From contig NZ_JARUBH010000009.1 in assembly GCF_029626105.1 (NCBI RefSeq), positions 2,232,001-2,296,000 on the forward strand: a stretch of 64,000 nt of DNA, in the 5' to 3' direction. The translations under genes and the position numbers were made by a program. Below are positions 1 through 64,000 of this stretch, one piece after another; positions within the stretch are counted from its first letter, which is position 1, and each line of letters starts with the position of its first letter. Source of the DNA: Solwaraspora sp. WMMD792. GTDB lineage: Bacteria > Actinomycetota > Actinomycetes > Mycobacteriales > Micromonosporaceae. The notes under the pieces were generated by a model, which was not told the origin of the DNA, made no database searches, and saw only the letters and a program-made list of their open reading frames with translations.

Positions 1-1186
1 GTGACCGGCTCAACGCCTGAGAGCCGCCGAGCACCAGCCCGATCGCCGCGCCGAGCGCCATGAACTGCGCCGGCGCCTCGGCCGGCAGCCGGAACGCCGC
101 CACGATCACCCCGGTCCACAGCACCAGGCTGCCCAGCACCGTCTTCCACGCGCCGATGCGCTGGGCGACCGCCCCGAGCAGCAGCGCCCCACCGAACGCC
201 AGGAACTGCACCAGCAGGATCGTCACGATCAGCGTCGACTGGCCCAGCCGCAGCTCCTCGGTGCCGTACTGGCTGGCCAACGCGATCACCGTCTGGATGC
301 CGTCGTTGTAGACCAGGAACGCCAGCAGGAAGAACAACGTCAACGGGTACGTTTTCAGCCCGCGCACCGTACGGCCCAGCTGTTTGAACCCGTCGGTGAG
401 CACGTTGCCGCCCGGCCGGGCGTCGACCGCCGGATGTTCCCGCAGCCACGCCAGTGGCACCAGAGTGAACACCGCCCACCACACCCCGGCCGACACGATC
501 GACCAGCGGGCCAGGTCCAGGGTGCGCTGCACGTCGCCGTCGACGCTGAACGACTGCACCACCACCAGGTTGACGGCCAGCAGCAGCCCACCGCCGAGGT
601 AGCCGAGCGCCCAGCCCCGGCTCGAGATCCGGTCGCGGTCGTCGGGGCCGCCCAGTTGCGGCAGGAACGAGTTGTACACCACCACGCTGGCGCCGAACGC
701 GATGTTGGCCAGGACGAACAACCCGCCGCCGAGCAGGTAGCGGTCCCCGGTGACGAACACCATCGCGACGGTCGCCCCGGCACCGAGCAACGCCGACACC
801 GCCAGCAGCCGCTTCTTGTGCATCGACCGGTCGGCCAGCGCGCCCATCACCGGCAGCACCAGCACCGTCAACGCCACCGACAGCGACACCAGGTACGGGA
901 AGTACGCCCCCGGCGCCACCTCGATACCCAGCGGGTACACCGACCCGGTGCACTCGTCGGCGTCGGCCGCGCAGCCGGCCGCCTGCTTGGTGACCGTGGT
1001 CAGGAACGGCCCCAGGAACACGGTGATGACGGTGGTGGAGAACGCCGACATCGCCCAGTCGTAGAAGTACCAGCCGGTGCGTTCCCGCCGGGTGCTCGAC
1101 GGTGCGGCACCGGGCGGCGCCGCGGCGGGCGGTACGGGCGCGGGCCCGGTAGGTGGCCCGCTGGTTGGCTCGGTGGGGTCGGCCAT
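1..1186 (-). CDS. MFS permease, UMF1/Atg22-like (3' end outside window)
   Basis: Integral membrane transporter of the major facilitator superfamily; substrate unknown. From the ATG at 1186 the reverse strand encodes a Pro/Ala-rich cytoplasmic start. Next comes the segment GWYFYDWAMSAF, typical of the UMF1 (Atg22-like) branch, then repeated hydrophobic helices including a GALADRSMHKKRLL-type loop 2-3 (the MFS D-R-x-G/K-R loop). The frame stays open to base 1, so about 395 residues are present and the C-terminus is missing. It lies 18 bp downstream of the glycerophosphodiesterase on the same strand, so the two are probably co-transcribed. A link to glycerophosphodiester or polyol uptake is only a guess from that neighbour. 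Confidence 0.8.
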   Translation of the reverse strand, partial: MADPTEPTSGPPTGPAPVPPAAAPPGAAPSSTRRERTGWYFYDWAMSAFSTTVITVFLGPFLTTVTKQAAGCAADADECTGSVYPLGIEVAPGAYFPYLVSLSVALTVLVLPVMGALADRSMHKKRLLAVSALLGAGATVAMVFVTGDRYLLGGGLFVLANIAFGASVVVYNSFLPQLGGPDDRDRISSRGWALGYLGGGLLLAVNLVVVQSFSVDGDVQRTLDLARWSIVSAGVWWAVFTLVPLAWLREHPAVDARPGGNVLTDGFKQLGRTVRGLKTYPLTLFFLLAFLVYNDGIQTVIALASQYGTEELRLGQSTLIVTILLVQFLAFGGALLLGAVAQRIGAWKTVLGSLVLWTGVIVAAFRLPAEAPAQFMALGAAIGLVLGGSQALSRS

Positions 1187-1204
1187 CGGATCCTTCACTG
1201 TCGG

Positions 1205-2005
1205 TCAGCGGGCGGTACGGTCCGCGTCGACCCGCCGGTCGGGCGGCCAGTGGCCACGGGCGAGGTACACGTCACGCAACACCTCGACGTGATCGGTCAT
1301 GATGCCATCCACCCCGAGGTCCAGTAACTCGTGCATCTGGGCGGGTTCGTCGATCGTCCAGACATGCACCTGCAACCCCAGCCGGTGGCAGTACGCCACG
1401 AACCGGGCGTCGACCACCCGTACCCGGTTGAACCGCACCGGCACCTGCGCGGCCACCACCGACGGCGGCAGCCGCAGCCGCCGGCCGGTCAACGACCCGA
1501 CCCGCAGCCGGGTCACCGCCTGCATGCCCAGCGACGTCGCCACCCGACCGCCGGTCGACGTCCGCAGCCGGTGCAGCCGCCGGTCGGAGAACGACGCCAG
1601 CAGCACCCGGTCGGCGGCGGCGCACCGGTCGACCGCCGCCAGCGTCGGCTCCACCCCGCCGTCGGCCTTCACGTCGACGTTGAACCGCACCTGCGGCCAG
1701 CTGTCGAGCACATCGTCGAGACGCGGCACCACCGACGCGCCACCCACCCGCACCGTGGCCAGGTCCGCCCAGCGCAGCCGCGCGATGCTGCCCTTGTCGC
1801 CGGTCACCCGGTCCAGGGTCGGATCGTGGAACACCACCGCCACCTGATCGGCGGTGCCGTGCACGTCGGTCTCCACGTACCGGTAGCCGAGCCCGACGGC
1901 GCGGCCGAACGCCTCGGCGGTGTTCTCGTCACCGCGGGCCGCGCCGCCCCGGTGCGCGAACGCGATCGGAGCCGGCGAGTCCAGGTACGCGAACCGGTGC
2001 GACAC
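1205..2005 (-). CDS. Glycerophosphodiester phosphodiesterase family protein
   Basis: Predicted to hydrolyse glycerophosphodiesters to sn-glycerol-3-phosphate and an alcohol. The 266-aa protein has the GDPD TIM-barrel signatures: IAFAHRGG and the downstream ENTAEAF (HRG...ENT metal/substrate motif) near the N-terminus, then YVETDVHGTADQ and VVFHDPTLDR (the E-x-D and HD catalytic elements), and VHVWTID with GVDGIMTDH near the C-terminus. The GTG at 2005 was chosen because the conserved barrel starts immediately after it; the open frame continues upstream but without family similarity. No signal peptide, so probably cytoplasmic. It is divergent from the Hsp70 gene across a 118-bp region holding a perfect palindrome. 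Confidence 0.85.
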   Translation of the reverse strand: MSHRFAYLDSPAPIAFAHRGGAARGDENTAEAFGRAVGLGYRYVETDVHGTADQVAVVFHDPTLDRVTGDKGSIARLRWADLATVRVGGASVVPRLDDVLDSWPQVRFNVDVKADGGVEPTLAAVDRCAAADRVLLASFSDRRLHRLRTSTGGRVATSLGMQAVTRLRVGSLTGRRLRLPPSVVAAQVPVRFNRVRVVDARFVAYCHRLGLQVHVWTIDEPAQMHELLDLGVDGIMTDHVEVLRDVYLARGHWPPDRRVDADRTAR

Positions 2006-2064
2006 GCAGCGCAGTATGCCCGCCGCCGGCAACCTGCGGGCGTACGGCAGGTTGCGCGACGCCG

Positions 2065-2088
2065 ACCGGTCACCGGCCGGTGACCGGT
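2065..2088. promoter_or_regulatory. 24-bp perfect palindrome between divergent genes
   Basis: The half-site ACCGGTCACCGG is followed directly by its exact reverse complement. It lies between the GTG of the glycerophosphodiesterase (2005, minus) and the ATG of the Hsp70 gene (2124, plus), 36 bp before the latter. This position fits an operator for a dimeric regulator of one or both genes, although as RNA it could also form a hairpin. The regulator is not identified. Confidence 0.45.
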
Positions 2089-2123
2089 GCGGGCCGCCGC
2101 GCCGCCGGCAGTAGGGTGCCCCC

Positions 2124-3491
2124 ATGCGGGCACTCGGCATCGACTTCGGCACCTCGAACACGGTGGCGGTGGTACGCGGCGGCGACGGCCGGGTCCGGCC
2201 GCTGCTGTTCGACGGCACCCCGCTGCTGCCGTCGGCGGTGTACCGCGACGCCGACGGGCGGCTGCTCGTCGGCGCGGACGCGCACCGCCGGGCCCGCATC
2301 GACCCGTCCGGGTTCGAACCCAACCCGAAACGCCGCGTCGACGACGGCACGGTGCTGCTCGGCGACGCCGACGTTCCGGTACCGCAGCTGGTCGCCGCCC
2401 TGCTGCGGCACGTCGCCGCCGAGGCCCGCCGCCAACTCGGCGGCGTCGACGAGGTCCGGCTGACCCATCCGGTGCGGTGGGGGGAGCGGCGGCGGATGGT
2501 CCTCGTCCAGGCCGCGTACGCCGCCGGGCTGCCCCGCCCCACGCTGATCGCCGAACCGGTCGCCGCCGCCTCCTACTACACGTCGGCGCTGGGCGCGGCG
2601 GTACCGCCCGGCCGGGCGTTGGCCGTCTACGACCTGGGCGGCGGCACCTTCGACGCCGCCGTGGTCCGGCGCACCGCCACCGGGTTCGACGTGCTCGCCG
2701 AGCAGGGCCTGGCCGAACTCGGCGGCCTCGACTTCGACCAGGCGCTGGTCGAGCATCTCGGCGGCGTCTACTCACCCAGCCGCACGACCGTGTGGAACGG
2801 TCTGGTCGCGCCGTCCGACACCGGGTCGCGGCGGGCCCGCGCCCTGCTCTACGACGACGTCCGCGGCGCGAAGGAGATGCTGTCCCGTACGGTCAGCGCT
2901 GACGTGCACCTGCCGGCGTTGGACATCGCCGCCCACGTCACCCGCGACGAACTGGAGTCGCTGATCCGCGACCATTTGGCCCGTACCGTGACGTGTCTGG
3001 CGCAGACGGTCGCTGCCGCCGGGCTGGCCCCGGCTGACCTGGTCGGCGTGTTCCTGGTCGGCGGTTCCAGCCGGATCCCGCTCGCCGCGCAGCTGATCCA
3101 CACCGAACTGGGGGTGGCACCGACCACCCTGGAGCAGCCGGAGACCGTCGTCGCCGACGGTGCGTTGCGGGTCGGTGCCGCCGCCCGCACCGGCCTGCCC
3201 GGCCCGCGTCCCCCGGCCCCGATGCCGCGTGTCGCCACCGCGCCGCCGCACATCGTCGGGACACCCGCGGCCGGGCCGACCTCGCCGGCCGCACCGCCGA
3301 TGCCGCCACCGGCGTCACCGGCACCGTTCATGGCGCCGGCACCGGTGTCACCACACCTGATGCCGATGCCGGCGCAGCCGACGACGACGCCGGGCCGTCC
3401 CTGGTACGACGAACACGGCCCGGTCCTGGTGGCCGCGCTGGCCACCATGGTCGGCATCGCCGTCGTCGTCATGGTCGTGCTGCTGCTGTGA
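2124..3491 (+). CDS. Hsp70-family ATPase with C-terminal membrane anchor
   Basis: A 455-aa protein with an actin-fold Hsp70 ATPase domain. It shows phosphate-1 motif GIDFGTSN (5-12), LIAEPVAAA (141-149), phosphate-2 DLGGGTFD (170-177) and the adenosine motif LVGGSSRIP near residue 315. The usual substrate-binding domain is absent. It is replaced by about 80 Pro/Ala/Met-rich residues and a final hydrophobic helix (about 433-455) ending in VVVMVVLLL, so it should be tail-anchored with the ATPase in the cytoplasm. It is therefore not a classical DnaK; it resembles the Hsp70-like proteins found near dynamin or regulatory loci in actinomycetes. It overlaps or abuts the following pentapeptide gene. 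Actual function is unknown. Confidence 0.85.
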   Translation: MRALGIDFGTSNTVAVVRGGDGRVRPLLFDGTPLLPSAVYRDADGRLLVGADAHRRARIDPSGFEPNPKRRVDDGTVLLGDADVPVPQLVAALLRHVAAEARRQLGGVDEVRLTHPVRWGERRRMVLVQAAYAAGLPRPTLIAEPVAAASYYTSALGAAVPPGRALAVYDLGGGTFDAAVVRRTATGFDVLAEQGLAELGGLDFDQALVEHLGGVYSPSRTTVWNGLVAPSDTGSRRARALLYDDVRGAKEMLSRTVSADVHLPALDIAAHVTRDELESLIRDHLARTVTCLAQTVAAAGLAPADLVGVFLVGGSSRIPLAAQLIHTELGVAPTTLEQPETVVADGALRVGAAARTGLPGPRPPAPMPRVATAPPHIVGTPAAGPTSPAAPPMPPPASPAPFMAPAPVSPHLMPMPAQPTTTPGRPWYDEHGPVLVAALATMVGIAVVVMVVLLL

Positions 3492-3505
3492 CTCTGAGGA
3501 CACCG

Positions 3506-4330
3506 ATGACGAACCCCTCCGACGGGCAGCCGGCGCTACGCGCCGACTGCGCACGCTGCGCCGCGCTGTGCTGCACCGCGCCGGCGTTCGCCGCCTCCGC
3601 CGACTTCGCCATCGACAAACCCGCCGGCCGGCCATGCCCGAACCTGCACGCCGACTTCCGCTGCGGTATCCACCGTGACCTGCGACGCCGAGGCTTCGCC
3701 GGCTGCACCACGTACGACTGCTTCGGCGCCGGGCAGCAGACCGTGCAGGTCACCTTCGGCGGCCGGGACTGGCGACAGCACCCGGACATCGCCGCCGACA
3801 TGTTCGCGGTCTTCGCGGTGCAGCGCCAACTCCACGAAGCCCTGTGGCATCTCACCGAGGCAGCCGTCCGCTGCCCGGCCGGACCGCTGCGCGACGACCT
3901 GCGCGCCGTCGCCGACCACACCACCGCATTGACCGCCGCCGACCCGGCGGCGCTGCGCGGCCTGGACCTGCCCGGACACTGGCGGCAGGTGGCCGCGCTG
4001 CTGCGGCGGGCCAGCACCGCCCTGCGTCGCCGCCACGGCCGAACCGGCCGGGACCACAGCGGCGTGGACCTCGCCGGCCGGGACCTGCGTCAGCGGAACC
4101 TGCGGGGCGCGAACCTGCGCGGGGCGATCCTGATCGGCGCCGACCTGCGCGGGGTCGTCCTCGCCCAGGCCGACCTGGCCGGCGCCGACCTGCGCGGGGC
4201 CCGGCTCGACGGCGCCGACCTGACCGACGCGCTGTTCCTGACCCAGCCGCAGCTGGACTCCGCCGCCGGTAACCCCCGCACCCGGCTACCGTCGACGCTG
4301 ACCCGCCCCGGCCACTGGCCAGCCCGGTGA
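3506..4330 (+). CDS. Cysteine-cluster plus pentapeptide-repeat protein
   Basis: A 274-aa two-part protein. The N-terminal ~75 residues carry CARCAALCC, a later PCPNLHADFRCGIH and CTTYDC, a spacing like the YkgJ-type cysteine clusters thought to bind zinc or an Fe-S centre. The C-terminal ~60 residues are A(D/N)LRG pentapeptide repeats, for example NLRGANLRGAILIGADLRG, which form a right-handed quadrilateral beta-helix. The ATG at 3506 is preferred over the GTG at 3488, which overlaps the Hsp70 stop, because GAGGA lies 5 bp before it. It is very likely co-transcribed with the Hsp70. Biochemical role is unknown; a DNA-gyrase-mimic role, known for some pentapeptide proteins, cannot be inferred from so few repeats. 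Confidence 0.75.
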   Translation: MTNPSDGQPALRADCARCAALCCTAPAFAASADFAIDKPAGRPCPNLHADFRCGIHRDLRRRGFAGCTTYDCFGAGQQTVQVTFGGRDWRQHPDIAADMFAVFAVQRQLHEALWHLTEAAVRCPAGPLRDDLRAVADHTTALTAADPAALRGLDLPGHWRQVAALLRRASTALRRRHGRTGRDHSGVDLAGRDLRQRNLRGANLRGAILIGADLRGVVLAQADLAGADLRGARLDGADLTDALFLTQPQLDSAAGNPRTRLPSTLTRPGHWPAR

Positions 4331-4429
4331 CGTACCCACCGCTTCCCTCGTACGCGCGGATCCGCTCCGGCGGCCGGGCAGACCGACACCCCGCCCGCGC
4401 GGCCCCGGCCGCTCCGGTACAGTGCGCCG

Positions 4430-4873
4430 GTGCAGACCGACACCCTGACGGCGACCGGCCGTCTGGTCCGTGCGTCGGCCACCGTCGTGGTGTTCGCACT
4501 GCTGACCGCAGGCACACTGTGGGGCACCGACGACCATTTCCCGTTTGGACCGTTCAGCATGTACGCCGGCGTCAACGGCCCGAACGACCCGGCGCCGGAC
4601 ACCCGGGTCGAAGGCGTCGACGCCACCGGACGGACCCTGGTGCTCAACGAACACAACGCCGGGGTACGCCGCGCCGAGGTGGAAGGACTCGAAGCGGCCT
4701 ACGTCGACGACCCAAGACGGCTCGAACTGATCGCCGACAGCTACGCGCGGATGAACCCCGACGCGCCGCCGATCGTCCGGGTCACCGTGATCGTACGGCT
4801 CCACGAGATCCGCAACAGTTCCCTCACCGGGCAGTGGCACGACGAAACCCGCGCCGTCTGGCAGCGGCCGTGA
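4430..4873 (+). CDS. Small membrane-anchored protein preceding HTTM gene
   Basis: A 147-aa protein of unknown function. A hydrophobic segment (about residues 14-33, ASATVVVFALLTAGTLW) can serve as a membrane anchor or signal sequence. It is followed by HFPFGPFSMYAG, a motif commonly seen in the short proteins encoded before HTTM (horizontally transferred transmembrane) domain genes. The start is GTG at 4430. Its TGA overlaps the GTG of the next gene, so the two are translationally coupled and probably act together. Confidence 0.65.
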   Translation: MQTDTLTATGRLVRASATVVVFALLTAGTLWGTDDHFPFGPFSMYAGVNGPNDPAPDTRVEGVDATGRTLVLNEHNAGVRRAEVEGLEAAYVDDPRRLELIADSYARMNPDAPPIVRVTVIVRLHEIRNSSLTGQWHDETRAVWQRP

Positions 4874-6261
4874 TCAGCCGCTGGTTGTTCGCCGCCGCCC
4901 CGCTCGGTCGGGTCGCCGCGCTGCGTACCGCCGCCTACCTGTTCATCGTGTTCGATCTGCTGGTCTACTCGTCGTGGGTGCGTACCCGCGGTGACGTGCC
5001 GGCCGACCTGTACGAGCCGCTGGCGTTCGCCCGTTTCCTGCACCTGCCGGCACCGACCGGTGTCGCCGTCGACCTCATCTGGTGGTCGTTGCTGCTACTG
5101 GCGCCGCTGGCGGCGACCGGCCGGTTCCCGCGGACACTCGGCTGGTCCGTGTTCACGTTCTACTTCGCGTGGATGGTCGTCGCGATGAGCTACGGCAAGG
5201 TCGACCACGACCGGTTCGCGTTCCTCGTCGCGCTCGCCGTGCTGCCCACCGTCGGCGCCGCCCGCCACGGCGACCACCGGCCCAGCCAGGCCGCCGGCTG
5301 GTCACTGCGGATGATCCAGATCGCCGTCGTCTGCACCTACTTCTTTTCCGCGTACGCGAAGATCCGCTTCGGCGGCTGGGGCTGGTTGACCGGCAGCGTC
5401 CTGGCCCGCGCGTTCCTGCGTCGCGGCTCGGAGCTCGCCGACCTGATCGCCGCCGCGCCGTACGCGCTGATCGCCGCCCAGATCGGCATCGTCGTGTTCG
5501 AGGCGCTCAGCCCGCTGGTCTTCCTGACCCGTGGGCGGCTGCGGTACGCGGTGATCGGCTTCTTCTACTCGTTCCATCTGCTGTCGTTCGCGACGATCTC
5601 CATCTCGTTCGCCCCGCACCTGGTGGCGATGGGCGCGTTCCTGCCGCTGGAAAGGGTCCGGCCGATCGTGTGGGCGCGGCGGCTGGCCGGCCGCCGCCGG
5701 GCCCCCGGCCCGGACCGCCCGGACGGTGACGGTGGCCACGATCGCGGGCCGGGCGGCGGCCCGGCGCGTCGGGCCGGCCCGACGCGTCGGCTGTGCGGGA
5801 TCGGACACATCCGGTGGCACCGGCTGGCGCCGACGCGGGACAATGATCGTATGAGTGACGCCAGCGCACCCTCAGGCACCTTCGTCTACGACGGCGACTG
5901 CGCGTTCTGCACCATGTGCGTCCGGTTCATCGAACGTCGGGTGCCCAACGACGCCACCGTCGTGCCCTGGCAGTGGACCGACCTGGCCGCGCTGGGCCTG
6001 ACCCGTGACCAGGCGGTGACCGCCGTGCAATGGGTGCCGGCCGACAAGAGCCGCTCCGCCGCCGGGCCGGCGGCGATCGCCGCGCTGCTGCGCACCAGCA
6101 ACCCGCTGTGGCGGGCCGCCGGGGCCGTCCTCGGGCTGCGCCCGGTCACCGCCCTGGCCTGGCCGGTGTACCGGTGGATCGCCGACAACCGGCACCGGCT
6201 GCCCGGCGGTACCGCCGCCTGCGCCGTGCCGCCGGCGGCGGCACCGACCCCGACGCACTGA
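4870..6261 (+). CDS. HTTM-domain membrane protein fused to DCC1-like thiol oxidoreductase
   Basis: A 463-aa open frame with two distinct parts. Residues about 1-280 form a polytopic membrane domain of the HTTM / vitamin-K-dependent gamma-carboxylase-like type, with FYFAWMVVAMSYGKVDHDRF and YFFSAYAKIRFGGWGWL. After about 60 Arg/Gly/Pro-rich residues of low complexity comes a soluble DUF393 (DCC1-like) domain with the signature FVYDGDCAFCTMCVRF, that is DGxCxxC, expected to act as a thiol-disulfide oxidoreductase. In many genomes these are two neighbouring genes. Here there is no stop between them, but an internal ATG at 5851 could start the DCC domain separately. Whether one fused or two proteins are made is undecided. 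Confidence 0.7.
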   Translation: MISRWLFAAAPLGRVAALRTAAYLFIVFDLLVYSSWVRTRGDVPADLYEPLAFARFLHLPAPTGVAVDLIWWSLLLLAPLAATGRFPRTLGWSVFTFYFAWMVVAMSYGKVDHDRFAFLVALAVLPTVGAARHGDHRPSQAAGWSLRMIQIAVVCTYFFSAYAKIRFGGWGWLTGSVLARAFLRRGSELADLIAAAPYALIAAQIGIVVFEALSPLVFLTRGRLRYAVIGFFYSFHLLSFATISISFAPHLVAMGAFLPLERVRPIVWARRLAGRRRAPGPDRPDGDGGHDRGPGGGPARRAGPTRRLCGIGHIRWHRLAPTRDNDRMSDASAPSGTFVYDGDCAFCTMCVRFIERRVPNDATVVPWQWTDLAALGLTRDQAVTAVQWVPADKSRSAAGPAAIAALLRTSNPLWRAAGAVLGLRPVTALAWPVYRWIADNRHRLPGGTAACAVPPAAAPTPTH

Positions 6262-6321
6262 CCCCGCCCCGCCGGCCAACCGGGCAGCTACCGGGCCGGG
6301 CGACACCCTGATCCCGCCTGG

Positions 6322-6978
6322 TCAGCTTCCGGAGGACCAGAACCGGGCCAGCGCGCTGGTCGCCGGGTCGTCGCTGCCCAGCAACGCCGCCCACAGGTCA
6401 CCGCCGACGGCGTCCGCCCCCGCGTAGCCGGCCAGGTCGACCGGGTCGACCGGGTCGACGTGCGGCGACACAGCACCGACCGGGCCGCCGTCGCCGAGCA
6501 GCTGCGGGTCCGCCCACGGCCAGCCGTCGACCGGCGTCGGCACCCCCGCCGGGTCCAGTAGCGGCGGGAACTCTGCCTCCGGCCACCCGTCGGCCCCCGC
6601 CGGCACGTCCGGGTCGACCCCGGGCGGCGGGTCCGCCGCCCCGAACCCCTGCTCGGCCGCCGGCTCCGCCCCGGACCCGGCGTCCACCGGATCGGCCGGG
6701 TCCGCGCCGGACAGGTCGTCGCCGTAGCCCAGCGCCGGCACCGCGTCACCCCCGCCGTACCCGCCGTCGCCGTATTTGCCGTCGTCGGCGATGTCGCCGG
6801 TCAGGTCGTCGCCGTCCGGCGGGTCGGCCGCCCCGAACCCCTCCACCGGGTCGGCGGCGCCGAACCCCTCCACGGCCGGGCCGCCCGACCCGTCGTCGAC
6901 CGGACCACCCAGGTCGGCGGTGTCGGCGTCGTCACCGGTCGGGTCGTCCCCGGTCCAGTCACCGAACTCGCTGGTCAT
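6322..6978 (-). CDS. Acidic, Gly/Asp-rich repeat protein in dynamin operon
   Basis: A 218-aa strongly acidic, low-complexity protein, likely disordered. It contains repeated units such as EGFGAADP (at least three copies, for example VEGFGAADP and QGFGAADPP) and DPVDPVD, and ends in a more ordinary segment containing GDLWAALLGSDDPATS that may be a folded or partner-binding tail. The ATG at 6978 overlaps the stop of the upstream dynamin-like gene (ATGA). The position after two dynamin-like GTPases recalls the mycobacterial iniB-iniA-iniC arrangement, in which IniB is a low-complexity repeat protein; homology to IniB is not established. Confidence 0.65.
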   Translation of the reverse strand: MTSEFGDWTGDDPTGDDADTADLGGPVDDGSGGPAVEGFGAADPVEGFGAADPPDGDDLTGDIADDGKYGDGGYGGGDAVPALGYGDDLSGADPADPVDAGSGAEPAAEQGFGAADPPPGVDPDVPAGADGWPEAEFPPLLDPAGVPTPVDGWPWADPQLLGDGGPVGAVSPHVDPVDPVDLAGYAGADAVGGDLWAALLGSDDPATSALARFWSSGS

Positions 6979-8828
6979 CGCGGCACCGCCTCCGCTGTCG
7001 GGGTCAACACCCGGGCCCGGGCCAGCACCTCGTCGACCTGCTTCACCCGCGCCCGGACGGCGTCGCGGCGGGCCTGCGCCGCCGACCGCCGCCGCGCCCG
7101 GTCCGCCTTGTCCCGCGCCAACGCCGCGTCGATGTCGGCGATGTGCGCGTCCAACTGCGCCAACCGCCGCTCCACGGCGTCGTCCAACGCCACCGTCAAC
7201 GCGTACTGCAGGTCGGTGAACCGCTGCGCCAACTCGTCGGTCAACGCCGCCCGCGCCTCGCCGAGCACCTCCCGCAGCCACACCCGGGCCTGCTGCCGGT
7301 CGTTGGCGACCCGCCGCCGGAACAGGATGAACGCGCCAGCGGCCAACCCCAGACCGAGCCCGGCGACCGGGATCAGCAGCCCACCGCCGACCAGCGCCCC
7401 GGCACCCAACGCCGACGCGCCCGCCGCGACCCCCCGGCCGGCCATGAACGCCATCCCGCCGGCCGACAACGCCACCATCACGTTGTCGCCGCCGCCGCCG
7501 TCGCGCCGCGGCCGGGTCGCCAACGCGTGCCGCAACGTGCCGTTGATCCGCTGCAGCACGAACTGCAGCTCGGCCGGCGCGAACACCTGCGCCAACGTCC
7601 GCTCGGCGACCTTGTGGAACCGGAACCGCAGATCGTACGACAACTGCAGCGACAACGCGTGCAACGCCCGGTCCACCTCGGCCGGCAGCGCTTTCAACGC
7701 CTCCCCGCGGGCCGCGTCGATCCGGGTCAGGAACTGCTCCTGCAACCCGCCGACCGCGGTCCGCAGCCGGCCCGTCGCCTCCACCCGGGCCCGCTGCGTC
7801 TCCGTGTTCAACGCCAACGACCACTGCCGCGCCTCGGTCCGTTTCCGCGCCGCCAACCCGGCCCGGTCCCGCTTTACCCGCTCCACCTCCGCCGGATCCG
7901 GGTCACAGGCGGCGACCCGCTCACCGGCGGCCAGATCCAGCCGGACCAGTTCGCTGCGCACCGTCCGCAGCACGTTCGCCTGGGCCAGCAGATGCCCGTT
8001 GCCGGCCAACCCCACCAACGCGTGCTGCAGCGGCGCCACCCGCGACTCACCGACCAGTTCACCGGCGGCCTCCGCCGGCAGCGTCAACGCCAACTCGGCC
8101 AGCCGTGCCGACACCGGGAACCAGGCGGCCGACGCGAACCTCGGCGCGTGTGCCTGCAACTGCGCCCGGTTGTCAGCCAGGATCGTCCGCCACCCCGGAT
8201 AGGCGTCGACCTTCGTCAACGCGAACACCACCACGTCGACCCGTTTGCTCGCCTCGATGAGGAAGTCCAGCTCCGGCCGGGTCAACGGCGTCGACGCGTC
8301 CACCACGAACAGCAGGGCCGCCGCCCGCGACACCGCGTCCAACGCGATCTCGGTGTGCGCCGGATCCAACCCGCCGGCACCCGGGGTGTCCACCAGCGTC
8401 AGATACTGCAGCAGCGGCGCCGGACAGGTCACCGCGATCCGTCGCGGCGGACGCATCCCGTCCGGCAGCGCCGCCGACACCGTCGCCCAGTCCGCCAACC
8501 GGTCGACCGGCACCGGCACCGGCTCGTCGCGGCCCGGCGCGAACGCCTGCGCCGACGTCGTCGCCCCATGACCGAACTCCAGGTACGCCGACGTCGCCAC
8601 CGCCGCGTCCACCGGCGACAGACCCGTCACCCCGATCAACGCGTTCACCAGCGAACTCTTGCCCCGCTTCGTCTCACCGACGACCACCACCGACGGCCGG
8701 GTCACCTCCCGACGCCGCTGCGCGTCGATCTCCGCCGCCGCCTCCGCGTCGATGGTGCGGACAAACCCGAGACAGGTGTCGACCGCCCCGGACAGCAGCG
8801 CTCCCAACGCCGCCGGGCCGCCGCTCAC
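6975..8828 (-). CDS. Dynamin-like GTPase with hydrophobic paddle (second of pair)
   Basis: A 617-aa large GTPase of the bacterial dynamin-like type. The N-terminal G domain has P-loop GETKRGKSSLVNAL (about 45-58), G3 LVDTPGAGGL and G4 ALTKVDAY. A long helical middle follows, then a hydrophobic double segment (about residues 450-500, AFMAGRGVAAGASALGAGAL and GGGLLIPVAGLGLGL) that should insert into the membrane, and a C-terminal coiled helical region. The GTG start at 8828 overlaps the TGA of the first GTPase (GTGA). Bacterial dynamin pairs act as hetero-oligomers in membrane remodelling or repair. IniA/IniC and DynA/DynB are the closest described analogues; no direct evidence for either role exists here. 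Confidence 0.8.
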   Translation of the reverse strand: MSGGPAALGALLSGAVDTCLGFVRTIDAEAAAEIDAQRRREVTRPSVVVVGETKRGKSSLVNALIGVTGLSPVDAAVATSAYLEFGHGATTSAQAFAPGRDEPVPVPVDRLADWATVSAALPDGMRPPRRIAVTCPAPLLQYLTLVDTPGAGGLDPAHTEIALDAVSRAAALLFVVDASTPLTRPELDFLIEASKRVDVVVFALTKVDAYPGWRTILADNRAQLQAHAPRFASAAWFPVSARLAELALTLPAEAAGELVGESRVAPLQHALVGLAGNGHLLAQANVLRTVRSELVRLDLAAGERVAACDPDPAEVERVKRDRAGLAARKRTEARQWSLALNTETQRARVEATGRLRTAVGGLQEQFLTRIDAARGEALKALPAEVDRALHALSLQLSYDLRFRFHKVAERTLAQVFAPAELQFVLQRINGTLRHALATRPRRDGGGGDNVMVALSAGGMAFMAGRGVAAGASALGAGALVGGGLLIPVAGLGLGLAAGAFILFRRRVANDRQQARVWLREVLGEARAALTDELAQRFTDLQYALTVALDDAVERRLAQLDAHIADIDAALARDKADRARRRSAAQARRDAVRARVKQVDEVLARARVLTPTAEAVPR

Positions 8829-10381
8829 CGCGACACCGCCCGCGCCTGCTGCGACAGCAGATGAAACCCACGGTGGGCGACCAACGCCACCCGCGACTGC
8901 GCCGGCGACGCCCCGGCGACCGCGAACACCCGCCACCGGGTCGCCGCCTCCACCGCCGCCGCCGACAACTCCTGCGCCGACGCCGCCGGCAGCTCCAGCA
9001 CCCAGCGCGGATCCGCCGACAACGCCAACCGGGTCAACTCCCGCTCCATCGGCTCCGGCAGCTCCACCGCGCCGGTCGTCACCTGCTGCGCCACCTCCAA
9101 CAGCCGCAGCCGGTGGTACTCCGGCTGGTGCAGCAGCCGCTCCACCGCGTCCCGCAACAACTCCCGGTCACCCGGATTCGCCGTGTGGCTGGCCACCTTC
9201 TCCAGACACGACAACGCCCACCCGGCCTTGATCGCGTCGGTACGCCACCGGAACGCCTCGTCCAACGTGTGCCGCAGCCGGGCGAAGCCCGACGCCGCGT
9301 ACAACGCCCGTACCAGGTCCCCCGACGCCAACTGCGGCGACGCCTGCAGCTGCGCCACCGCGAACCCCACCCCGTACAGGTCCAGCAGCGCCAGCAGCCG
9401 CTCACGCTGCTGGCGCGGCACCGGAGCCTCCCGCGACACGAACAGGTCCACCGACGCCAGCAGCACCGCCCGCTGCGCCGCCGGCAACCCGGCCAACGCC
9501 CGCAGCGCCTCACAGTCGGCCGCCGTCAACCGGCCCGCCTCGGTCGTCTCCGCCAACAGCCCCACCGTCGGCACCACGTCGGACACCACCCGCCGCAGCA
9601 CCCGGGTCTGGTCGGCCGACAACGGCGCCGCCACCGGCCACGGATCCGCCCCACCGGCCACCAGCTTGTCGACCTTGTTGAACAGGCCCACCGAGTTGAT
9701 CGGACTGCTCGACAGCCGCGCCGACACCGACCGGAACGCCTCCAAGGCCCGCACGTCGTCGTCGCGTACCGCCTGGGTGAACACGTACACGATCGCCTCG
9801 GCCCCGGACACCGCGCCGACCGAGTCGTCGTCGATACCGGCGTCGAACGGCGCCGTGTCGTCGACCACCGGGCCGCCGCCACCGGAGCCGGCCGGCGCGC
9901 CCGCCCCGGCGAACAGGAACCGCCGCGCCGACTCACTCACCCCGGCACTGGTCGACGACAACCCCGGCGTGTCGATCACCGTCAACTCCCGCAGCCGGTC
10001 ACTGGTCAACGTGACGTCGACGAACGCGACCTGCGCCTGCGGCACCCCCAGCCGCTGCGGAATCACCCCCGTCGCGTCCAGCGGCAGACTCACCCGGGTG
10101 CCGTCCCGGCGTACCACGTCCACCCGGTCGGCCGTGCCGTACCGGAACTGGGTCACCACCCGGGTGCACTCACCCACCTCGGTCGGCGCCACCCGCCGCC
10201 CGATCAACGCGTTCACCAGCGTCGACTTGCCGGCCTTCAACCGGCCGGCGATCGCCACCCGCAGCGGCTCGTCCAGCCGCCGCCGCACCCGCAGCACCTC
10301 ACCGCCGGCGGCCGCGCTCACCCGGGGACCCACCTCGTCGCACAACGCGGCGACCCGGCCACTCAACGGGCCGGCGTTCAC
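8825..10381 (-). CDS. Dynamin-like GTPase (first of pair)
   Basis: A 518-aa GTPase whose G domain contains P-loop GRLKAGKSTLVNAL (about 46-59), switch-I threonine context EVGECTRVVTQF, G3 VIDTPGLSST and G4 GLFNKVDKL. The rest is helical stalk with no obvious transmembrane helix, so it is probably the soluble partner of the hydrophobic second GTPase. It begins with GTG at 10381, facing the LuxR regulator across about 210 bp. The three-gene minus-strand unit (this gene, second GTPase, acidic protein) is coupled by GTGA and ATGA overlaps, implying fixed stoichiometry. Confidence 0.8.
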   Translation of the reverse strand: MNAGPLSGRVAALCDEVGPRVSAAAGGEVLRVRRRLDEPLRVAIAGRLKAGKSTLVNALIGRRVAPTEVGECTRVVTQFRYGTADRVDVVRRDGTRVSLPLDATGVIPQRLGVPQAQVAFVDVTLTSDRLRELTVIDTPGLSSTSAGVSESARRFLFAGAGAPAGSGGGGPVVDDTAPFDAGIDDDSVGAVSGAEAIVYVFTQAVRDDDVRALEAFRSVSARLSSSPINSVGLFNKVDKLVAGGADPWPVAAPLSADQTRVLRRVVSDVVPTVGLLAETTEAGRLTAADCEALRALAGLPAAQRAVLLASVDLFVSREAPVPRQQRERLLALLDLYGVGFAVAQLQASPQLASGDLVRALYAASGFARLRHTLDEAFRWRTDAIKAGWALSCLEKVASHTANPGDRELLRDAVERLLHQPEYHRLRLLEVAQQVTTGAVELPEPMERELTRLALSADPRWVLELPAASAQELSAAAVEAATRWRVFAVAGASPAQSRVALVAHRGFHLLSQQARAVSR

Positions 10382-10592
10382 AGCCGACCCCCCGCCGCCC
10401 GGTCAACGGCGACGACGGGCATCCGACGGCGGCACACACTCATCTTGCTGGTCGTCCTCCCGACAGCACGGCATGCGGTGGTGCGCCCACCACCGGCATC
10501 CACCGTACGAATATCCTCACCGGCGCAGGATCCCATGTTCGTGCCAACCTCGCCCGGCGGGGCCACGAGCCGTAGCGGGGGGAGGAGGACAA

Positions 10593-13193
10593 GTGCGGCA
10601 CCCAGCCGGCGGACACCCCGCCCGCACCCGACCCGACGGCACCACCGCCGGCGGCAGCGTCCCCACCGGGACCGTCGCCGACGCCGTGGCAGCCGCCACG
10701 CAACGGCTGACCCGCCCCGGGATCGTCATACTGACCGGGCCACCCGGCAGCGGACGCAGCACCCTGCTGCGCCGCGTCGCCGCCGCCACCACCGGGCCCG
10801 TCCACACCGGCGGCGGCCTCGCCGCCCTCGGCCACGTCCCGGCGTTCCCCCTCAGCCACGCCCTGCGGGTACGGCTTCCCGGCCACGACACCGCGCTGCT
10901 CGCCGAAGCCGTCCGCTCCCGGGTCCGCCACGGCCTGCTCGTCCTCGACGACCTGCAGTGGGCCGACCCGGCGACCGTCGCCGCCCTGCCCGCCATCGCC
11001 CGGCACTGCCGGGTCGTCGTCGCCCTGCGCACCCCGCACCAGCTGCCCGACACCGCCCTCGACCCGCTGCGCGGCGACACCGGCCTCTGGCTGACGGTGC
11101 CGGCACCCGACCCGGACACCCTCGCCGACCTGATCCGCCGCGCCGCACCCACGCTCGACCCGGCGACCGTCGCCGCCGTGGCCCGCCACGCCGGCGGCAA
11201 CCCGCTCGCCGCCACCGCACTGGCCCGCCACGCCGCCCGCACCGGCACCCCACCCACCGTCGGCGGCACCCCGGGCGGTGCCGAACTGGACCAGGTCGGC
11301 TACGCCGTCGCCGCCGCACTGGCCACCCTCACCCGCCCCGCCCGCACCGCACTGGCCGCCCTCGGCCTGCTCGGCCACGGCGCCCCGGCGAGTCTGCTCG
11401 GCGACGGCGTCACCGAACTCACCGCCGCCGACCTGGTCCACACCGGCGACGACGGACTGGTCACCCCGACCTCGCCGTACCAGGCCGCCGTCGCCGCCGG
11501 CCTGCTCGACGACCCGGCCCGCCGCGCCCTGCACCGCCGCCTCGCCGACCTCGTCACCGACCCGCTGGCCGCCGCCCGGCACCTCGCCGCCGCCGGCGAC
11601 ACCACCGCCGCCTACCAGCGGGCGGTCACCGCCGCCGACACCGCCGCCACCGGCGGCGCCCGCGCCGAGTTGCTGCTGTTCGCCAGCGCACAACCCGACG
11701 CCACCGAACCGGTCCGCCTCGCCGCCGCCCGCGCCGCGCTCACCGCCGGGCGGCCCCGCCGCGCCGCCGACCTGCTCACCGGCACCGCCCTGCCCACCCC
11801 CGACACCGCCGTGCTGCGTGCCGAGGCGCTGCTGCAGGCCGGCGACCCGACCGCCGCCCGCACCGCCGCCGCACCGGTGCCCGACGACACCCCACCACCG
11901 GTGGTCGCCGCCCGCGACCGGGTGCTGCTGCTCGCCGACCTGGCCACCGACCCCACCTCCGCCGCAGTCCGCGCCACCACGATCGCCCGCCGACACGGAC
12001 CCGAACCGGCCCACCTGGGGCTACGCGCCGCCCTCGCCGCCACCGCCGCCGCCGGCCGCCGACCCGGCTGGGAGTACGCCCTCGCCGGCACCGCAGCGGC
12101 CGCCGGCGCCGCCGGTGACCTGCTCACCGCCCGGTGGACCGCCTGGCACCTGGTGCAGACCCTCGCCGGCGACGGACGGCTCACCGAGGCCGCGCAGGCC
12201 GCGGTGGCGGCCGCCACCGCCTGCGCCGCCGACCTCGCCTACAGCTGGCAGGTCCGGTTCACCGCCGCCCGGCTGTGGTGCCTGGCCCTGCGCGGGGACC
12301 CGACCGGCCCGGCCACGGCCGGCACCGGCGCGCAGACCGCCGACCAGAGCGACCCGCTGCCCGCCGCCGGGGACGCCCTGCTGCGCGCCGCCGCCGACCT
12401 GACCGACCGCACCCTGCCGGCCGCCGCCCACGACTACGCCGTCGCCGCCGCCGGCCTGCTCGAAGCCGACAGCGGCCTGCTCGCCCCGGCCCGCGCCCGG
12501 CTCACCGGCGGCCCCGGCACCCCGAACACCGCCACCGCCGTACTGGACTGGGTGGCCCGGGAAGCCGCCTGGCTCGACGGCCAACCGGACCAGGCCACCG
12601 CCGGGGCACCCCACGTCCCCGTGCCGCCGCTGGTCGACGGACTGCGGCGGATCACCGCCCACTGGGCCGCCCACGACGGCGCCGACCCCGCCACACCGCC
12701 GGCCGCTACACCGGTCACGCTGCCGGCGCCGGCCGCCGCCACCGTCACCGCCTGGACCGCCGGCGATCCACGACAGTTCGCCCACGCCGCCGACACCTGG
12801 CGCGACGTCGCCGTCCGCGAACAGGTCCGCTGCCTGCTCGCCCACGGCCTGCACGAACCCGACCCCGCTCGGGCCGTACCCGCCCTGCTCGCCGCCGAGT
12901 CCCTCGCCGAGCACGCCGGACTGGTCGTCCTGCTCGGCCGGGTCCGCCGCGCCCTGCGCCGGCACGCGGTACGCCGCGACGAACGCGGCCCCCGCAGCGG
13001 CGACCTGCTCACCGTGCGGGAACGCGACGTGCTGCGGCTGGTCGCCCGCGGCGAACCCACCCGCCGGATCGCCAACCAGCTCGGCATCTCCACCGAGACC
13101 GTGGAAACCCACGTCCGCGCCGGAATGCGTAAACTCGGTGCCCGTACCCGCACCGAGGCTGCGGCCCTGGCGATGGAGCCCGACCACCGATGA
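10593..13193 (+). CDS. Large AAA/NB-ARC-like LuxR transcriptional regulator
   Basis: An 866-aa regulator. The N-terminal ATPase has Walker A LTGPPGSGRSTLLRR (about residue 45) and Walker B LLVLDDLQWADP. It is followed by a long Ala-rich helical region resembling tetratricopeptide repeats and a C-terminal LuxR-type HTH, LTVRERDVLRLVARGEPTRR and IANQLGISTETVETHV. This is the LAL (large ATP-binding LuxR) layout, thought to sense a ligand via ATP hydrolysis. The GTG start at 10593 follows an excellent GGAGGAGGA site. It is divergent from the dynamin operon, so control of that operon is plausible. Its codons end almost uniformly in C. Confidence 0.85.
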   Translation: MRHPAGGHPARTRPDGTTAGGSVPTGTVADAVAAATQRLTRPGIVILTGPPGSGRSTLLRRVAAATTGPVHTGGGLAALGHVPAFPLSHALRVRLPGHDTALLAEAVRSRVRHGLLVLDDLQWADPATVAALPAIARHCRVVVALRTPHQLPDTALDPLRGDTGLWLTVPAPDPDTLADLIRRAAPTLDPATVAAVARHAGGNPLAATALARHAARTGTPPTVGGTPGGAELDQVGYAVAAALATLTRPARTALAALGLLGHGAPASLLGDGVTELTAADLVHTGDDGLVTPTSPYQAAVAAGLLDDPARRALHRRLADLVTDPLAAARHLAAAGDTTAAYQRAVTAADTAATGGARAELLLFASAQPDATEPVRLAAARAALTAGRPRRAADLLTGTALPTPDTAVLRAEALLQAGDPTAARTAAAPVPDDTPPPVVAARDRVLLLADLATDPTSAAVRATTIARRHGPEPAHLGLRAALAATAAAGRRPGWEYALAGTAAAAGAAGDLLTARWTAWHLVQTLAGDGRLTEAAQAAVAAATACAADLAYSWQVRFTAARLWCLALRGDPTGPATAGTGAQTADQSDPLPAAGDALLRAAADLTDRTLPAAAHDYAVAAAGLLEADSGLLAPARARLTGGPGTPNTATAVLDWVAREAAWLDGQPDQATAGAPHVPVPPLVDGLRRITAHWAAHDGADPATPPAATPVTLPAPAAATVTAWTAGDPRQFAHAADTWRDVAVREQVRCLLAHGLHEPDPARAVPALLAAESLAEHAGLVVLLGRVRRALRRHAVRRDERGPRSGDLLTVRERDVLRLVARGEPTRRIANQLGISTETVETHVRAGMRKLGARTRTEAAALAMEPDHR

Positions 13194-13720
13194 GCGACCC
13201 GCCGCGCTACGTCCTCGACAGCGCCGCCGACGCCACCACGGTGCTGCGCCGGCTGGCCCGCGACGGCTGGACCACCCGGGAAGGGTTCGCCGTCACCGAC
13301 CCCACCTGGGACCTCACCACCGCCCGGCTCGCCCTGTACGGGCGGGTCCCGGACACCGACACCGTCGCCCTGGTGGTCCTCGCCGCCGCCAGGGGCGCCG
13401 CCGTCGTCGCCATCTGCGACCCGGCCGGTGATCTCGGCCACGCCCTGCTCGACGACCTGTCCCGTCTCGGGCCGGTACTGCGCCACGCCGAGGCCGAACC
13501 ACCGGCCGCGGCGGCCACCGACACCGTCACCCTCATACCCGAGCAGCGGGCCCTGCTGGAACGGCTCGCCAACGGCGAGACCATCGCCGCCGCCGCGGCG
13601 GCCGAGTTCCTGTCGCTGCGTACCGCGAACCGGCGCATCGCCCAGGCCCGCGCCGCCCTCGGGGTCCGCACCACCCGCGAAGCCGTCCTCGCCTACCTGC
13701 GGCAACGACCCGCACGCTGA
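13190..13720 (+). CDS. Small LuxR-type HTH protein
   Basis: A 176-aa protein. The N-terminal ~100 residues have no recognised domain. The C-terminal half, LIPEQRALLERLANGETIAA followed by FLSLRTANRRIAQARAALGV, has the helix-turn-helix spacing of a degenerate LuxR/GerE DNA-binding domain. Its ATG overlaps the stop of the large LuxR gene (ATGA), so the two are co-translated and may act together. Target genes are unknown; the adjacent dynamin operon is a candidate. Confidence 0.65.
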   Translation: MSDPPRYVLDSAADATTVLRRLARDGWTTREGFAVTDPTWDLTTARLALYGRVPDTDTVALVVLAAARGAAVVAICDPAGDLGHALLDDLSRLGPVLRHAEAEPPAAAATDTVTLIPEQRALLERLANGETIAAAAAAEFLSLRTANRRIAQARAALGVRTTREAVLAYLRQRPAR

Positions 13721-13769
13721 ACCGCCACCGACACCGCCGCCACCAACTCGTGGCCGGTCGCGTCCGGCG

Positions 13770-14633
13770 TCAGGTCGCGTCCGGCGCCGGATCGGCCTGG
13801 TCGGCGTCGTCGTCGGCCAGCACGTCGGCGGTGGCCCCGTCCGGCACCACGTCACCCCGACCGCGCCGGTGCCGCCGGCTCAGGTCCACCGGCCGGGTCG
13901 GATCGACATGCCGGGGCATCTCCGGCTCGTCGGACCGCAACCCGGCCAGGGTGTCGGTGATCGCGTCCACGATCCGCACCGTCGCCCGCTGCGCGGCACC
14001 CGGGCGGGCCGGGTCGATCCCGGACAGGTCCACCGGCGGCCCGAACCGGACCGTGACCACCGGACGGCGCAGCATCGACCGCAGCACCGCCCGGACCAGG
14101 CCACGGGGCGCCGCCCACGGCAGCACCGCGTGCGCCCCCCACTGCGCCACCGGCACCACCACCGCGCCGCTTGCCAACGCGAGCCGGGCGGTGCCGGTCT
14201 TGCCGCGCTCCGGCCACATCTGCGGGTCCAGCCCGATCCGCCCCTCCGGGTACACCAGGACCACCGAACCGTCGGCCACCGCACGCGCGGCCGACCCCAA
14301 GGCCTCGGCGACCGTGCTGGTCCGCCGGTCCACCCGGATGTGCCCGGCCCGGCGCATCACCGCGCCGACCAGCGGCGCCCGGAACAACCCACCGGTGGCC
14401 AGCACCCGGGGCGCGATCCGCCGCACCCGGCAGGCGGCGGCCAGCACGACCGGATCGAACGGGCTGATGTGGTTCGCGGCCAGGATCAGCGGGCCGTCGC
14501 GTACCTCGTCGGGAACGTCGCCGCTGACCCGTAGCCGGGCGACCAGCGCGACGACCAGCCGGGCGGTGACCTGCAGCACCCGCCACAGCAGCGGGGCCCG
14601 CCAGCGGGGCGGGAGGGCGGCTGTGTCGTCCAT
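13770..14633 (-). CDS. 1-acyl-sn-glycerol-3-phosphate acyltransferase (PlsC family)
   Basis: A 287-aa acyltransferase expected to transfer an acyl chain to lysophosphatidate or a related acceptor at the inner membrane. It has an amphipathic/hydrophobic N-terminus (about 14-34), the catalytic block NHISPFD (NHx4D, about 54-60) and the glycerophosphate-binding block VLVYPEGRIG (EGR motif, about 126-135). The C-terminal ~60 residues are charged, Asp/Arg-rich and probably disordered. The start codon faces cydA across 181 bp containing two palindromes and a hairpin. Confidence 0.85.
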   Translation of the reverse strand: MDDTAALPPRWRAPLLWRVLQVTARLVVALVARLRVSGDVPDEVRDGPLILAANHISPFDPVVLAAACRVRRIAPRVLATGGLFRAPLVGAVMRRAGHIRVDRRTSTVAEALGSAARAVADGSVVLVYPEGRIGLDPQMWPERGKTGTARLALASGAVVVPVAQWGAHAVLPWAAPRGLVRAVLRSMLRRPVVTVRFGPPVDLSGIDPARPGAAQRATVRIVDAITDTLAGLRSDEPEMPRHVDPTRPVDLSRRHRRGRGDVVPDGATADVLADDDADQADPAPDAT

Positions 14634-14647
14634 CGACCGTCGATCGT

Positions 14648-14683
14648 CGCACAGCGGGGCGCGCCGGTGGGCCCCGCTGTGCG
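14648..14683. repeat. Perfect 13-bp inverted repeat (hairpin) upstream of acyltransferase
   Basis: CGCACAGCGGGGC, a 10-base loop, then the exact reverse complement. It sits 15 bp before the acyltransferase start (minus strand) in a region where neither neighbour ends, so a simple terminator role is unlikely; a leader hairpin or operator is possible. Confidence 0.5.
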
Positions 14684-14715
14684 GGACACCGGCGCGGGCG
14701 GGGGTGACGGCGGCC

Positions 14716-14729
14716 GGGACGGACGTCCC
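14716..14729. promoter_or_regulatory. DosR/DevR-like box upstream of cydA
   Basis: GGGAC-GGAC-GTCCC, embedded in a longer perfect inverted repeat CCGGGACG-GA-CGTCCCGG (14714-14731). The GGGAC-N4-GTCCC spacing equals that of the DosR/DevR hypoxia box, though the central T/A bases of the consensus are absent. Its location about 86 bp before a cytochrome bd operon, a low-oxygen oxidase, makes the match suggestive. No regulator gene is nearby. Confidence 0.35.
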
Positions 14730-14773
14730 GGGGGAGAGGGGACCTCCGGCCCTGGCCGCCAGAACGACAGATT

Positions 14774-14799
14774 GTAGTATGTACTACGCTTCGTAGTAT
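14774..14799. promoter_or_regulatory. BlaI/MecI-like operator overlapping cydA promoter region
   Basis: A perfect inverted repeat GTAGTA-TG-TACTAC (14774-14787) is followed by a further half site GTAGTAT (14793-14799). The whole AT-rich patch stands out from the GC-rich surroundings and lies 16-41 bp before the cydA GTG. GTAGTA/TACTAC half sites are those of BlaI/MecI/CopY-type repressors. The assignment is by pattern only. Confidence 0.45.
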
Positions 14800-14814
14800 C
14801 TAGATGGGGGAGCC

Positions 14815-16233
14815 GTGGACGCGCTCGACATAGCCCGCTGGCAGTTCGGTGTCACCACCGTCTACCACTTCCTGTTCGTCCCACTCACCATCGGGCTCAG
14901 CCTCCTCGTCGCCATCCTGCAGACCGCCTGGCACCGCACCGGCGACGACCGCTACCTCAAACTCACCAAGTTCTACGGAAAACTCTTCCTCATCAACTTC
15001 GCCATGGGCATCGTCACCGGCATCGTGCAGGAATTCCAGTTCGGCATGAACTGGAGCGACTACTCCCGCTTCGTCGGCGACATCTTCGGCGTACCACTCG
15101 CCATCGAAGCCCTCCTCGCCTTCTTCCTCGAATCCACCTTCCTCGGACTCTGGATATTCGGCTGGGGGAGACTCCCCAAGGCACTGCACCTCGCCACCAT
15201 CTGGCTCGCCTCGTTCGGCAGCATCATCAGCGCGTGGTTCATCCTCGCCGCCAACTCCTGGATGCAGAACCCCGTCGGCTACCGCATCAACCCCGACACC
15301 GGCCGCGCCGAACTCACCGACTTCATCGCCGTACTCACCAACAAGGTCACCCTCATCACCTTCCCGCACACCCTCGCCGGCTGCTTCATGGTCGCCGGCG
15401 CCCTCGTCCTCGCCGTCGCCATCTGGCACCTCGTCCGCCACCCCGACGGCCCCGACACCCCCGCCTTCCGCACCGCCACCAAACTCGGCGCCTGGACCAC
15501 CCTGCTCGCCACCGCCGCCGTCATCGGCACCGGCGACATCCAAGGCAAGATCATGACCCAGGTCCAGCCCATGAAGATGGCCGCCGCCGAAGCCCTCTAC
15601 ACCACCGAAAGCCCCGCGTCCTTCTCCGTCGTCACCGTCGGCACCCTCGACGGCAGCCGCGAAATCTGGACCCTCAAGATCCCGTACCTGCTGTCCTGGC
15701 TGTCCACCGGCGACCCCACCGGCGAAGTCCAGGGCATCAACGACCTGCAGGCCCAGTACGCCGCCCAGTACGGCCCCGGCAGCTACACCCCGATCATCCC
15801 CGTCACCTACTGGAGCTTCCGCTTCATGATCGGCTTCGGCCTCGCCACCGCCGCCATCGCCCTCTGGGCCCTCTGGGCAACCCGCCGCGGCCGCACCCCC
15901 ACCAGCCGCTGGCTGCTGCGCGCCGGCCTCACCCTGCCCGTCCTGCCCCTACTGGCCAACACCTTCGGCTGGATCTTCACCGAAATGGGCCGCCAACCCT
16001 GGATCGTCTTCGGCGAAATGCTCACCCGCGACGGCGTCAGCCGCAGCGTCTCCCTCACCGAAGTCGTCACCTCCTTCACCGCCTTCACCCTCATCTACGC
16101 CGCCCTGGCCGTCATCGAAGTCAAACTCCTCATCCGCTACGCCCGAAACGGCCTACCCGACCTCACCGACCCACCACCACCGGACGACACCGACGACACC
16201 ACCACCGACCGGCCCCTCGCCGCCACCCACTGA
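14815..16233 (+). CDS. cydA: Cytochrome bd quinol oxidase subunit I
   Basis: A 472-aa integral membrane subunit that oxidises quinol and reduces O2 at haems b558, b595 and d. It shows TTVYHFLFVPLTIG with the haem-ligand histidine near residue 17, the FPHTLAGCF histidine near residue 186, a short Q-loop typical of non-enterobacterial enzymes, and EMGRQPWIVFGEML (the GRQPW motif). Start GTG at 14815 follows the purine-rich GGGGGAG. cydB follows after 20 bp; cydDC transporter genes are not adjacent. Nearly every codon ends in C. Upstream palindromes suggest oxygen- or stress-responsive control. Confidence 0.95.
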   Translation: MDALDIARWQFGVTTVYHFLFVPLTIGLSLLVAILQTAWHRTGDDRYLKLTKFYGKLFLINFAMGIVTGIVQEFQFGMNWSDYSRFVGDIFGVPLAIEALLAFFLESTFLGLWIFGWGRLPKALHLATIWLASFGSIISAWFILAANSWMQNPVGYRINPDTGRAELTDFIAVLTNKVTLITFPHTLAGCFMVAGALVLAVAIWHLVRHPDGPDTPAFRTATKLGAWTTLLATAAVIGTGDIQGKIMTQVQPMKMAAAEALYTTESPASFSVVTVGTLDGSREIWTLKIPYLLSWLSTGDPTGEVQGINDLQAQYAAQYGPGSYTPIIPVTYWSFRFMIGFGLATAAIALWALWATRRGRTPTSRWLLRAGLTLPVLPLLANTFGWIFTEMGRQPWIVFGEMLTRDGVSRSVSLTEVVTSFTAFTLIYAALAVIEVKLLIRYARNGLPDLTDPPPPDDTDDTTTDRPLAATH

Positions 16234-16253
16234 CCACCCACCGGAGACCCCTC

Positions 16254-17252
16254 GTGGAACTCACCACCGTCTGGTTCGGGCTCATCGCCGTCCTGTTCAC
16301 CGGATACTTCATCCTCGAAGGATTCGACTTCGGCGTCGGCGTCCTCGCCCGCCTCATCGGCCGCACCGAACCCGAACGACGCGCCGCGCTGAGCACCATC
16401 GGACCCGTCTGGGACGGCAACGAGGTCTGGCTCATCACCGCCGGCGGCGCCATGTTCGCCGCCTTCCCCGAGTGGTACGCCACCCTCTTCTCCGGCTTCT
16501 ACCTACCGCTGCTGCTCATCCTCATCGCCCTCATCCTGCGCGGCGTCGCCCTCGAATACCGCGACAAACGCCCCGAAACCCAGTGGCGCACCCGCTGGGA
16601 CAACGCCATCCTCGCCGGCTCCGTCATCCCCGCCGCACTCTGGGGCGTCGCCTTCGCCAACATCGTCGCCGGCGTACCACTGGACGCCGACCACGAATAC
16701 ACCGGCACCCTGCTCACCCTGCTCAACCCGTACGCCCTGCTCGGCGGCGCCACCACCACCGCCCTGTTCATCACCCACGGCGCCGTCTTCCTCGCCCTCA
16801 AAACCACCGACGAACTGCGCCACCGCGCCCGCCGCGTCGCCAGCTGGACCGGCCTGGCCGCCGTCGCCCTCGCCGGCACCTTCCTCGCCTGGACCCTCAC
16901 CATCCGCGCCAACCCCACCGCCGTCACACTCGCCGTGACCGCGGCGCTCGCCCTCGTCGCCGGGCTGGCCGCCAATCAGGTACGCCGCGAAGGATGGGCC
17001 TTCACCGGCACCGCCGCCGCCATCGGCCTCGCCGTCGCCGCCCTGTTCGCCACCCTGTTCCCGACCGTCCTACCCTCCACCACCGACCCCGCCGGCACCC
17101 TCACCACCACCAACGCCGCGTCCACCCCCTACACCCTGACCATCATGACCTGGGTCGCCGCCGCGCTCACCCCCGTCGTCCTGCTCTACCAGGGCTGGAC
17201 CTACTGGATCTTCCGCCGCCGCGTCAGCGTCACCGACCAACCCAGCCACTGA
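16254..17252 (+). CDS. cydB: Cytochrome bd quinol oxidase subunit II
   Basis: A 332-aa polytopic partner of CydA. The N-terminus LTTVWFGLIAVLFTGYFIL then EGFDFGVG, and GPVWDGNEVWLITAGGAMFA, are diagnostic of the family; about eight to nine hydrophobic helices follow. Translation probably starts at GTG 16254, with GGAG 7 bp before it. The gene ends in the short cytoplasmic tail YWIFRRRVSVTDQPSH. With CydA it forms the bd oxidase heterodimer; no CydX-like ORF was recognised between or after them. Confidence 0.93.
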   Translation: MELTTVWFGLIAVLFTGYFILEGFDFGVGVLARLIGRTEPERRAALSTIGPVWDGNEVWLITAGGAMFAAFPEWYATLFSGFYLPLLLILIALILRGVALEYRDKRPETQWRTRWDNAILAGSVIPAALWGVAFANIVAGVPLDADHEYTGTLLTLLNPYALLGGATTTALFITHGAVFLALKTTDELRHRARRVASWTGLAAVALAGTFLAWTLTIRANPTAVTLAVTAALALVAGLAANQVRREGWAFTGTAAAIGLAVAALFATLFPTVLPSTTDPAGTLTTTNAASTPYTLTIMTWVAAALTPVVLLYQGWTYWIFRRRVSVTDQPSH

Positions 17253-17354
17253 CCCGCACCACATCGCCCTGTCGCCGGCGAAGTCGCCGCGCACCGTCGG
17301 CGCCCCGCTCGACACAACAGTGGTCCAGCGGGCACCGACGGTACGCGGCGGACG

Positions 17355-18062
17355 TCAACCGACCTCCGGCAACTCCGCCAACCGCGCCTCCACCTCAGCC
17401 AGCTCCGCCCGCAGCTTCTCCGCCTGCCGCTGCGCCTCGGCCCGCTCCGTCGCCAGGATCTGCTCCACCGCCTCATGGACACCCGGCACGTCCACCAACG
17501 CCACCATCTTCAACGCCTCGGCCGGCCGGACCACGTACGGCTTCGCCAACGCCTTCGCCCCCTGCGTCGCCGCCACCGTCCACTCACCGTCGGTGTACGC
17601 CAACGTCACCGTCAACCCGGCCGGCGGCTTCGGCTTGGCCGCCTTCGCCGCCCGCCGCACCGGCTTCTCCGTACCAGCATCCACCGTGGACCCCTCCGTG
17701 TCCTCCCGACGCGCCACCGGCGGCACCGGCGGCGGCTCACCCAACTTGAACTCCGGCTCCGCCACCGGCTCCACCGGCTCCGGCTCCGGTTTCGACTCCG
17801 CCCGCCGACCCGCCGCGCCCCGCGGCGCCACCACCAGATCAGCGGGGGAGAACGGCAACTCGTCACGGCCGAACCGCACCACCACCCACTCGTCGGACAC
17901 CGCCGGGTCACCCAGACCCACCACCTGACCGACCTGACCGGCGATCTGCCCCGCCGACTCGGTGAACATCACCTTCGGCTTACGGCCGGCGGACACCGCC
18001 TCCCGGATCACCCCCAGCTCCTCATCCGACAACCCACCCGCAACAGCACCCGCGGCAGCCAT
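17355..18062 (-). CDS. Conserved hypothetical protein with C-terminal coiled coil
   Basis: A 235-aa soluble protein of unknown function. The N-terminal third (LSDEELGVIREAVSAGRKPK, then VMFTESAGQIAGQVGQVVGL and DEWVVVRFGRDELPFSPADL) looks like a small beta-rich domain of KOW/SH3 character. The middle is a Pro/Glu linker. A second small domain, LTVTLAYTDGEWTVAA, precedes a C-terminal amphipathic helix rich in Glu/Ala/Leu (ERAEAQRQAEKLRAELAEVE) predicted to form a coiled coil. The ATG at 18062 follows GGAAAGG. Convergent with cydB. Such proteins appear common in Micromonosporaceae, from memory. Confidence 0.65.
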   Translation of the reverse strand: MAAAGAVAGGLSDEELGVIREAVSAGRKPKVMFTESAGQIAGQVGQVVGLGDPAVSDEWVVVRFGRDELPFSPADLVVAPRGAAGRRAESKPEPEPVEPVAEPEFKLGEPPPVPPVARREDTEGSTVDAGTEKPVRRAAKAAKPKPPAGLTVTLAYTDGEWTVAATQGAKALAKPYVVRPAEALKMVALVDVPGVHEAVEQILATERAEAQRQAEKLRAELAEVEARLAELPEVG

Positions 18063-18147
18063 GACACCCTTTCCGTACACCTGTTTGAGTGCTGACCTTC
18101 CTACCAGCCACCGCCGACACCGTCGACCGCGACCCCACCACCCACGA

Positions 18148-18993
18148 TCACCCCGACCCGGCAGCACCACCCCACACCCCACGCACCCGGTCAGCCACCA
18201 GCAGACCCTGCCGGTACCCGGCCCGCGCCGCCCCCGGCCGCCGCGCCGGATCCAGCAGCCGCCGCCCGATCGACCGCCGCGCCCACCGGTCCGGCGACAT
18301 CACCACCACATCCGCCGACAACGCCGCAACCTGCCGCGACACCGGCCGCAGATGACCCAGCCCCCAACTGATCGGCGCCAGCACCACCACCGACGCGAAC
18401 CCGGCCGCCAGATCCGCGTTCGTCGCCGACCGCATCCCACCGTCGACGAACCGCCGACCACCGATACGCACCGGCGGCCACACCCCCGGCACCGCGCAAC
18501 TCGCCGACACCGCGTCCACCAGATCCGCCCCGCATCCCGGACCGCCGAACACCACGAATTCCCCCGAGTCGGCGTCCACCGCCGTCACCCACAACCGCCG
18601 CCGCGGCCACGACCACGACGGCAACGCCTCCTCGAACACCGGCCGCCGCGACACCCCCGACCCGGCCGCCGACACCGCGTACCGGCCGATCCTCACCCGC
18701 GCCCGCCGGCCGTCCCGGGCAGCCACCGCCGACCACAACAGACACGACACCGCGCCCAGCCCCATCCGGTCCCGCGACGACTCACCCGGAACCAGCTGCC
18801 CCGCGTACAGCCGCGCCAGGTCCGCGCCGGAACACAACTGCGCGCCCACCACCGCACCGGCCGACGTCCCGATCACCAGATCGGCCCCGCCCAGCTCGAC
18901 CCCGGCCCGCGCCAGCCCGGACAACACCCCGATCTGCCAGGCCACCCCGGTCACCCCACCACTGCCCAGCACCAACGCCCGCGTACCCGCCAC
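18148..18993 (-). CDS. Patatin-like phospholipase
   Basis: A 281-aa lipid acyl hydrolase of the patatin family. It contains the oxyanion glycine stretch VLGSGGVTG (about 7-15), the nucleophile elbow IGTSAG (GxSxG, about 43-48) and the catalytic Asp in FVDGGMRS (DGG/A). These make up the Ser-Asp dyad. The start is GTG at 18993; the ATG just upstream is in another frame. No signal peptide or transmembrane segment, so a cytosolic or peripheral enzyme acting on unknown lipids. Divergent from the downstream SDR gene. Confidence 0.88.
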   Translation of the reverse strand: MAGTRALVLGSGGVTGVAWQIGVLSGLARAGVELGGADLVIGTSAGAVVGAQLCSGADLARLYAGQLVPGESSRDRMGLGAVSCLLWSAVAARDGRRARVRIGRYAVSAAGSGVSRRPVFEEALPSWSWPRRRLWVTAVDADSGEFVVFGGPGCGADLVDAVSASCAVPGVWPPVRIGGRRFVDGGMRSATNADLAAGFASVVVLAPISWGLGHLRPVSRQVAALSADVVVMSPDRWARRSIGRRLLDPARRPGAARAGYRQGLLVADRVRGVWGGAAGSG

Positions 18994-19074
18994 GCCATGT
19001 CTATTGCCCGCCACCGCCGCCGGTAACGTCACCGGCGGGCCCGGACACGACGCAGCAGGGGAGAGGAGCGCCGG

Positions 19075-19803
19075 ATGACACCGGTCACCGTGGTCACCGG
19101 CGGCAGCCGGGGGATCGGCGCCGCGACCGTACGCCGCCTCGCCGCCGCCGGACACGACCTCGTCATCGGCTACCGGACCGACGCCGCCGCCGCCGAAGCC
19201 GTCCGCGACGACGTCGAAGCGCTCGGCCGCCGCGCCGTCACCGTCGCCGTCGACACCACCGACCCCGACACCGTGACCGCGCTGTTCGACACCGCCGCCG
19301 ACTGTGGACCGATCACCGGACTGGTCAACAACGCCGGCGTCACCAGCCGGATCGGCCCCTTCGTCGACCTCACCGTCGACGACCTGCGCCGGGTCGTCGA
19401 CGTCAACCTCGTCGGCTACGTCCTGTGCGCCCAGCAGGCCGCCCGGCGGATGTCCGCCGGCGGCGCCATCGTCAACGTGTCGTCGGCCGCCGCCACCCTC
19501 GGCAGCCCCGGCGAGTACGTGCACTACGCCGCGGTCAAGGCCGCCACCGACACGTTGACCGTCGGCCTGGCCAAGGAGCTCGGCCCGCGTGGCATCCGGG
19601 TCAACGGCGTCGCGCCGGGCACGGTCTGGACCGACATCCACGCCCTGTCCGGCGAACCGGACCGACCGGCCCGGATCGCGCCGGTGGTGCCGTTGCGCCG
19701 GGCGGGGCGGCCCGAGGAGATCGCCGGCGCCGTCGCGTGGCTGCTCAGCGACGAGGCGTCGTACACCACGGGGACGGTGATCCGCGTCGCCGGCGGACTG
19801 TGA
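19075..19803 (+). CDS. Short-chain dehydrogenase/reductase
   Basis: A 242-aa classical SDR. The Rossmann motif TGGSRGIG is at about 8-15, NNAG at about 86-89, catalytic Ser in VNVSSAAAT, and Y-x3-K in YVHYAAVKAA. The Asp/Arg pattern after beta-2 (GYRTD) suggests NADP(H). It resembles FabG-type 3-oxoacyl reductases but the substrate is not inferable. A strong GGGGAGAGGAG precedes the ATG. It is the last gene before the dif region. Confidence 0.9.
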   Translation: MTPVTVVTGGSRGIGAATVRRLAAAGHDLVIGYRTDAAAAEAVRDDVEALGRRAVTVAVDTTDPDTVTALFDTAADCGPITGLVNNAGVTSRIGPFVDLTVDDLRRVVDVNLVGYVLCAQQAARRMSAGGAIVNVSSAAATLGSPGEYVHYAAVKAATDTLTVGLAKELGPRGIRVNGVAPGTVWTDIHALSGEPDRPARIAPVVPLRRAGRPEEIAGAVAWLLSDEASYTTGTVIRVAGGL

Positions 19804-19898
19804 GTCGACGCGCCCGGCGCAACGGCACCGGGGCAGGCGTGCAGGACGAACTCTGGGTCTCCGTCGCAGGACACGGGACTACAGAACCTCTCCGCCGC

Positions 19899-19926
19899 CG
19901 GGTCGATAATTTACATTATGTCAACT
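19899..19926 (+). other. dif: Candidate chromosomal dif site (XerC/XerD target)
   Basis: A 28-bp site with the 11-6-11 layout of Xer recombination sites: left arm CGGGTCGATAA, central TTTACA, right arm TTATGTCAACT. The inner palindromic ATAA...TTAT and the right arm TTATGTCAA agree closely with the actinobacterial dif consensus remembered as CGATAAT then ACATTATGTCAAGT, and with the E. coli right arm TTATGTTAAAT. It is intergenic, AT-rich in a GC-rich setting, and lies about 300 bp before a tyrosine recombinase gene. Uniqueness in the genome cannot be tested here. Confidence 0.8.
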
Positions 19927-20204
19927 AGAGGCTTGGACGAAGGCGACTGGCCGGCTCGGTTCGACCTGAAGCGACCTCGCCGGGGTCGGGTGCATTCTTC
20001 CCGTACCCCCCGTCACCGGACGTCCGTCACTCCCTGCGGGCGGCGACGCGACCGGCGCGCCGTCGGTGAACGTCCGCTTTTCAGCCTCGCGTCCGAGGTG
20101 TCATCCGACCGGTACGGGCGCTGGCGGATGCCGGAACGCCGATCCGCTCCTTTGGTCGACCTCCCCCTGCCGGCCACAGCCCTCGCTCTGGCGTCAATCC
20201 GAGA
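19927..20204. other. Non-coding spacer between dif and the recombinase start
   Basis: About 280 bp without a convincing gene. The recombinase frame is open through it, but the translation (Arg/Ser-rich, no family similarity) and lack of a ribosome-binding site argue against coding. Base composition is less GC-rich than the flanks. No further clear repeat was seen apart from the two Xer-like sites that bound it. Confidence 0.5.
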
Positions 20205-20232
20205 AACATGCATAATATCCCTTATGCACCAA
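20205..20232 (+). other. Second dif-like inverted repeat overlapping recombinase start
   Basis: Left arm AACATGCATAA, 6-bp centre TATCCC, right arm TTATGCACCAA. The inner 7 bp (TGCATAA / TTATGCA) are a perfect inverted repeat with exactly the 6-bp spacing of Xer sites. The right arm starts with the TTATG shared with dif. It contains the recombinase ATG (20224), so binding by the recombinase would occlude its own translation start and promoter. It could be a recombination site, an autoregulatory operator, or both. Confidence 0.5.
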
Positions 20233-21222
20233 TTTGTGGATCTGGTGGCGGTACGGCTCGTCGAGGATTTCCTCGCCGACCGCGCCTCCCGCAAACCCTC
20301 CCCGCACACCCTGGACGCCTACCGCCGCGATCTCGTCGCCGTCCTCCGCCTGATCGGCGACTCCACCGAACCGACTCCCCTGCCCTGGACCGACGTACCG
20401 CTGGACGCGCTCGACCAACGACGGCTCCGCGCCGCGTTCGCCCGGTTCGCGGCCCCCCGCTCCCCCGCGTCGGTGCACCGGGCCTGGTCGACGTGGAACT
20501 CGTGGTTCAACTTCCTGGTCGCCGACGGCATCGCCGCCGGAAACCCGATGCCCGCCGTGGGCCGCCCCCGGGCCCCGGTGCCACTACCGAAGCCGCTGCG
20601 CGGCGAGGAGACCCCGGAGACGTTGCTGGCTGCCGCCGCGCGGACCGACCCCCGCCAGCGCGACCCGTGGCCGGAGCGTGACCTGCTGGTGGTCGCCCTG
20701 GCGCTGTGCGCCGGTCTGCGGCTCGGCGAGCTGCTGGGGCTGCGGGTCGGCTCGGTCGCGGGACGTCCCGGTGAACGCCGGATCGAGGTGGCCGGCAAGG
20801 GCGGTCGGCTGCGGACCGTCCCGGTGGAGGCGGCCGTCGACGTCGTCGTCGACGGCTACCTGGCCAGCCGGCGGCGACGGTTCGGCCCCCGGTCGGTACG
20901 CCCCGGAGGTCCGCTGCTGGTCGACCGGCGCGGTGCCGCCCTGCGACGCGGCGGCCTGCAGTACCTGGTGCGGTCGTGTTTCCGGCGGGCCGGGATCACC
21001 GAGCGGGTGCCGCGGGGTGCGCAGCTGCACGCGCTGCGACACACGTTCGCCACCCGGTTGGCCGAGGACGGGGCGAACGCCGCCGAGATCATGCGGCTGC
21101 TGGGCCATGCGAGCCTCACGGCCAGCCAGAACTACATCGAGGTGACGGCCGACCAGCAGCGGGCGGCGGCGCGGGCCAACCGGTCGAACCGGTCGCTGCG
21201 CCAAGTCGTCGGGCCGGCCTGA
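20224..21222 (+). CDS. Tyrosine recombinase, XerC/XerD-like, next to dif
   Basis: A 332-aa site-specific recombinase, slightly longer than typical XerC/D (about 300). It has an N-terminal SAM-like core-binding domain (about 8-110: FLADRASRKPSPHTLDAYRR) and a complete C-terminal catalytic set: Arg166 (CAGLRLGEL), Lys192 (GKGGR), His269 and Arg272 (HALRH), His295 (LGHAS) and nucleophile Tyr304 (NYIEV). It should therefore be active. The ATG at 20224 is chosen because the conserved domain begins there; the frame is open further up to 19918. Chromosomal xerC/xerD usually sit elsewhere (near rpsB/dprA and scpAB), so this may be a third, dif-dedicated or mobile-element enzyme. Confidence 0.88.
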   Translation: MHQFVDLVAVRLVEDFLADRASRKPSPHTLDAYRRDLVAVLRLIGDSTEPTPLPWTDVPLDALDQRRLRAAFARFAAPRSPASVHRAWSTWNSWFNFLVADGIAAGNPMPAVGRPRAPVPLPKPLRGEETPETLLAAAARTDPRQRDPWPERDLLVVALALCAGLRLGELLGLRVGSVAGRPGERRIEVAGKGGRLRTVPVEAAVDVVVDGYLASRRRRFGPRSVRPGGPLLVDRRGAALRRGGLQYLVRSCFRRAGITERVPRGAQLHALRHTFATRLAEDGANAAEIMRLLGHASLTASQNYIEVTADQQRAAARANRSNRSLRQVVGPA

Positions 21223-21236
21223 ACCGGCGGTGACGG

Positions 21237-21265
21237 CGCTGGCCCCGACCGGTTCGGGGCCAGCG
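21237..21265. terminator. Bidirectional rho-independent-like hairpin
   Basis: A perfect 12-bp stem CGCTGGCCCCGA / TCGGGGCCAGCG with loop CCGGT lies between the convergent recombinase stop (21222) and endonuclease stop (21269). It has no T-tract, as is usual in actinomycetes. Position and symmetry fit a shared terminator. Confidence 0.7.
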
Positions 21266-21268
21266 CGG

Positions 21269-22063
21269 CTACCGGGTGGCGGTCGAGACGGTGACGGTCA
21301 GTGGGCGGTGGTCGGAGACGGGGACGTCCGGTGCGGCGACGGCGGTCACGGCGGTCAGCGCGGGCGGCGCGTCACGCGGGTCGAGCAGGATGTGGTCGAG
21401 TTGGATCCGGGGCCGGGCGGCCGGGTAGGTGGGCAGCCGGCCCAGTGGCCGCCAGCCGGTGGCCGCGGCGGCCACCCCGGCCGGCATGTTGAGGTCGCCG
21501 AGGAGCAGCCGCGGGGGCGGCATGGCCCGCAGGGCACGGGTGACGATCCGCAGCTGACGCAGGTTCCAGCCGGGGACGAACGACAGGTGGGTGGCGGCGA
21601 CGGTGACCGGGCCGTGCGGGGTGTCGAGGACGGCGGCGAGCAGCACCCGTGGTTCGTCGCGTAGGAGCAGCAGCCGGGGGCCGGGGCCGCCGACGGCGAC
21701 CGGTGCGGGTACGGGGGCCGGGCCGAGCCGGACGGTCCGCCAGTGCCGGGCCGGGTACCGGCTGATCAGGCTGACCCCGTAGCGGGGTTCGTCGTGTCCG
21801 TCGTGGTCGTGACGGGGCACCCGGTAGGTGCTGCCGGGGGTGCCGACGAGGGCGGCGGCGAACCGGTGGGTGCCGGCGGTGAGCGCGGCGGCGGCCAGCG
21901 CGGTCAGGTCGAGGTGCCCGCTGCGGGGTTGGGCGTGGTCGACTTCCTGCAGGGCGCAGATGTCGGCGTCGAGGTCGGCGATGGTGGCGGTGATCCGGTC
22001 GGGGTCGATGTGCCCGTCGTGGGGTGACCGCCCGTGCAGCAGGTTGTAGGTGGCCATGCGCAC
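21269..22063 (-). CDS. Endonuclease/exonuclease/phosphatase family protein
   Basis: A 264-aa metal-dependent hydrolase of the EEP fold. It has MATYNLLHG (Asn ligand), ADICALQEVD (the metal-binding Glu), AATHLSFVPG, LLGDLNMP (GDxN motif) and the C-terminal VSDHRPLTV (SDH). Substrates of this family range from DNA to sphingomyelin and inositol phosphates, and the sequence does not decide. Translation starts at GTG 22063 (AAGG 7 bp upstream) or ATG 22057. No secretion signal. Divergent from the siderophore cassette. Confidence 0.85.
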   Translation of the reverse strand: MRMATYNLLHGRSPHDGHIDPDRITATIADLDADICALQEVDHAQPRSGHLDLTALAAAALTAGTHRFAAALVGTPGSTYRVPRHDHDGHDEPRYGVSLISRYPARHWRTVRLGPAPVPAPVAVGGPGPRLLLLRDEPRVLLAAVLDTPHGPVTVAATHLSFVPGWNLRQLRIVTRALRAMPPPRLLLGDLNMPAGVAAAATGWRPLGRLPTYPAARPRIQLDHILLDPRDAPPALTAVTAVAAPDVPVSDHRPLTVTVSTATR

Positions 22064-22106
22064 ACGGGCACCTTACGGGGTGCGGGTGGTGTGGCAGGGT
22101 GGCGGG

Positions 22107-22196
22107 ATGGTGGTGAAGGCGTTGTGCTGCAGCGCGCTGGTGTTCGTGGCGGTGGGCTGGTGCGGGGTGTGGCTGCGGCGGCGTCGGGGGCGGTGA
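22107..22196 (+). CDS. Possible 29-aa hydrophobic leader/membrane peptide
   Basis: A short frame of ATG plus 28 codons after a G-rich stretch. The peptide starts MVVKALCCSALVFVAVGW and ends in an Arg-rich LRRRRGR tail. One transmembrane-length hydrophobic stretch with Cys-Cys and a basic end suggests a membrane-inserted micropeptide. It sits alone 71 bp before the first siderophore synthetase. It may instead be a chance frame in G-rich sequence; nothing recognised matches it. Confidence 0.35.
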   Translation: MVVKALCCSALVFVAVGWCGVWLRRRRGR

Positions 22197-22267
22197 GGCG
22201 TGCCGGCCGTGCCGGTGGTGTGCCGGTTGGCTGTGGGCGGTGCAGGCCGAGGTCCGTGGGAGGTGCG

Positions 22268-23896
22268 GTGTCGTCGGTGGAGTGTCCGGACGTGGCGGCG
22301 ACGGTGGCGGCGGTGCGGCGGTGCCGGCCGGAGCTGGTGGATGCGGTGACGGCGGCGGTGCCGGGGGCACGGGCGGCGGTGCTGGCACGGTTGTGGGGTG
22401 CGTTGGGGCGTGAACCGGTGCCGGAGGTGACGGACCGTCGGGTGGTTGACGGACGGCTGGTGCTGGGGTTGGTCGACGGGCGGCGGGTGGTGGGGCCGGC
22501 GGCGGCGGCGGAGTTGTTCGCGGCGGCGGGCCCGGGGCTGGGGGTGTCGGTGGTGGGGCCGGCCGGTGACCGGGCGGTGGCGGATCCGGCGGAGTTGTTG
22601 TCGGTGCTGGGGTGGCCCGGTGGTGGGGCGGTAGCCGGTGAGCTGGCGAACAGTGTGGCGAATCTGGCGTTGGCGCGGGGTGCGCGGGCGGTGGCGGGCG
22701 GTGGCGGGGGTCTGGTCCGGTCGGCGCTCGGCTGGGAGCAGGCGGTCGTGGATGGGCATCCGGTGCATCCGGGGTGCCGGACCCGGGTGGGGATGTCGAC
22801 GGAGGAGGTGCTGGCGTACGCGCCGGAGCATCGGCCGGTGGTGGAGGTGGAGTTGGTGGCGGTGCCGGGTGACCGGTGGGTGAGTTCGGGTTCGGGGTTG
22901 CCGCCGCTGCTGCCGGTGCATCCGTGGCAGCGGGATCATGTGCTGGGCGGGTACGGGTGGTTGCGGCGTACCGGCCGGGTGGTGCGGGTGCGGCCGTTGT
23001 TGTCGTTGCGGACGGTGGAGCCGGTGTCGTCGGGCGGGGGCTGGCAGTGGAAGACGGCGGTGGATGTGCAGATGACCAGTGCGGTGCGGACGGTGTCGGA
23101 GGCGGCGGTGCGTAACGGTCCGGTGGTGACGGCGTTGGTGGCGCGGTTGGCGCGGCGGGTGCCGGGGTTGTGGGTGTTACCGGAGGTGGCTGCGGGGGCG
23201 GTGGTGGTCGACGGGGGTTTGTGTCGGTCGTTGGCGGTGGTGCGCCGGCGGGTGCCGCGGGTGGGCCCGGGGGTGCAGGTGATGCCGGTGGCGGCGTTGG
23301 CGGCGCCGGTGGTGGTGCCGGGTGGTCCGTCGGTGGTGGCGGGTCTGGTGCGGGCGGGGTACGGCGGTGATCCGGTGGCGTTCGTGTCGCGGTTGGCGCG
23401 GGTGGTGCTGGGGCCGGTGGTGGAGTTGCTGGGTCGGGGGGTGGGGCTGGAGGCGCATGGGCAGAACGTTCTGCTGGTGTGGCGGGGTGGTCGGTTGGTG
23501 CGGGTGTGGTATCGGGACGTGGGTGGGGTGCGGTTGGATGTGCGGCGGCTGGCGGCGGCGGGGGTGCCGGTGCCGGCGGTGTACGGCGATGTGGTGGCCG
23601 AGGATCCGGTGGAGGTGGCGGTGACGGCGGTGGCGGCGGTGGGGACGGCGTTGGGTGAGCCGGTGGCGGTGCTGGCCCGGGAGTTCGGGGTGGAGCCGCA
23701 GGTGTTGTGGCGGGCGGTGGCGGTGGTGGCGCGGGACGTGGTGGCGGGGTTGCCGGCGGCGGTGCGGGGGTCGGTGGCGTCGGCGGTGCTGGGTGGGCGG
23801 TGGCCGGTGAAGGCGATGTTGTCGATGCGGTTGGCGTCGGATCCGTTGACGCCGCGGTGGGCGTGGGTGGCGAGTCCGTTGGCGGGTGCGTTGTGA
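22268..23896 (+). CDS. NIS siderophore synthetase, IucA/IucC family (first)
   Basis: Predicted ATP-dependent synthetase that condenses a carboxylate, classically citrate or 2-oxoglutarate, with an amine or alcohol through an acyl-adenylate. Motifs in order: GHPVHPGCRTRVG (about 163-175), LLPVHPWQRDHVL (about 214-226), KTAVDVQMTSAVRT (262-275), NGP (283-285) and EAHGQNVLLV (near 396). The usual Lys of HPxxKxRxG is Arg. At 542 aa it is shorter than the typical 580-620, mainly at the N-terminus. The GTG at 22268 (GGAGG 4 bp before) is the best start but is uncertain. Translationally coupled (GTGA) to the next synthetase. No IdeR/DmdR iron box was seen upstream. Confidence 0.85.
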   Translation: MSSVECPDVAATVAAVRRCRPELVDAVTAAVPGARAAVLARLWGALGREPVPEVTDRRVVDGRLVLGLVDGRRVVGPAAAAELFAAAGPGLGVSVVGPAGDRAVADPAELLSVLGWPGGGAVAGELANSVANLALARGARAVAGGGGGLVRSALGWEQAVVDGHPVHPGCRTRVGMSTEEVLAYAPEHRPVVEVELVAVPGDRWVSSGSGLPPLLPVHPWQRDHVLGGYGWLRRTGRVVRVRPLLSLRTVEPVSSGGGWQWKTAVDVQMTSAVRTVSEAAVRNGPVVTALVARLARRVPGLWVLPEVAAGAVVVDGGLCRSLAVVRRRVPRVGPGVQVMPVAALAAPVVVPGGPSVVAGLVRAGYGGDPVAFVSRLARVVLGPVVELLGRGVGLEAHGQNVLLVWRGGRLVRVWYRDVGGVRLDVRRLAAAGVPVPAVYGDVVAEDPVEVAVTAVAAVGTALGEPVAVLAREFGVEPQVLWRAVAVVARDVVAGLPAAVRGSVASAVLGGRWPVKAMLSMRLASDPLTPRWAWVASPLAGAL

Positions 23897-25638
23897 GCGG
23901 CGTCGGGTCGGCGGTGGGGGTGCTGTCCGGTGGCCGGTCGTGTGGTTGCGGGTTGGGTGTGGTCGGGGTGGACGCGGCGGTGGCGTCGGCGGTGGCCGGG
24001 TTGGGGCGGGTGGCACCGGAGCTGGTGGCGGGGTTCCGGGAGGCGGTGCCGTGGGCGGCGGGGGTGGTCGGTGGGCGGCTGGTGGACGCGTTGTGCCGGG
24101 AGGATGTGGGTGGGGTGCGCCGGGCGTGGCGTGGCGCGGGCCGGTGGCACGGGTTCGACCGGTTCGTGGCCGACGCGGGGTCGGTGGCGGATCCGTTGGC
24201 GGTGTTGCCGGTGTCGGTGTTGGCGCGGCGGCGGGGGTGGGCGTTGGCGGCGGAGTTGACCGACGCGGTGGTGAATCTGGCGGTGGCGGCGGCGCGGCCT
24301 GGTCCGGCGCGGGGTCCGGATGATCCGGACGGCTGGGGGGTGTGGGCCGAGCGGCTGGCGGTGACGGGGCACAACCTGCACCCGTGTGGGCGTACCCGGT
24401 TGGGGTGGTCGGTGGCGGATGTGGTGGCCCACGATGTGGAGTCGCCGGCGACGGGGGTCGGGTTCGTGGCGGTGCGCCGGGATCTGCATGTGGGTGAGGA
24501 TGTGGCGGCGGAGTTGGCGCGCTGGTATCCGCAGGTGCCGGTGGCGCCGCCGGGCTGGGTGGTGCAGCCGGTGCATGTGTGGCAGCGAGCGGTGGTGTCG
24601 TCGCGGTACGCGGATCTGCTGGACCGGGGGGTGGTGCGGTTGTTGCCGCAGGTGGTGCCGGCGGTGCCGACGGCGGCGGTGCGTACGGTGCTGCTGCCGG
24701 CGGGGCGGGACGGTTCGCGGCGCTATCTGAAGATGTCGGTGGACATTCAGGTGACGTCGACGCGGCGGACGATCTCGGTGGCGAGTGTGCGTAACGGTCC
24801 GGCGTTGTCGACGGTGTTGGCGTCGTTGGTGGCGGCCGACGAGGTGGCGGCGCGGCGGCTGGTGTTGTTGCCGGAGGTGGCGGGTGCGGCGGTGCGGGTG
24901 GGGTCGGGGCGGGACATGTCGGTGATCGTGCGGGACGGGTTGGCGGGGCGGCTGGTGCCGGGTGAGGTGGCGGTGCCGGGGGTGGCGTTGGTGACGGCGG
25001 CGCAGTTGGGGCGGCGGGTGGCGGATTTCGGTGGGGTGCGGGGGCTGGTGGGGGCGGCGGCCGGGTTGGGGTTCCTGGGGGCGTACGCGCGGGTGGTGTT
25101 GCCGCCGTTGCTGCGGTTGGCGAGCCGGTTCGGGGTGGCGTTGGAGGCGCATCTGCAGAACTGTCTGCCGACGTTCCGTGACGGGGTGCCGTTCCGGTTG
25201 GCGGTGCGCGACTTCGCGGGTCTGCGGTTGTTGTTGCCGCGGTTGGCGCGGGCGGGGGTCGAGGTGGGGTTGGCGTCGGGTTCGGTGGTGGGTACCGACG
25301 ACGCGGCGGTGATGCGGGCGAAGTTGGGGTACACGGCGCTGCAGGCGCATCTGGGTGAGGTGGTGCTGGGGTTGGTGTCCGGGTGGGGGGTCGACGAGGC
25401 GGCGGCGTGGCGGGTGGTGCGGGAGGTGGTGGACGAGGTGTACGACGGGCTGCGGTCGGCTGGTGGGGTCGCCGCGGGGTGGGCGGCCGACGATCACCGG
25501 GCGTGGACGGCGCCGATGGTGGCGCACAAGGCGTTGGTGCGGATGCGGTTGACCGGTACCGGGGACGTGTACGTGCCGGTGCGGAACCCGGTGGGTGACG
25601 CCGGATTCGACGACGGTCCGCCGGTGGGGGCGCGGTGA
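23893..25638 (+). CDS. NIS siderophore synthetase, IucA/IucC family (second)
   Basis: A 581-aa paralogue of the preceding synthetase. It carries GHNLHPCGRTRLG (159-171, again Arg for the usual Lys and Asn for Pro), VVQPVHVWQRAVV, LKMSVDIQVTSTRRTIS, VRNGP, EAHLQNCLP and the C-terminal HKALVRMRLTG. Two different NIS enzymes usually perform successive condensations with different regiochemistry, as in staphyloferrin B or vibrioferrin biosynthesis. The GTG start at 23893 overlaps the previous TGA. The coding strand is extremely rich in G-ending codons, unlike the C-ending codons of cydAB. Confidence 0.87.
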   Translation: MSGVGSAVGVLSGGRSCGCGLGVVGVDAAVASAVAGLGRVAPELVAGFREAVPWAAGVVGGRLVDALCREDVGGVRRAWRGAGRWHGFDRFVADAGSVADPLAVLPVSVLARRRGWALAAELTDAVVNLAVAAARPGPARGPDDPDGWGVWAERLAVTGHNLHPCGRTRLGWSVADVVAHDVESPATGVGFVAVRRDLHVGEDVAAELARWYPQVPVAPPGWVVQPVHVWQRAVVSSRYADLLDRGVVRLLPQVVPAVPTAAVRTVLLPAGRDGSRRYLKMSVDIQVTSTRRTISVASVRNGPALSTVLASLVAADEVAARRLVLLPEVAGAAVRVGSGRDMSVIVRDGLAGRLVPGEVAVPGVALVTAAQLGRRVADFGGVRGLVGAAAGLGFLGAYARVVLPPLLRLASRFGVALEAHLQNCLPTFRDGVPFRLAVRDFAGLRLLLPRLARAGVEVGLASGSVVGTDDAAVMRAKLGYTALQAHLGEVVLGLVSGWGVDEAAAWRVVREVVDEVYDGLRSAGGVAAGWAADDHRAWTAPMVAHKALVRMRLTGTGDVYVPVRNPVGDAGFDDGPPVGAR

Positions 25639-26822
25639 CGGTGCCGGCGGTGGTGGTGCCGCCGCGGGTGGCGGCGGTGGTGGCGGAGTTGGCCGCCGGT
25701 GACGAGCCGGTGTGTGCGTACGTGTACGACCGGGCGGTGTTGCGGGCGGTGGCGGCGCGGGTGCGGGCGGCGTTGCCGGCGGGTTCGGTGCTGTTGTACG
25801 CGATGAAGGCGAACGGGCATCCGGCGGTGGTGGCGGAGTTGGCGGCGGCGGTGGACGGGGTCGAGGTGGCGTCGGGTGGCGAGTTGGCGGCGGCGGTGGC
25901 GGCGGGTGCCGGTCAGTTGGTGTTCGGTGGGCCGGCGAAGACGGACGGGCAGTTGGCGGCGGCGGTGGCGGCGGGTGCGGTGGTGAACGTGGAGAGTGTG
26001 TTGGAGTTGCGGCGGCTGGATCTGGTGGCGCGGGCGGCGGGAGTGTCGGCGGTGGCGGCGCTGCGGGTGAACCGGCCGGGTGGCGGGTTGGCGGGTAGTC
26101 ACCGGATGGCGGGTGCGGCGACGCAGTTCGGGGTGGACGAGGCCGATCTGGGGGCGGTGGTGCAGGTGGCGGCGGAGCTGCCGGGGGTGCGGCTGGTGGG
26201 GTTCAGTCTGCACGCGGTGTCGAACAACGTGGACGCGGTGGCGCATGCGGGGTTCGTGGTGGATGCGGTGGGCTGGGCGGTGGCGGCGGCGCGGCGGTGG
26301 GGGGTGGGGTTGGAGTATGTGAACGTGGGCGGCGGGTTCGGGGTGGACTACCGGGGTGTGCGGCGGTTCGATGTGGCGGCGTTTCGGGCCGGGTTGGCGG
26401 GGTTGGCGGTGCCGTCGGGGGTGCGGCTGGTGTTCGAGCCGGGCCGGCTGCTGGTGGCGGACGCCGGCTGGTATGTGGCGCAGGTGGTGGATCTGAAGCG
26501 GACGCAGGGCCGGTGGTTCGCGGTGGTGCGGGGTGGTACGCACCATTTTCGGTTGCCGGCGGCGTGGGGGTACGACCATCCGTTCGGGGTGGTGCCGGTG
26601 GACCGGTGGCCGTATCCGTTCGCCCGGCCGCAGGTGGCGGCGGTGGCGGTGGATGTGGCGGGTGAGTTGTGTACGCCGCGCGACGTGCTGTGCCGGGGGC
26701 AGGTGGTGGGGCGGCTGCGGGTGGGTGACGTGGTGGTGTTCGGCCGGGCCGGCGCGTACGGGTGGGACATTTCGCATCATGATTTTCTGCGGCATCCGTA
26801 CCCGCGGATGGTGGTGGTGTGA
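25635..26822 (+). CDS. Fold-III PLP-dependent decarboxylase for siderophore building block
   Basis: A 395-aa alanine-racemase-fold (diaminopimelate/ornithine decarboxylase type) enzyme. The PLP lysine lies in LLYAMKAN (Lys58); further motifs are FSLHAVSNN, VNVGGGFGVDY (phosphate-binding glycines), FEPGRLLV and the C-terminal ELCTPRDVL and GRAGAYGWDISHHDF, where the Cys and Tyr are the inter-subunit active-site residues. By analogy with SbnH (citryl-diaminopropionate) or PvsE it probably decarboxylates an amino-acid-derived intermediate to supply a diamine or amine. The start overlaps the preceding stop (GTGA), making a three-gene translationally coupled cassette. Confidence 0.85.
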   Translation: MTVPAVVVPPRVAAVVAELAAGDEPVCAYVYDRAVLRAVAARVRAALPAGSVLLYAMKANGHPAVVAELAAAVDGVEVASGGELAAAVAAGAGQLVFGGPAKTDGQLAAAVAAGAVVNVESVLELRRLDLVARAAGVSAVAALRVNRPGGGLAGSHRMAGAATQFGVDEADLGAVVQVAAELPGVRLVGFSLHAVSNNVDAVAHAGFVVDAVGWAVAAARRWGVGLEYVNVGGGFGVDYRGVRRFDVAAFRAGLAGLAVPSGVRLVFEPGRLLVADAGWYVAQVVDLKRTQGRWFAVVRGGTHHFRLPAAWGYDHPFGVVPVDRWPYPFARPQVAAVAVDVAGELCTPRDVLCRGQVVGRLRVGDVVVFGRAGAYGWDISHHDFLRHPYPRMVVV

Positions 26823-26864
26823 CGGTGCCGGCCGGTTGTGACGGTGCCGGGGTCGGGCTGAAGG

Positions 26865-27377
26865 TCAGCGCCGGGCCCAGCGGGCGGCGCGGATCTCACG
26901 CAGCGCCCGGCGGCGGGTGTCGCCGCGCAGGGTGTCGACGTAGAGACGGCCGTCGAGGTGGTCGGTTTCGTGTTGCAGGGCGCGAGCGAGGAATCCGCTG
27001 CCGGTGACGGTGACGGGTTCGCCGTGCTGGTCGACGCCGTGCACGGTGGCGCGGCGGGCCCGGGTGGTCGGGAAGTACAGGCCGGGGATGGACAGGCAGC
27101 CTTCGTCGTCGGTGTCGGTGTCGTCCGGTGACAGGTCGCCGGTGGGTTCGAGTCGGGGGTTGACGACGTGGCCGCGGTGGCCGTCGGCGTCGTAGACGAA
27201 CACGCGGGCGCTGACGCCGATCTGCGGGGCGGCGACGCCGGCGCGGCCGGGGGCGCCGAGCAGGGTGTCCATCAGGTCGGTGACCAGTGCGCGCAGGGTG
27301 TCGTCGAAGTCGGTGACCGGTTCGGCGGGGGTGCGCAGCGCGGCGTCGCCGATGATCCGGATCGGGCGCATGGTCAT
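26865..27377 (-). CDS. def: Peptide deformylase
   Basis: Removes the N-formyl group from nascent proteins. The 170-aa protein has all three family motifs: GVAAPQIG (motif 1), EGCLSIPG with the metal Cys (motif 2) and LQHETDHLDG, the HExxH-type metal site (motif 3). The start could be ATG 27377 or 27371. Actinomycetes often have several deformylases; this one stands alone, convergent with the siderophore cassette, and is not beside fmt. Its strand composition (G-rich + strand) matches the siderophore segment. Confidence 0.92.
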   Translation of the reverse strand: MTMRPIRIIGDAALRTPAEPVTDFDDTLRALVTDLMDTLLGAPGRAGVAAPQIGVSARVFVYDADGHRGHVVNPRLEPTGDLSPDDTDTDDEGCLSIPGLYFPTTRARRATVHGVDQHGEPVTVTGSGFLARALQHETDHLDGRLYVDTLRGDTRRRALREIRAARWARR

Positions 27378-27488
27378 GGCGGTCAGGCTACCCGGGGAGC
27401 TGGTGCGGGTGACGGGTGGCGGGCCGGGTGTGCGGGTGGTGGGGTTCGTCGGAGCCGGCGGCGGGTGGCGGCCGGGGCCTAGGATGTG

Positions 27489-27502
27489 TGGGAGCGTTTC
27501 CA
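27489..27502. promoter_or_regulatory. LacI-family (CebR-like) operator-like palindrome
   Basis: TGGGAGCGTTTCCA, a near-perfect palindrome differing at two positions from the remembered CebR-type operator TGGGAGCGCTCCCA. It is in the 276-bp region between def and the DUF5999 gene, 152 bp before the latter. No sugar-utilisation gene is adjacent, so relevance is uncertain. Confidence 0.3.
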
Positions 27503-27653
27503 CGCCAACCGGTCGGACATGCATCGGCCAAAGGGAGGATTCTTGGTCCCGCAGGCCGTCACCTGCCCGGAACGGTGTCGTTCGGCTTGGTAACGTTCAT
27601 CACTGGTCATGTGAACCATGACACAGCACCCCCCACAGTTCCCGGAGATCCCG

Positions 27654-27854
27654 ATGTGCCAGCACCAACCGATCTGTCCCTCGGCTGACGCCGTCGACCG
27701 GGAAGCGGCCCGCGTCGTCGCCTGCTTCCGCGAACAGGGCTGGAGCCTGCTCTGCAACGGTGTCATCGTGTTCGAGGACACCGGCGAACTGCTTCCCGAC
27801 GGCAGCAGCATCGCACCGCACCGCGGCCCCGCCCGGCACGCCCTCGCCGCCTGA
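27654..27854 (+). CDS. DUF5999-family small protein
   Basis: A 66-aa protein beginning MCQHQPICPSADAVDRE, then VVACFREQGWSLLCNGVIVF, EDTGELLPDG and APHRGPARHALAA. This pattern is recognised from memory as the DUF5999 family, small proteins widespread in Streptomyces and relatives. Three Cys and two His near the N-terminus could bind a metal but this is unproven. The ATG at 27654 follows GGAG; a longer frame from 27618 is possible. Function unknown. Confidence 0.75.
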   Translation: MCQHQPICPSADAVDREAARVVACFREQGWSLLCNGVIVFEDTGELLPDGSSIAPHRGPARHALAA

Positions 27855-27902
27855 CCGGCCGCGGCCACCGCAGGCTCACCGTCGAGCCGACCCGACCCGT
27901 AC

Positions 27903-30728
<2,826 letters not shown>

Positions 30729-30784
30729 CAGGCGGCTCCCGGGACGAGGTCGGCAGGCAACCTCCCCCTCTGTCGGCGCCGCCG

Positions 30785-30893
30785 CCTCCAGAGTCGCCAA
30801 CCCGTGTGGTCCTTCTGCCTGAGAGGTTCCGGGGAGGATTTGCCCCTTCGGCGCCGCCCACCGGGTAGCGGACGGTCTCTCCCACACGGGATG
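30785..30893 (-). promoter_or_regulatory. Glycine riboswitch (single aptamer) upstream of gcvP
   Basis: On the minus strand the region reads GTGTGGGAGAGACC near 30887-30874, then GCGCCGAAGGGGCAA, CTCAGGCAGAAGGACC and GACTCTGGA (30796-30788). These are the conserved P1/P3 and junction sequences of the glycine aptamer (GGGAGAG, GCCGAAGGGGCAA, CAGGCAAAAGGAC, ACUCUGGA). Only about 60 nt separate the aptamer from the gcvP GTG, too short for a second aptamer, so this is a singlet, presumably an ON switch. Confidence 0.9.
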
Positions 30894-30991
30894 TACGGCG
30901 GTCTCCACGCTACCGGCAGCACCCGCCCCGCGGGGCGGTGACGTCGATCACGAAGCCAGCTCCGGCCGTGTCGACCCGAGCGCCCCGCCGT

Positions 30992-31561
30992 TCAGCCGGC
31001 GCGGCGGCGCGCCCGCCGCGCCGCCAATTCGTCGCCTCCGGCCACCGGCGCCACCACCTCCGGCTCGGAAGTCACCGCCGGCTCCGCCGGAAGTTGCGAC
31101 AACGATCCCTGGATCTCCTTGAACGCCCCGCCGATCGCGATCCCGAACACCCCCTGGCCGCCCTGCAACAGGTCGACGACCTCCTCGGGGGACCGGCACT
31201 CGTACACCGTCGTCCCGTCCGAGATCAGAGTGATCCCCGCCAGGTCCCCGACCCCGCGAGACCGCAACGTCTCGATCGCCCTACGGATGTTCTGCAGCGA
31301 CACACCGGCGTCCAGCAGCCGCTTGACCACCTTCAGCACCACCAGGTCGCGGAACGAGTACAACCGCTGCGAACCCGAACCTGTCGCGTCACGCACGCTC
31401 GGCACCACCAGCGACGTCCGCGCCCAGTAGTCCAACTGCCGGTAACTGATCCCCACCGCGTGGCAGGCGGTCACTCCGCGATAGCCGACGGCGTCGGCGT
31501 CCGAACCGGCACCGTCCACATCATCAGACGACCCCGGCTCCGGCTCTCGCTGTGCGGGCAT
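30992..31561 (-). CDS. MerR-family regulator (Rv1830-like)
   Basis: A 189-aa protein with a winged HTH of MerR type (about 25-95: VGYRGVTACHAVGISYRQLD, then YWARTSLVVPSVRDATGSG and LYSFRDLVVLKVVKRLLDAG) and a C-terminal part without metal-binding cysteines. By position, after the DUF151 gene and before gcvP, it corresponds to M. tuberculosis Rv1830. Target genes are unknown. Starts with ATG 31561 after an AGG-rich leader. Confidence 0.85.
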   Translation of the reverse strand: MPAQREPEPGSSDDVDGAGSDADAVGYRGVTACHAVGISYRQLDYWARTSLVVPSVRDATGSGSQRLYSFRDLVVLKVVKRLLDAGVSLQNIRRAIETLRSRGVGDLAGITLISDGTTVYECRSPEEVVDLLQGGQGVFGIAIGGAFKEIQGSLSQLPAEPAVTSEPEVVAPVAGGDELAARRARRRAG

Positions 31562-31718
31562 ACGGAAACCTCCCCGTCAGGGCGGCCCACACCAGGACGG
31601 AACATGAGCCGATCGACAGGACCAGCCTAACGCCGGCAGCGGGCCGTACCAGGCAACCCGGGCCGCGACACGCCGCGTACGGGCTGCCACGCCACGGGAT
31701 GACACCCGCCGGCAGCGG

Positions 31719-32183
31719 TCAGCCCGCGAAATCCTCTGGACGCACCTGGTCCAGGAACTCCCGGAACTTCTCGACCTCGTCCTCCTGCTCATCCGGAATC
31801 AGGATGCCCGCCTCGGACAGCACCTGCTCAGCACAACGAATCGGAGCACCGACCCGCAACGCCAACGCGATCGAATCACTCGGCCGCGCCGACACCCGCA
31901 CACTGTCACCGATGACCAGGTCCGCGTAGAAGACGTTGTCCTTCAACTCGGTGATCTCCACCGCCTGCAGCGGCGCCCGCACCGCGGCCAGCACGTCCCG
32001 CAACAGATCATGCGTCAACGGCCGCGCCGGCTTCACGCCCTGCTGCTCGTAAGCGATCGCCGTGGCCTCCACCGCACCGATCCAGATCGGCAGGTAACGG
32101 TCCCCGTCCACCTCACGCAGCAGCACGATCGGCTGGTTGGTGGGCAACTCCACCCGCACCCCGACCACGCTCAGCTCACGCAC
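31719..32183 (-). CDS. Bifunctional nuclease family (DUF151) protein
   Basis: A 154-aa protein with the DUF151 signatures VGVRVELPTNQPIVLLRE, LPIWIGAVEATAIA, PLTHDLL and FYADLVIG, ending in an acidic C-terminal segment. Family members include plant and bacterial bifunctional (RNase/DNase) nucleases; the M. tuberculosis syntenic gene is Rv1829. The GTG at 32183 is preferred (GGAGG 5 bp upstream), since residues further up do not match the family. Lies between the two MerR genes. Confidence 0.88.
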   Translation of the reverse strand: MRELSVVGVRVELPTNQPIVLLREVDGDRYLPIWIGAVEATAIAYEQQGVKPARPLTHDLLRDVLAAVRAPLQAVEITELKDNVFYADLVIGDSVRVSARPSDSIALALRVGAPIRCAEQVLSEAGILIPDEQEDEVEKFREFLDQVRPEDFAG

Positions 32184-32275
32184 CGCCGCCTCCGTGTCGT
32201 CGTCACCAAACCCGCTCCGGCCCTCCCTGCACGGTACACGGACCACAGCGCCACCGTCCGGTCCCGCCAGTCACC

Positions 32276-33028
32276 TCACCGGCCGAGCGCCCCCCGCAGA
32301 CCCGCCCGCACCAGCGCCGCGTGAAGCTGCTGCGACAACCCGATCAGCTCCCGCGCCGTCTCCGCCGCCCGAGCCCGGGCAGCCGGATCACTCTGCCGCG
32401 CCAACGGCGCCACCAACTGGGCGAACAGACCCGACTCGCGGTCCGCCGCCGCCCGTACCGCCCGCAGATGACGCACCTCGAGGCCATGCCGCAGCAGCCC
32501 CGCCACCGCCGTGGCGATCACCAGCGCATCGGCGTCGTACCAGCCCGGCGCCACCGCGACCACCAGACCCAGCCGCTCCACCTCGGTCAACGTCACCGAC
32601 TCGAGACCACTACGGGACAGCAGCTCCGTACGGCTCAACCGGGACTGCGGCGGCTGCCCCTGCGCCGGCACCGGCGACCGGCCCGGCACCTCACCGGACG
32701 GACCGACCGCCACCAACGTCGGACGCGACCGGCCCGCCGCCGACTCGGCGTCCCGCGCCGCCAGCTGCTCACGAATCACCCGCAGCGGAAGATACTGGTC
32801 CCGCTGCGCCGTCAGGACGAAACGCAACCGGTCCAGATCGTCCCAGCTGTACTTGCGGTAACCCGACGGCGTCCGCCGCGGCTCCACCAGGCCCTCAGCC
32901 TCCAGGAACCGCAACTTCGAAATCGTCGTGTCCGGAAACTCCGGGCGGAGCTGGGCCAGCACCTCGCCGATACTCATCAACGACGAACCGGCCACGTCCT
33001 CCCGGGCCGCCGCCTGCTCACTCACCAC
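32276..33028 (-). CDS. MerR-family cell-division regulator (FtsR-like)
   Basis: A 250-aa MerR-type regulator. The N-terminal wHTH is MSIGEVLAQLRPEFPDTTIS, KLRFLEAEGLVEPRRTPSGY and YSWDDLDRLRFVLTAQRDQY. The C-terminal helical part has LTEVERLGLVVAVAPG. Position beside garA identifies it with M. tuberculosis Rv1828 and Corynebacterium FtsR, described as an activator of ftsZ. Two adjacent GTG codons (33028, 33025) could start translation. Conservation of gene order makes the orthology fairly secure; the ftsZ target is inferred. Confidence 0.87.
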   Translation of the reverse strand: MVSEQAAAREDVAGSSLMSIGEVLAQLRPEFPDTTISKLRFLEAEGLVEPRRTPSGYRKYSWDDLDRLRFVLTAQRDQYLPLRVIREQLAARDAESAAGRSRPTLVAVGPSGEVPGRSPVPAQGQPPQSRLSRTELLSRSGLESVTLTEVERLGLVVAVAPGWYDADALVIATAVAGLLRHGLEVRHLRAVRAAADRESGLFAQLVAPLARQSDPAARARAAETARELIGLSQQLHAALVRAGLRGALGR

Positions 33029-33100
33029 GACACCCCCGGCTCACCGACCGGCGTCAGCCACACACCGCGCACGAAGCCACCTCCGTCCGCGCCCCGGACG

Positions 33101-33553
33101 TCAACCGCGGCCGGCCTCCTCGTCCGGCCGCGGACCGGCGATGAAGACCAGCCGGAACTTACCGATCTGGACCTCGTCACCGTTGCTCAGGGTCGCCGCC
33201 TCCACCCGCTCACGATTGACATAGGTGCCGTTCAGGCTACCCACATCGCGCACCGTGAAGGTACCGCCGTCACGGTGGAACTCCGCATGCCGCCGCGACA
33301 CCGTCACGTCGTCCAGGAAAATGTCACTGTCCGGATGCCGGCCGCTCGTCGTCACATCATGGTCCAGCAGGAACCGGGCCCCCGCGTTCGGGCCCCGCCG
33401 CACCACCAGCAACGCCATCCCCGGCGGCAACGAACCCGACATCCGGCTCGGCACCACGTCGGCGTCCGGCCCCTCCAGCACTTCGTCGAGCGAACCGAGG
33501 TTCAACGTCGACGTGACGTCGAGCGGGGGGAACTCGTCGTCTGGGCGCGTCAT
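33101..33553 (-). CDS. garA: FHA-domain regulator of 2-oxoglutarate metabolism (GarA-like)
   Basis: A 150-aa protein. The C-terminal FHA domain (about 47-140) has the phosphothreonine-binding elements GRHPDSDIFLDDVTVSRRHA and GSLNGTYVN. The N-terminal tail contains DVTSTLNLGSLDEV, a Thr-Ser phospho-acceptor motif in the place where GarA/OdhI carries ETTS. GarA, when not phosphorylated by PknB/PknG, inhibits 2-oxoglutarate dehydrogenase and related enzymes. Here the usual double Thr is reduced to one Thr in a T-S-T context. A plausible promoter lies about 150 nt upstream. ATG 33553. Confidence 0.85.
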   Translation of the reverse strand: MTRPDDEFPPLDVTSTLNLGSLDEVLEGPDADVVPSRMSGSLPPGMALLVVRRGPNAGARFLLDHDVTTSGRHPDSDIFLDDVTVSRRHAEFHRDGGTFTVRDVGSLNGTYVNRERVEAATLSNGDEVQIGKFRLVFIAGPRPDEEAGRG

Positions 33554-33700
33554 GGACCACCTCACGGATCTGTTCGGTCGGCGTCGGGTGTGTCGGGTCG
33601 GCCACCAGACCTTGAACGATCGCAAGGCGCAAGCTCCCCCGTGCCAGGACGGCAATTTCCGCAACGCTCAACTGTTGTTGGCTTCTCGGTCGACTGGGCG

Positions 33701-33730
33701 AGCCTAGCCAGCGCCGAAAACAAGGGTCAA
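33701..33730 (-). promoter_or_regulatory. Sigma-70-type promoter for garA unit
   Basis: On the minus strand TTGACC (33730-33725), an 18-bp spacer, then TAGGCT (33706-33701). Both hexamers match actinobacterial housekeeping promoters, and the spacing is right. A transcript would have a leader of about 140 nt before garA. It lies between gcvH and garA, implying garA-ftsR can be transcribed separately from gcvH. Confidence 0.5.
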
Positions 33731-33771
33731 CAAGACTCGCGGGCACACGATACCTCGCCGCCCCCGCCGGG

Positions 33772-34152
33772 TCAGCGCTCGGTGAGCTCCCGGTACGCCG
33801 CGGCGTCGAGCAACCCGCTCACCGCCTGCGGATCAACCGGCGACAACTGCACCAGCCAACCGGCACCGTACGGGTCGGCATTGACCGTCTCCGGTGCGTC
33901 CACCAGCGCCTCGTTACGGGCCACCACCGTGCCGGTCAACGGCGCGTAGATCTCCGACACGCTCTTCGTCGACTCGATCTCACCGCACGGCTCGCCCGCC
34001 GTCACCTCGGCGCCGACCGCGGGCAGCTCGACGAACACGATGTCGCCCAACGCCTCCTGCGCGAAATGGGTCACACCCACCCGCACAGGACCGGCGGCGT
34101 CGCCCGCCACCCACTCATGCTCCGCGGTATACCGCAGATCCTCTGGAATCAC
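33772..34152 (-). CDS. gcvH: Glycine cleavage system H protein
   Basis: A 126-aa lipoyl carrier that shuttles the aminomethyl group between P and T proteins. The lipoylated lysine is in [15 protein letters not shown]; the N-terminus [14 protein letters not shown] and the segment [17 protein letters not shown] are typical. GTG 34152 is selected because AAGGA is 6 bp upstream and the conserved domain begins immediately. Lies between the DUF881 gene and garA, as in mycobacteria. Confidence 0.95.
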
Positions 34153-34221
34153 GGCCGGTCCTTCGGTCTGTGCACCACTCACCACCACTGACAACCCGCC
34201 CACCGACGACACCCCGTCCGA

Positions 34222-35127
34222 TCAGGAGACCGGGCGGGCGTACCGCAGCTGGCTCGGATCGCTCAAGGCCGACACCTCGACCACGTCGCGCTCCTCGACG
34301 ATCACCGTACCGCCGTCACCGGACACCGAAGCCACCACCCCACCCGGAATGTTCAACGCCGTCCGCATCGTCGACGGCTCCCCGATCACCAGCACCTCGT
34401 ACGGGCCGGTCAACCGCACGCCGTCCACCTCCACACCGCCGTCGACGTCCAGCAGGTAGCTGCTCGCCACGATCCGCACCGACCGCCCGTCCCCGCCGCT
34501 GATCTGCATCACCTCGGCACCCGCACCCCGCAGCTCCTGCACCGCGTCCAACAGCTCCGACGCCCGGATCGGCTCCCGACCGGCGACGAACCGCACCCGC
34601 AGGCCCGGCCCCTGCGCCGGCAGACTGCCGCCCAGCACCCCCAGCTCGTCCGCCCGACGCGACGCCTCCTCCAACGCCGCCGCCCGGCCCTCGGCACCAG
34701 AGGTCAACTGCCGCTGACTCGCCTCCAACTCCGCGATGTCCTGCCGCAGCCGCTCCTCCCGGGCCTCCAGATCCGACAGAATCCGTACCAGATCCTCCTG
34801 GCGGGCCGCCGCCAACGTCGGATCCGTCGACGTGCTGCGAACCTGAACGGCAAGGGTGAACCCGAGCAGCACCAGCAGACCCACGATCATCAGCCCGGCA
34901 GTGGACACCCGTCGGGAACCCCGACCCGCGCCGGCACCCGACGACCCGTCCACGCCACCGTCGACCCCAGCGCCCAGACCGTCCGGACCGTCCGGACCGT
35001 CCGCAGCTGGCACCCCGGCGGTGTCCACCGGCTCCCCGGACCCGGCCGGAACCCGCCCACCCGCACCCGGCGACCGCGTCGGCACCGCGTCCGGCCAGCC
35101 CGTACCGGTACTCCTACGTTTCACCAT
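34222..35127 (-). CDS. DUF881-family membrane protein (downstream copy)
   Basis: A 301-aa protein with a long disordered Gly/Asp/Pro N-terminus (about 1-75), one transmembrane helix (GLMIVGLLVLLGFTLAVQV), an extracytoplasmic coiled coil (EDLVRILSDLEAREERLRQD and following) and the DUF881 domain, with GPGLRVRF and GPYEVLVIGEPSTMRTALNI. The family is fixed in this position beside the small basic protein in many Actinobacteria and Firmicutes and is suspected of a cell-envelope or division role. GAGG precedes the ATG 35127. Confidence 0.85.
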   Translation of the reverse strand: MVKRRSTGTGWPDAVPTRSPGAGGRVPAGSGEPVDTAGVPAADGPDGPDGLGAGVDGGVDGSSGAGAGRGSRRVSTAGLMIVGLLVLLGFTLAVQVRSTSTDPTLAAARQEDLVRILSDLEAREERLRQDIAELEASQRQLTSGAEGRAAALEEASRRADELGVLGGSLPAQGPGLRVRFVAGREPIRASELLDAVQELRGAGAEVMQISGGDGRSVRIVASSYLLDVDGGVEVDGVRLTGPYEVLVIGEPSTMRTALNIPGGVVASVSGDGGTVIVEERDVVEVSALSDPSQLRYARPVS

Positions 35128-35137
35128 CAGCCACGCC

Positions 35138-35470
35138 TCACGCCCGGAACAGATGCCGTCGGATCGCCGCCACGTTGCCGAAGATCCGCACCCCGAGCAC
35201 CACGACCACACCGGTGGACAACTGCCCGCCCACCCCCAACTGATCGCCCAGATACACGATCAGACCGGCCACCAGAACATTCGAGATGAACGAGATCACG
35301 AACTGCTTGTCGTCGAAGATCCCGTCCAACTTGGCCCGGACCCCGCCGAACACCGCGTCCAACGCCGCCACCACCGCGATCGGCAGGTACGGCTGCAGCA
35401 CCGCCGGCACCACCGGGTCGAAGTAGATCCCCAGCAGCATTCCGGCGAGCAGCGCCAACACGGCGATCAT
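35138..35470 (-). CDS. Small basic protein family (DUF1290/Sbp)
   Basis: A 110-aa polytopic membrane protein with three hydrophobic helices: AVLALLAGMLLGIYF, LPIAVVAALDAVFGGVRA and FISNVLVAGLIVYLGDQLGV. The central GGVRAKLDG and the FDDKQFVISF segment are typical of the family (B. subtilis Sbp). ATG 35470 overlaps the stop of the upstream DUF881 gene (ATGA). Function unknown; genetic neighbourhood suggests envelope biogenesis or division. Confidence 0.88.
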   Translation of the reverse strand: MIAVLALLAGMLLGIYFDPVVPAVLQPYLPIAVVAALDAVFGGVRAKLDGIFDDKQFVISFISNVLVAGLIVYLGDQLGVGGQLSTGVVVVLGVRIFGNVAAIRRHLFRA

Positions 35471-36387
35471 CGAGGGTCTCCTCCCGAGGCGGTAACGGAC
35501 GGGGCGGCGCCACCCGTCCCGGACGGGCTGGCCGACGCCGACGGCGCGCGGGCGTACCGCAGCTGCGGCTCGCTCGCCGCCGGCAACATCAGATCATCAG
35601 CCGAATGGACCCCGAACGACAACCCGTGATCAGCCGAGACCGCCCGCAGCACCGCGGCCGCCTGACTGGTCCTGAACGCGTCGACCATCGACTCCGGGCC
35701 GATCGCCGACACCTCGTACGGGCCGGTCACCGGCCGGAAATCGACCAGGATGGCGCTGCCCGCCGCCCGGATCGTCGAGGTCGCGGTCAGCCGTCTGCCG
35801 TTGACCGCGACCGCCTCGGCGCCGACGCTCCACAAGGCGTTGGCCACGTCCTGCAGGTCCCGGTCCAACACCCGACCCAACTCACTGACCGAGCCCTCAC
35901 CGGTCACCGGATCCACCACTTCCGGCGCGTCCGCCAACTCGACGACCACTCCGTCCCCGGTCACCCGGGCCAGCCCGGCGGCGGCTTCCAGGTCGCGCAG
36001 GTCCGCCGCCCGGGCCCCGTCCAGCACCGTGTCGCGCTCCCGGGCCACCTCGTCCCGCAACGCGTCCACCCGGTTCTGCAGCTCGTCGGTCTCCGTCTGG
36101 CGCTGGGTCACCTGCTCCACCAGGCCGGCCCGTGCCTGCGACCGGCTCGGTTCGTCCGCCACCGTCTTCTGGTAGGCGAGCACCACCAGGAAGCCGACCG
36201 CGGCCATCGACAGGGCCATCGCCGCCCGTGCCGTCGTCCGCCGCCAACCCTGCGGTGGTCCGGTCACCGACCGGCGGGCCGCCGCGTCCGTGTAGCCGGG
36301 ATCCAGCGGCGCCCGGAACAGTTCGGTCAGAAAGTCCGGCGCGTATCCACGGTGCGGGCCGGGACCGCTGCGGTCCGCCTCGCTCAT
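35467..36387 (-). CDS. DUF881-family membrane protein (upstream copy)
   Basis: A 306-aa paralogue of the downstream DUF881 protein. It has a cytoplasmic N-terminus (about 1-60), one transmembrane helix (AAMALSMAAVGFLVVLAYQ), a coiled coil (EQVTQRQTETDELQNRVDAL) and the DUF881 domain with GDGVVVELADAP, VDFRPVTGPYEVSAIGP and SFGVHSADDLMLP. It ends in a Ser/Thr/Pro tail. Coupled to pgsA (ATGA) upstream and sbp downstream. The two copies may form a heteromer; this is inference. Confidence 0.83.
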   Translation of the reverse strand: MSEADRSGPGPHRGYAPDFLTELFRAPLDPGYTDAAARRSVTGPPQGWRRTTARAAMALSMAAVGFLVVLAYQKTVADEPSRSQARAGLVEQVTQRQTETDELQNRVDALRDEVARERDTVLDGARAADLRDLEAAAGLARVTGDGVVVELADAPEVVDPVTGEGSVSELGRVLDRDLQDVANALWSVGAEAVAVNGRRLTATSTIRAAGSAILVDFRPVTGPYEVSAIGPESMVDAFRTSQAAAVLRAVSADHGLSFGVHSADDLMLPAASEPQLRYARAPSASASPSGTGGAAPSVTASGGDPR

Positions 36388-37010
36388 GCCCGCTCCGTTT
36401 CTGCCCCGGCGGCCCGGACCAACGCTGCGGCCTGCCGTACGTACAGCAGGCCCGCGATCCAGTACAGCACCAGACCCCACCAGGCCAGACCCCATCCGAC
36501 CGCGGCCGCCACCGTCGCCGCCGTGGTGAATCCCAGCACTGCCGACAGCAACAGAATGGGAAACGCCGCCAAAAGTACGAAAGTCGCGGTCTTTCCTACA
36601 TAGTGCACCTGTGGCGGTCCGTAGCCAAATCGGCGCAACACGACAAGGCAGCCGGCCAGCAGCACTTCGCGACTGAGCAACGCCACCGTGAACTGCCATG
36701 GCATCACCTCGCGGGCGGTGAACGCCAGCAACGTGGCCAGGATGTACAGCCGGTCGGCGAGTGGATCCAGCAGTTCACCGAGCCGGGACACCTGACGGAT
36801 CCGGCGCGCGACGAACCCGTCCACCCAGTCGCTGGTCCCGCCGACGGCCAAAACCAGTAGCGCCGCGATATCAGCACGATGCACCAGAAAAAGGTACAGA
36901 AACAGAGGTACACCTAATAAACGGACAAAGCTGATCAGATTAGGAATGGTGAAGACCTGGCTCGCCACATCGGTCCGCGTCGACGCGGACTGCGCGGACG
37001 GACGCGACAC
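36384..37010 (-). CDS. CDP-alcohol phosphatidyltransferase (PgsA2-like)
   Basis: A 208-aa membrane enzyme that transfers a phosphatidyl group from CDP-diacylglycerol to an alcohol. The complete signature D-G-x2-A-R-x8-G-x3-D-x3-D is present (DWVDGFVARRI, then LGELLDPLAD), along with about five hydrophobic helices. Gene order equates it with M. tuberculosis pgsA2 (Rv1822); the acceptor (glycerol phosphate or other) is not decided. GTG 37010 is preferred over 37016 because GAGAGG then has proper spacing. A TATAGT element at 37125-37120 (minus strand) may be its -10 promoter box. Confidence 0.85.
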   Translation of the reverse strand: MSRPSAQSASTRTDVASQVFTIPNLISFVRLLGVPLFLYLFLVHRADIAALLVLAVGGTSDWVDGFVARRIRQVSRLGELLDPLADRLYILATLLAFTAREVMPWQFTVALLSREVLLAGCLVVLRRFGYGPPQVHYVGKTATFVLLAAFPILLLSAVLGFTTAATVAAAVGWGLAWWGLVLYWIAGLLYVRQAAALVRAAGAETERA

Positions 37011-37134
37011 CGACACTTCCTCTCCCCCGCTCCGACCGGCCTGTCCCACCGGACCGGAAACGAGCGGCGGCGAACGAGCCCGACGGTCCCCCAAGGGGCA
37101 CTGTCACCTGGCGAGCGCCACTATAACGCGCCCC

Positions 37135-37533
37135 TCACCCATCACCTGCCGACTCACCGTGGCCGTCCCCGCCGACAGCCACCCGGCGACGCATGAACGA
37201 CTGCCAGTAACCGATCATCCGCTCCACCCCGTCCACCCCGTCCACCAGTTCAGCCAGCCACCGGGCCCGCTCCGGGCTCCACAGACCGTCGCTGACGATC
37301 CAGCCCTGGCCACCCAGTTCGTTGAGCACCTCCAGCCGTCGGCCGGTCAACACCTGACACCGGTGCCCCGCGCCGTCAGCGACCACGGTGACCGTCGGCC
37401 CAGCGGCCGGCTGCCTATCCCCCTCGGCAGGTGCCACCGTCTGCACGAAGTACAGGTACCCGTACTCCCAACGTTCGTCGAGCGGTGACCCGACGCCCGC
37501 CGTCGGTGCCACCGCCTGCCGCTGCTCGGCCAC
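37135..37533 (-). CDS. Hypothetical protein
   Basis: A 132-aa soluble protein of unknown function. Recognisable features are only general: an aromatic segment DERWEYGYLYFVQTV, a Trp/Gly segment LNELGGQGWIVSDGLW and a helix ARWLAELVDGVDGVERM. No transmembrane helix or signal peptide. GTG 37533 is the only reasonable start. Located directly upstream of the pgsA promoter region on the same strand; small proteins at this position appear common in relatives. Confidence 0.6.
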   Translation of the reverse strand: MAEQRQAVAPTAGVGSPLDERWEYGYLYFVQTVAPAEGDRQPAAGPTVTVVADGAGHRCQVLTGRRLEVLNELGGQGWIVSDGLWSPERARWLAELVDGVDGVERMIGYWQSFMRRRVAVGGDGHGESAGDG

Positions 37534-37639
37534 CCGCCCCGGCTACCCGCACGGGTCGCCGGCAAACCCCGGCCCACCCGGTCCGACATCCCCGCTACCT
37601 GCGACCCCTTGCCATGGGACGGCAGTCGATCATGCTTGG

Positions 37640-38206
37640 ATGGTGGGCATGCCGGCCCACCTTGACCCAGACGCCCGGCGTGACCGGTCCACGGCCGACG
37701 CCTCACCCGGCGAGATCTCCCGCCGTCGTACGCAGCGGACCCGGTGGTACCCGGTCGACCAGCTCAGCCCGCTCGCCCGAGCGCTGCTCAGCGACGACCT
37801 CGGCGGTCGTGACGTGGTGCCACAGCACGTCGCCGACCGGGTCAACGCGGTGGCTGACCAGTGGGCCAGCCACGGATTCACCGAGCAGACCGTCCGCCCC
37901 TGGCGCGACCTGCCCCCGGCGGCCGCCGGGCACCTCGCCGGCCGGCAGGTCGACCCGAGGGTGCTCGATCTGCCCGTCGCCGTCGTCGCCGGAACCCCAC
38001 CGGTGCCGTTGCGGATCGCGATCGTCACCGGCCGGCTTCCTGCTGAACGGGCCTACGAGCTGCTGGTACTCACCGGCGAACACCAGCCGGCGGAGTCGCG
38101 GGTGAGCAATCCCCCGCCGACGACCCCCGAGCCTGCCCGGGCGCGACCGGTGACCCCGGTGCTGTTCTCCCATGCCCAGCCCGACGATGCCGCCGGGCGG
38201 AGCTGA
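37640..38206 (+). CDS. Hypothetical protein
   Basis: A 188-aa protein of unrecognised family. After a charged, likely disordered N-terminus the segment WYPVDQLSPLARALLSDDLG, VVPQHVADRVNAVADQWASH and ATG-distal VPLRIAIVTGRLPAERAYEL look like a compact alpha/beta domain; the C-terminal 35 residues are Pro-rich. Start at ATG 37640 or 37649. Divergent from the hypothetical gene at 37135-37533. No promoter or ribosome site is clear. Confidence 0.5.
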   Translation: MVGMPAHLDPDARRDRSTADASPGEISRRRTQRTRWYPVDQLSPLARALLSDDLGGRDVVPQHVADRVNAVADQWASHGFTEQTVRPWRDLPPAAAGHLAGRQVDPRVLDLPVAVVAGTPPVPLRIAIVTGRLPAERAYELLVLTGEHQPAESRVSNPPPTTPEPARARPVTPVLFSHAQPDDAAGRS

Positions 38207-38336
38207 CCAGGTACCGCTGCGGTCTTCGTGACTTCGTGGGTGGCTGTTTTGTGTGCGCGGGGCTGACACACTCCCTAGAGCAGGCTAGGACGCTAGGTTG
38301 AGTCGTCCGGAAACGCCGCCGGGCTGCGATCAATCG

Positions 38337-38353
38337 AGAGACTTCTCTAGTAT
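38337..38353 (+). promoter_or_regulatory. Inverted repeat overlapping putative -10 of P450 gene
   Basis: AGAGA-CT-TCTCT (38337-38348) runs into TAGTAT (38348-38353), a good -10 hexamer 65 bp before the P450 ATG. The upstream 70 bp contain CTAG three times (with GCTAGG repeated at 9-bp spacing), and a fourth CTAG overlaps the -10; this tetranucleotide is rare in such GC-rich DNA. Suggests a regulated promoter; the regulator is unknown. Confidence 0.35.
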
Positions 38354-38417
38354 CGGAATGTCCCGTGCCGGTCGTCGTCTTCGGTGGGCGGGCGCCCGGC
38401 TGCCAGGAGGTGAACCC

Positions 38418-39626
38418 ATGTCCGAGCTCCGGGCCGCCGAACCCCGCAGCTACCCCTTCTCCGCGCCCGACCGCCTCCACCTCGACGACACCTACCGGCA
38501 GCTGCAGCAGGACCGGACGCTGGTCCGGGTCCAGCTGCCGTTCGGGGAACCGGCCTGGCTGGCCACCCGGCACGCCGACGTCCGGTTCGTCCTCGGCGAC
38601 GCGCGGTTCTCCCGCGCCGCCAGCGTCGGCCGCGACGAACCACGGATCACCCCCCGACAGATCGAGGGCGGAATCCTGTCGATGGACCCGCCGGAACACA
38701 CTCGGCTACGGCGGCTGGTCGCCAAGGCGTTCACCGCCCGGCGGGTCGAACAGCTCCGACCGCAGACCCGGCAGTTCGCCGACGAACTGCTGACCGACAT
38801 GATCGCCGACGGGCCGCCGGCGGACCTCGTCGAACACTTCGCCACCCCGCTGCCGGTCCGGGTCATCTGCGAGCTCCTCGGTGTGCCCTACGCCGACCGG
38901 GAACACTTTCATACCTGGAGCGAAGCCGTCGTCTCCACCACGTCGCTCTCCCCCGACCAGGTACGGGGGTATCTCGAAAACCTGCACGGCTACATCGCCG
39001 GACTGGTCGAACAGCGCCGCCGGCACCCGACCGACGACCTGCTCGGCGCCATGGTCCACGCCCGGGACACCGACGCGAGCCGGCTCACCGAGGCCGAACT
39101 CGTGCAGCTCGCCGCCGGGCTGCTGGCCGCAGGCCATGAGACCACCGTGACCCAGATCCCCAACTTCGTCTACGTCCTGCTCACCCAGCCGGACCAGTTC
39201 GCCGCCCTGCGCGCCGACCCGGCCCTGGTACCGGGTGCCGTCGAGGAGCTGACCCGGTACGTTCCGCTCGGCGCCGCTTCCTCGTTCGCTCGGTACGCCA
39301 CCGTGGACGTCGAGGTCGGCGGAGTACTCGTTCGGGCCGGTGAACCCGTCATCGGATCGTTGTCGGCGGCCAACCGCGACCCCGAGGTCTTCACCGACCC
39401 GGACCGGCTGGACCTGACCCGGACCGTCAACCCGCACATCGGCTTCGGTCACGGCGTACACCACTGTCTCGGCGCCCAACTGGCCAGGATGGAGCTGCAG
39501 GTGGCGGTGGAGGCGGTGGTGCGGCGGCTGCCGCAGCTACGGCTGGCCGTACCCGAGGATCAGCTGGTGTGGAAGACCGGCCTGCTGGTCCGTGGGCTGA
39601 GCGCGATGCCGGTGGCCTGGGGGTGA
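38418..39626 (+). CDS. Cytochrome P450
   Basis: A 402-aa soluble bacterial class-I P450 monooxygenase. It shows the PPEHTRLRRLVAKAFT C-helix region, I-helix oxygen-activation motif LLAAGHETT (AGxET, about 240-248), K-helix region ELTRY, and the haem loop FGHGVHHCLGAQLAR with the Cys thiolate ligand near residue 350. AGGAGG lies before ATG 38418. It is followed by its probable electron donor, a ferredoxin; no ferredoxin reductase is adjacent. Substrate unknown. No biosynthetic cluster surrounds it, so a stand-alone tailoring or detoxification role is possible. Confidence 0.93.
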   Translation: MSELRAAEPRSYPFSAPDRLHLDDTYRQLQQDRTLVRVQLPFGEPAWLATRHADVRFVLGDARFSRAASVGRDEPRITPRQIEGGILSMDPPEHTRLRRLVAKAFTARRVEQLRPQTRQFADELLTDMIADGPPADLVEHFATPLPVRVICELLGVPYADREHFHTWSEAVVSTTSLSPDQVRGYLENLHGYIAGLVEQRRRHPTDDLLGAMVHARDTDASRLTEAELVQLAAGLLAAGHETTVTQIPNFVYVLLTQPDQFAALRADPALVPGAVEELTRYVPLGAASSFARYATVDVEVGGVLVRAGEPVIGSLSAANRDPEVFTDPDRLDLTRTVNPHIGFGHGVHHCLGAQLARMELQVAVEAVVRRLPQLRLAVPEDQLVWKTGLLVRGLSAMPVAWG

Positions 39627-39724
39627 CCCTTCTTCCCGGGCCCGACGCGGGCCGCGCCGTCCATCGGAGGTGAGCCGTTCCAGTCCCCCGCGGCCGGTGC
39701 CGTGGGTGTTTTCCGGAGGTGCCG

Positions 39725-39952
39725 ATGAACCAGCGGTCCTGGCAGGTCAGCGTCGACGGGCAACGGTGCGTCGGGTCCGGCATCTGCGCCGGTACCGCCC
39801 CGGGACACTTCAGCCTGGTCGACGGGGTGTCCCGGCCGACCGCGTCCGACATCGACCCGGCTGACACCGTCGTCGACGCTGCTGAATCATGCCCGGTCGA
39901 GGCGATTCTGGTCCGCGACGCCGACGGCACCCCGCTGGCACCGCTGCCCTGA
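39725..39952 (+). CDS. P450-type ferredoxin ([3Fe-4S] or [4Fe-4S])
   Basis: A 75-aa small acidic ferredoxin. Ligand pattern CVGSGICAG (Cys-x5-Cys) and later ESCPVEAI (Cys-Pro) give three clustered cysteines with a non-Cys residue at the fourth position, the type usually holding a [3Fe-4S] cluster and coupled to actinomycete P450s. ATG 39725 with GGAGG 5 bp upstream; a GTG two codons earlier is possible. Lies 98 bp after the P450, so it is likely its redox partner. Confidence 0.88.
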   Translation: MNQRSWQVSVDGQRCVGSGICAGTAPGHFSLVDGVSRPTASDIDPADTVVDAAESCPVEAILVRDADGTPLAPLP

Positions 39953-40156
39953 CCCGGCGGGTCGGGCCCGATCGACGACCATGCGGATCTGACCGGGGGC
40001 GGACCGGACGGCCACCGGCGGTCGGCTTGCACACGTCCGGCCCGGTCGACCACGATTCCTCCCGGCACGCACGCGTCCGTTCCTGGCGCTCGGCCCACGA
40101 AACGACCGACGTCACCGGCGGTCGGTACGCCCACCACCCGCCCGGAGTCGATCGCG

Positions 40157-41854
40157 ATGAACCGTTGCCCCGTCCGCACCGAACTACCAGGGGTGAGACA
40201 ACGACGAGCCGCCCGGTGGGCCCGGCGCGCCGCAGCCGGCGTCGCGGCACTGCTACTCGGCGGCATGCTGGTAATGGTCGCCCCGGCCGGCCCGGCGGCC
40301 GCACACGCGGTGCTGGTCACGGCGGAGCCAGCCCCCGGATCGGTGCTGGGCAACTCGCCCCGGGAAGTGGTGCTGACGTTCAGCGAACCGGTCCGCCCGG
40401 TCACCGGGCGCCTGCAGGTGCTGGCGCCGGACGGTAAACGGATCGACGACGGAACGCCGCGAACCAACGGGAACACCGTCACCGTCCCGGTCCGGGTCGC
40501 CGACCGCCCGCTCGGCACCTACCTGGTCAGCTACCGGGTGATCTCGGCGGACAGCCACCCGGTGGGCAGCGGCTACACGTACTCGGTGGGAGCGCCGTCC
40601 GCGACGGTACCCGAGCCGCGCGACGGCGGACAGCGGCTGCCGGTCGCGGTCGCCGTGACCACCGCGAAGTACGTCGGCTACGCCGGGGTGGTGCTCGCCG
40701 TGGGGCCCGCGCTGCTGCTGGCGCTGCTGTGGCCGCCCCGGCTGAGCCGCCGGCCCGGCAAGCTCTTGGTCGGCACCGGGCTGGGGCTGATCGGTCTGGC
40801 CACAGTGGCCGGACTGTACCTGCAGGCGCCGTACTCGACCGGCAGTGGTCTGCTGGAGGTCTCCGCCGGGGACCTGGCCGCCGTCGTGGACAGCGGGTAC
40901 GGGCTGGCGCTGCTCGGCCGGCTGGTGGTCCTGGCCGCGGTGGCGGCACTGGTGTCACCGGCCCTCGCCGGGGTCGGCGGCACCCGTCGCGGGCTGGCCC
41001 TCGTCGGGCTGGGCCTGGCCGGGCTGGTCACCTGGCCGCTGACCGGTCACGCGGTGGCTGCGCCCGTGCCGCCGGTCAGTATCGCCGCCGACACCGTGCA
41101 CATCGCCGCGGTCGGGGTGTGGATCGGCGGGCTGGTGACCCTCGGCGCGGTCCTGCTGCGCCGCACCCACCCCCGCGTGCTGGGCCGGATCCTGCCGGTC
41201 TGGTCCCGGTGGGCGACGGTGGCGGTCTGCTGGCTGCTGCTGGCCGGTGCCGTCCAGGCGCTGATGGAGACCGGCGGCACGACCGCACTGGTCAGCACCG
41301 CGTACGGGCGGTTGGTGCTGGTGAAGATCGCGCTGGTGGCGGTTCTGCTGCTGACCGCCGGGTACGCGCGACGGCTGGTCGGGCGATGGCGGGCGTCGCA
41401 CGTGCGGCGACTCACCGGCCTGGTCGGTGTCGAGGTCGCGGTGGCCGTGGTGGCGCTCGGGGCCAGCGCGGTACTGGTGCAGACGACACCGGCCCGTACC
41501 GCCGTCGTCGAGGCCCAGGCCCTCGGGCAGGACACCTTCGCCCAGACGCTGACCAGCTCGCTGTACACCCTCCAGTTCGACATCTACCCGGTACAGCTCG
41601 GCGAGCACAACACGGTGCACGCCTACGTGTACACGCCGGAGGGCGCGCCGGTACGGGTGGAGGAGTGGACGATGACCACCTCGCTGCCGGCACAGGACGT
41701 CGAACCGGTGACCACCCTGCTGCTGGGGGTGGACGACAACCACGCGGTCGGCGCGGTCGCGTTTCCGGTGCCGGGCGAGTGGGAGCTGCGCTTCACCATC
41801 CGGCTGTCCGACATCGACCAAGCCACGGTGCGTACCACCGTGCCGGTGCGCTGA
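40157..41854 (+). CDS. CopC-CopD fusion copper-resistance/uptake membrane protein
   Basis: A 565-aa protein. Signal peptide (about 1-49), then the CopC domain beginning at His50 (AHAVLVTAEPAPGS), with FSEPV and the SYRVISADSHPV histidine; these are the usual Cu(II) ligands. A CopD membrane domain with about eight helices follows, including DTVHIAAVGVWIGGLVTLG with a helix-embedded His. The extracytoplasmic C-terminal ~110 residues (YPVQLGEHNTVHAYVYTPEG) resemble the YtkA/FixH-like tail. Predicted to bind periplasmic copper and move it across the membrane. Convergent with YcnI. Confidence 0.9.
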   Translation: MNRCPVRTELPGVRQRRAARWARRAAAGVAALLLGGMLVMVAPAGPAAAHAVLVTAEPAPGSVLGNSPREVVLTFSEPVRPVTGRLQVLAPDGKRIDDGTPRTNGNTVTVPVRVADRPLGTYLVSYRVISADSHPVGSGYTYSVGAPSATVPEPRDGGQRLPVAVAVTTAKYVGYAGVVLAVGPALLLALLWPPRLSRRPGKLLVGTGLGLIGLATVAGLYLQAPYSTGSGLLEVSAGDLAAVVDSGYGLALLGRLVVLAAVAALVSPALAGVGGTRRGLALVGLGLAGLVTWPLTGHAVAAPVPPVSIAADTVHIAAVGVWIGGLVTLGAVLLRRTHPRVLGRILPVWSRWATVAVCWLLLAGAVQALMETGGTTALVSTAYGRLVLVKIALVAVLLLTAGYARRLVGRWRASHVRRLTGLVGVEVAVAVVALGASAVLVQTTPARTAVVEAQALGQDTFAQTLTSSLYTLQFDIYPVQLGEHNTVHAYVYTPEGAPVRVEEWTMTTSLPAQDVEPVTTLLLGVDDNHAVGAVAFPVPGEWELRFTIRLSDIDQATVRTTVPVR

Positions 41855-41900
41855 GCGGCGGCGGGCCGGTCCGCGGTAGGGAGACCTGGGACGGCAGCGG

Positions 41901-42728
41901 TCACTGTTCGGTGAGCCGCCAGGGGGTCGTGCCGCCGGTGACGGCCAGTTCGCCCTCTTCGTCGGCGGTGCCGGCCCCGGTCGGGTCCGCCGGGACGCTG
42001 CGGTGGCGGCGGCTGCGCCACCAGACGACGGCCGCGCCGATCGCCGCTCCGCCGGCCAGGCCGGCCAGCAGCAGTCCCATCCCAGTGCCGGCGGCGTCGT
42101 CCGAGCCCGCGGCGGCGGCCTGCGCCGGTGGGTCCTGGGCGGCGGCCGGTGCCGGGCCGCCGTGCTGGGCTCCGTGACCGGCCGCCGCCGGGTCGGCCGG
42201 CCCGAGGGCCAGCACCGGGCCGGGCCGCTGCGCGTCCGGGCCGCCCCAGCGGACCACGGTGCCGTCGGAGTAGGTCTGGGTCACCGCGAAGTCGATCCGG
42301 TCCGCATCCGGCAGCGGTCCGACCGACACGGTCAGCAGCACCGGCGCCGGTTCGGCGGCGGGTGGGGCGACCAACTGCCAGATGATGCTCTCGGTGGCCT
42401 CGGTCATCAGGCCACCGTGCAGGCCGGGCAGCGGCTCCGGCAGGGTCCGGTTGATGATCCGGGGTGCCCAGTCGTCGACCGACATCGGGTAGACCTCGGC
42501 GATGGGCAGGTCCGCCGGCAGGTCGAGGCGCACCTCGGTGGTGTGTGCGTCCGGCCGTTCCTGCGGCAGTTCGAAGGTGAGTTGGATGCCGGCCCCACGG
42601 GGTGCCTGGGTCGGTTCCAGGCCGATGCCGGCCGCGGCCACCGCCGGCCCGGACAGCGCGACCGCCAGCACCGGACCGGACAGCACCGCGCCGATCCGGA
42701 CGGCGTTCGCGCGCAGACAGTTGACCAT
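41901..42728 (-). CDS. YcnI-family (DUF1775) membrane-anchored protein
   Basis: A 275-aa protein with a signal peptide (about 1-33), one DUF1775 domain (GIQLTFELPQERPDAHTTEV, AEVYPMSVDDWAPRI, ESIIWQLVAP and FAVTQTYSDGTVVRW) and a C-terminal transmembrane helix with basic tail. YcnI proteins bind Cu(II) with an N-terminal His exposed after signal cleavage. Here the likely mature start reads AAAGIGLEPTQAP, without that His, although the family Trp is kept. It neighbours CopCD tail to tail, as in other copper loci. GGAGG is 8 bp before ATG 42728. Confidence 0.8.
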   Translation of the reverse strand: MVNCLRANAVRIGAVLSGPVLAVALSGPAVAAAGIGLEPTQAPRGAGIQLTFELPQERPDAHTTEVRLDLPADLPIAEVYPMSVDDWAPRIINRTLPEPLPGLHGGLMTEATESIIWQLVAPPAAEPAPVLLTVSVGPLPDADRIDFAVTQTYSDGTVVRWGGPDAQRPGPVLALGPADPAAAGHGAQHGGPAPAAAQDPPAQAAAAGSDDAAGTGMGLLLAGLAGGAAIGAAVVWWRSRRHRSVPADPTGAGTADEEGELAVTGGTTPWRLTEQ

Positions 42729-42812
42729 GAGCCTCGCCTCCCGTACGTCGGCGGCCGCTGCCGCCGGATCCTGATCCACCGGTAAGGGGTTCGGCGGACG
42801 AGGCCGAACGGT

Positions 42813-43325
42813 TCAATCCGACCACGGACCTTTTTCGCCGGACGGGGCGGGGGCGATCGGCGGCGGTACCGCCGGTGGGCACGGCCACACGTACGGTACG
42901 GGGGCGAGGTCGCCGAACCGGGGACGGTAGTAATCGGGGTCCTTGTGTACCAGTGCGGCGCGGTGCGACAGGTGCAGGTCGGCTCGGCCGAGCCAGGCCG
43001 GCAGCGCGGTGGCGGCGCCGAGTTCGGCCTGGTCGCGGACTAGGGTGCGGCCGGTCGCGGCGGTGAATTCACGGCGCAGGGTGTCGGCGACGGTGTCGGC
43101 CCGGCAAGTCCGGGTCCATTCGGCGCAGACCGTCAGTCCGTACCGGACCAGTGCCTCCAGGTGGCCGTGCCACATCCGGACCGCCGGATGGTGACGCCAG
43201 CCGTACCCGGGCACGGTCAGGCCGCGCAGCACCTGCAACGCTTCGACGCGCTGTTTGCCGAGTCGTCGGGCGTCGAGCACGGCGGCGCTGGCCGCGAAGT
43301 CCGGGTACGGCAGAAACGTCTGCAT
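42813..43325 (-). CDS. MSMEG_6728-type / pyrimidine-dimer glycosylase-like protein
   Basis: A 170-aa protein starting MQTFLPYPDFAASAAVLDAR and RLGKQRVEALQVLRGL, with HHPAVRMWHGH and HRAALVHKDPDYYRPRF. This matches the family remembered as MSMEG_6728, related to phage T4 pyrimidine-dimer DNA glycosylase. The conserved Arg-Leu-Gly-Lys-Gln and His pairs are present. Function is not experimentally known; DNA repair is a family-level guess. Preceded by a small gene 23 bp upstream on the same strand. Confidence 0.75.
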   Translation of the reverse strand: MQTFLPYPDFAASAAVLDARRLGKQRVEALQVLRGLTVPGYGWRHHPAVRMWHGHLEALVRYGLTVCAEWTRTCRADTVADTLRREFTAATGRTLVRDQAELGAATALPAWLGRADLHLSHRAALVHKDPDYYRPRFGDLAPVPYVWPCPPAVPPPIAPAPSGEKGPWSD

Positions 43326-43348
43326 GGTGCCGGGGCCGACCGGAGTGG

Positions 43349-43552
43349 TCAGTCCGGCTGGTCGTCGGATTCGCTGTCGTCGTCGGCGACCGGCGGGTGA
43401 GGACCGTACGGCGAGACCTGGCCGGCCGGGACGGGCCGGTTGCCGCCGCCACGGCGCCCGGGCCGGCGGTCGGCTCCGTCGGGACCCTTGCTCTCCTGGA
43501 CCAGCGGGTTGTCCCCGCTGCGACGCATCTCCGGTTGCTGGACGTTGGTCAC
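43349..43552 (-). CDS. Small hydrophilic protein, unknown
   Basis: A 67-aa highly charged, Pro/Gly/Asp-rich, probably disordered protein starting TNVQQPEMRRSGDNPLVQE after the initiator. It is supported mainly by a strong GGGAGG 4 bp before the GTG 43552 and tight spacing to the MSMEG_6728-type gene. No family recognised; could be a spurious frame. Confidence 0.45.
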   Translation of the reverse strand: MTNVQQPEMRRSGDNPLVQESKGPDGADRRPGRRGGGNRPVPAGQVSPYGPHPPVADDDSESDDQPD

Positions 43553-43754
43553 GATGCCTCCCGGTGATCTGGTCGGTCATCGTCCGGTTACCCGGTACGG
43601 GCGGCGGTATGCCGGCGGCGGGTCGGGCTAGCCCGACCGAGGGTGGCGGATCATCCGCCGTCGGCCGGCGGCGCTCATCCCGGCCGGCGGGCATGGCGTC
43701 CGGGGTGCCGGGTATCTCGGTGCCCCGACGAGCGCTGAGCGAGGAGGAACCACG

Positions 43755-44417
43755 ATGAGAAGGACCGTAGTGACCCGGCTGGGGCTGTTGGCGGGGCTGA
43801 CCGCCGTCGCGTTGATCCCGGCGGCCGCGCACGCGACGGCACCGTCCGAGCAGGACAGCGATTACCTGCGTACGATCCACCAGGTCAATCTGGCCGCTGT
43901 GCAGATCGGCCAGTTGGCGCAGGACAAGCAGGATGCCGACCAGGCGGTGAAGGACCTGGGCGGTGACATGGTGGCCGACCACACCCGGCTGGACGAGGAG
44001 GTCACCCGGGTGGCCGGTGAGGTCGACGTCACCCTGCCCGACTCGCCCACCCAGGAGCAGCAGGACGTGGTCACCCGACTGGACGGGTTGTCCGGTGCCG
44101 AGTTCGACACGGCGTTCGTGGAGAGCCAGCTGGCGGGGTACGCCCAGGCGATCGAGGTGAACAACGCCGAGATCGCGCAGGGCTCCGACGAACGGGTGGT
44201 GAACCTGGCACAGGAGGCCGGACCGGTGCTCGAGGACCTGTACGCGGCGTTGCAGGGCCTCGCGGCGCAGCTCGGGCTGCCGACCTCGCCGAGTCCCGGG
44301 GTGAGCCCCACGGTTGACCCGACCACGCCGGGCACCGCCACGCCCGAGCCGACGGTGAACCCGACCCTGCCGTCGCCGACGGTCAGCCCGCAGACGCCCC
44401 TGCCGGCGCAGAGCTGA
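43755..44417 (+). CDS. Secreted DUF4142 protein
   Basis: A 220-aa exported protein. Signal peptide (about 1-28, LGLLAGLTAVALIPAAAHA), then a DUF4142 four-helix, ferritin-like domain with DSDYLRTIHQVNLAAVQIGQ, DMVADHTRLDEEV and FVESQLAGYAQAI. The C-terminal ~50 residues are Thr/Pro/Ser-rich (PTVDPTTPGTATPEPTVNP), a wall-spanning or glycosylated linker without LPxTG. GAGGAGG precedes the ATG. Function of the family is unknown. A strong hairpin follows the stop. Confidence 0.85.
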   Translation: MRRTVVTRLGLLAGLTAVALIPAAAHATAPSEQDSDYLRTIHQVNLAAVQIGQLAQDKQDADQAVKDLGGDMVADHTRLDEEVTRVAGEVDVTLPDSPTQEQQDVVTRLDGLSGAEFDTAFVESQLAGYAQAIEVNNAEIAQGSDERVVNLAQEAGPVLEDLYAALQGLAAQLGLPTSPSPGVSPTVDPTTPGTATPEPTVNPTLPSPTVSPQTPLPAQS

Positions 44418-44435
44418 CCCGGACCGGGGCCCTAC

Positions 44436-44469
44436 GCCGGTGCGGTCGGACCGGGACGACCGCACCGGC
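44436..44469 (+). terminator. Terminator-like hairpin after DUF4142 gene
   Basis: A perfect 13-bp stem GCCGGTGCGGTCG / CGACCGCACCGGC with an 8-base loop, 19 bp after the DUF4142 stop. GC-rich stem without a T-tract, as usual for actinomycete terminators. Confidence 0.65.
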
Positions 44470-44662
44470 GGGCCCGGACGAGATGATCGCTCACAGTGGT
44501 CGACCGGGTTGGTGCACAGTCCGAAACGGGGCTGGCACATCAGCCGCACATACCGTAACGTGACGGCTCACACACCGCGCGCATCAGCGGATATCGGCAC
44601 ATGCCAATGCCTCAGGATCCTCCCTCCCCCGGCACCCGTCGCCACCCGACCGGAGGTACGAC

Positions 44663-45013
44663 GTGGATTTCGTCATCACCAGGAGCTACCAGGGCACCAC
44701 GGTACGACTCGCCTTGCACGGTGAACTCGACCTCGCCACAGCCGGCGAGGTCCGCGACGCGGTCACCGCGCTGCTCGCCCGGTCCGCACCCGAGCGGATC
44801 GTGCTGGACCTCACGTGCGTCAGCTTCATCGACTCGACCGGGATCGGCAGCCTGGTCGCCTGTCACCAGGCTGCCGGGGTCAGCGGCAGCCGGCTCGAGC
44901 TGGAGAACATCAGCAGCTTCACCCGACGGCAGCTGTGGGCGACCGGGCTACTCGGGCTGTTCGGCTTCCCCGCCGACCACGCAACGCCGTCCGACCTGCC
45001 GGTGGGGCACTGA
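44663..45013 (+). CDS. STAS-domain anti-sigma factor antagonist
   Basis: A 116-aa SpoIIAA/RsbV-like protein: VRLALHGELDLATAG and LDLTCVSFIDSTGIGSL, where the Ser of DSTG is the usual phosphorylation site by a partner kinase/anti-sigma factor. When unphosphorylated such proteins bind the anti-sigma factor and free a sigma factor. No RsbW-like kinase or sigma gene is adjacent, so its partner must be elsewhere. GTG 44663 follows CGGAGG. Confidence 0.87.
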   Translation: MDFVITRSYQGTTVRLALHGELDLATAGEVRDAVTALLARSAPERIVLDLTCVSFIDSTGIGSLVACHQAAGVSGSRLELENISSFTRRQLWATGLLGLFGFPADHATPSDLPVGH

Positions 45014-45021
45014 CCGTACGG

Positions 45022-45573
45022 TCACAGCACCCGACCCAGCTGGGTGTGCCGGCTGCGGCGCGACTGCCGACTCGCCCACCGGGCCTCCGCGACCCGCAGG
45101 TAGCAGGCGGTCAACGGACCCGGGTGGTAGGTGGTGGCGGCGAACCCCCACTGGGAGGCCAGACTCTCCCCTCGACGTAGGAGGTTGTCCACATCGTGCA
45201 GGGTGAGCCGCAACCGCCGTACCGCCGTACCGATCACCGCCCGGCGTACCGGCACGGCACGGCGGGCCTCGATGTCGGCGACGTCGACGTGCTCCCCGAA
45301 CTGGTAGCCGACGATGCGGATCACCTCGTCGGCGGAGACCGGTTCCCGGCCGGCGGCGGTCAGCCGTACCGCGGTGTCGGCGAAGCAGCGCAGCTCGGTC
45401 AGTGGGAACCCGCTACGCCCCAACTGGTCGACGACCGTCACGAAGGTCCCCTCGACCACCCCGAACAGGGCGATCGGATCCAGGCCGGCGCCCCGGCGCT
45501 CCAACTGACGGATGAGCCAGGACTGGCCGAGGACGCAGGCCCGCAGGTGGTGTCCCTCAAGCGTGGTCAGCAA
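45022..45573 (-). CDS. Hypothetical protein
   Basis: A 183-aa protein, mostly helical, family not recognised. Notable segments are LVTT-type N-terminus then HHLRACVLGQSWLIRQLERR, ALFGVVEGTFVTVVDQLGRS, CFADTAVRLTAAGREPVSAD and IARRAVP-like VPVRRAVIGTAVRRLRLTLH. Start is probably TTG 45573, with GGGGAGGG 4 bp upstream. No signal peptide or membrane helix. Convergent with the STAS gene and divergent from the NAGGN operon; a regulatory link to either is unproven. Confidence 0.6.
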   Translation of the reverse strand: MLTTLEGHHLRACVLGQSWLIRQLERRGAGLDPIALFGVVEGTFVTVVDQLGRSGFPLTELRCFADTAVRLTAAGREPVSADEVIRIVGYQFGEHVDVADIEARRAVPVRRAVIGTAVRRLRLTLHDVDNLLRRGESLASQWGFAATTYHPGPLTACYLRVAEARWASRQSRRSRHTQLGRVL

Positions 45574-45916
45574 CTAGCCCTCCCCGGTCGGCATCCGTCT
45601 CGAACCGGGACGGAGCACCCACGCCAGCCGGATGATGGAGCTATCCACCGTCCAGCCATCAAACCCGACCAAACGTTACCGCGAACCGTACGTCGGGACG
45701 AACTCCGGGGCCACCACGGCACCCACCAACTATTTGATTGATTAGTCACACAACCGCCCTGTCGCCGGGTCAGCGTAGCGAGACCCGGCACAGGGCACCG
45801 AGCGGGATCGTCCGTGCTCCGGGCACTGATCGGGGCGTGCTCCGCAGCACTGGTCGGGACACCGGATCCGGCCGTCAACTGGGCGATGCCGCAACGGTCT
45901 GGCAGGATGGGTACGC
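45574..45916. other. Divergent intergenic region with AT-rich patch and hairpin
   Basis: 343 bp without a gene. It holds a strikingly AT-rich patch TATTTGATTGATTAGTCA (45731-45748). It also has a stable hairpin, left arm CCCTGTCGCCGGGTC (45757-45771) and right arm GACCCGGCACAGGG (45782-45795), which pair over 14 bp with one bulged C and a 10-base loop. The AT patch may be the promoter and the hairpin a leader structure for the NAGGN operon starting at 45917. No tRNA or further repeat seen. Confidence 0.5.
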
Positions 45917-47701
45917 ATGTGCGGACTTGCGGGTGAGCTGCGCCGCGACGGTTCCCGCGCCGACATCGGCGCGGTGGAGCGAATGGCGGCGACAATGAGT
46001 GACCGGGGGCCCGACGACGGGGGTTCCTGGTCACACGGAAGTGTGGCCTTCGGACACCGGCGCCTGAAGATCATCGACCTGTCGGCGGCCAGCAACCAAC
46101 CAATCGTCGACTCCGCCGCCGGCCTGACCGGCGTCTTCAACGGCTGCATCTACAACTACCGTGAGCTGCGCGAGCAACTGCAGGCACGGGGTCACACGTT
46201 CTTCTCCTCGGGCGACAGCGAGGTCGTCGTCAAGGCCTACGCCGAGTGGGGCGTCGACTTCGTCGACCACCTGGTCGGCATGTTCGCCGTCGCGATCACC
46301 GAGCGCGACAGCGGCCGGCTGGTCCTGGCCCGCGACCGGCTGGGCATCAAGCCGCTGTACGTCGACGAGCGCCCCGGTGTGGTCCGGTTCGCCAGCACCC
46401 TGCCGGCGCTACTGGCCGGCGGCGGGGTGGACACCGGCATCGATCCGGTGTCCCTCGCCCACTACCTCAGCTTCCACAGTGTGGTCCCCGCGCCGCGGAC
46501 GATCCTCAACGGCATCCGTAAGCTGCCCCCGGCCACCGTGCGGGTCTACCAGCCCGACGGCCGGGTGGACGAGCGCCGTTACTGGGATCCGCCGTTCGGC
46601 CGGGACCCGCGCCGCGCCGACTGGTCGGAGCAGGACTGGCAGGACGCTCTGCTCGAATCGTTGACCACCGCGGTGCAGCGCCGGATGGTCGCCGACGTGC
46701 CGGTCGGCGTCCTGCTCTCCGGTGGGCTCGACTCCTCGCTGGTCGTGGCGCTGCTGGCCGAGCAGGGCCAACGTGGTCTGGCCACCTTCTCGATCGGCTT
46801 CGACGCGGTCGGTGGACGGGAGGGCGACGAGTTCGTCTACTCCGACCTGGTGGCGCAGCGGTTCGACACCGACCACCATCAGATCCGGGTGGCCGCCCGT
46901 GACCTGGTGCCGCCGCTGGAGGCCGCCGTCGCGGCGATGAGCGAACCCATGGTCAGTCACGACTGCGTCGCGTTCTACCTGCTCAGTCAGGAAGTCGCCA
47001 AGCACCTCAAGGTGGTGCAGTCCGGCCAGGGCGCCGACGAGATCCTCGGCGGGTACCACTGGTACCCGCCGCTCGCCCGGGTCGGCCGTGACCAGGCACT
47101 GGACACCTACGCCACGGCCTTCTTCGACCGCGACGCCGCCGGTCTCGCCCAGGTGCTCAACCCGGAGTACCTCGCCGCCGGTGATCCCGCCCGCGAGTTC
47201 GCCGCCGCCCACCTGGGCCGCGCCGGCGCGCAGGACGCGGTCGACGCGGGGCTGCGGATCGACACCACGGTGATGCTCGTGGACGACCCGGTGAAACGGG
47301 TCGACAACATGACGATGGCGCACGGGCTGGAGGCCCGCGTCCCCTTCCTCGACCACGAGTTCGTCGAACTCGCCGCCACCTGCCCGCCCGAGCTCAAGTT
47401 GGCCCAGGGCGGCAAGGGGGTACTCAAGGAGATCGGCCGGCGGGTGCTGCCCTGGGAGGTGATCGACCGGCCGAAGGGGTACTTCCCGGTACCCGGGCTG
47501 ACCCACCTGGAGGGCAAGCTGCTCGACCGGGTGCGCGACGCCCTGCACGCGCCGCCGGCCCGTCGGCGCGGGCTGTTCCGCGACGGGTACGTCGACGGGC
47601 TGCTGCGCGACCCGAACGCCGAGCTCACCCCGCTGCGGGGCAACAAGTTGTGGCAACTCGGACTGCTGGAGATGTGGCTGCAGAACCATGGCATTGACTG
47701 A
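45917..47701 (+). CDS. N-acetylglutaminylglutamine amidotransferase (asparagine-synthase type)
   Basis: A 594-aa class-II glutamine amidotransferase plus ATP-dependent amide synthase. N-terminal Cys2 (MCGLAGEL), MSDRGPDDGG, FNGCIYNYRELR and DRLGIKPLY form the glutaminase. The synthase domain has the PP-loop LLSGGLDSSLVVAL (about 270-283) and VQSGQGADEILGGYHWY. With the next two genes it matches the NAGGN osmoprotectant system, in which it amidates N-acetylglutaminylglutamine. Expected to be induced by osmotic stress. Ends with a 14-bp overlap with the next gene. Confidence 0.88.
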   Translation: MCGLAGELRRDGSRADIGAVERMAATMSDRGPDDGGSWSHGSVAFGHRRLKIIDLSAASNQPIVDSAAGLTGVFNGCIYNYRELREQLQARGHTFFSSGDSEVVVKAYAEWGVDFVDHLVGMFAVAITERDSGRLVLARDRLGIKPLYVDERPGVVRFASTLPALLAGGGVDTGIDPVSLAHYLSFHSVVPAPRTILNGIRKLPPATVRVYQPDGRVDERRYWDPPFGRDPRRADWSEQDWQDALLESLTTAVQRRMVADVPVGVLLSGGLDSSLVVALLAEQGQRGLATFSIGFDAVGGREGDEFVYSDLVAQRFDTDHHQIRVAARDLVPPLEAAVAAMSEPMVSHDCVAFYLLSQEVAKHLKVVQSGQGADEILGGYHWYPPLARVGRDQALDTYATAFFDRDAAGLAQVLNPEYLAAGDPAREFAAAHLGRAGAQDAVDAGLRIDTTVMLVDDPVKRVDNMTMAHGLEARVPFLDHEFVELAATCPPELKLAQGGKGVLKEIGRRVLPWEVIDRPKGYFPVPGLTHLEGKLLDRVRDALHAPPARRRGLFRDGYVDGLLRDPNAELTPLRGNKLWQLGLLEMWLQNHGID

Positions 47702-49499
47702 CGACGCGAGCTTGCCCCGCCCCGACTCCCCCGCCCCCCGGCGGGAACGGATCGGCCCAGGTGGCGACCCGGTCGTCCCGGGCGATCCGCCGGCCAAACC
47801 CACCGACAGCGCCGACGTCATCCTGGAGTGCGGCTGGGGCCGGCTGGTCTTCGGTCAGACGTTCGCCGACCCCTCCGACGTCGCCGACGTGCTGCGTTCG
47901 GAAGCCGCCGGCTCCCGCGACATCTGCATCTACCTGCCCGACCCGCACGTGCTGGTGTCGCGGCTGCCGGACGAGTTGTTCATCGACCCGTCGCTGACCT
48001 TCCGGCTGGACCTCACCGAGGTACGCGAGCCGCAGCCGCCGGAACCAGGGCTGCGGATCCGGCCGCTGCGCGACGATTCCGACGCCGACGCGGTCAACCG
48101 GATATACGCCCACAACGGGATGGTCACCGCCCCGGTCGACATCCTGGTCGACAACGCCGCGACCGAACGTTTCGTGCACCTGGTCGCCGAAAACGTCACC
48201 GGGCAGGTCGTCGGCACCATCACCGGCATCGACCATGTGGCGGTCTTCGACGACCCGGACAACGGCTCCAGCCTGTGGTGCCTGACCGTCGACCCGCTGC
48301 ACGCACCGCCCGGCACCGGTCAGGCGCTGCTGCTGGAGCTCGCCGGCCGGCTCGCCGACCGCGGCCGGGTCTACGTCGACCTGTCCGTGCTGGCGGAGAA
48401 CGACGGCGCGATCCGCCTCTACGAACGGCTCGGATTCGAACGCACGCCGACGCTGTGCGTCAAACGCAAGAACCCCATCAACGAACGGCTCTTCCTGGCC
48501 AGCATGCCGGACGGCTACGACGATCTGAACCCGTACGCCCGGATCGTCGCCGACGAGGCGATGCGCCGCGGTATCCGGGTCGAGGTGATCGACGCGTCCT
48601 GGGGCGAGCTGCGGCTGACCAACGGTGCCCGCAGCATCGTCACCCGCGAGTCGCTGTCGGAGCTGACCTCGGCGGTGGCGATGAGCCGATGCGACGACAA
48701 GCGGGTGACCCGGCGGGTGCTGCTCGACGCCGGGCTGGCCGTGCCGCACGGCCGGACCGCCACCGGCGACGCCGACGACGAGGCGTTCCTCGCCAAGGTC
48801 GGTGAGGTGGTGGTCAAGCCGGCCCGCGGCGAACAGGGCACCGGGATCACCGTCGGCGTCACCGACCCGGCCGCCCTACGGGCCGCCGTCGACCTGGCCC
48901 GCAGGCACTGCCCGCAGGTGCTGATCGAACAGCGGCACCAGGGGGAGGACCTGCGGGTCCTGGTGATCGACCACGAGGTGGTGGCCGCTGCGGTCCGCCG
49001 CCCGGCGGCGGTCACCGGCGACGGCGTACACACGGTGGCCGAGCTGATCCGGCGACACAGCCGGCGGCGGGCCGCGGCCACCGGCGGCGAGTCGAAGATC
49101 CCGCTGGACGACCTGACCCGGGAGGTGGTCACCGAGGCCGGGCACACGATGGACGACGTGCTGCCGGCCGGCGAGGTGCTGACCGTACGGCGGACCGCGA
49201 ACCTGCACACCGGCGGGACGATCCACGACGTCACCGACCGGCTGCACGCCGATCTGGCGGCGGCGTGCGTGGCCGCCAGCCGGGCGCTGGCCATCCCGGT
49301 GGCCGGCATGGACCTGCTGGTGACCGCTCCTGATCAGCCCGACCATGTCTTCATCGAAGCCAACGAACGGCCCGGATTGGCCAACCACGAGCCGCAGCCG
49401 ACTGCGGAACGCTTCATCGACCTGCTGTTCCCGGGCACCAGCGCGCAGCAGCGGCGGTGGAGTCCGCCCGGTCCCGGCGGGGCGCCGGCAACGCCGTGA
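47688..49499 (+). CDS. ngg: N-acetylglutaminylglutamine synthetase (GNAT + ATP-grasp)
   Basis: A 603-aa fusion. The N-terminal part (about 120-270) is a GNAT acetyltransferase (LWCLTVDPLHAPPGTGQALL, DLSVLAENDGAIRLYERLGF). The C-terminal part (about 300-590) is an ATP-grasp ligase (SRCDDKRVTRRVLLDAGLAV, VVKPARGEQGTGITVGV, FIEANERPGL). This acetylase plus ligase architecture makes N-acetyl-glutaminylglutamine from two glutamines. The ATG 47688 lies inside the previous gene, giving coupling. The N-terminal ~40 residues are Pro/Asp-rich. Confidence 0.88.
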   Translation: MALTDDASLPRPDSPAPRRERIGPGGDPVVPGDPPAKPTDSADVILECGWGRLVFGQTFADPSDVADVLRSEAAGSRDICIYLPDPHVLVSRLPDELFIDPSLTFRLDLTEVREPQPPEPGLRIRPLRDDSDADAVNRIYAHNGMVTAPVDILVDNAATERFVHLVAENVTGQVVGTITGIDHVAVFDDPDNGSSLWCLTVDPLHAPPGTGQALLLELAGRLADRGRVYVDLSVLAENDGAIRLYERLGFERTPTLCVKRKNPINERLFLASMPDGYDDLNPYARIVADEAMRRGIRVEVIDASWGELRLTNGARSIVTRESLSELTSAVAMSRCDDKRVTRRVLLDAGLAVPHGRTATGDADDEAFLAKVGEVVVKPARGEQGTGITVGVTDPAALRAAVDLARRHCPQVLIEQRHQGEDLRVLVIDHEVVAAAVRRPAAVTGDGVHTVAELIRRHSRRRAAATGGESKIPLDDLTREVVTEAGHTMDDVLPAGEVLTVRRTANLHTGGTIHDVTDRLHADLAAACVAASRALAIPVAGMDLLVTAPDQPDHVFIEANERPGLANHEPQPTAERFIDLLFPGTSAQQRRWSPPGPGGAPATP

Positions 49500-49521
49500 T
49501 CGGCGACGGTACGGTCTTGGC

Positions 49522-50712
49522 ATGCCGGCCGACCCGAACCCCCCCGCCCCCCTGAAACTGGACCTCGACTACCTGCAGCAGGTGATGCTGGAGCTGCTGG
49601 ACATCCCCAGTCCGTCCGGTCGCACCGACCACGTGCAGCAGTACGTCGGGGAACGGCTGTCCGCTCTCGGTATCCCGTTCACGGTCACCCGGCGGGGCGC
49701 GCTCAGCGCCTCGCTGTGCGGGCCGCGGACCACCGGCGCGGACCGGGCGATCGTGGTGCACACCGACACGATCGGCGGGATGGTCAAACGGTTGAAGGAG
49801 AACGGCCGGCTGGAGCTCAAGCAGATCGGCACCCACAGCGCCCGGTTCGCCGAAGGCGCCCACGTGCGGGTCTACACCGACAGCCTGGACCGGGTGATCA
49901 CCGGCCAGGTGCTGCCGTTGAAGGCCAGCGGCCACCGCTACAACGAGGACGTCGACCTGCAGGGGGTCGGCTGGGAGCAGGTCGAGGTGCGGGTCGACGA
50001 GCCGGTCACCGACATCGCCGGGCTCCGCGCGCTCGGCATCGACGTCGGCGACTTCGTGGCGATGCTGCCGGCACCGACGATCACGCCCAGCGGATACGTC
50101 AAGTCCCGGCACCTGGACGACAAGGCGGGGGTGGCGGCGGTGCTGACCGCCGTGAAGGCGATGGTCGACGCCGGCCAGCAGCCGCCGGTCACCGCCCACC
50201 TGCTGATCACCTGCACCGAGGAGGTCGGGCACGGCGCCAGCCACGGGCTCGACCCGGACGTGGCCGAGATCGTCTCGGTCGACGCCGCAGTGGTGGCCCC
50301 CGGCCAGCAGTCCCGGGAGGACGCCGCGACCCTGGCGATGGGCGACGGTGTCGGCCCGTTCGACTACCACCTGACCCGTAAGCTCGCCGGGCTTGCCGCC
50401 GATCACGGCGTGGACCTGGTCCGCGACGTCTTCGACTACTACCGGTCGGACGTGGCGGCGGCGGTCGAGGCCGGCGCGCACGCCCGGGTGGCACTGCTCG
50501 GCTTCGGGGTGGACGCCACCCACGGACACGAACGCACCCACCTGGAAGGGCTGCGGCACCTCACCCAGCTGCTCTGCCTCTACCTGCAGAGTGAGCTGGT
50601 GTTCCCGGAGTGGGATGCCGAACCGGACGGCGACCTGGCCGACTTCCCGTCGCTGGCGGTGCAGCCGGCGCAGGAGGAGGGGCCCAGGGAAGGACCGATC
50701 GGGGTGGCCTGA
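49522..50712 (+). CDS. NAGGN-system M42-family metallopeptidase
   Basis: A 396-aa co-catalytic zinc peptidase. It shows LLDIPSPSGRT, VVHTDTIGGMV (His ligand of HxD), KSRHLDDKAGVAAVLTAV (bridging Asp), TCTEEVGHG (Glu-Glu catalytic/ligand pair) and THGHERTHLEGL (C-terminal His). M42-type aminopeptidase members located behind asnO and ngg are the standard third component of the NAGGN operon, perhaps for dipeptide turnover. ATG 49522 is 22 bp after the previous stop. Confidence 0.87.
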   Translation: MPADPNPPAPLKLDLDYLQQVMLELLDIPSPSGRTDHVQQYVGERLSALGIPFTVTRRGALSASLCGPRTTGADRAIVVHTDTIGGMVKRLKENGRLELKQIGTHSARFAEGAHVRVYTDSLDRVITGQVLPLKASGHRYNEDVDLQGVGWEQVEVRVDEPVTDIAGLRALGIDVGDFVAMLPAPTITPSGYVKSRHLDDKAGVAAVLTAVKAMVDAGQQPPVTAHLLITCTEEVGHGASHGLDPDVAEIVSVDAAVVAPGQQSREDAATLAMGDGVGPFDYHLTRKLAGLAADHGVDLVRDVFDYYRSDVAAAVEAGAHARVALLGFGVDATHGHERTHLEGLRHLTQLLCLYLQSELVFPEWDAEPDGDLADFPSLAVQPAQEEGPREGPIGVA

Positions 50713-50733
50713 CGCCCCGGGCGGCGGTCCGCC

Positions 50734-51489
50734 TCAACGCCGGTCGCCGAGCAGCGTGGCCAGCACCGCCGGGTCGCTGGCCGACGCGGCCTGGGCCCAC
50801 GCCTCGTACTGCACCGAGGCGTCCAGGCCGGACGAGGCGGCGATCCGGACGCTCTGCTTGACGTGGCGTACCAGATGCGGGTCCAGGTCGGCGTAGCGGT
50901 GCGCCGCGGCCAACGCGGCGGCCAGCGGATCGTCGACCACGTCGAGCACCAGGCCGAGCTCGTGGGCCCGGGCGGCGTCGAGCATCGCGCCGTCCAGCAG
51001 GATCTGCATGGCCCGCTGCGGGCCGAGCGCGTCGACCAGGAAATAGGTGCAGCCGCCGCCGGGGTGCAGGCCGATCCGGGTGAACGTCGCCCCGAACCGG
51101 GCCTGGGGGCCGGCGATCCGCTGGTCGCAGCACATCGCCAGGTTGAGGCCGGCGCCCACGGCAGGTCCCTGCACGGCGGCGATGGTCACCAGGTCCAGCT
51201 CGCGCACCGCGAGGAAGCTGCGGTAGATGTCCTCCAGGTCGCGGCGGGTCTGGCTGACCGGTCGGACCGGGCCGCCGAAGATCTCGTCGAGGTGGGCACC
51301 GGAGCAGAACGCGGTGCCGGCGCCGGTGACGACCAGGACCCGGGCGTCGCGGTCGGCGGCGACGGTCGACACCGTCTCGGCCAGTTCCCGCTTCATCACG
51401 GTGCCGATCGCGTTGCGCCGGTCGGGATCGTCGAGGGTCAGCACCCGCACGCCCGGATGGTCGGCGGTACGCAACGAAAGGGTTTCCAC
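50734..51489 (-). CDS. Enoyl-CoA hydratase/isomerase family protein
   Basis: A 251-aa crotonase. The CoA/oxyanion elements are present: FCSGAHLDEI and VGAGLNLAMCCDQRIA, then GLHPGGGCTYFLVDALG, a form nearer to isomerase/hydratase types that lack one of the two catalytic Glu residues of classical hydratases. It is the last gene of the ten-gene minus-strand acyl-CoA operon. GTG 51489 is 1 bp after the stop of the upstream dehydrogenase gene. The acyl substrate is unknown. Confidence 0.87.
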   Translation of the reverse strand: METLSLRTADHPGVRVLTLDDPDRRNAIGTVMKRELAETVSTVAADRDARVLVVTGAGTAFCSGAHLDEIFGGPVRPVSQTRRDLEDIYRSFLAVRELDLVTIAAVQGPAVGAGLNLAMCCDQRIAGPQARFGATFTRIGLHPGGGCTYFLVDALGPQRAMQILLDGAMLDAARAHELGLVLDVVDDPLAAALAAAHRYADLDPHLVRHVKQSVRIAASSGLDASVQYEAWAQAASASDPAVLATLLGDRR

Positions 51490-51490
51490 G

Positions 51491-52525
51491 TCAGCTCCCG
51501 ATCCGGTCGGTCACGGTCCACTGCCACAGGTCGCCGCCGTCGGCGACCACCGTGCCCAGGGTATGGGACGCCACGCGGGTGGCGACCGGCTCGTCGCGCC
51601 AGGCGAGCAACCGGCCGGTGCTGCGGTGCAGCGGGTGTTCCCGGGTGATGCCCACCGCGCCGTGCAGTTGGTGCGCCAGCCGGGCCACCGTCGTGGCGGC
51701 CCGGCCGAGGACCACCCGGGCGGCGGCGACCCGGCTGGCCGAGTGGTCGCCGTCCCAGGCGTCCAGGGCGCCGCGCAGCGCCGCCCGGCTCTGCTCCCGC
51801 TCCCCCGCCATGGTCGCCACCGCGTGCGCCACCGCCTGCTGGGCCAGCAACGGCCGACCGAACTGGGTGCGGACCCGGACGTGTTCGATGGTCAACTGGC
51901 AGGTCCGTTCGACGGCGCCGAGCAGCGCGGCGGCCCGCAGCAGCGACTCCCGGCACCGCACGTCGGCGACGTGCGGTGCGGTCATCGCCACCCGTAGCGG
52001 TACGCAGCCCCGCAGGGCGACCCGGTCCCGGGGTTCGCCGGCGAGGTTGGTACCCGGGGTGACGCGCAGCCCGTCGGCGGCCGGGTCGACCCGGGCCAGC
52101 ACCGGCCGGCCGTCATCGGCCGCGACGGCGCCGACCAGCAGCGCGGATGCCGCCTGCGCCCCCGGCACACCGGTGGCCGAGCCGGTCAGCCCGGTGTGCA
52201 GGCTGATCGCCTCCGCCGGGTCGGGCAGCGCCACCGCGTACCGCTCGTCGCGGTCCGGGTCGAGCCAGCCGGCCTCGCCGAGCAGCCAGCTCGCCTGCAT
52301 CGCCTCGACCAGGGTGAGCTCCGGGGCGACGGCGGCAGCCGCCCGCACGATGGCGGCCGCGTCGTGGACGGTGCCGCCGGAACCGCCGGCCTGCTCCGCG
52401 ACGCCGACGGTCAGCCAGCCAAGGTCCCGCGCGGTGGCCCACAGCGACCCGGCCGCGACACCGGTCAGCGCTTCGGCGACGATCTGGCGCAGCATCACCT
52501 CGTCGGTCGGTTCGTCACCGGACAT
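51491..52525 (-). CDS. Acyl-CoA dehydrogenase, short divergent partner subunit
   Basis: A 344-aa divergent acyl-CoA dehydrogenase. Kept features are the late helical domain HVRVRTQFGRPLLAQQAVAH and LAHQLHGAVGITREHPLHR (the QxxGG-like FAD segment). The N-terminal and beta domains are shortened and weakly conserved. Such proteins usually form alpha2-beta2 heterotetramers with a larger, adjacent ACAD, as in actinobacterial steroid side-chain enzymes. It overlaps the larger ACAD gene by 11 bp and is likely its partner. Confidence 0.82.
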   Translation of the reverse strand: MSGDEPTDEVMLRQIVAEALTGVAAGSLWATARDLGWLTVGVAEQAGGSGGTVHDAAAIVRAAAAVAPELTLVEAMQASWLLGEAGWLDPDRDERYAVALPDPAEAISLHTGLTGSATGVPGAQAASALLVGAVAADDGRPVLARVDPAADGLRVTPGTNLAGEPRDRVALRGCVPLRVAMTAPHVADVRCRESLLRAAALLGAVERTCQLTIEHVRVRTQFGRPLLAQQAVAHAVATMAGEREQSRAALRGALDAWDGDHSASRVAAARVVLGRAATTVARLAHQLHGAVGITREHPLHRSTGRLLAWRDEPVATRVASHTLGTVVADGGDLWQWTVTDRIGS

Positions 52526-53636
52526 GGTCCGCCTCCCCTCGGGCGATCAGGGTCAGCAGCACCTCGGTGGTGCCGCCGCGGATGGAGAACCCGGGCGCGG
52601 CGAGGATCCCCTGGGCGAGCAGCGCGGGCAGGCCGTCGCCGGTGGGATCCGGCCGGACGCCGGTGACCCAACGGGCGGTCTCGGTCACTTCCCGTTCGAA
52701 GGTGGTGCCGAGGTGTTTGAGCAGCGCCGCCCGATGCACCGGGGCGGCGCCGGCGTCCAGGTCGGCGGCGATCTCCCAGGCGATCCGGCGCAGCACCGAC
52801 AACCGGGCGGCGAGTTCGCCGACCGCCTCGACGGCGGCCGGCTCGGCTTCGTCGCTCACCGACCGGGCCAGAGCCGCCAGTAGCGGGTAGGTGCTCATCA
52901 CCCGTTCCAGTCCGCCGCGTTCGAACGACAGCTGCTCGGTCACCTGCCGCCAGCCCTGGCCGACCTCGCCGATCACCCAGCGGTCCGGGACCGGCACGTC
53001 GTCGAAGATCATCTCGTTGAAGTGGTGCTCGCCCTGCAGGTCGATGATCGGCCGGACGGTGACGCCCGGAGCGGCGAGGTCGACGACGAACTCGGTCAGC
53101 CCGTCGTGGCGGCGCGCACCGCCGCCGGTGCGGGCCAGGACGTAGGCGTGGCTGCTGCGGTGCGCGTGGCTGGTCCACACCTTGGCGCCGGTGATCCGCC
53201 AGCCGGCACCGTCGCGGGTGGCGGTGGTGCGCACCGCCGCCAGGTCGGAACCGGCTTCGGTCTCGCTCATCCCCAGGCAGAACGTCACCTCGGCGGCGGC
53301 GATCCTGGGCAGGAACTCCCGGCGCAGCTGCGCAGTGCCGTACCGCAGGATCGCCGGGCCGATCTGCCGGTCCGCGATCCAGTGCGCGGCCACCGGGGCA
53401 CCGGCCCGCAGCAACTCCTCGGTGACCACCAGCCGGGCAAGGTTCGACCGGCCACCGCCGCCGTACTCGCCCGGCCAGGTGATGCCGATCCAGCCGCGGC
53501 GGGCCACTTCCTTGCTGAACTCGATGTCGTGCCCACGCAGCCAGGCGTCGCAGACCGGCTGGAAGCGGCCGGCCGCCCGCCATCGGTCGGCGAGGTCACG
53601 CACCTGCCGGCGCAGTTCCTGGAGATCGTCAGTCAA
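52515..53636 (-). CDS. Acyl-CoA dehydrogenase, partner subunit
   Basis: A 373-aa FAD-dependent acyl-CoA dehydrogenase. It has GWIGITWPGEYGGGG, FCLGMSETEAGSDLAAVRTTA (FAD/substrate loop), WTSHAHRSSHAYVLART and the C-terminal FSIRGGTTEVLLTLIARG. This layout resembles the FadE-type paired ACADs of steroid degradation. It starts with TTG 53636 in a TTGA overlap with the CoA-transferase beta gene. Introduces the alpha-beta double bond into an unknown acyl-CoA. Confidence 0.87.
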   Translation of the reverse strand: MTDDLQELRRQVRDLADRWRAAGRFQPVCDAWLRGHDIEFSKEVARRGWIGITWPGEYGGGGRSNLARLVVTEELLRAGAPVAAHWIADRQIGPAILRYGTAQLRREFLPRIAAAEVTFCLGMSETEAGSDLAAVRTTATRDGAGWRITGAKVWTSHAHRSSHAYVLARTGGGARRHDGLTEFVVDLAAPGVTVRPIIDLQGEHHFNEMIFDDVPVPDRWVIGEVGQGWRQVTEQLSFERGGLERVMSTYPLLAALARSVSDEAEPAAVEAVGELAARLSVLRRIAWEIAADLDAGAAPVHRAALLKHLGTTFEREVTETARWVTGVRPDPTGDGLPALLAQGILAAPGFSIRGGTTEVLLTLIARGEADHVR

Positions 53637-54412
53637 CGCTGCCCTCCGTCGTCGGTTACCGGGTGGCCGGGTCCGGTCTGGTCGGTCGACGCCTGCCGGG
53701 CCACCCGGTAGCCGCGGCGGGCCGCCTCGGTCAGGGTCCGCCGCGCGGCGCGGCGGGCGGCCGGTGCCACCGGTGCCGCCGGCCGGGCACCGTCGACCGG
53801 CACGCCGAGTTCGGTCAACCGGTGCAGGAACTCGGCGGTGCCGGCGGTGTCGACCAGTTCCACCAGCCGGGGTCGGGTGCCGAGGTGCAGGGTCCCCCAG
53901 CGGGTGTGCAGCCGCACCGAGGTGGCCGGCCCCGGGGCGGCGGTGACGTGCTGCACGCGGTCGGCCAGCCGGGCCGGATCGGCGCCGCCGTGCAGCAGCA
54001 CCAGTTCGCGGGCGGCAGCGGCGGCGTCGGCCGCGCCGCCCCCGCCGGCCAGCCGGACCTTCGGCGGCCGGCCGACGCCGATCATGCTCGCGTTGATCCG
54101 GCCCGCGAGGTCCACGTTGGCCGCGTCCAGCACCACCCGGTCGCAGCGGGCGACCAGGCAGAGCAGCACGTCGGCGCTGGTGCCGCGCCAGCCCACCGCG
54201 TCAGCGTACGCGGGGTAGTCGGTGGTGCTGGTCGCGACGGTGGTGGCCGGACCGTCGCACACCGCCCCCGCCTCGTACACCTCGGCGAACGGCTCCCCGG
54301 GCAGGTGGTGGGCCAGCCGGGCGGCGAGCACCGGCCAGTGGAAGCCGGTGAACACGTAGCCGCCACGGCGGAACTCACCGGCCGCCCGGATCAGGAAGTC
54401 GACGACGCTCAC
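53633..54412 (-). CDS. CoA-transferase family, beta subunit (IpdB-like)
   Basis: A 259-aa class-I CoA-transferase beta-type subunit: VFTGFHWPVLAARLAHHLPG, VYEAGAVCDGPATTVATST, and GVGRPPKVRLAGGGGA. The normal active-site motif of true transferases (Glu in an ENG-like context) is not obvious. This recalls IpdAB, a CoA-transferase-fold ring hydrolase of the steroid-degradation pathway. The C-terminal ~40 residues are basic and extended. GTG 54412 overlaps the alpha-subunit stop. Confidence 0.8.
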   Translation of the reverse strand: MSVVDFLIRAAGEFRRGGYVFTGFHWPVLAARLAHHLPGEPFAEVYEAGAVCDGPATTVATSTTDYPAYADAVGWRGTSADVLLCLVARCDRVVLDAANVDLAGRINASMIGVGRPPKVRLAGGGGAADAAAAARELVLLHGGADPARLADRVQHVTAAPGPATSVRLHTRWGTLHLGTRPRLVELVDTAGTAEFLHRLTELGVPVDGARPAAPVAPAARRAARRTLTEAARRGYRVARQASTDQTGPGHPVTDDGGQR

Positions 54413-55242
54413 CGGGGCACCGCTACCTCGTCGGCCAGCCAGCGGGCGAACCCGTCGCTGGTCCGGGCCGCCGCCAGGTACGCCTGGTAGGCGGCCACGT
54501 CGCGCGGATAACGGCCCGGTGCGCCGTCCGGGTGTACCGCGCCGGGTGCCACCACAACCGCCGTCACCAGCAGGCCGGGCAGGGTGGCACCGGCCGCGCG
54601 TACCTGCTCGACGCTGGCGGCGGCCTCGGCGACCACGACGACCCGCCGCGCCGCCTGACAGGCGGCGGGCACCTCACCGAGCGGGGTACGGATCACCGCG
54701 TTGCCTCGCTCGTCGACCAGGTCGGCGTGCACGAATGCGACGTCGGGGGTGACCGCCCGCACGACGGTGGCCGGGCCGAAGTCGCCGTCGGCGGTGCCGA
54801 GCAGCCCACCCGACCAGCCGCTGTCGGTGTACCCGGTGCCGGGCGTCGACGGCACCGGCATGAACGGCACCCGCCAGGCGGCGGCGGTCATCGCCGCGTT
54901 CAGCATGCCGAGGCTGACCTCGTGCAGCGCGACGGACTGGTCACCTGACTCGACCAGCCGGCGGAAGTTCCACGCCGGGTCCGGCCCGACCGGGCTCCAG
55001 CAGTGCCCGAACGTCGCGGCGGCCAGCGTCCCGGCGCCGATCAACTGGTCGAGCAGCAGGCCGCCGGATGCGACGACCGCGTGCAGCCGGCGACGGCGCT
55101 GCCGGATCAGTTCGTGGCCGACGCTGAACAGCTGCGCGCCGAAGTTTCCCAGGTAGACGCAGTCGCCGTCGGCGACGTAGCGGGTGACGGCCTCGGCCAG
55201 GGTGAGGGTGGGCCGGCGCAGCCGGTCGGCGGGCCGCGTCAT
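54409..55242 (-). CDS. CoA-transferase family, alpha subunit (IpdA-like)
   Basis: A 277-aa alpha-type subunit with TLAEAVTRYVADGDCVYLGN, FSVGHELIRQRRRRLHAVVA, FGHCWSPVGPDP, PFMPVPSTPGTGYTDSG and VRAVTPDVAFVHADLVDERG. Pattern and length fit IpdA-like subunits rather than acetate or succinate transferases. Coupled to the hydroxyacyl-CoA dehydrogenase upstream (ATGA) and to the beta subunit (GTGA). Reaction may be CoA transfer or hydrolytic ring opening; not decided. Confidence 0.82.
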   Translation of the reverse strand: MTRPADRLRRPTLTLAEAVTRYVADGDCVYLGNFGAQLFSVGHELIRQRRRRLHAVVASGGLLLDQLIGAGTLAAATFGHCWSPVGPDPAWNFRRLVESGDQSVALHEVSLGMLNAAMTAAAWRVPFMPVPSTPGTGYTDSGWSGGLLGTADGDFGPATVVRAVTPDVAFVHADLVDERGNAVIRTPLGEVPAACQAARRVVVVAEAAASVEQVRAAGATLPGLLVTAVVVAPGAVHPDGAPGRYPRDVAAYQAYLAAARTSDGFARWLADEVAVPR

Positions 55243-56750
55243 GACCGGCGGCGGGCGGCGCCGGCCGCCTGTCGACGCAGCAGCAGGCCGGGCCGGTACC
55301 GGGGGTCGCCGGTGAACCGGGCCAGCGCGACGAGACCGTCGAGCACCCGGTCCGCGCCGACCCGGTCGACGTACTCCGCCGGTCCGACCGGATGGTTCAT
55401 CCCGAGTCGCAGCGCGGTGTCCACCGCGGCCGCCGTCGCGGTGCCCTCCTCGACCACCGTGACGGCCTCGTTCGCCATGGTGTACATCAGCCGGTCGGCG
55501 ACCAGGCCGGGCAGCGCGGGCAGCCGGACCGAGCCGGCCCCGGTGGCGGCGAGCACGGCGGTGACCGCGTCGGTCTCGGTGACCGCGGCGACGTCGTCGT
55601 GGACCACCTCGGCGAAGACCCGTTCGGCGGTGGGGTGCAGCCGCAGCCAGCCCACCCCGGGCGGCGCGACGTCGAGCCAGCCGGCGTCGGAGCTGTCCAG
55701 CACGACGGTCCGGCCGGCGGCCACCAGGTCGGTGATCTCGGCGGCGCACCAGCGCGGATCACCGGCGGAGGCGTACAGCAGCACCGCGTCGGCGGGTGCG
55801 TCGGCGGCTTCGACCAGGCCGGCGACGCCACGCAGGCGGTCGGCGGCCGGCCCGGTGAGCGCCACCGGGCCGGTGCCGGCCGGTGCCGGTCGGACGACCC
55901 GCCGCCGCGCGGCGGCCGGTGGTTCGGCCGAGTAGTCGTAGTAGCCGCGGCCGACGCCCCGGCCGGTGAGCCCGGCGCGCACCAGCGCCCGGGTCAGCGG
56001 GATCGGCCGGTAGCGCGGATCGCCGAACTCCCGCAGCGCGGTCTCCGAGGAGGCCAGGTGGGTGTGCAGCCCGGTGAAGTCGAGCAGCTCCAGCGGCCCC
56101 ATCCGGTGCCCGAGCGCGTCCCGGGCCACCGCGTCCACCACCGGGGCCGGCACGCCCTGGGTGACCAGTAGTTGGGCCTCGTAGTACAGCGGCCGGCAAA
56201 CCCGGTTCACCACGAAGTTGGGGGTGTCGGCGCAGCGTACCGCGGTCTTGCCCAGCCCGGCGACCCACCGCTGTGCCCGGTCGACGACCTGCGGCGCGGT
56301 CTGTGGACCGGCGACCACCTCGACCAGCCGCATCCGGGTCGCCGGGTTGAAAAAGTGCAACCCGACCAGGCGGGTCGGGTCGCCGAAGGCCCGGCCGAGT
56401 TCGGCGACGCTCAACGAGGACGTGTTGGTGGCCACGACCAGGTCGGCTGACCCGGCTGCGGCGACCCGGGCGAGCAGGTCACGTTTGACCGCCAGGTCCT
56501 CCACGACAGCTTCGACGAGCAGGTCGGCACCGTCGAGCGCGGCGGTCAGGTCGGCGGTGGCGGTGACCGGCACCGGCCGGACGTCGCGGTGCGCCTCGCG
56601 CCGCAGCAGCTCGGCGTTGTCGCGGGTGCTGGACTCGTCGGCGTCGACCACGGTGACCCGCGCACCCGCCTGGGCGAACACCCGGGCGATGCCGCGGCCC
56701 ATCGGTCCGAGCCCGACGACCACCACCGACAGTTCGTCCACCGTCGCCAT
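55239..56750 (-). CDS. 3-hydroxyacyl-CoA dehydrogenase
   Basis: A 503-aa NAD-dependent dehydrogenase with two C-terminal domains, like PaaH/FadB-type stand-alone enzymes. Rossmann GLGPMGRGIARVFAQAG (about 13-29), ATNTSSLSVAEL, catalytic-His region GLHFFNPATRMRLVEVV, and NFVVNRVCRPLYYEAQLLV. A second 3HCDH-C domain (LMYTMANEAVTVVEEGTATA, LGMNHPVGPAEYVDRVG) completes it. The ATG shares one base with the thiolase stop. Oxidises a 3-hydroxyacyl-CoA in this pathway. Confidence 0.92.
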   Translation of the reverse strand: MATVDELSVVVVGLGPMGRGIARVFAQAGARVTVVDADESSTRDNAELLRREAHRDVRPVPVTATADLTAALDGADLLVEAVVEDLAVKRDLLARVAAAGSADLVVATNTSSLSVAELGRAFGDPTRLVGLHFFNPATRMRLVEVVAGPQTAPQVVDRAQRWVAGLGKTAVRCADTPNFVVNRVCRPLYYEAQLLVTQGVPAPVVDAVARDALGHRMGPLELLDFTGLHTHLASSETALREFGDPRYRPIPLTRALVRAGLTGRGVGRGYYDYSAEPPAAARRRVVRPAPAGTGPVALTGPAADRLRGVAGLVEAADAPADAVLLYASAGDPRWCAAEITDLVAAGRTVVLDSSDAGWLDVAPPGVGWLRLHPTAERVFAEVVHDDVAAVTETDAVTAVLAATGAGSVRLPALPGLVADRLMYTMANEAVTVVEEGTATAAAVDTALRLGMNHPVGPAEYVDRVGADRVLDGLVALARFTGDPRYRPGLLLRRQAAGAARRRS

Positions 56751-57925
56751 CAGCTGACCCTTTCCAGTACGGCGGCGACCCCCTGGCCGCCGCCGACGCA
56801 GAGGCTGGCCACTGCGGTGGTGGCGTCGCGGCGGGCGAGTTCGTGCAGCAGCGACACGACGATCCGGGTGCCGCTCTGCCCGGTCGGGTGGCCCAGCGCG
56901 ATACCGCCGCCGTTGACGTTGACCCGGTCCTCGGCGAGGCCGAGTTCGCGGACGTTGTGCACGATCTGCGCGGCGAACGCCTCGTTGATCTCGAACAGGT
57001 CCACGTCGGCCGTTGACCGGTTGGCCCCGGCCAGCGCGCGGGGCACGGCGTGCACCGGCCCCACCCCCATTTCGGTCGGATCGACGCCGACCGCCGCGAA
57101 CGACACCAGCCGGGCGGCGGGCGTCAGGCCGTACCGCTCGACGGTGGCCGCGTCGGCGACGATCACAGCGGCGGCGCCGTCGGCCATCTGGCTGGCGTTG
57201 CCGGCGGTGACCGTGCCGCCGTCGACGAACGCCGGCCTCAGTCCGGCGAGTCGCTGCGGCGTACTGTCGGTACGGAACGTCTCGTCACGCTCGAACGCGC
57301 CGTCGGCGGTGGATACCGGCACCGTCTCGGCGGCGAACCGGCCGTCCGTCCAGGCGGCGGCCGCCCGCTGGTGGCTACGGGCGGCCCAGGCGTCCTGGTC
57401 GACGCGGCCAATGCCGTACCGCTCGGCGATCCGTTCGGCGGTCTGGCCCATGTTGAGCCCGCAGACCGGGTCGGTGCCGCCGTCGCGCCAGCCGTCGACC
57501 AGGGTGATGTCGCCGCGTCGCACACCGTCCCAGCGCAGCCCGGAGTCGGCCAGATAGGGCATCGTGCTCATCGACTCGACGGCGACGACCAGCGCGGCGC
57601 CGGTGTCGCCGGCGGCGACCGACTGGGCGGCCAGCTGGATGGCCTTCAGCCCGGAGGCGCAGGCCATGTTGACGGTCTGCGCCGGGGTGCGCTGCGCCAG
57701 GCCGGCCCGCAGGGTGATCTGCCGGCCGGGGTTGGGGCCGTTGCCGGCCTGGCGGCAGTTGGACGCGACCACCTCGCCGACGGCGTCGGCCGGCAGGCCG
57801 GCCCGGTCCAGGGCAGCTCTCGCCGCGACGGCGCCCAGGTCCACCGCCCGCACCGCGCGTAGCGAGCCGCCATAGCGTCCGTGCGGGGTACGCACGGCGC
57901 CGATGAGATACACGTGCCGGTTCAC
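56750..57925 (-). CDS. Acetyl-CoA C-acyltransferase (thiolase)
   Basis: A 391-aa thiolase with nucleophilic Cys89 (NMACASGLKAI), NEAFAAQIV, GGGIALGHPTGQSGTR (His of GHP) and the second catalytic Cys in CVGGGQG near residue 380. Complete for the degradative reaction that splits a 3-ketoacyl-CoA. GTG 57925 overlaps the CoA-ligase stop. Together with the hydroxyacyl dehydrogenase and hydratase it completes one beta-oxidation turn. Confidence 0.93.
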   Translation of the reverse strand: MNRHVYLIGAVRTPHGRYGGSLRAVRAVDLGAVAARAALDRAGLPADAVGEVVASNCRQAGNGPNPGRQITLRAGLAQRTPAQTVNMACASGLKAIQLAAQSVAAGDTGAALVVAVESMSTMPYLADSGLRWDGVRRGDITLVDGWRDGGTDPVCGLNMGQTAERIAERYGIGRVDQDAWAARSHQRAAAAWTDGRFAAETVPVSTADGAFERDETFRTDSTPQRLAGLRPAFVDGGTVTAGNASQMADGAAAVIVADAATVERYGLTPAARLVSFAAVGVDPTEMGVGPVHAVPRALAGANRSTADVDLFEINEAFAAQIVHNVRELGLAEDRVNVNGGGIALGHPTGQSGTRIVVSLLHELARRDATTAVASLCVGGGQGVAAVLERVS

Positions 57926-59265
57926 GTTCGCTCCGTCCCGCCGCCGCGTCGCACGACGCGGCGGGCCTTGTGGGTGTGGCGCGGCAGGCTGCCGGGCGCG
58001 ACCGCGACCACCTGGGCGCGGACCCGCAGCGCCTGCCGCAGCGCCGCGGTCAGTTCGGCGGTGGCGGTCGCGGTGCCGTCGGGCACCTCGATCTCGACCT
58101 TGATCCCGGTCAGATATCCGCTGTGCCGGTCGGTGACGTCGGCGTCCAGCACGATCTGGTACTGGCCCCGGCCGGCCGGGTGTTCCCGCAGGACCTGTTC
58201 CACCGCGCTGGGGAAGACGTTGACGCCCCGGACCACCAGCATGTCGTCGGCCCGGCCGAGCACCCCGCCGGCCAGCCGGGCGTGGGTGCGGCCGCAGCCG
58301 CAGCCGGTGCCGTCGCGCACCACCAGGTCACCGGTCCAGAACCGGACCAGCGGAGTGGCCTGCTTGTCCAGGTGGGTCAGGACGAGGACCCCGGTCGTGC
58401 CGTCGGGCACCGGTTCGCGGGTACGTGGGTGCAGCACCTCGGCGTGGACGAAGTCCTCGGCGAGGTGCCCGCCGGCCTGTTCCTCGCATTCCCAGGCCAC
58501 CGGCTGGAACTCCAGGCAGCCGTAGCCGTCGAAGCAGCGGGCACCCCAGGCCTGCTCGATCAGGGCCCGGGTGGCGGGCACCGCGCCGCCGGGTTCACCG
58601 CCGACCATGACCCGGCGTACCGGGCAGTCGCGCAGCGGCCGTCCGGTCTGCTCGGCGACCTCAGCCAGGTGCAGCAGGAACGACGGGGTTCCGCCGACGG
58701 CGGTGACGCCGTACCGGAAGATGGTGTCGATCTGCCGGTGCGTGTCGGCGGATCCGCCCGGCACGACCGTCGCGCCGATCCGCTGGTAGCCGGCGGTGGC
58801 GCCGAGCCCGCCGACGAACCACGGATAGCTGAACAGGCACAGGTAGACGTCCCGGTCGCGGACGCCCTGCCCGTACGCCATCCGCGCGTACAGGTCGGCC
58901 CAGCGTTCCAGGTCGGGGCCGGTCCACAGCACCGGTACCGGGTCGCCGGTGCTGCCGGAGGAGAAGTGGACTCGCTGGACCGCCTCCGGATCGGCCGCCC
59001 GGGCGGTCCCCCACGGCGGTTCCTCGCGCAGCCCGTCCAGGTAGTCGGCCTTGTCGATGATCGGCAGGTTCCGCAGCGAGTCCAGGTCAGTGAGGTCGGC
59101 CGGGTGCCAGCCGATGTCGAGCATCCGCCGCCGGTGCAGGGTGCTCGCCTGGTAGACGTAGCTGAGCTGGCGGCGCAGCGCGGTGAGCTGCTGCTGGACG
59201 AGCCGGTCGCGGGGGAAGGTCTCGCACTCCGACCACCAGCGGCGTACCGGCCGGTGCCCGATCAT
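57922..59265 (-). CDS. Phenylacetate-CoA-ligase-like acyl-CoA synthetase
   Basis: A 447-aa adenylating enzyme of the PaaK branch. Motifs are VHFSSGSTGDPVPVLW (P-loop-like Ser/Thr/Gly motif), FDGYGCLEFQP, FWTGDLVVRDG, LGRADDMLVVRGVNVFPSAV and the C-terminal lid ending SLPRHTHKARRVV, with the catalytic Lys region. PaaK-type enzymes activate aromatic or short branched carboxylic acids, so the cluster probably degrades such an acid. ATG 59265 follows GGGGAGG. Coupled to the SDR-like gene. Confidence 0.88.
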   Translation of the reverse strand: MIGHRPVRRWWSECETFPRDRLVQQQLTALRRQLSYVYQASTLHRRRMLDIGWHPADLTDLDSLRNLPIIDKADYLDGLREEPPWGTARAADPEAVQRVHFSSGSTGDPVPVLWTGPDLERWADLYARMAYGQGVRDRDVYLCLFSYPWFVGGLGATAGYQRIGATVVPGGSADTHRQIDTIFRYGVTAVGGTPSFLLHLAEVAEQTGRPLRDCPVRRVMVGGEPGGAVPATRALIEQAWGARCFDGYGCLEFQPVAWECEEQAGGHLAEDFVHAEVLHPRTREPVPDGTTGVLVLTHLDKQATPLVRFWTGDLVVRDGTGCGCGRTHARLAGGVLGRADDMLVVRGVNVFPSAVEQVLREHPAGRGQYQIVLDADVTDRHSGYLTGIKVEIEVPDGTATATAELTAALRQALRVRAQVVAVAPGSLPRHTHKARRVVRRGGGTERT

Positions 59266-59795
59266 GCGGTCCTCCCCGGTCGGGCGGCCGGCGGGGTCAG
59301 GGCGAGCAGCTGCCCGGTGAGCAGGGCGGCCGCCGGGCCGGCGAGGTAGCCGATCAGGTCGGCCAGCGGCGGTGCCGTCGGTACTGCCGGGGTGAGCAGG
59401 CAGTTCACCCGGATGTGCTGCGGTGCCCATTCGGTGGCCAGGGTCCGGGTCAGCGAGGTCAGGCCCGCGTGCAGCGCCGCGCCGGTCGGGCCGGGTGCGT
59501 CGGCGGCGATCAGCAGCAGGCCGCCGCCGGATGCGTCGGTGAGCAGGTCGTATCCGGCCCGGGCGGCGGCGAAGACGGTGGTGAGGGTGGCCGCGGCGTC
59601 GCCGGTGGTCGGGGCGACGCCGTCGCGCAGGTCGGCGACGACCAGGTCCGGCGCGGCCCCGTCGGCCTCCGGCAGTCGGGCACCGAGGCCGGCCAGGGCC
59701 GCGGTCAGCGCCAGGGTGGGTGTGCCGGCGACCCAGCCGACGGTACGGCCGGTGAGCGCGCCGGCGGCCAGGCAGCTGGCCTGCGTGGCGGTCAC
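59262..59795 (-). CDS. Degenerate SDR-like protein
   Basis: A 177-aa protein with the remains of a short-chain dehydrogenase. The segment ALHAGLTSLTRTLATEWAPQ followed by HIRVNCLLTPAV matches the helix and strand after the SDR active site. The N-terminal TGxxxGIG nucleotide motif and the Y-x3-K catalytic pair are missing, and the length is about 70 aa short. It retains coding constraint and GTGA/ATGA coupling on both sides, so it is not a random relic. Could be a structural or binding partner; function unknown. Confidence 0.65.
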   Translation of the reverse strand: MTATQASCLAAGALTGRTVGWVAGTPTLALTAALAGLGARLPEADGAAPDLVVADLRDGVAPTTGDAAATLTTVFAAARAGYDLLTDASGGGLLLIAADAPGPTGAALHAGLTSLTRTLATEWAPQHIRVNCLLTPAVPTAPPLADLIGYLAGPAAALLTGQLLALTPPAARPGRTA

Positions 59796-60955
59796 CGGAC
59801 CGGCTCCGCCTGGTCGGCGCCGATGGCCCGGGCGATGACGATCCGCTGGATCTCCGAGGTGCCCTCGTAGATTTCCAGCACCCGCTGGTCGCGGTAGAGC
59901 CGTTCGGCCGGGCAGGGCTTGCAGTAGCCTTCCCCGCCGTACACCTGGACGGCGAGGTCGACGGCGCGGTGGGCGACCTCGCTGGTGTAGAGCTTGGCCA
60001 TGGCACCGACGGTGGCCACCGACGCGCCGTCGTCGTAGCTGCGGGCGGCCTGGTAGGTGAGCAGCCGGGCGGCGGTGAGCTCGGTGGCGAGGTCGGCGAG
60101 GCGGAAACCGATCCCCTGATGTTCCAGCAGGGGGCGGCCGAACCGGCTGCGACGGGCGGCCTCGGCGGTGGCGAGCTGGTAGGCGGCCGCCGCGATGCCG
60201 AGCCCCTGTGCGGCGACGCTGATCCGGCCCAGGTCGAGGGTGCGCAGCGCGAGCCGCAGTCCGCGGCCGCGTTCGCCGAGGATCGCGTCGGCTGGTACTC
60301 GGGCGTCGAGTTTCAGGTTGCTGGTCCGGGTGCCCCGGATGCCCATTTTGTCCTCGTAGCGGTCGATGACCGCGCCCGGGGTGTCCTTGTCGATCAGGAA
60401 CGCGGTGATGCCCCGCGCCCCGGCGTCCGGGTCGGTCTTGGCGAAGACCACGTAGTGCTGTGCGGCGCCGCCGTTGCCGATGTAGATCTTCTCGCCGCGC
60501 AGCCGGAACCCGTCGCCGTCGGGCAGGGCGGTGGTGGTGATCGCGGCGGCGTCGCTGCCGGCGCCGGTCTCGCTGAGGGCGAAGCTGACCGCCCGGCCGC
60601 GCAGCAGGTCACCGAGGACCAGCTGACGCTGTTCGTCGGTGCCGGCCAACAGGAGTGGCACCGCGCCGAGTTCGTACGCGGCCAGGATGGCGCCGGTGGC
60701 GGCGCAGGCCCGGGAGACCTCCTCGGTGATCGCACACACCGCCTGCATGCTCAGCCCGGCGCCGCCGTACTCGGTCGGCACGAAGATGCCGGTCAACCCG
60801 GATTCGACGAAGGCGGCGACGTGTTCCCAGGGGTAGCGCTGGTCCCGGTCGAGTTCGGCGGCGAGCGGGGCGAACTTCTCGGCGGCGAGGGTCCGAGCGG
60901 TGGCCAGCCAGCTGGCCCCGACCGGGTCGAGTTCCGGTTCCCACAGCACGCCCAT
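59792..60955 (-). CDS. Acyl-CoA dehydrogenase (first gene of operon)
   Basis: A 387-aa classical homotetrameric ACAD: PTEYGGAGLSMQAVCAITEE, AVSFALSETGAGSDAAAITT, KIYIGNGGAAQHYVVFAKTD, RSRFGRPLLEHQG, QVYGGEGYCKPCPAERLYRD, and the catalytic Glu in VLEIYEGTSEIQRIVIA. All FAD and catalytic elements are intact, so it acts in an acyl-CoA oxidation step apart from the heteromeric pair. ATG 60955 has AAAGGA 6 bp upstream. Operator-like repeats lie about 50-70 bp upstream, between this and the divergent crotonase. Confidence 0.93.
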   Translation of the reverse strand: MGVLWEPELDPVGASWLATARTLAAEKFAPLAAELDRDQRYPWEHVAAFVESGLTGIFVPTEYGGAGLSMQAVCAITEEVSRACAATGAILAAYELGAVPLLLAGTDEQRQLVLGDLLRGRAVSFALSETGAGSDAAAITTTALPDGDGFRLRGEKIYIGNGGAAQHYVVFAKTDPDAGARGITAFLIDKDTPGAVIDRYEDKMGIRGTRTSNLKLDARVPADAILGERGRGLRLALRTLDLGRISVAAQGLGIAAAAYQLATAEAARRSRFGRPLLEHQGIGFRLADLATELTAARLLTYQAARSYDDGASVATVGAMAKLYTSEVAHRAVDLAVQVYGGEGYCKPCPAERLYRDQRVLEIYEGTSEIQRIVIARAIGADQAEPVR

Positions 60956-61004
60956 CCCGGATCCTTTCCGAAGTCTCCGCCGGCACTTCCCGACCACCGG
61001 TCGC

Positions 61005-61027
61005 GTTGATAACGTCAACGTAGATGT
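61005..61027. promoter_or_regulatory. Operator-like site between divergent ACAD and crotonase genes
   Basis: GTTGATAACGTCAAC (61005-61019) is an inverted repeat GTTGA-N5-TCAAC. It overlaps CGTCAACGTAGATGT (61013-61027), which is nearly repeated before the CaiB gene at 63494. Both lie where divergent promoters must overlap. TetR-type acyl-CoA-responsive repressors use such sites; no regulator gene is in the window. Confidence 0.45.
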
Positions 61028-61073
61028 CGACCAGCTTGCCGAGCGGGGTCCGACGTGTCAAGGAGGTCGCACA

Positions 61074-61904
61074 GTGGCAGACCCGACAGGGACAGTGGCA
61101 GACCCGACCGGGCCGGTGGCCGAACAACCGCCGCCGGCACCGGCGGTGCTCGCCGAGCGGGAGGACGCCGTCGCCGTCGTCCGGCTCAACCGACCGGACC
61201 GGCGCAACGCGCTCACCACCGACACGATGCACGACCTGGTGGACGCCCTGGCGGCGGCCGACGCCGACCCGCAGGTCCGGGCGATCGTGCTCACCGGCGG
61301 CAGCCAGACCTTCGCCTCCGGCGCCGACGTACGCGAACTGCTCGCCCTCGACACCGCCCGGTACCTGGACTCACCCCGGGTCGGTGCGTGGCGGCGGATC
61401 ATGTCGGTCGGCACCCCGCTGGTCGCCGCCGTCGCCGGACCGGTCCTCGGCGGCGGCTGCGAGCTGGCCCTCGCCTGCGACCTGGTCGTGGCGGCGGACA
61501 ACGCGGTGTTCGGCCAGCCGGAGATCCGGCTCGGCATCATGCCCGGCGCCGGCGGCACCCAACGCTGGGCCCGGGTCGCCGGCCGGTTCGTCGCCGCCGA
61601 GGTCGTCCTGCTCGGTCGCACCGTGGACGCCTGGCGGGCCCGGGATCTGGGCCTGGTCCACCGGGTCGCCCCACGCGAGCGGGTGGTGCAGGTCGGTGTC
61701 GAGGTCGCCCGGGAACTGGCCGGGTTCGGCCCGATCGCCACCCGACAGGCCCGCGCGGCGGTCCGGGCGACCGAAGAGACCCCGCTCAGCGCCGGGCTGG
61801 ACCTGGAACGCGCGATGCTGGCCGGGCTGCTCGGCACCGCGGACCGCACCGAGGGGATCACCGCGTTCCTGGACAAGCGCCCGCCCCGGTTCCAGGGCCG
61901 GTGA
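61074..61904 (+). CDS. Enoyl-CoA hydratase
   Basis: A 276-aa crotonase with both oxyanion and catalytic elements: TFASGADVRELL, AVAGPVLGGGCELALACDLV, and FGQPEIRLGIMPGAGGTQR containing the catalytic Glu of the PE motif. The first ~25 residues repeat ADPTGTVADPTGPVA and are likely disordered. GTG 61074 has a near-perfect AAGGAGG 7 bp upstream. Transcribed away from the ten-gene operon across the shared operator region. Confidence 0.93.
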   Translation: MADPTGTVADPTGPVAEQPPPAPAVLAEREDAVAVVRLNRPDRRNALTTDTMHDLVDALAAADADPQVRAIVLTGGSQTFASGADVRELLALDTARYLDSPRVGAWRRIMSVGTPLVAAVAGPVLGGGCELALACDLVVAADNAVFGQPEIRLGIMPGAGGTQRWARVAGRFVAAEVVLLGRTVDAWRARDLGLVHRVAPRERVVQVGVEVARELAGFGPIATRQARAAVRATEETPLSAGLDLERAMLAGLLGTADRTEGITAFLDKRPPRFQGR

Positions 61905-61948
61905 GAACCATCCGTGGGGTGCGGGGTATCCGTGACGAAGGGACCGAG

Positions 61949-62590
61949 ATGAACATCGCCACCGTGGCGATCGGCGCCGGCGCCGACCTGGCCGACCTGG
62001 CCACGGCCGTACGCGACTCGGCGCGGCAGACCGGGCTGGCCGCCGTCCTGGTGGAGGTCGCCGGGGAGGCGCTGGACCCGCGGGGCGACCAGGTCGCCGC
62101 CGGCGCCGCCACCGACCGGCTGCGCGCCGCGCTGCGCCGGGCGGCAGCACCGAGCGTCCTGGCGGTCACCGGCCCGGTCGGCGGCGCCGGGCTGGCCGCG
62201 CTGCTGCACTTCGACGTCGTGCTGTCCGCTCCGACCAGCACATTCACTGCCGGCGACCCGGACAGCGGGGCGCTGCTCGTCAGCGACCTGGCCGGCCTGC
62301 TGATCCGGCGGGTCGGGCCGGGACGGGCCCGGCAGCTGGTGCTCACGGGCCGGTTCCTCGGCGCCGCCACCGCACTGGACTGGGGTCTGGTCGCCGGGGT
62401 CGACCCGCAGTGCGCCGACCGGGCCGGTGAGCTGGCCCGGTCCTGGGCCGACTCCCCGGGTGCCGGGCTGGCGCTGCGGGCCCTGGACGCGGCGCAGTGG
62501 CTGCCCGCCGCCGACGCCGCCGGCTACGCCCGCGACCTGCTGCCGCTGCTCGCACCGGCCCCGGCGGAGGACACCCGGTCAGACCGGTGA
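61949..62590 (+). CDS. Truncated crotonase-like protein
   Basis: A 213-aa protein with weak crotonase similarity. The order VLAVTGPVGGAGLAALLHFD, VLSAPTSTFTAGDPDSGALL and DLAGLLIRRVGPGRARQLVL, then TGRFLGAATALDWGLVAGVD follows the fold. The first beta strands with the ASGAD-like oxyanion loop and the catalytic Glu are missing. GAAGGGA is before ATG 61949. Probably in one transcript with the complete hydratase. May be a non-catalytic partner. Confidence 0.7.
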   Translation: MNIATVAIGAGADLADLATAVRDSARQTGLAAVLVEVAGEALDPRGDQVAAGAATDRLRAALRRAAAPSVLAVTGPVGGAGLAALLHFDVVLSAPTSTFTAGDPDSGALLVSDLAGLLIRRVGPGRARQLVLTGRFLGAATALDWGLVAGVDPQCADRAGELARSWADSPGAGLALRALDAAQWLPAADAAGYARDLLPLLAPAPAEDTRSDR

Positions 62591-63475
62591 CGGGAACAGC
62601 CCCGCCCGGCTGAGCCGGCCCGGGGCGGTGATGCCCAACGCGGCGGCCAGCCAACGGGCGTCGTCCAGCACCGTCGGCAGGTCCAGGCCCACGTCGACGC
62701 CCATCCGGTTCAACGTGTAGGCGAGGTCCTCGGTGGCCACGTTGCCGGTGGCGGCCGGCGCGAACGGGCAGCCGCCGATCCCGGCCAGGCTGGCGTCCAG
62801 GGCGGTGACCCCGGACCGCACCGCCGCCACCGCGTTGGCCACCCCGGTGCTGCGGGTGTCGTGGAAGTGCGCCCGCAACGGCAGGCCGGGGGCCAGAGCG
62901 GCGGCCTGGCCGAAGCGCTCCTCCACATCGGTCGGCACCGCCACCCCGATCGTGTCGGCCAGCACCAGCTCGTCCGGTGATTCGGCGAGCACCGCGCGCA
63001 GCACGGTCGCCAGGCGTGCGACCGGGACCTCGCCCTCGAACGGGCAGCCGAACGACGCCCCGACCGTCACCGCGACCCGTACCCCGTCGGTGGCGGCCCG
63101 GCGGCGGACGGCTGTCATCGCCCGCAGCGCCGCCGTCACCGGCATCCCCTGGTTCCGTTCGCTGAACGTCTCGGTGGCGAGCACCACCATGTTGACCTCG
63201 GTGAAACCGCAGTCGCGGGCCCGCAGGTAGCCGCGCTCGTTGAGCACCAGGGCGGTGTAGCGCACCCCGGGGCCGGGGTCGGGCAGACCGGCGGCCACCT
63301 GCTCGGCGTCGGCCATCTGCGGTACCCGGTCCGGGCGGACGAAGGCGGTGACCTCGATGCGCCGTGCGCCGTGGCGGACCGCCCGGCGGACCAGTTCGAG
63401 CTTGTCACCGGTCGGCAGCAGGGTGGCCTCGTTCTGCAGCCCGTCCCGGGGCGCCACCTCGACGATCTCGACCAC
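62579..63475 (-). CDS. Hydroxymethylglutaryl-CoA lyase
   Basis: A 298-aa TIM-barrel lyase that splits HMG-CoA to acetoacetate and acetyl-CoA. It has EVAPRDGLQNE (catalytic Arg/Asp metal site), VEVTAFV-type IEVTAFVRPDRVPQMAD, RAHFHDTRSTGVANA (metal His-x-His), and the signature GIGGCPFAPAATGN containing the catalytic Cys near residue 258. GTG 63475 is preferred (GGGA at 6 bp); GTG 63481 or TTG 63499 are alternatives. The 3' end overlaps the truncated crotonase by 12 bp. Confidence 0.9.
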   Translation of the reverse strand: MVEIVEVAPRDGLQNEATLLPTGDKLELVRRAVRHGARRIEVTAFVRPDRVPQMADAEQVAAGLPDPGPGVRYTALVLNERGYLRARDCGFTEVNMVVLATETFSERNQGMPVTAALRAMTAVRRRAATDGVRVAVTVGASFGCPFEGEVPVARLATVLRAVLAESPDELVLADTIGVAVPTDVEERFGQAAALAPGLPLRAHFHDTRSTGVANAVAAVRSGVTALDASLAGIGGCPFAPAATGNVATEDLAYTLNRMGVDVGLDLPTVLDDARWLAAALGITAPGRLSRAGLFPSPV

Positions 63476-63493
63476 GACCACTCCCTGCTGTTG

Positions 63494-63508
63494 CGTCAAC
63501 GTTTACGT
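63494..63508. promoter_or_regulatory. Repeated operator-like motif before HMG-CoA lyase and CaiB genes
   Basis: CGTCAACGTTTACGT, matching CGTCAACGTAGATGT at 61013 in 12 of 15 positions, with a core ACGT-TT-ACGT palindrome. It sits between the divergent HMG-CoA lyase and CaiB starts, arguing that one regulator controls both divergent promoters of the acyl-CoA locus. Confidence 0.45.
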
Positions 63509-63527
63509 GGACTGTATAACATCAGAC

Positions 63528-64000
63528 ATGACGCACGCGCCGCCGGACGGCACCCCGGACACCGCACCGCCACTGGCCGGAGTGCGGGTCATCGAGATGG
63601 GCTCCCTGATCGCCGGCCCGTTCTGCGGGCAGCTTCTCGCCGACCACGGCGCCGAGGTGATCAAGATCGAGCCGCCGGGCGTCGGCGACCCGATGCGCGA
63701 ATGGGGACGGGAGAAGTCCGACGGACGGTCGCTGTGGTGGCCGATCATCGCCCGCAACAAGAAGTCGATAACCCTCGATCTGCGCACCGGGGACGGCCAG
63801 CAGATCGCCCGCGACCTGCTGGCCGACGCGGACGTGCTGCTGGAAAACTTCCGGCCCGGCACCGTGGAGAAGTGGGGACTCGGCTTCGACCAGCTGACCA
63901 GGATCAACCCCGGGTTGGTCATGGTCCGGGTCTCCGGGTTCGGCCAGCACGGGCCGTACGCCGAACGACCTGGCTACGGCGCGATCGCCGAGGCGATGGG
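63528..64000 (+). CDS. CaiB/BaiF-type (family III) CoA-transferase, 3' end outside window
   Basis: The first 157 residues of a family-III CoA-transferase. It has LAGVRVIEMGSLIAGPFCGQ, LLADHGAEVIKIEPPGVGDP, RNKKSITLDLRTGDGQQIAR, NFRPGTVEKWGLGFDQL and GFGQHGPYAERPGYGA. These match the large domain of CaiB/formyl-CoA-transferase enzymes; the catalytic Asp would lie just beyond the window. Transfers CoA between carboxylic acids. The family usually has about 400 residues. Divergent from HMG-CoA lyase. Confidence 0.92.
   Translation, partial: MTHAPPDGTPDTAPPLAGVRVIEMGSLIAGPFCGQLLADHGAEVIKIEPPGVGDPMREWGREKSDGRSLWWPIIARNKKSITLDLRTGDGQQIARDLLADADVLLENFRPGTVEKWGLGFDQLTRINPGLVMVRVSGFGQHGPYAERPGYGAIAEAM

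Follow-up and report, generated by a model that had tools for sequence, protein, structure and literature searches.

A palindrome beside dif as the predicted site of a third Xer-like recombinase, and a possible second resolution system at the terminus of Solwaraspora and other actinobacteria

Single-recombinase Xer modules, in the accessible text of the papers describing them, replace XerCD (PMC2731167, PMC3325230, PMC9765430, PMC5357621). As far as those accounts go, the XerS/difSL system of streptococci and the XerH/difH system of Helicobacter and Campylobacter each pair one tyrosine recombinase with a palindromic, A/T-rich site near the terminus (PMC2731167, PMC3325230). The XerL/dif system of Legionellales is likewise described as a single recombinase with a ~30-bp palindromic site near the terminus, and in one lineage a plasmid is reported to carry the gene, with plasmid and chromosome having a site each (PMC9765430). 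For actinobacteria, the available text reports one predicted dif in each of 66 genomes (PMC3025954) and, in Kutzneria, a dif opposite oriC (PMC4210621). In the open-access literature, as far as it could be consulted, no description of a further site next to dif came to light, which is not proof of absence. To our knowledge, the textbook picture is of one Xer system per terminus, formed either by XerCD and dif or by a lone enzyme that has a dif of its own. The apparent coexistence of two Xer systems a few hundred base pairs apart, presented below, departs from that picture.

The locus lies in a 64-kb stretch of DNA from Solwaraspora sp. WMMD792, referred to here in its full length as the window. 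The presumed XerCD site, dif, is on the forward strand at 19899–19926 and reads CGGGTCGATAATTTACATTATGTCAACT, which divides into CGGGTCGATAA TTTACA TTATGTCAACT. Its position rests on its likeness to known dif sites, with the sequence taken from the window itself; a stricter dif consensus had no match in the window. The motif recurs near the second site in 91 contexts, and the local GC skew flips its sign at ~20 kb. An earlier note on this DNA had described a perfect 7-bp inverted repeat with a 6-bp centre, about 300 bp from dif and holding the start codon of a tyrosine recombinase. All of these particulars hold: the core palindrome, TGCATAA-TATCCC-TTATGCA, occupies 20209–20228, the ATG (20224–20226) falls inside its right arm, and its distance from dif, centre to centre, is 306 bp. 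It is single in the window even at two mismatches (100 shuffles gave a mean of 0.00), and its exact pattern is present once in the whole assembly. There are 22 perfect palindromes of the 7-6-7 form in the 64 kb, and the dif-proximal one alone has at least five A/T in its arm.

The neighbouring gene (20224–21222, forward strand) encodes P0001, a tyrosine recombinase of 332 amino acids (PF00589, 75.7 bits) that retains R166, K192, H269, R272, H295, and Y304, the complete catalytic set attributed to it in the earlier note. It is the genome's third Xer-like recombinase, since a xerD-like gene (L001) and a xerC-like gene (L002) are both present elsewhere. The six residues (R, K, H, R, H, Y) are invariant in 24 aligned members and in all 58 members of a larger alignment. 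These 58 sequences form a clade with support of 100/99, separate from XerC, XerD, and the L004 type, in a tree of 67 rows drawn without XerS, XerH, or XerL sequences. The best NCBIfam match of P0001 is XerC, far below its cut-off: it scores 156.3 bits on the XerC equivalog model (cut-off 335.15) and 128.7 bits on the XerD model (cut-off 329.6). The XerC and XerD of the host itself fall short as well, at 282.3 and 305.4 bits, so the cut-off alone is a weak criterion; the clearer separation from both equivalog groups is that of the tree. Matches to the XerS model (62.4 of 267 bits) and the archaeal XerA model (100 of 220) likewise fall below cut-off, while XerH gives a profile match at 3e-18 with a weak fold match, and a search against sequences of solved structures returned XerD as the best match. 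A predicted structure (mean pLDDT 82.7, pTM 0.61), with TM scores of ~0.4–0.5 to XerH, XerA, XerD, Cre, and lambda integrase, adds little to the assignment.

A further tyrosine recombinase of the dif region, L004 (G000:C9:2183240-2184088), belongs to a separate clade and lies ~68 kb from P0001. It was considered as a partner and rejected, its locus having no such palindrome and its sequence grouping apart in the tree. Matches of 32–34% identity located 0.7–75 kb from the recombinase in many relatives are possibly of the L004 type.

Conservation of the palindrome follows the recombinase closely. A protein search of 61 genomes gave some match in 60, mostly to other recombinases, and close relatives of P0001 were found at 24 places (L011–L034, its own included; 43–100% identity). 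In the 16 of these with a recombinase 66–98% identical (L012–L027), both arms are unchanged at 7/7 positions in 16/16 and the centre varies. The 180 bp just upstream of the site show an ungapped identity of 0.26–0.38 in 10/10 relatives tested, and the sequence downstream shows 0.97 in the two closest. The spacer between dif and the second site (19927–20202) evolves fast by the same ungapped comparison, with identities of 0.35 and 0.32 between genomes whose recombinases are 98% identical. In more distant members both arms change together, as in TGGATAA/TTATCCA and CACATAA/TTATGTG, and these symmetric changes (TGCATAA, TGGATAA, AGCATAA-like, TAGATAA) follow the recombinase lineage.

The earlier note had put the repeat at 20 bp; that core stands, and the conserved footprint is longer. 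Of 143 loci supplied, 91 distinct contexts remained once duplicates, loci with no strict dif, and loci with no site in the stretch were dropped, and across them the footprint is symmetric to about ±16 around the centre, or ~33 bp (20203–20235). The inner bases are fixed by the search pattern and the outer ones were free to vary; among the outer symmetric partners, position +12 is A in 86/90 contexts and position −13 is T in 71/90. The outer consensus is AWWTSM-TGCATAA-N6-TTATGCA-TGAMA, and column counts over 90 contexts resolve the footprint into two ~13-bp half-sites and a 6-bp centre. For this second site the provisional name “dif2” is used.

Co-occurrence of gene and site was scored in 250 genomes of the host's family, with the gene called at E ≤ 1e-35. 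The pattern TGNATAA-N6-TTATNCA was found in 149/250, one copy each, and a reversed control pattern in none. The gene is present in 167 and absent from 83, and the two occur together in 141 genomes, the gene only in 26, the site only in 8, and neither in 75 (Fisher p 9e-32). Two copies in G384 were rejected as a true double site: they lie in identical stretches near both ends of a 52-kb contig and are probably an assembly overlap. Neither of the earlier note's refuting conditions, a repeat not conserved with the gene or one kept by relatives that lack it, is borne out: an exact site is missing from 30 of 34 gene-less, dif-bearing family genomes, and of the other four, two have a site unlinked to dif and two have a gene cut by a contig end. 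At the level of the class (296 genomes), a looser pattern, GSATAA-N6-TTATSC, occurs in 23/24 gene-bearing genomes versus 16/272 gene-less ones, its reversed control matching 10/296.

The exceptions are largely accounted for. All but one of the 26 gene-only genomes show a modified version of the site close to the gene or to dif; these 25 were sought post hoc, with looser rules and in part by visual inspection, and so count for less than the exact sites. G205 and G260 have a site with a one-base change (in G260 the gene is split over two frames), ten Actinoplanes-like genomes have TG[TCG]ATA..-like sites, thirteen of a divergent clade have [AC]GCATAA-like or CACATAA sites (that of G013 is weak), and in G244 the recombinase gene is cut. 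Of the site-only genomes, G198 and G222 have a gene truncated by a contig end next to the site, and G140 a 46-residue fragment. The sites of the other five (G068, G107, G120, G121, G145) are treated as unrelated, because neither dif nor a recombinase relative was found in the 4–5 kb around them. The Actinoplanes-like group (L048, L062, L154–L163) combines an altered second site (TG.ATA....TATGCA) with, mostly, an altered dif, suggesting a joint shift of both systems.

The second site is also tied to dif and to the terminus. Among 80 named loci, 52 have a site no more than 4 kb from the gene, and all but one of these (51) also have dif. Nineteen genomes with no exact site in the 4-kb gene flank were searched whole, giving one exact site elsewhere in 13 and none in six, of which four (L048, L062, L117, L119) show altered sites. 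Nine further loci, mainly Acidimicrobiia MAGs, had nothing in the flank except for a weak candidate in L118; the Acidimicrobiia relatives without a site within 4 kb of the gene number seven. Counting these 19, 24 genomes were searched whole; 18 have a site, which in 17 is no more than 0.7 kb from dif and in G290 is 3.3 kb from it. Over the 91 contexts the distance between the two sites is 237–1457 bp (median 417), the second site being on the XerD-arm side of dif in 42 and on the opposite side in 49. Farther sites occur in G015 (5.4 kb) and in G233 and G261 (2.7 kb). In G010 the exact site is distant from both recombinase and dif, and it is another, altered one that is found near dif, at 285 bp. 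Of 21 genomes searched, the position relative to dnaA was computed for eight with dnaA and an exact site on one contig (G000–G003, G005–G007, G009), and in 8/8 the site was 0.482–0.497 of the contig away from dnaA, that is, at the terminus.

Taken together, these observations argue, with moderate confidence, that the dif-proximal recombinase has the palindrome as its cognate site and that the pair makes up a second, single-enzyme Xer-type resolution system beside XerCD/dif. One site per chromosome, placed at the terminus, dependence of the site on the gene, linkage to dif, retained catalytic residues, and symmetric, co-varying arms all support it, and recognition of the palindrome by the recombinase is a strongly supported prediction. 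Against a second system, XerC, XerD, and dif are all present in the host, and it is not obviously needed. Moreover, the gene is patchy (83/250 family and 272/296 class genomes lack it at E ≤ 1e-35), the distance to dif and the side vary, the Actinoplanes-like group has altered forms of both sites, the seven Acidimicrobiia relatives show no site in the 4-kb flank, and Actinocrinis (L098) and Thermobifida (L105) have the gene and no site in a whole-genome search.

A rather unlikely alternative, though the one that survives best, is that the palindrome is an accessory site for XerCD/dif, at which the third protein would act as an architectural or topological helper within one composite dif. ArgR and PepA at cer are the familiar example of such helpers. 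The tight, conserved linkage to dif, on either side, would be expected of such an arrangement, as would the absence of the gene where dif is missing: the dif pattern was not matched in 49/83 gene-less family genomes versus 11/167 gene-bearing ones, and the genera g12 and g17 have no match to it at all, so that absence of the third recombinase and loss of a canonical dif seem to go together. However, a spacing that ranges from 237 bp to more than 5 kb fits poorly with a fixed architecture, and full conservation of the catalytic residues also speaks against a helper. Moreover, 34 of the gene-less genomes of the family keep dif (two of them being gene-less only through contig-cut genes), and dif can therefore do without the partner.

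Less probable still, and quite doubtful, is an autoregulatory operator only, where the recombinase would bind the palindrome over its own start and limit expression, with no recombination. In most members of the host family the core does overlap the ATG, and CATAAT within the left arm (20211–20216, forward strand) has the spacing of a −10 box for a leaderless start at that ATG, and may, judging from this spacing, be one. Yet in five genomes (L074, L076, L084, L090, L101; three Saccharopolyspora together with the relatives L090 and Actinopolyspora) the gene is on another contig, the contigs being distinguished by their differing lengths, and the site is still 332–628 bp from dif. The site is thus tied to dif and not to the gene's promoter, and a pure operator would not behave so. 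Elsewhere the gene is 1.6–8 kb off while dif stays close to the site, and all 58 of 58 sequences retain the catalytic residues. The earlier note's suggestion of a self-regulated Xer module in an actinomycete therefore survives in part. An Xer-type module it appears to be; self-regulation is no general explanation, because outside the host family the site is off the start codon and in the five genomes it is on a separate contig. Overlapping the start codon characterises the host family and not the system.

The same note had alternatively proposed the recombinase of an element that exploits dif, whose matching site was to be sought at the far end, near 27.5 kb or beyond the window. That a mobile element, integrated or domesticated, has the palindrome as its attachment site and the recombinase as its integrase is now very improbable, despite the presence of recombinase relatives on plasmids and the frequent adjacency of tyrosine recombinases to their att sites. 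Two copies flanking an insert (att/IMEX) occur neither in the window or the assembly nor in any of the 250 family genomes, each chromosome having a single site; 50,697 phage records gave no match to the recombinase, the groups of the gene tree mostly track families, and the conservation across the host family likewise speaks against an element. A multi-copy or phage origin was rejected on the same two counts, of one copy per genome and no phage match. Kribbella recombinases are nested in a Pseudonocardiaceae clade, and their sites (L071, L073, L092) also adjoin dif; gene and site therefore seem to have been transferred jointly, and then to have ended up or been kept beside dif.

The plasmid relatives merit a closer look. 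At ~34–44% identity they occur on 59 plasmid records of Mycobacterium, Mycolicibacterium, Rhodococcus, Prescottella, and Dietzia, and 13 plasmid-type loci were inspected (12 of the 59 records and one genome contig). In seven of nine mycobacterial loci a TGGATAA-type palindrome precedes the gene by 26–88 bp (perfect in four, with a single change in three), and 4/4 Rhodococcus plasmid loci (L205–L207, L210) have a symmetric TAGATAA-N6-TTATCTA 386–1011 bp upstream; L140 and L209, among the 13, have no such palindrome. Multimer resolution on large circular plasmids usually relies on a resolvase whose gene adjoins its own site, and the plasmid loci therefore suit a resolution reading. An additional TGGATAA-type site is found downstream in L205. 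In 2/13 loci (L143, position 4012; L202, position 4589) a dif-like GATAA-N6-TTATGTCAA lies ~1.1–1.8 kb from the palindrome, as if the pair of dif and second site had been copied on plasmids. The mycobacterial-type genome G507 has a single relative at E ≤ 1e-35, located on a 191-kb contig (L202), and its 4.98-Mb contig has two perfect TGGATAA-N6-TTATCCA sites, 936 bp and 7.2 kb from dif (L198, G507:C2:3800000-3815000, positions 10435 and 4189), with no recombinase relative within the 15 kb read around them. It is possible that a plasmid-borne enzyme serves a chromosomal site in this genome.

Finally, an auxiliary dif bound by XerD or XerCD and unrelated to the neighbouring recombinase is just as improbable as an attachment site, for although the half-site TTATGCA resembles the XerD arm of dif (TTATGTC), gene-less genomes have XerC/XerD-type genes and dif and yet 30/34 are without an exact site (the other four being the two sites unlinked to dif and the two contig-cut genes), and the arm changes track the lineage of the third recombinase.

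If the palindrome and its recombinase are indeed a second resolution system, one homodimer of the enzyme would bind the two near-identical half-sites, and two such sites, one per chromosome, on sister or dimerised chromosomes would form a synapse. Strands would then be exchanged over the 6-bp centre, and as this varies, recombination would be confined to identical sites. Being a few hundred base pairs from dif, the second site would be among the last DNA that FtsK brings to the septum, and involvement of FtsK is conceivable on that account. Recombination at the second site would thus serve, on this reading, to resolve or unlink chromosomes. In the host family, where the site overlaps the start of the gene, the enzyme may therefore dampen its own expression as a side effect. 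Beyond what XerCD/dif does, the system might assist XerCD, or it might provide another step of resolution or unlinking under separate control, for which long multigenomic hyphae or sporulation are a possible setting.

Judged from genome sequences, many actinobacteria appear to carry a second site and a dedicated recombinase right beside dif. Whether this two-site, three-recombinase terminus of many actinobacteria with a canonical dif amounts to an independent second resolution step, with the sites kept within ~1 kb across several families and after horizontal transfer, is a proposition to which we give even chances. Why a chromosome with XerCD/dif would retain a second system alongside is a testable question, and its answer has implications for the simultaneous separation of many chromosomes in filamentous actinobacteria. 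Moreover, a symmetric, single-enzyme site is a possible genome-engineering tool for antibiotic producers.

Cre/loxP-type plasmid resolution modules have symmetric arms, a single enzyme, and a gene near its site on circular plasmids; unlike these, most members of the dif-proximal recombinase family are chromosomal and next to dif. With XerCD/dif the present pair shares the fold, the catalytic set, and two arms around six bases. It differs in its separate clade, in a symmetric site rather than two different arms, and in scoring 156 bits on the XerC model versus 282 for the host's own XerC. As in single-recombinase modules, one recombinase with a complete catalytic set (58/58) is found with a single-copy, palindromic, A/T-rich terminus site that has a variable 6-bp centre, and it is not the only Xer system of its chromosome, given L001, L002, and dif. 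In the portions available, the accounts of XerL describe Legionellales as having no detectable XerC/XerD homologues, whereas here both coexist with a third recombinase; G507, for its part, resembles the XerL lineage with a plasmid-borne gene (PMC9765430). The low score of P0001 on the XerS model (62.4 bits vs. a cut-off of 267) points to a different sequence family. A close likeness, as far as the published descriptions available to us extend, is to XerS/difSL and XerH/difH, with their variable central hexanucleotide and a site often beside the gene (PMC2731167, PMC3325230); in those systems the single enzyme replaces XerC/XerD, whereas the host here has XerC, XerD, and dif, and its second site adjoins dif.
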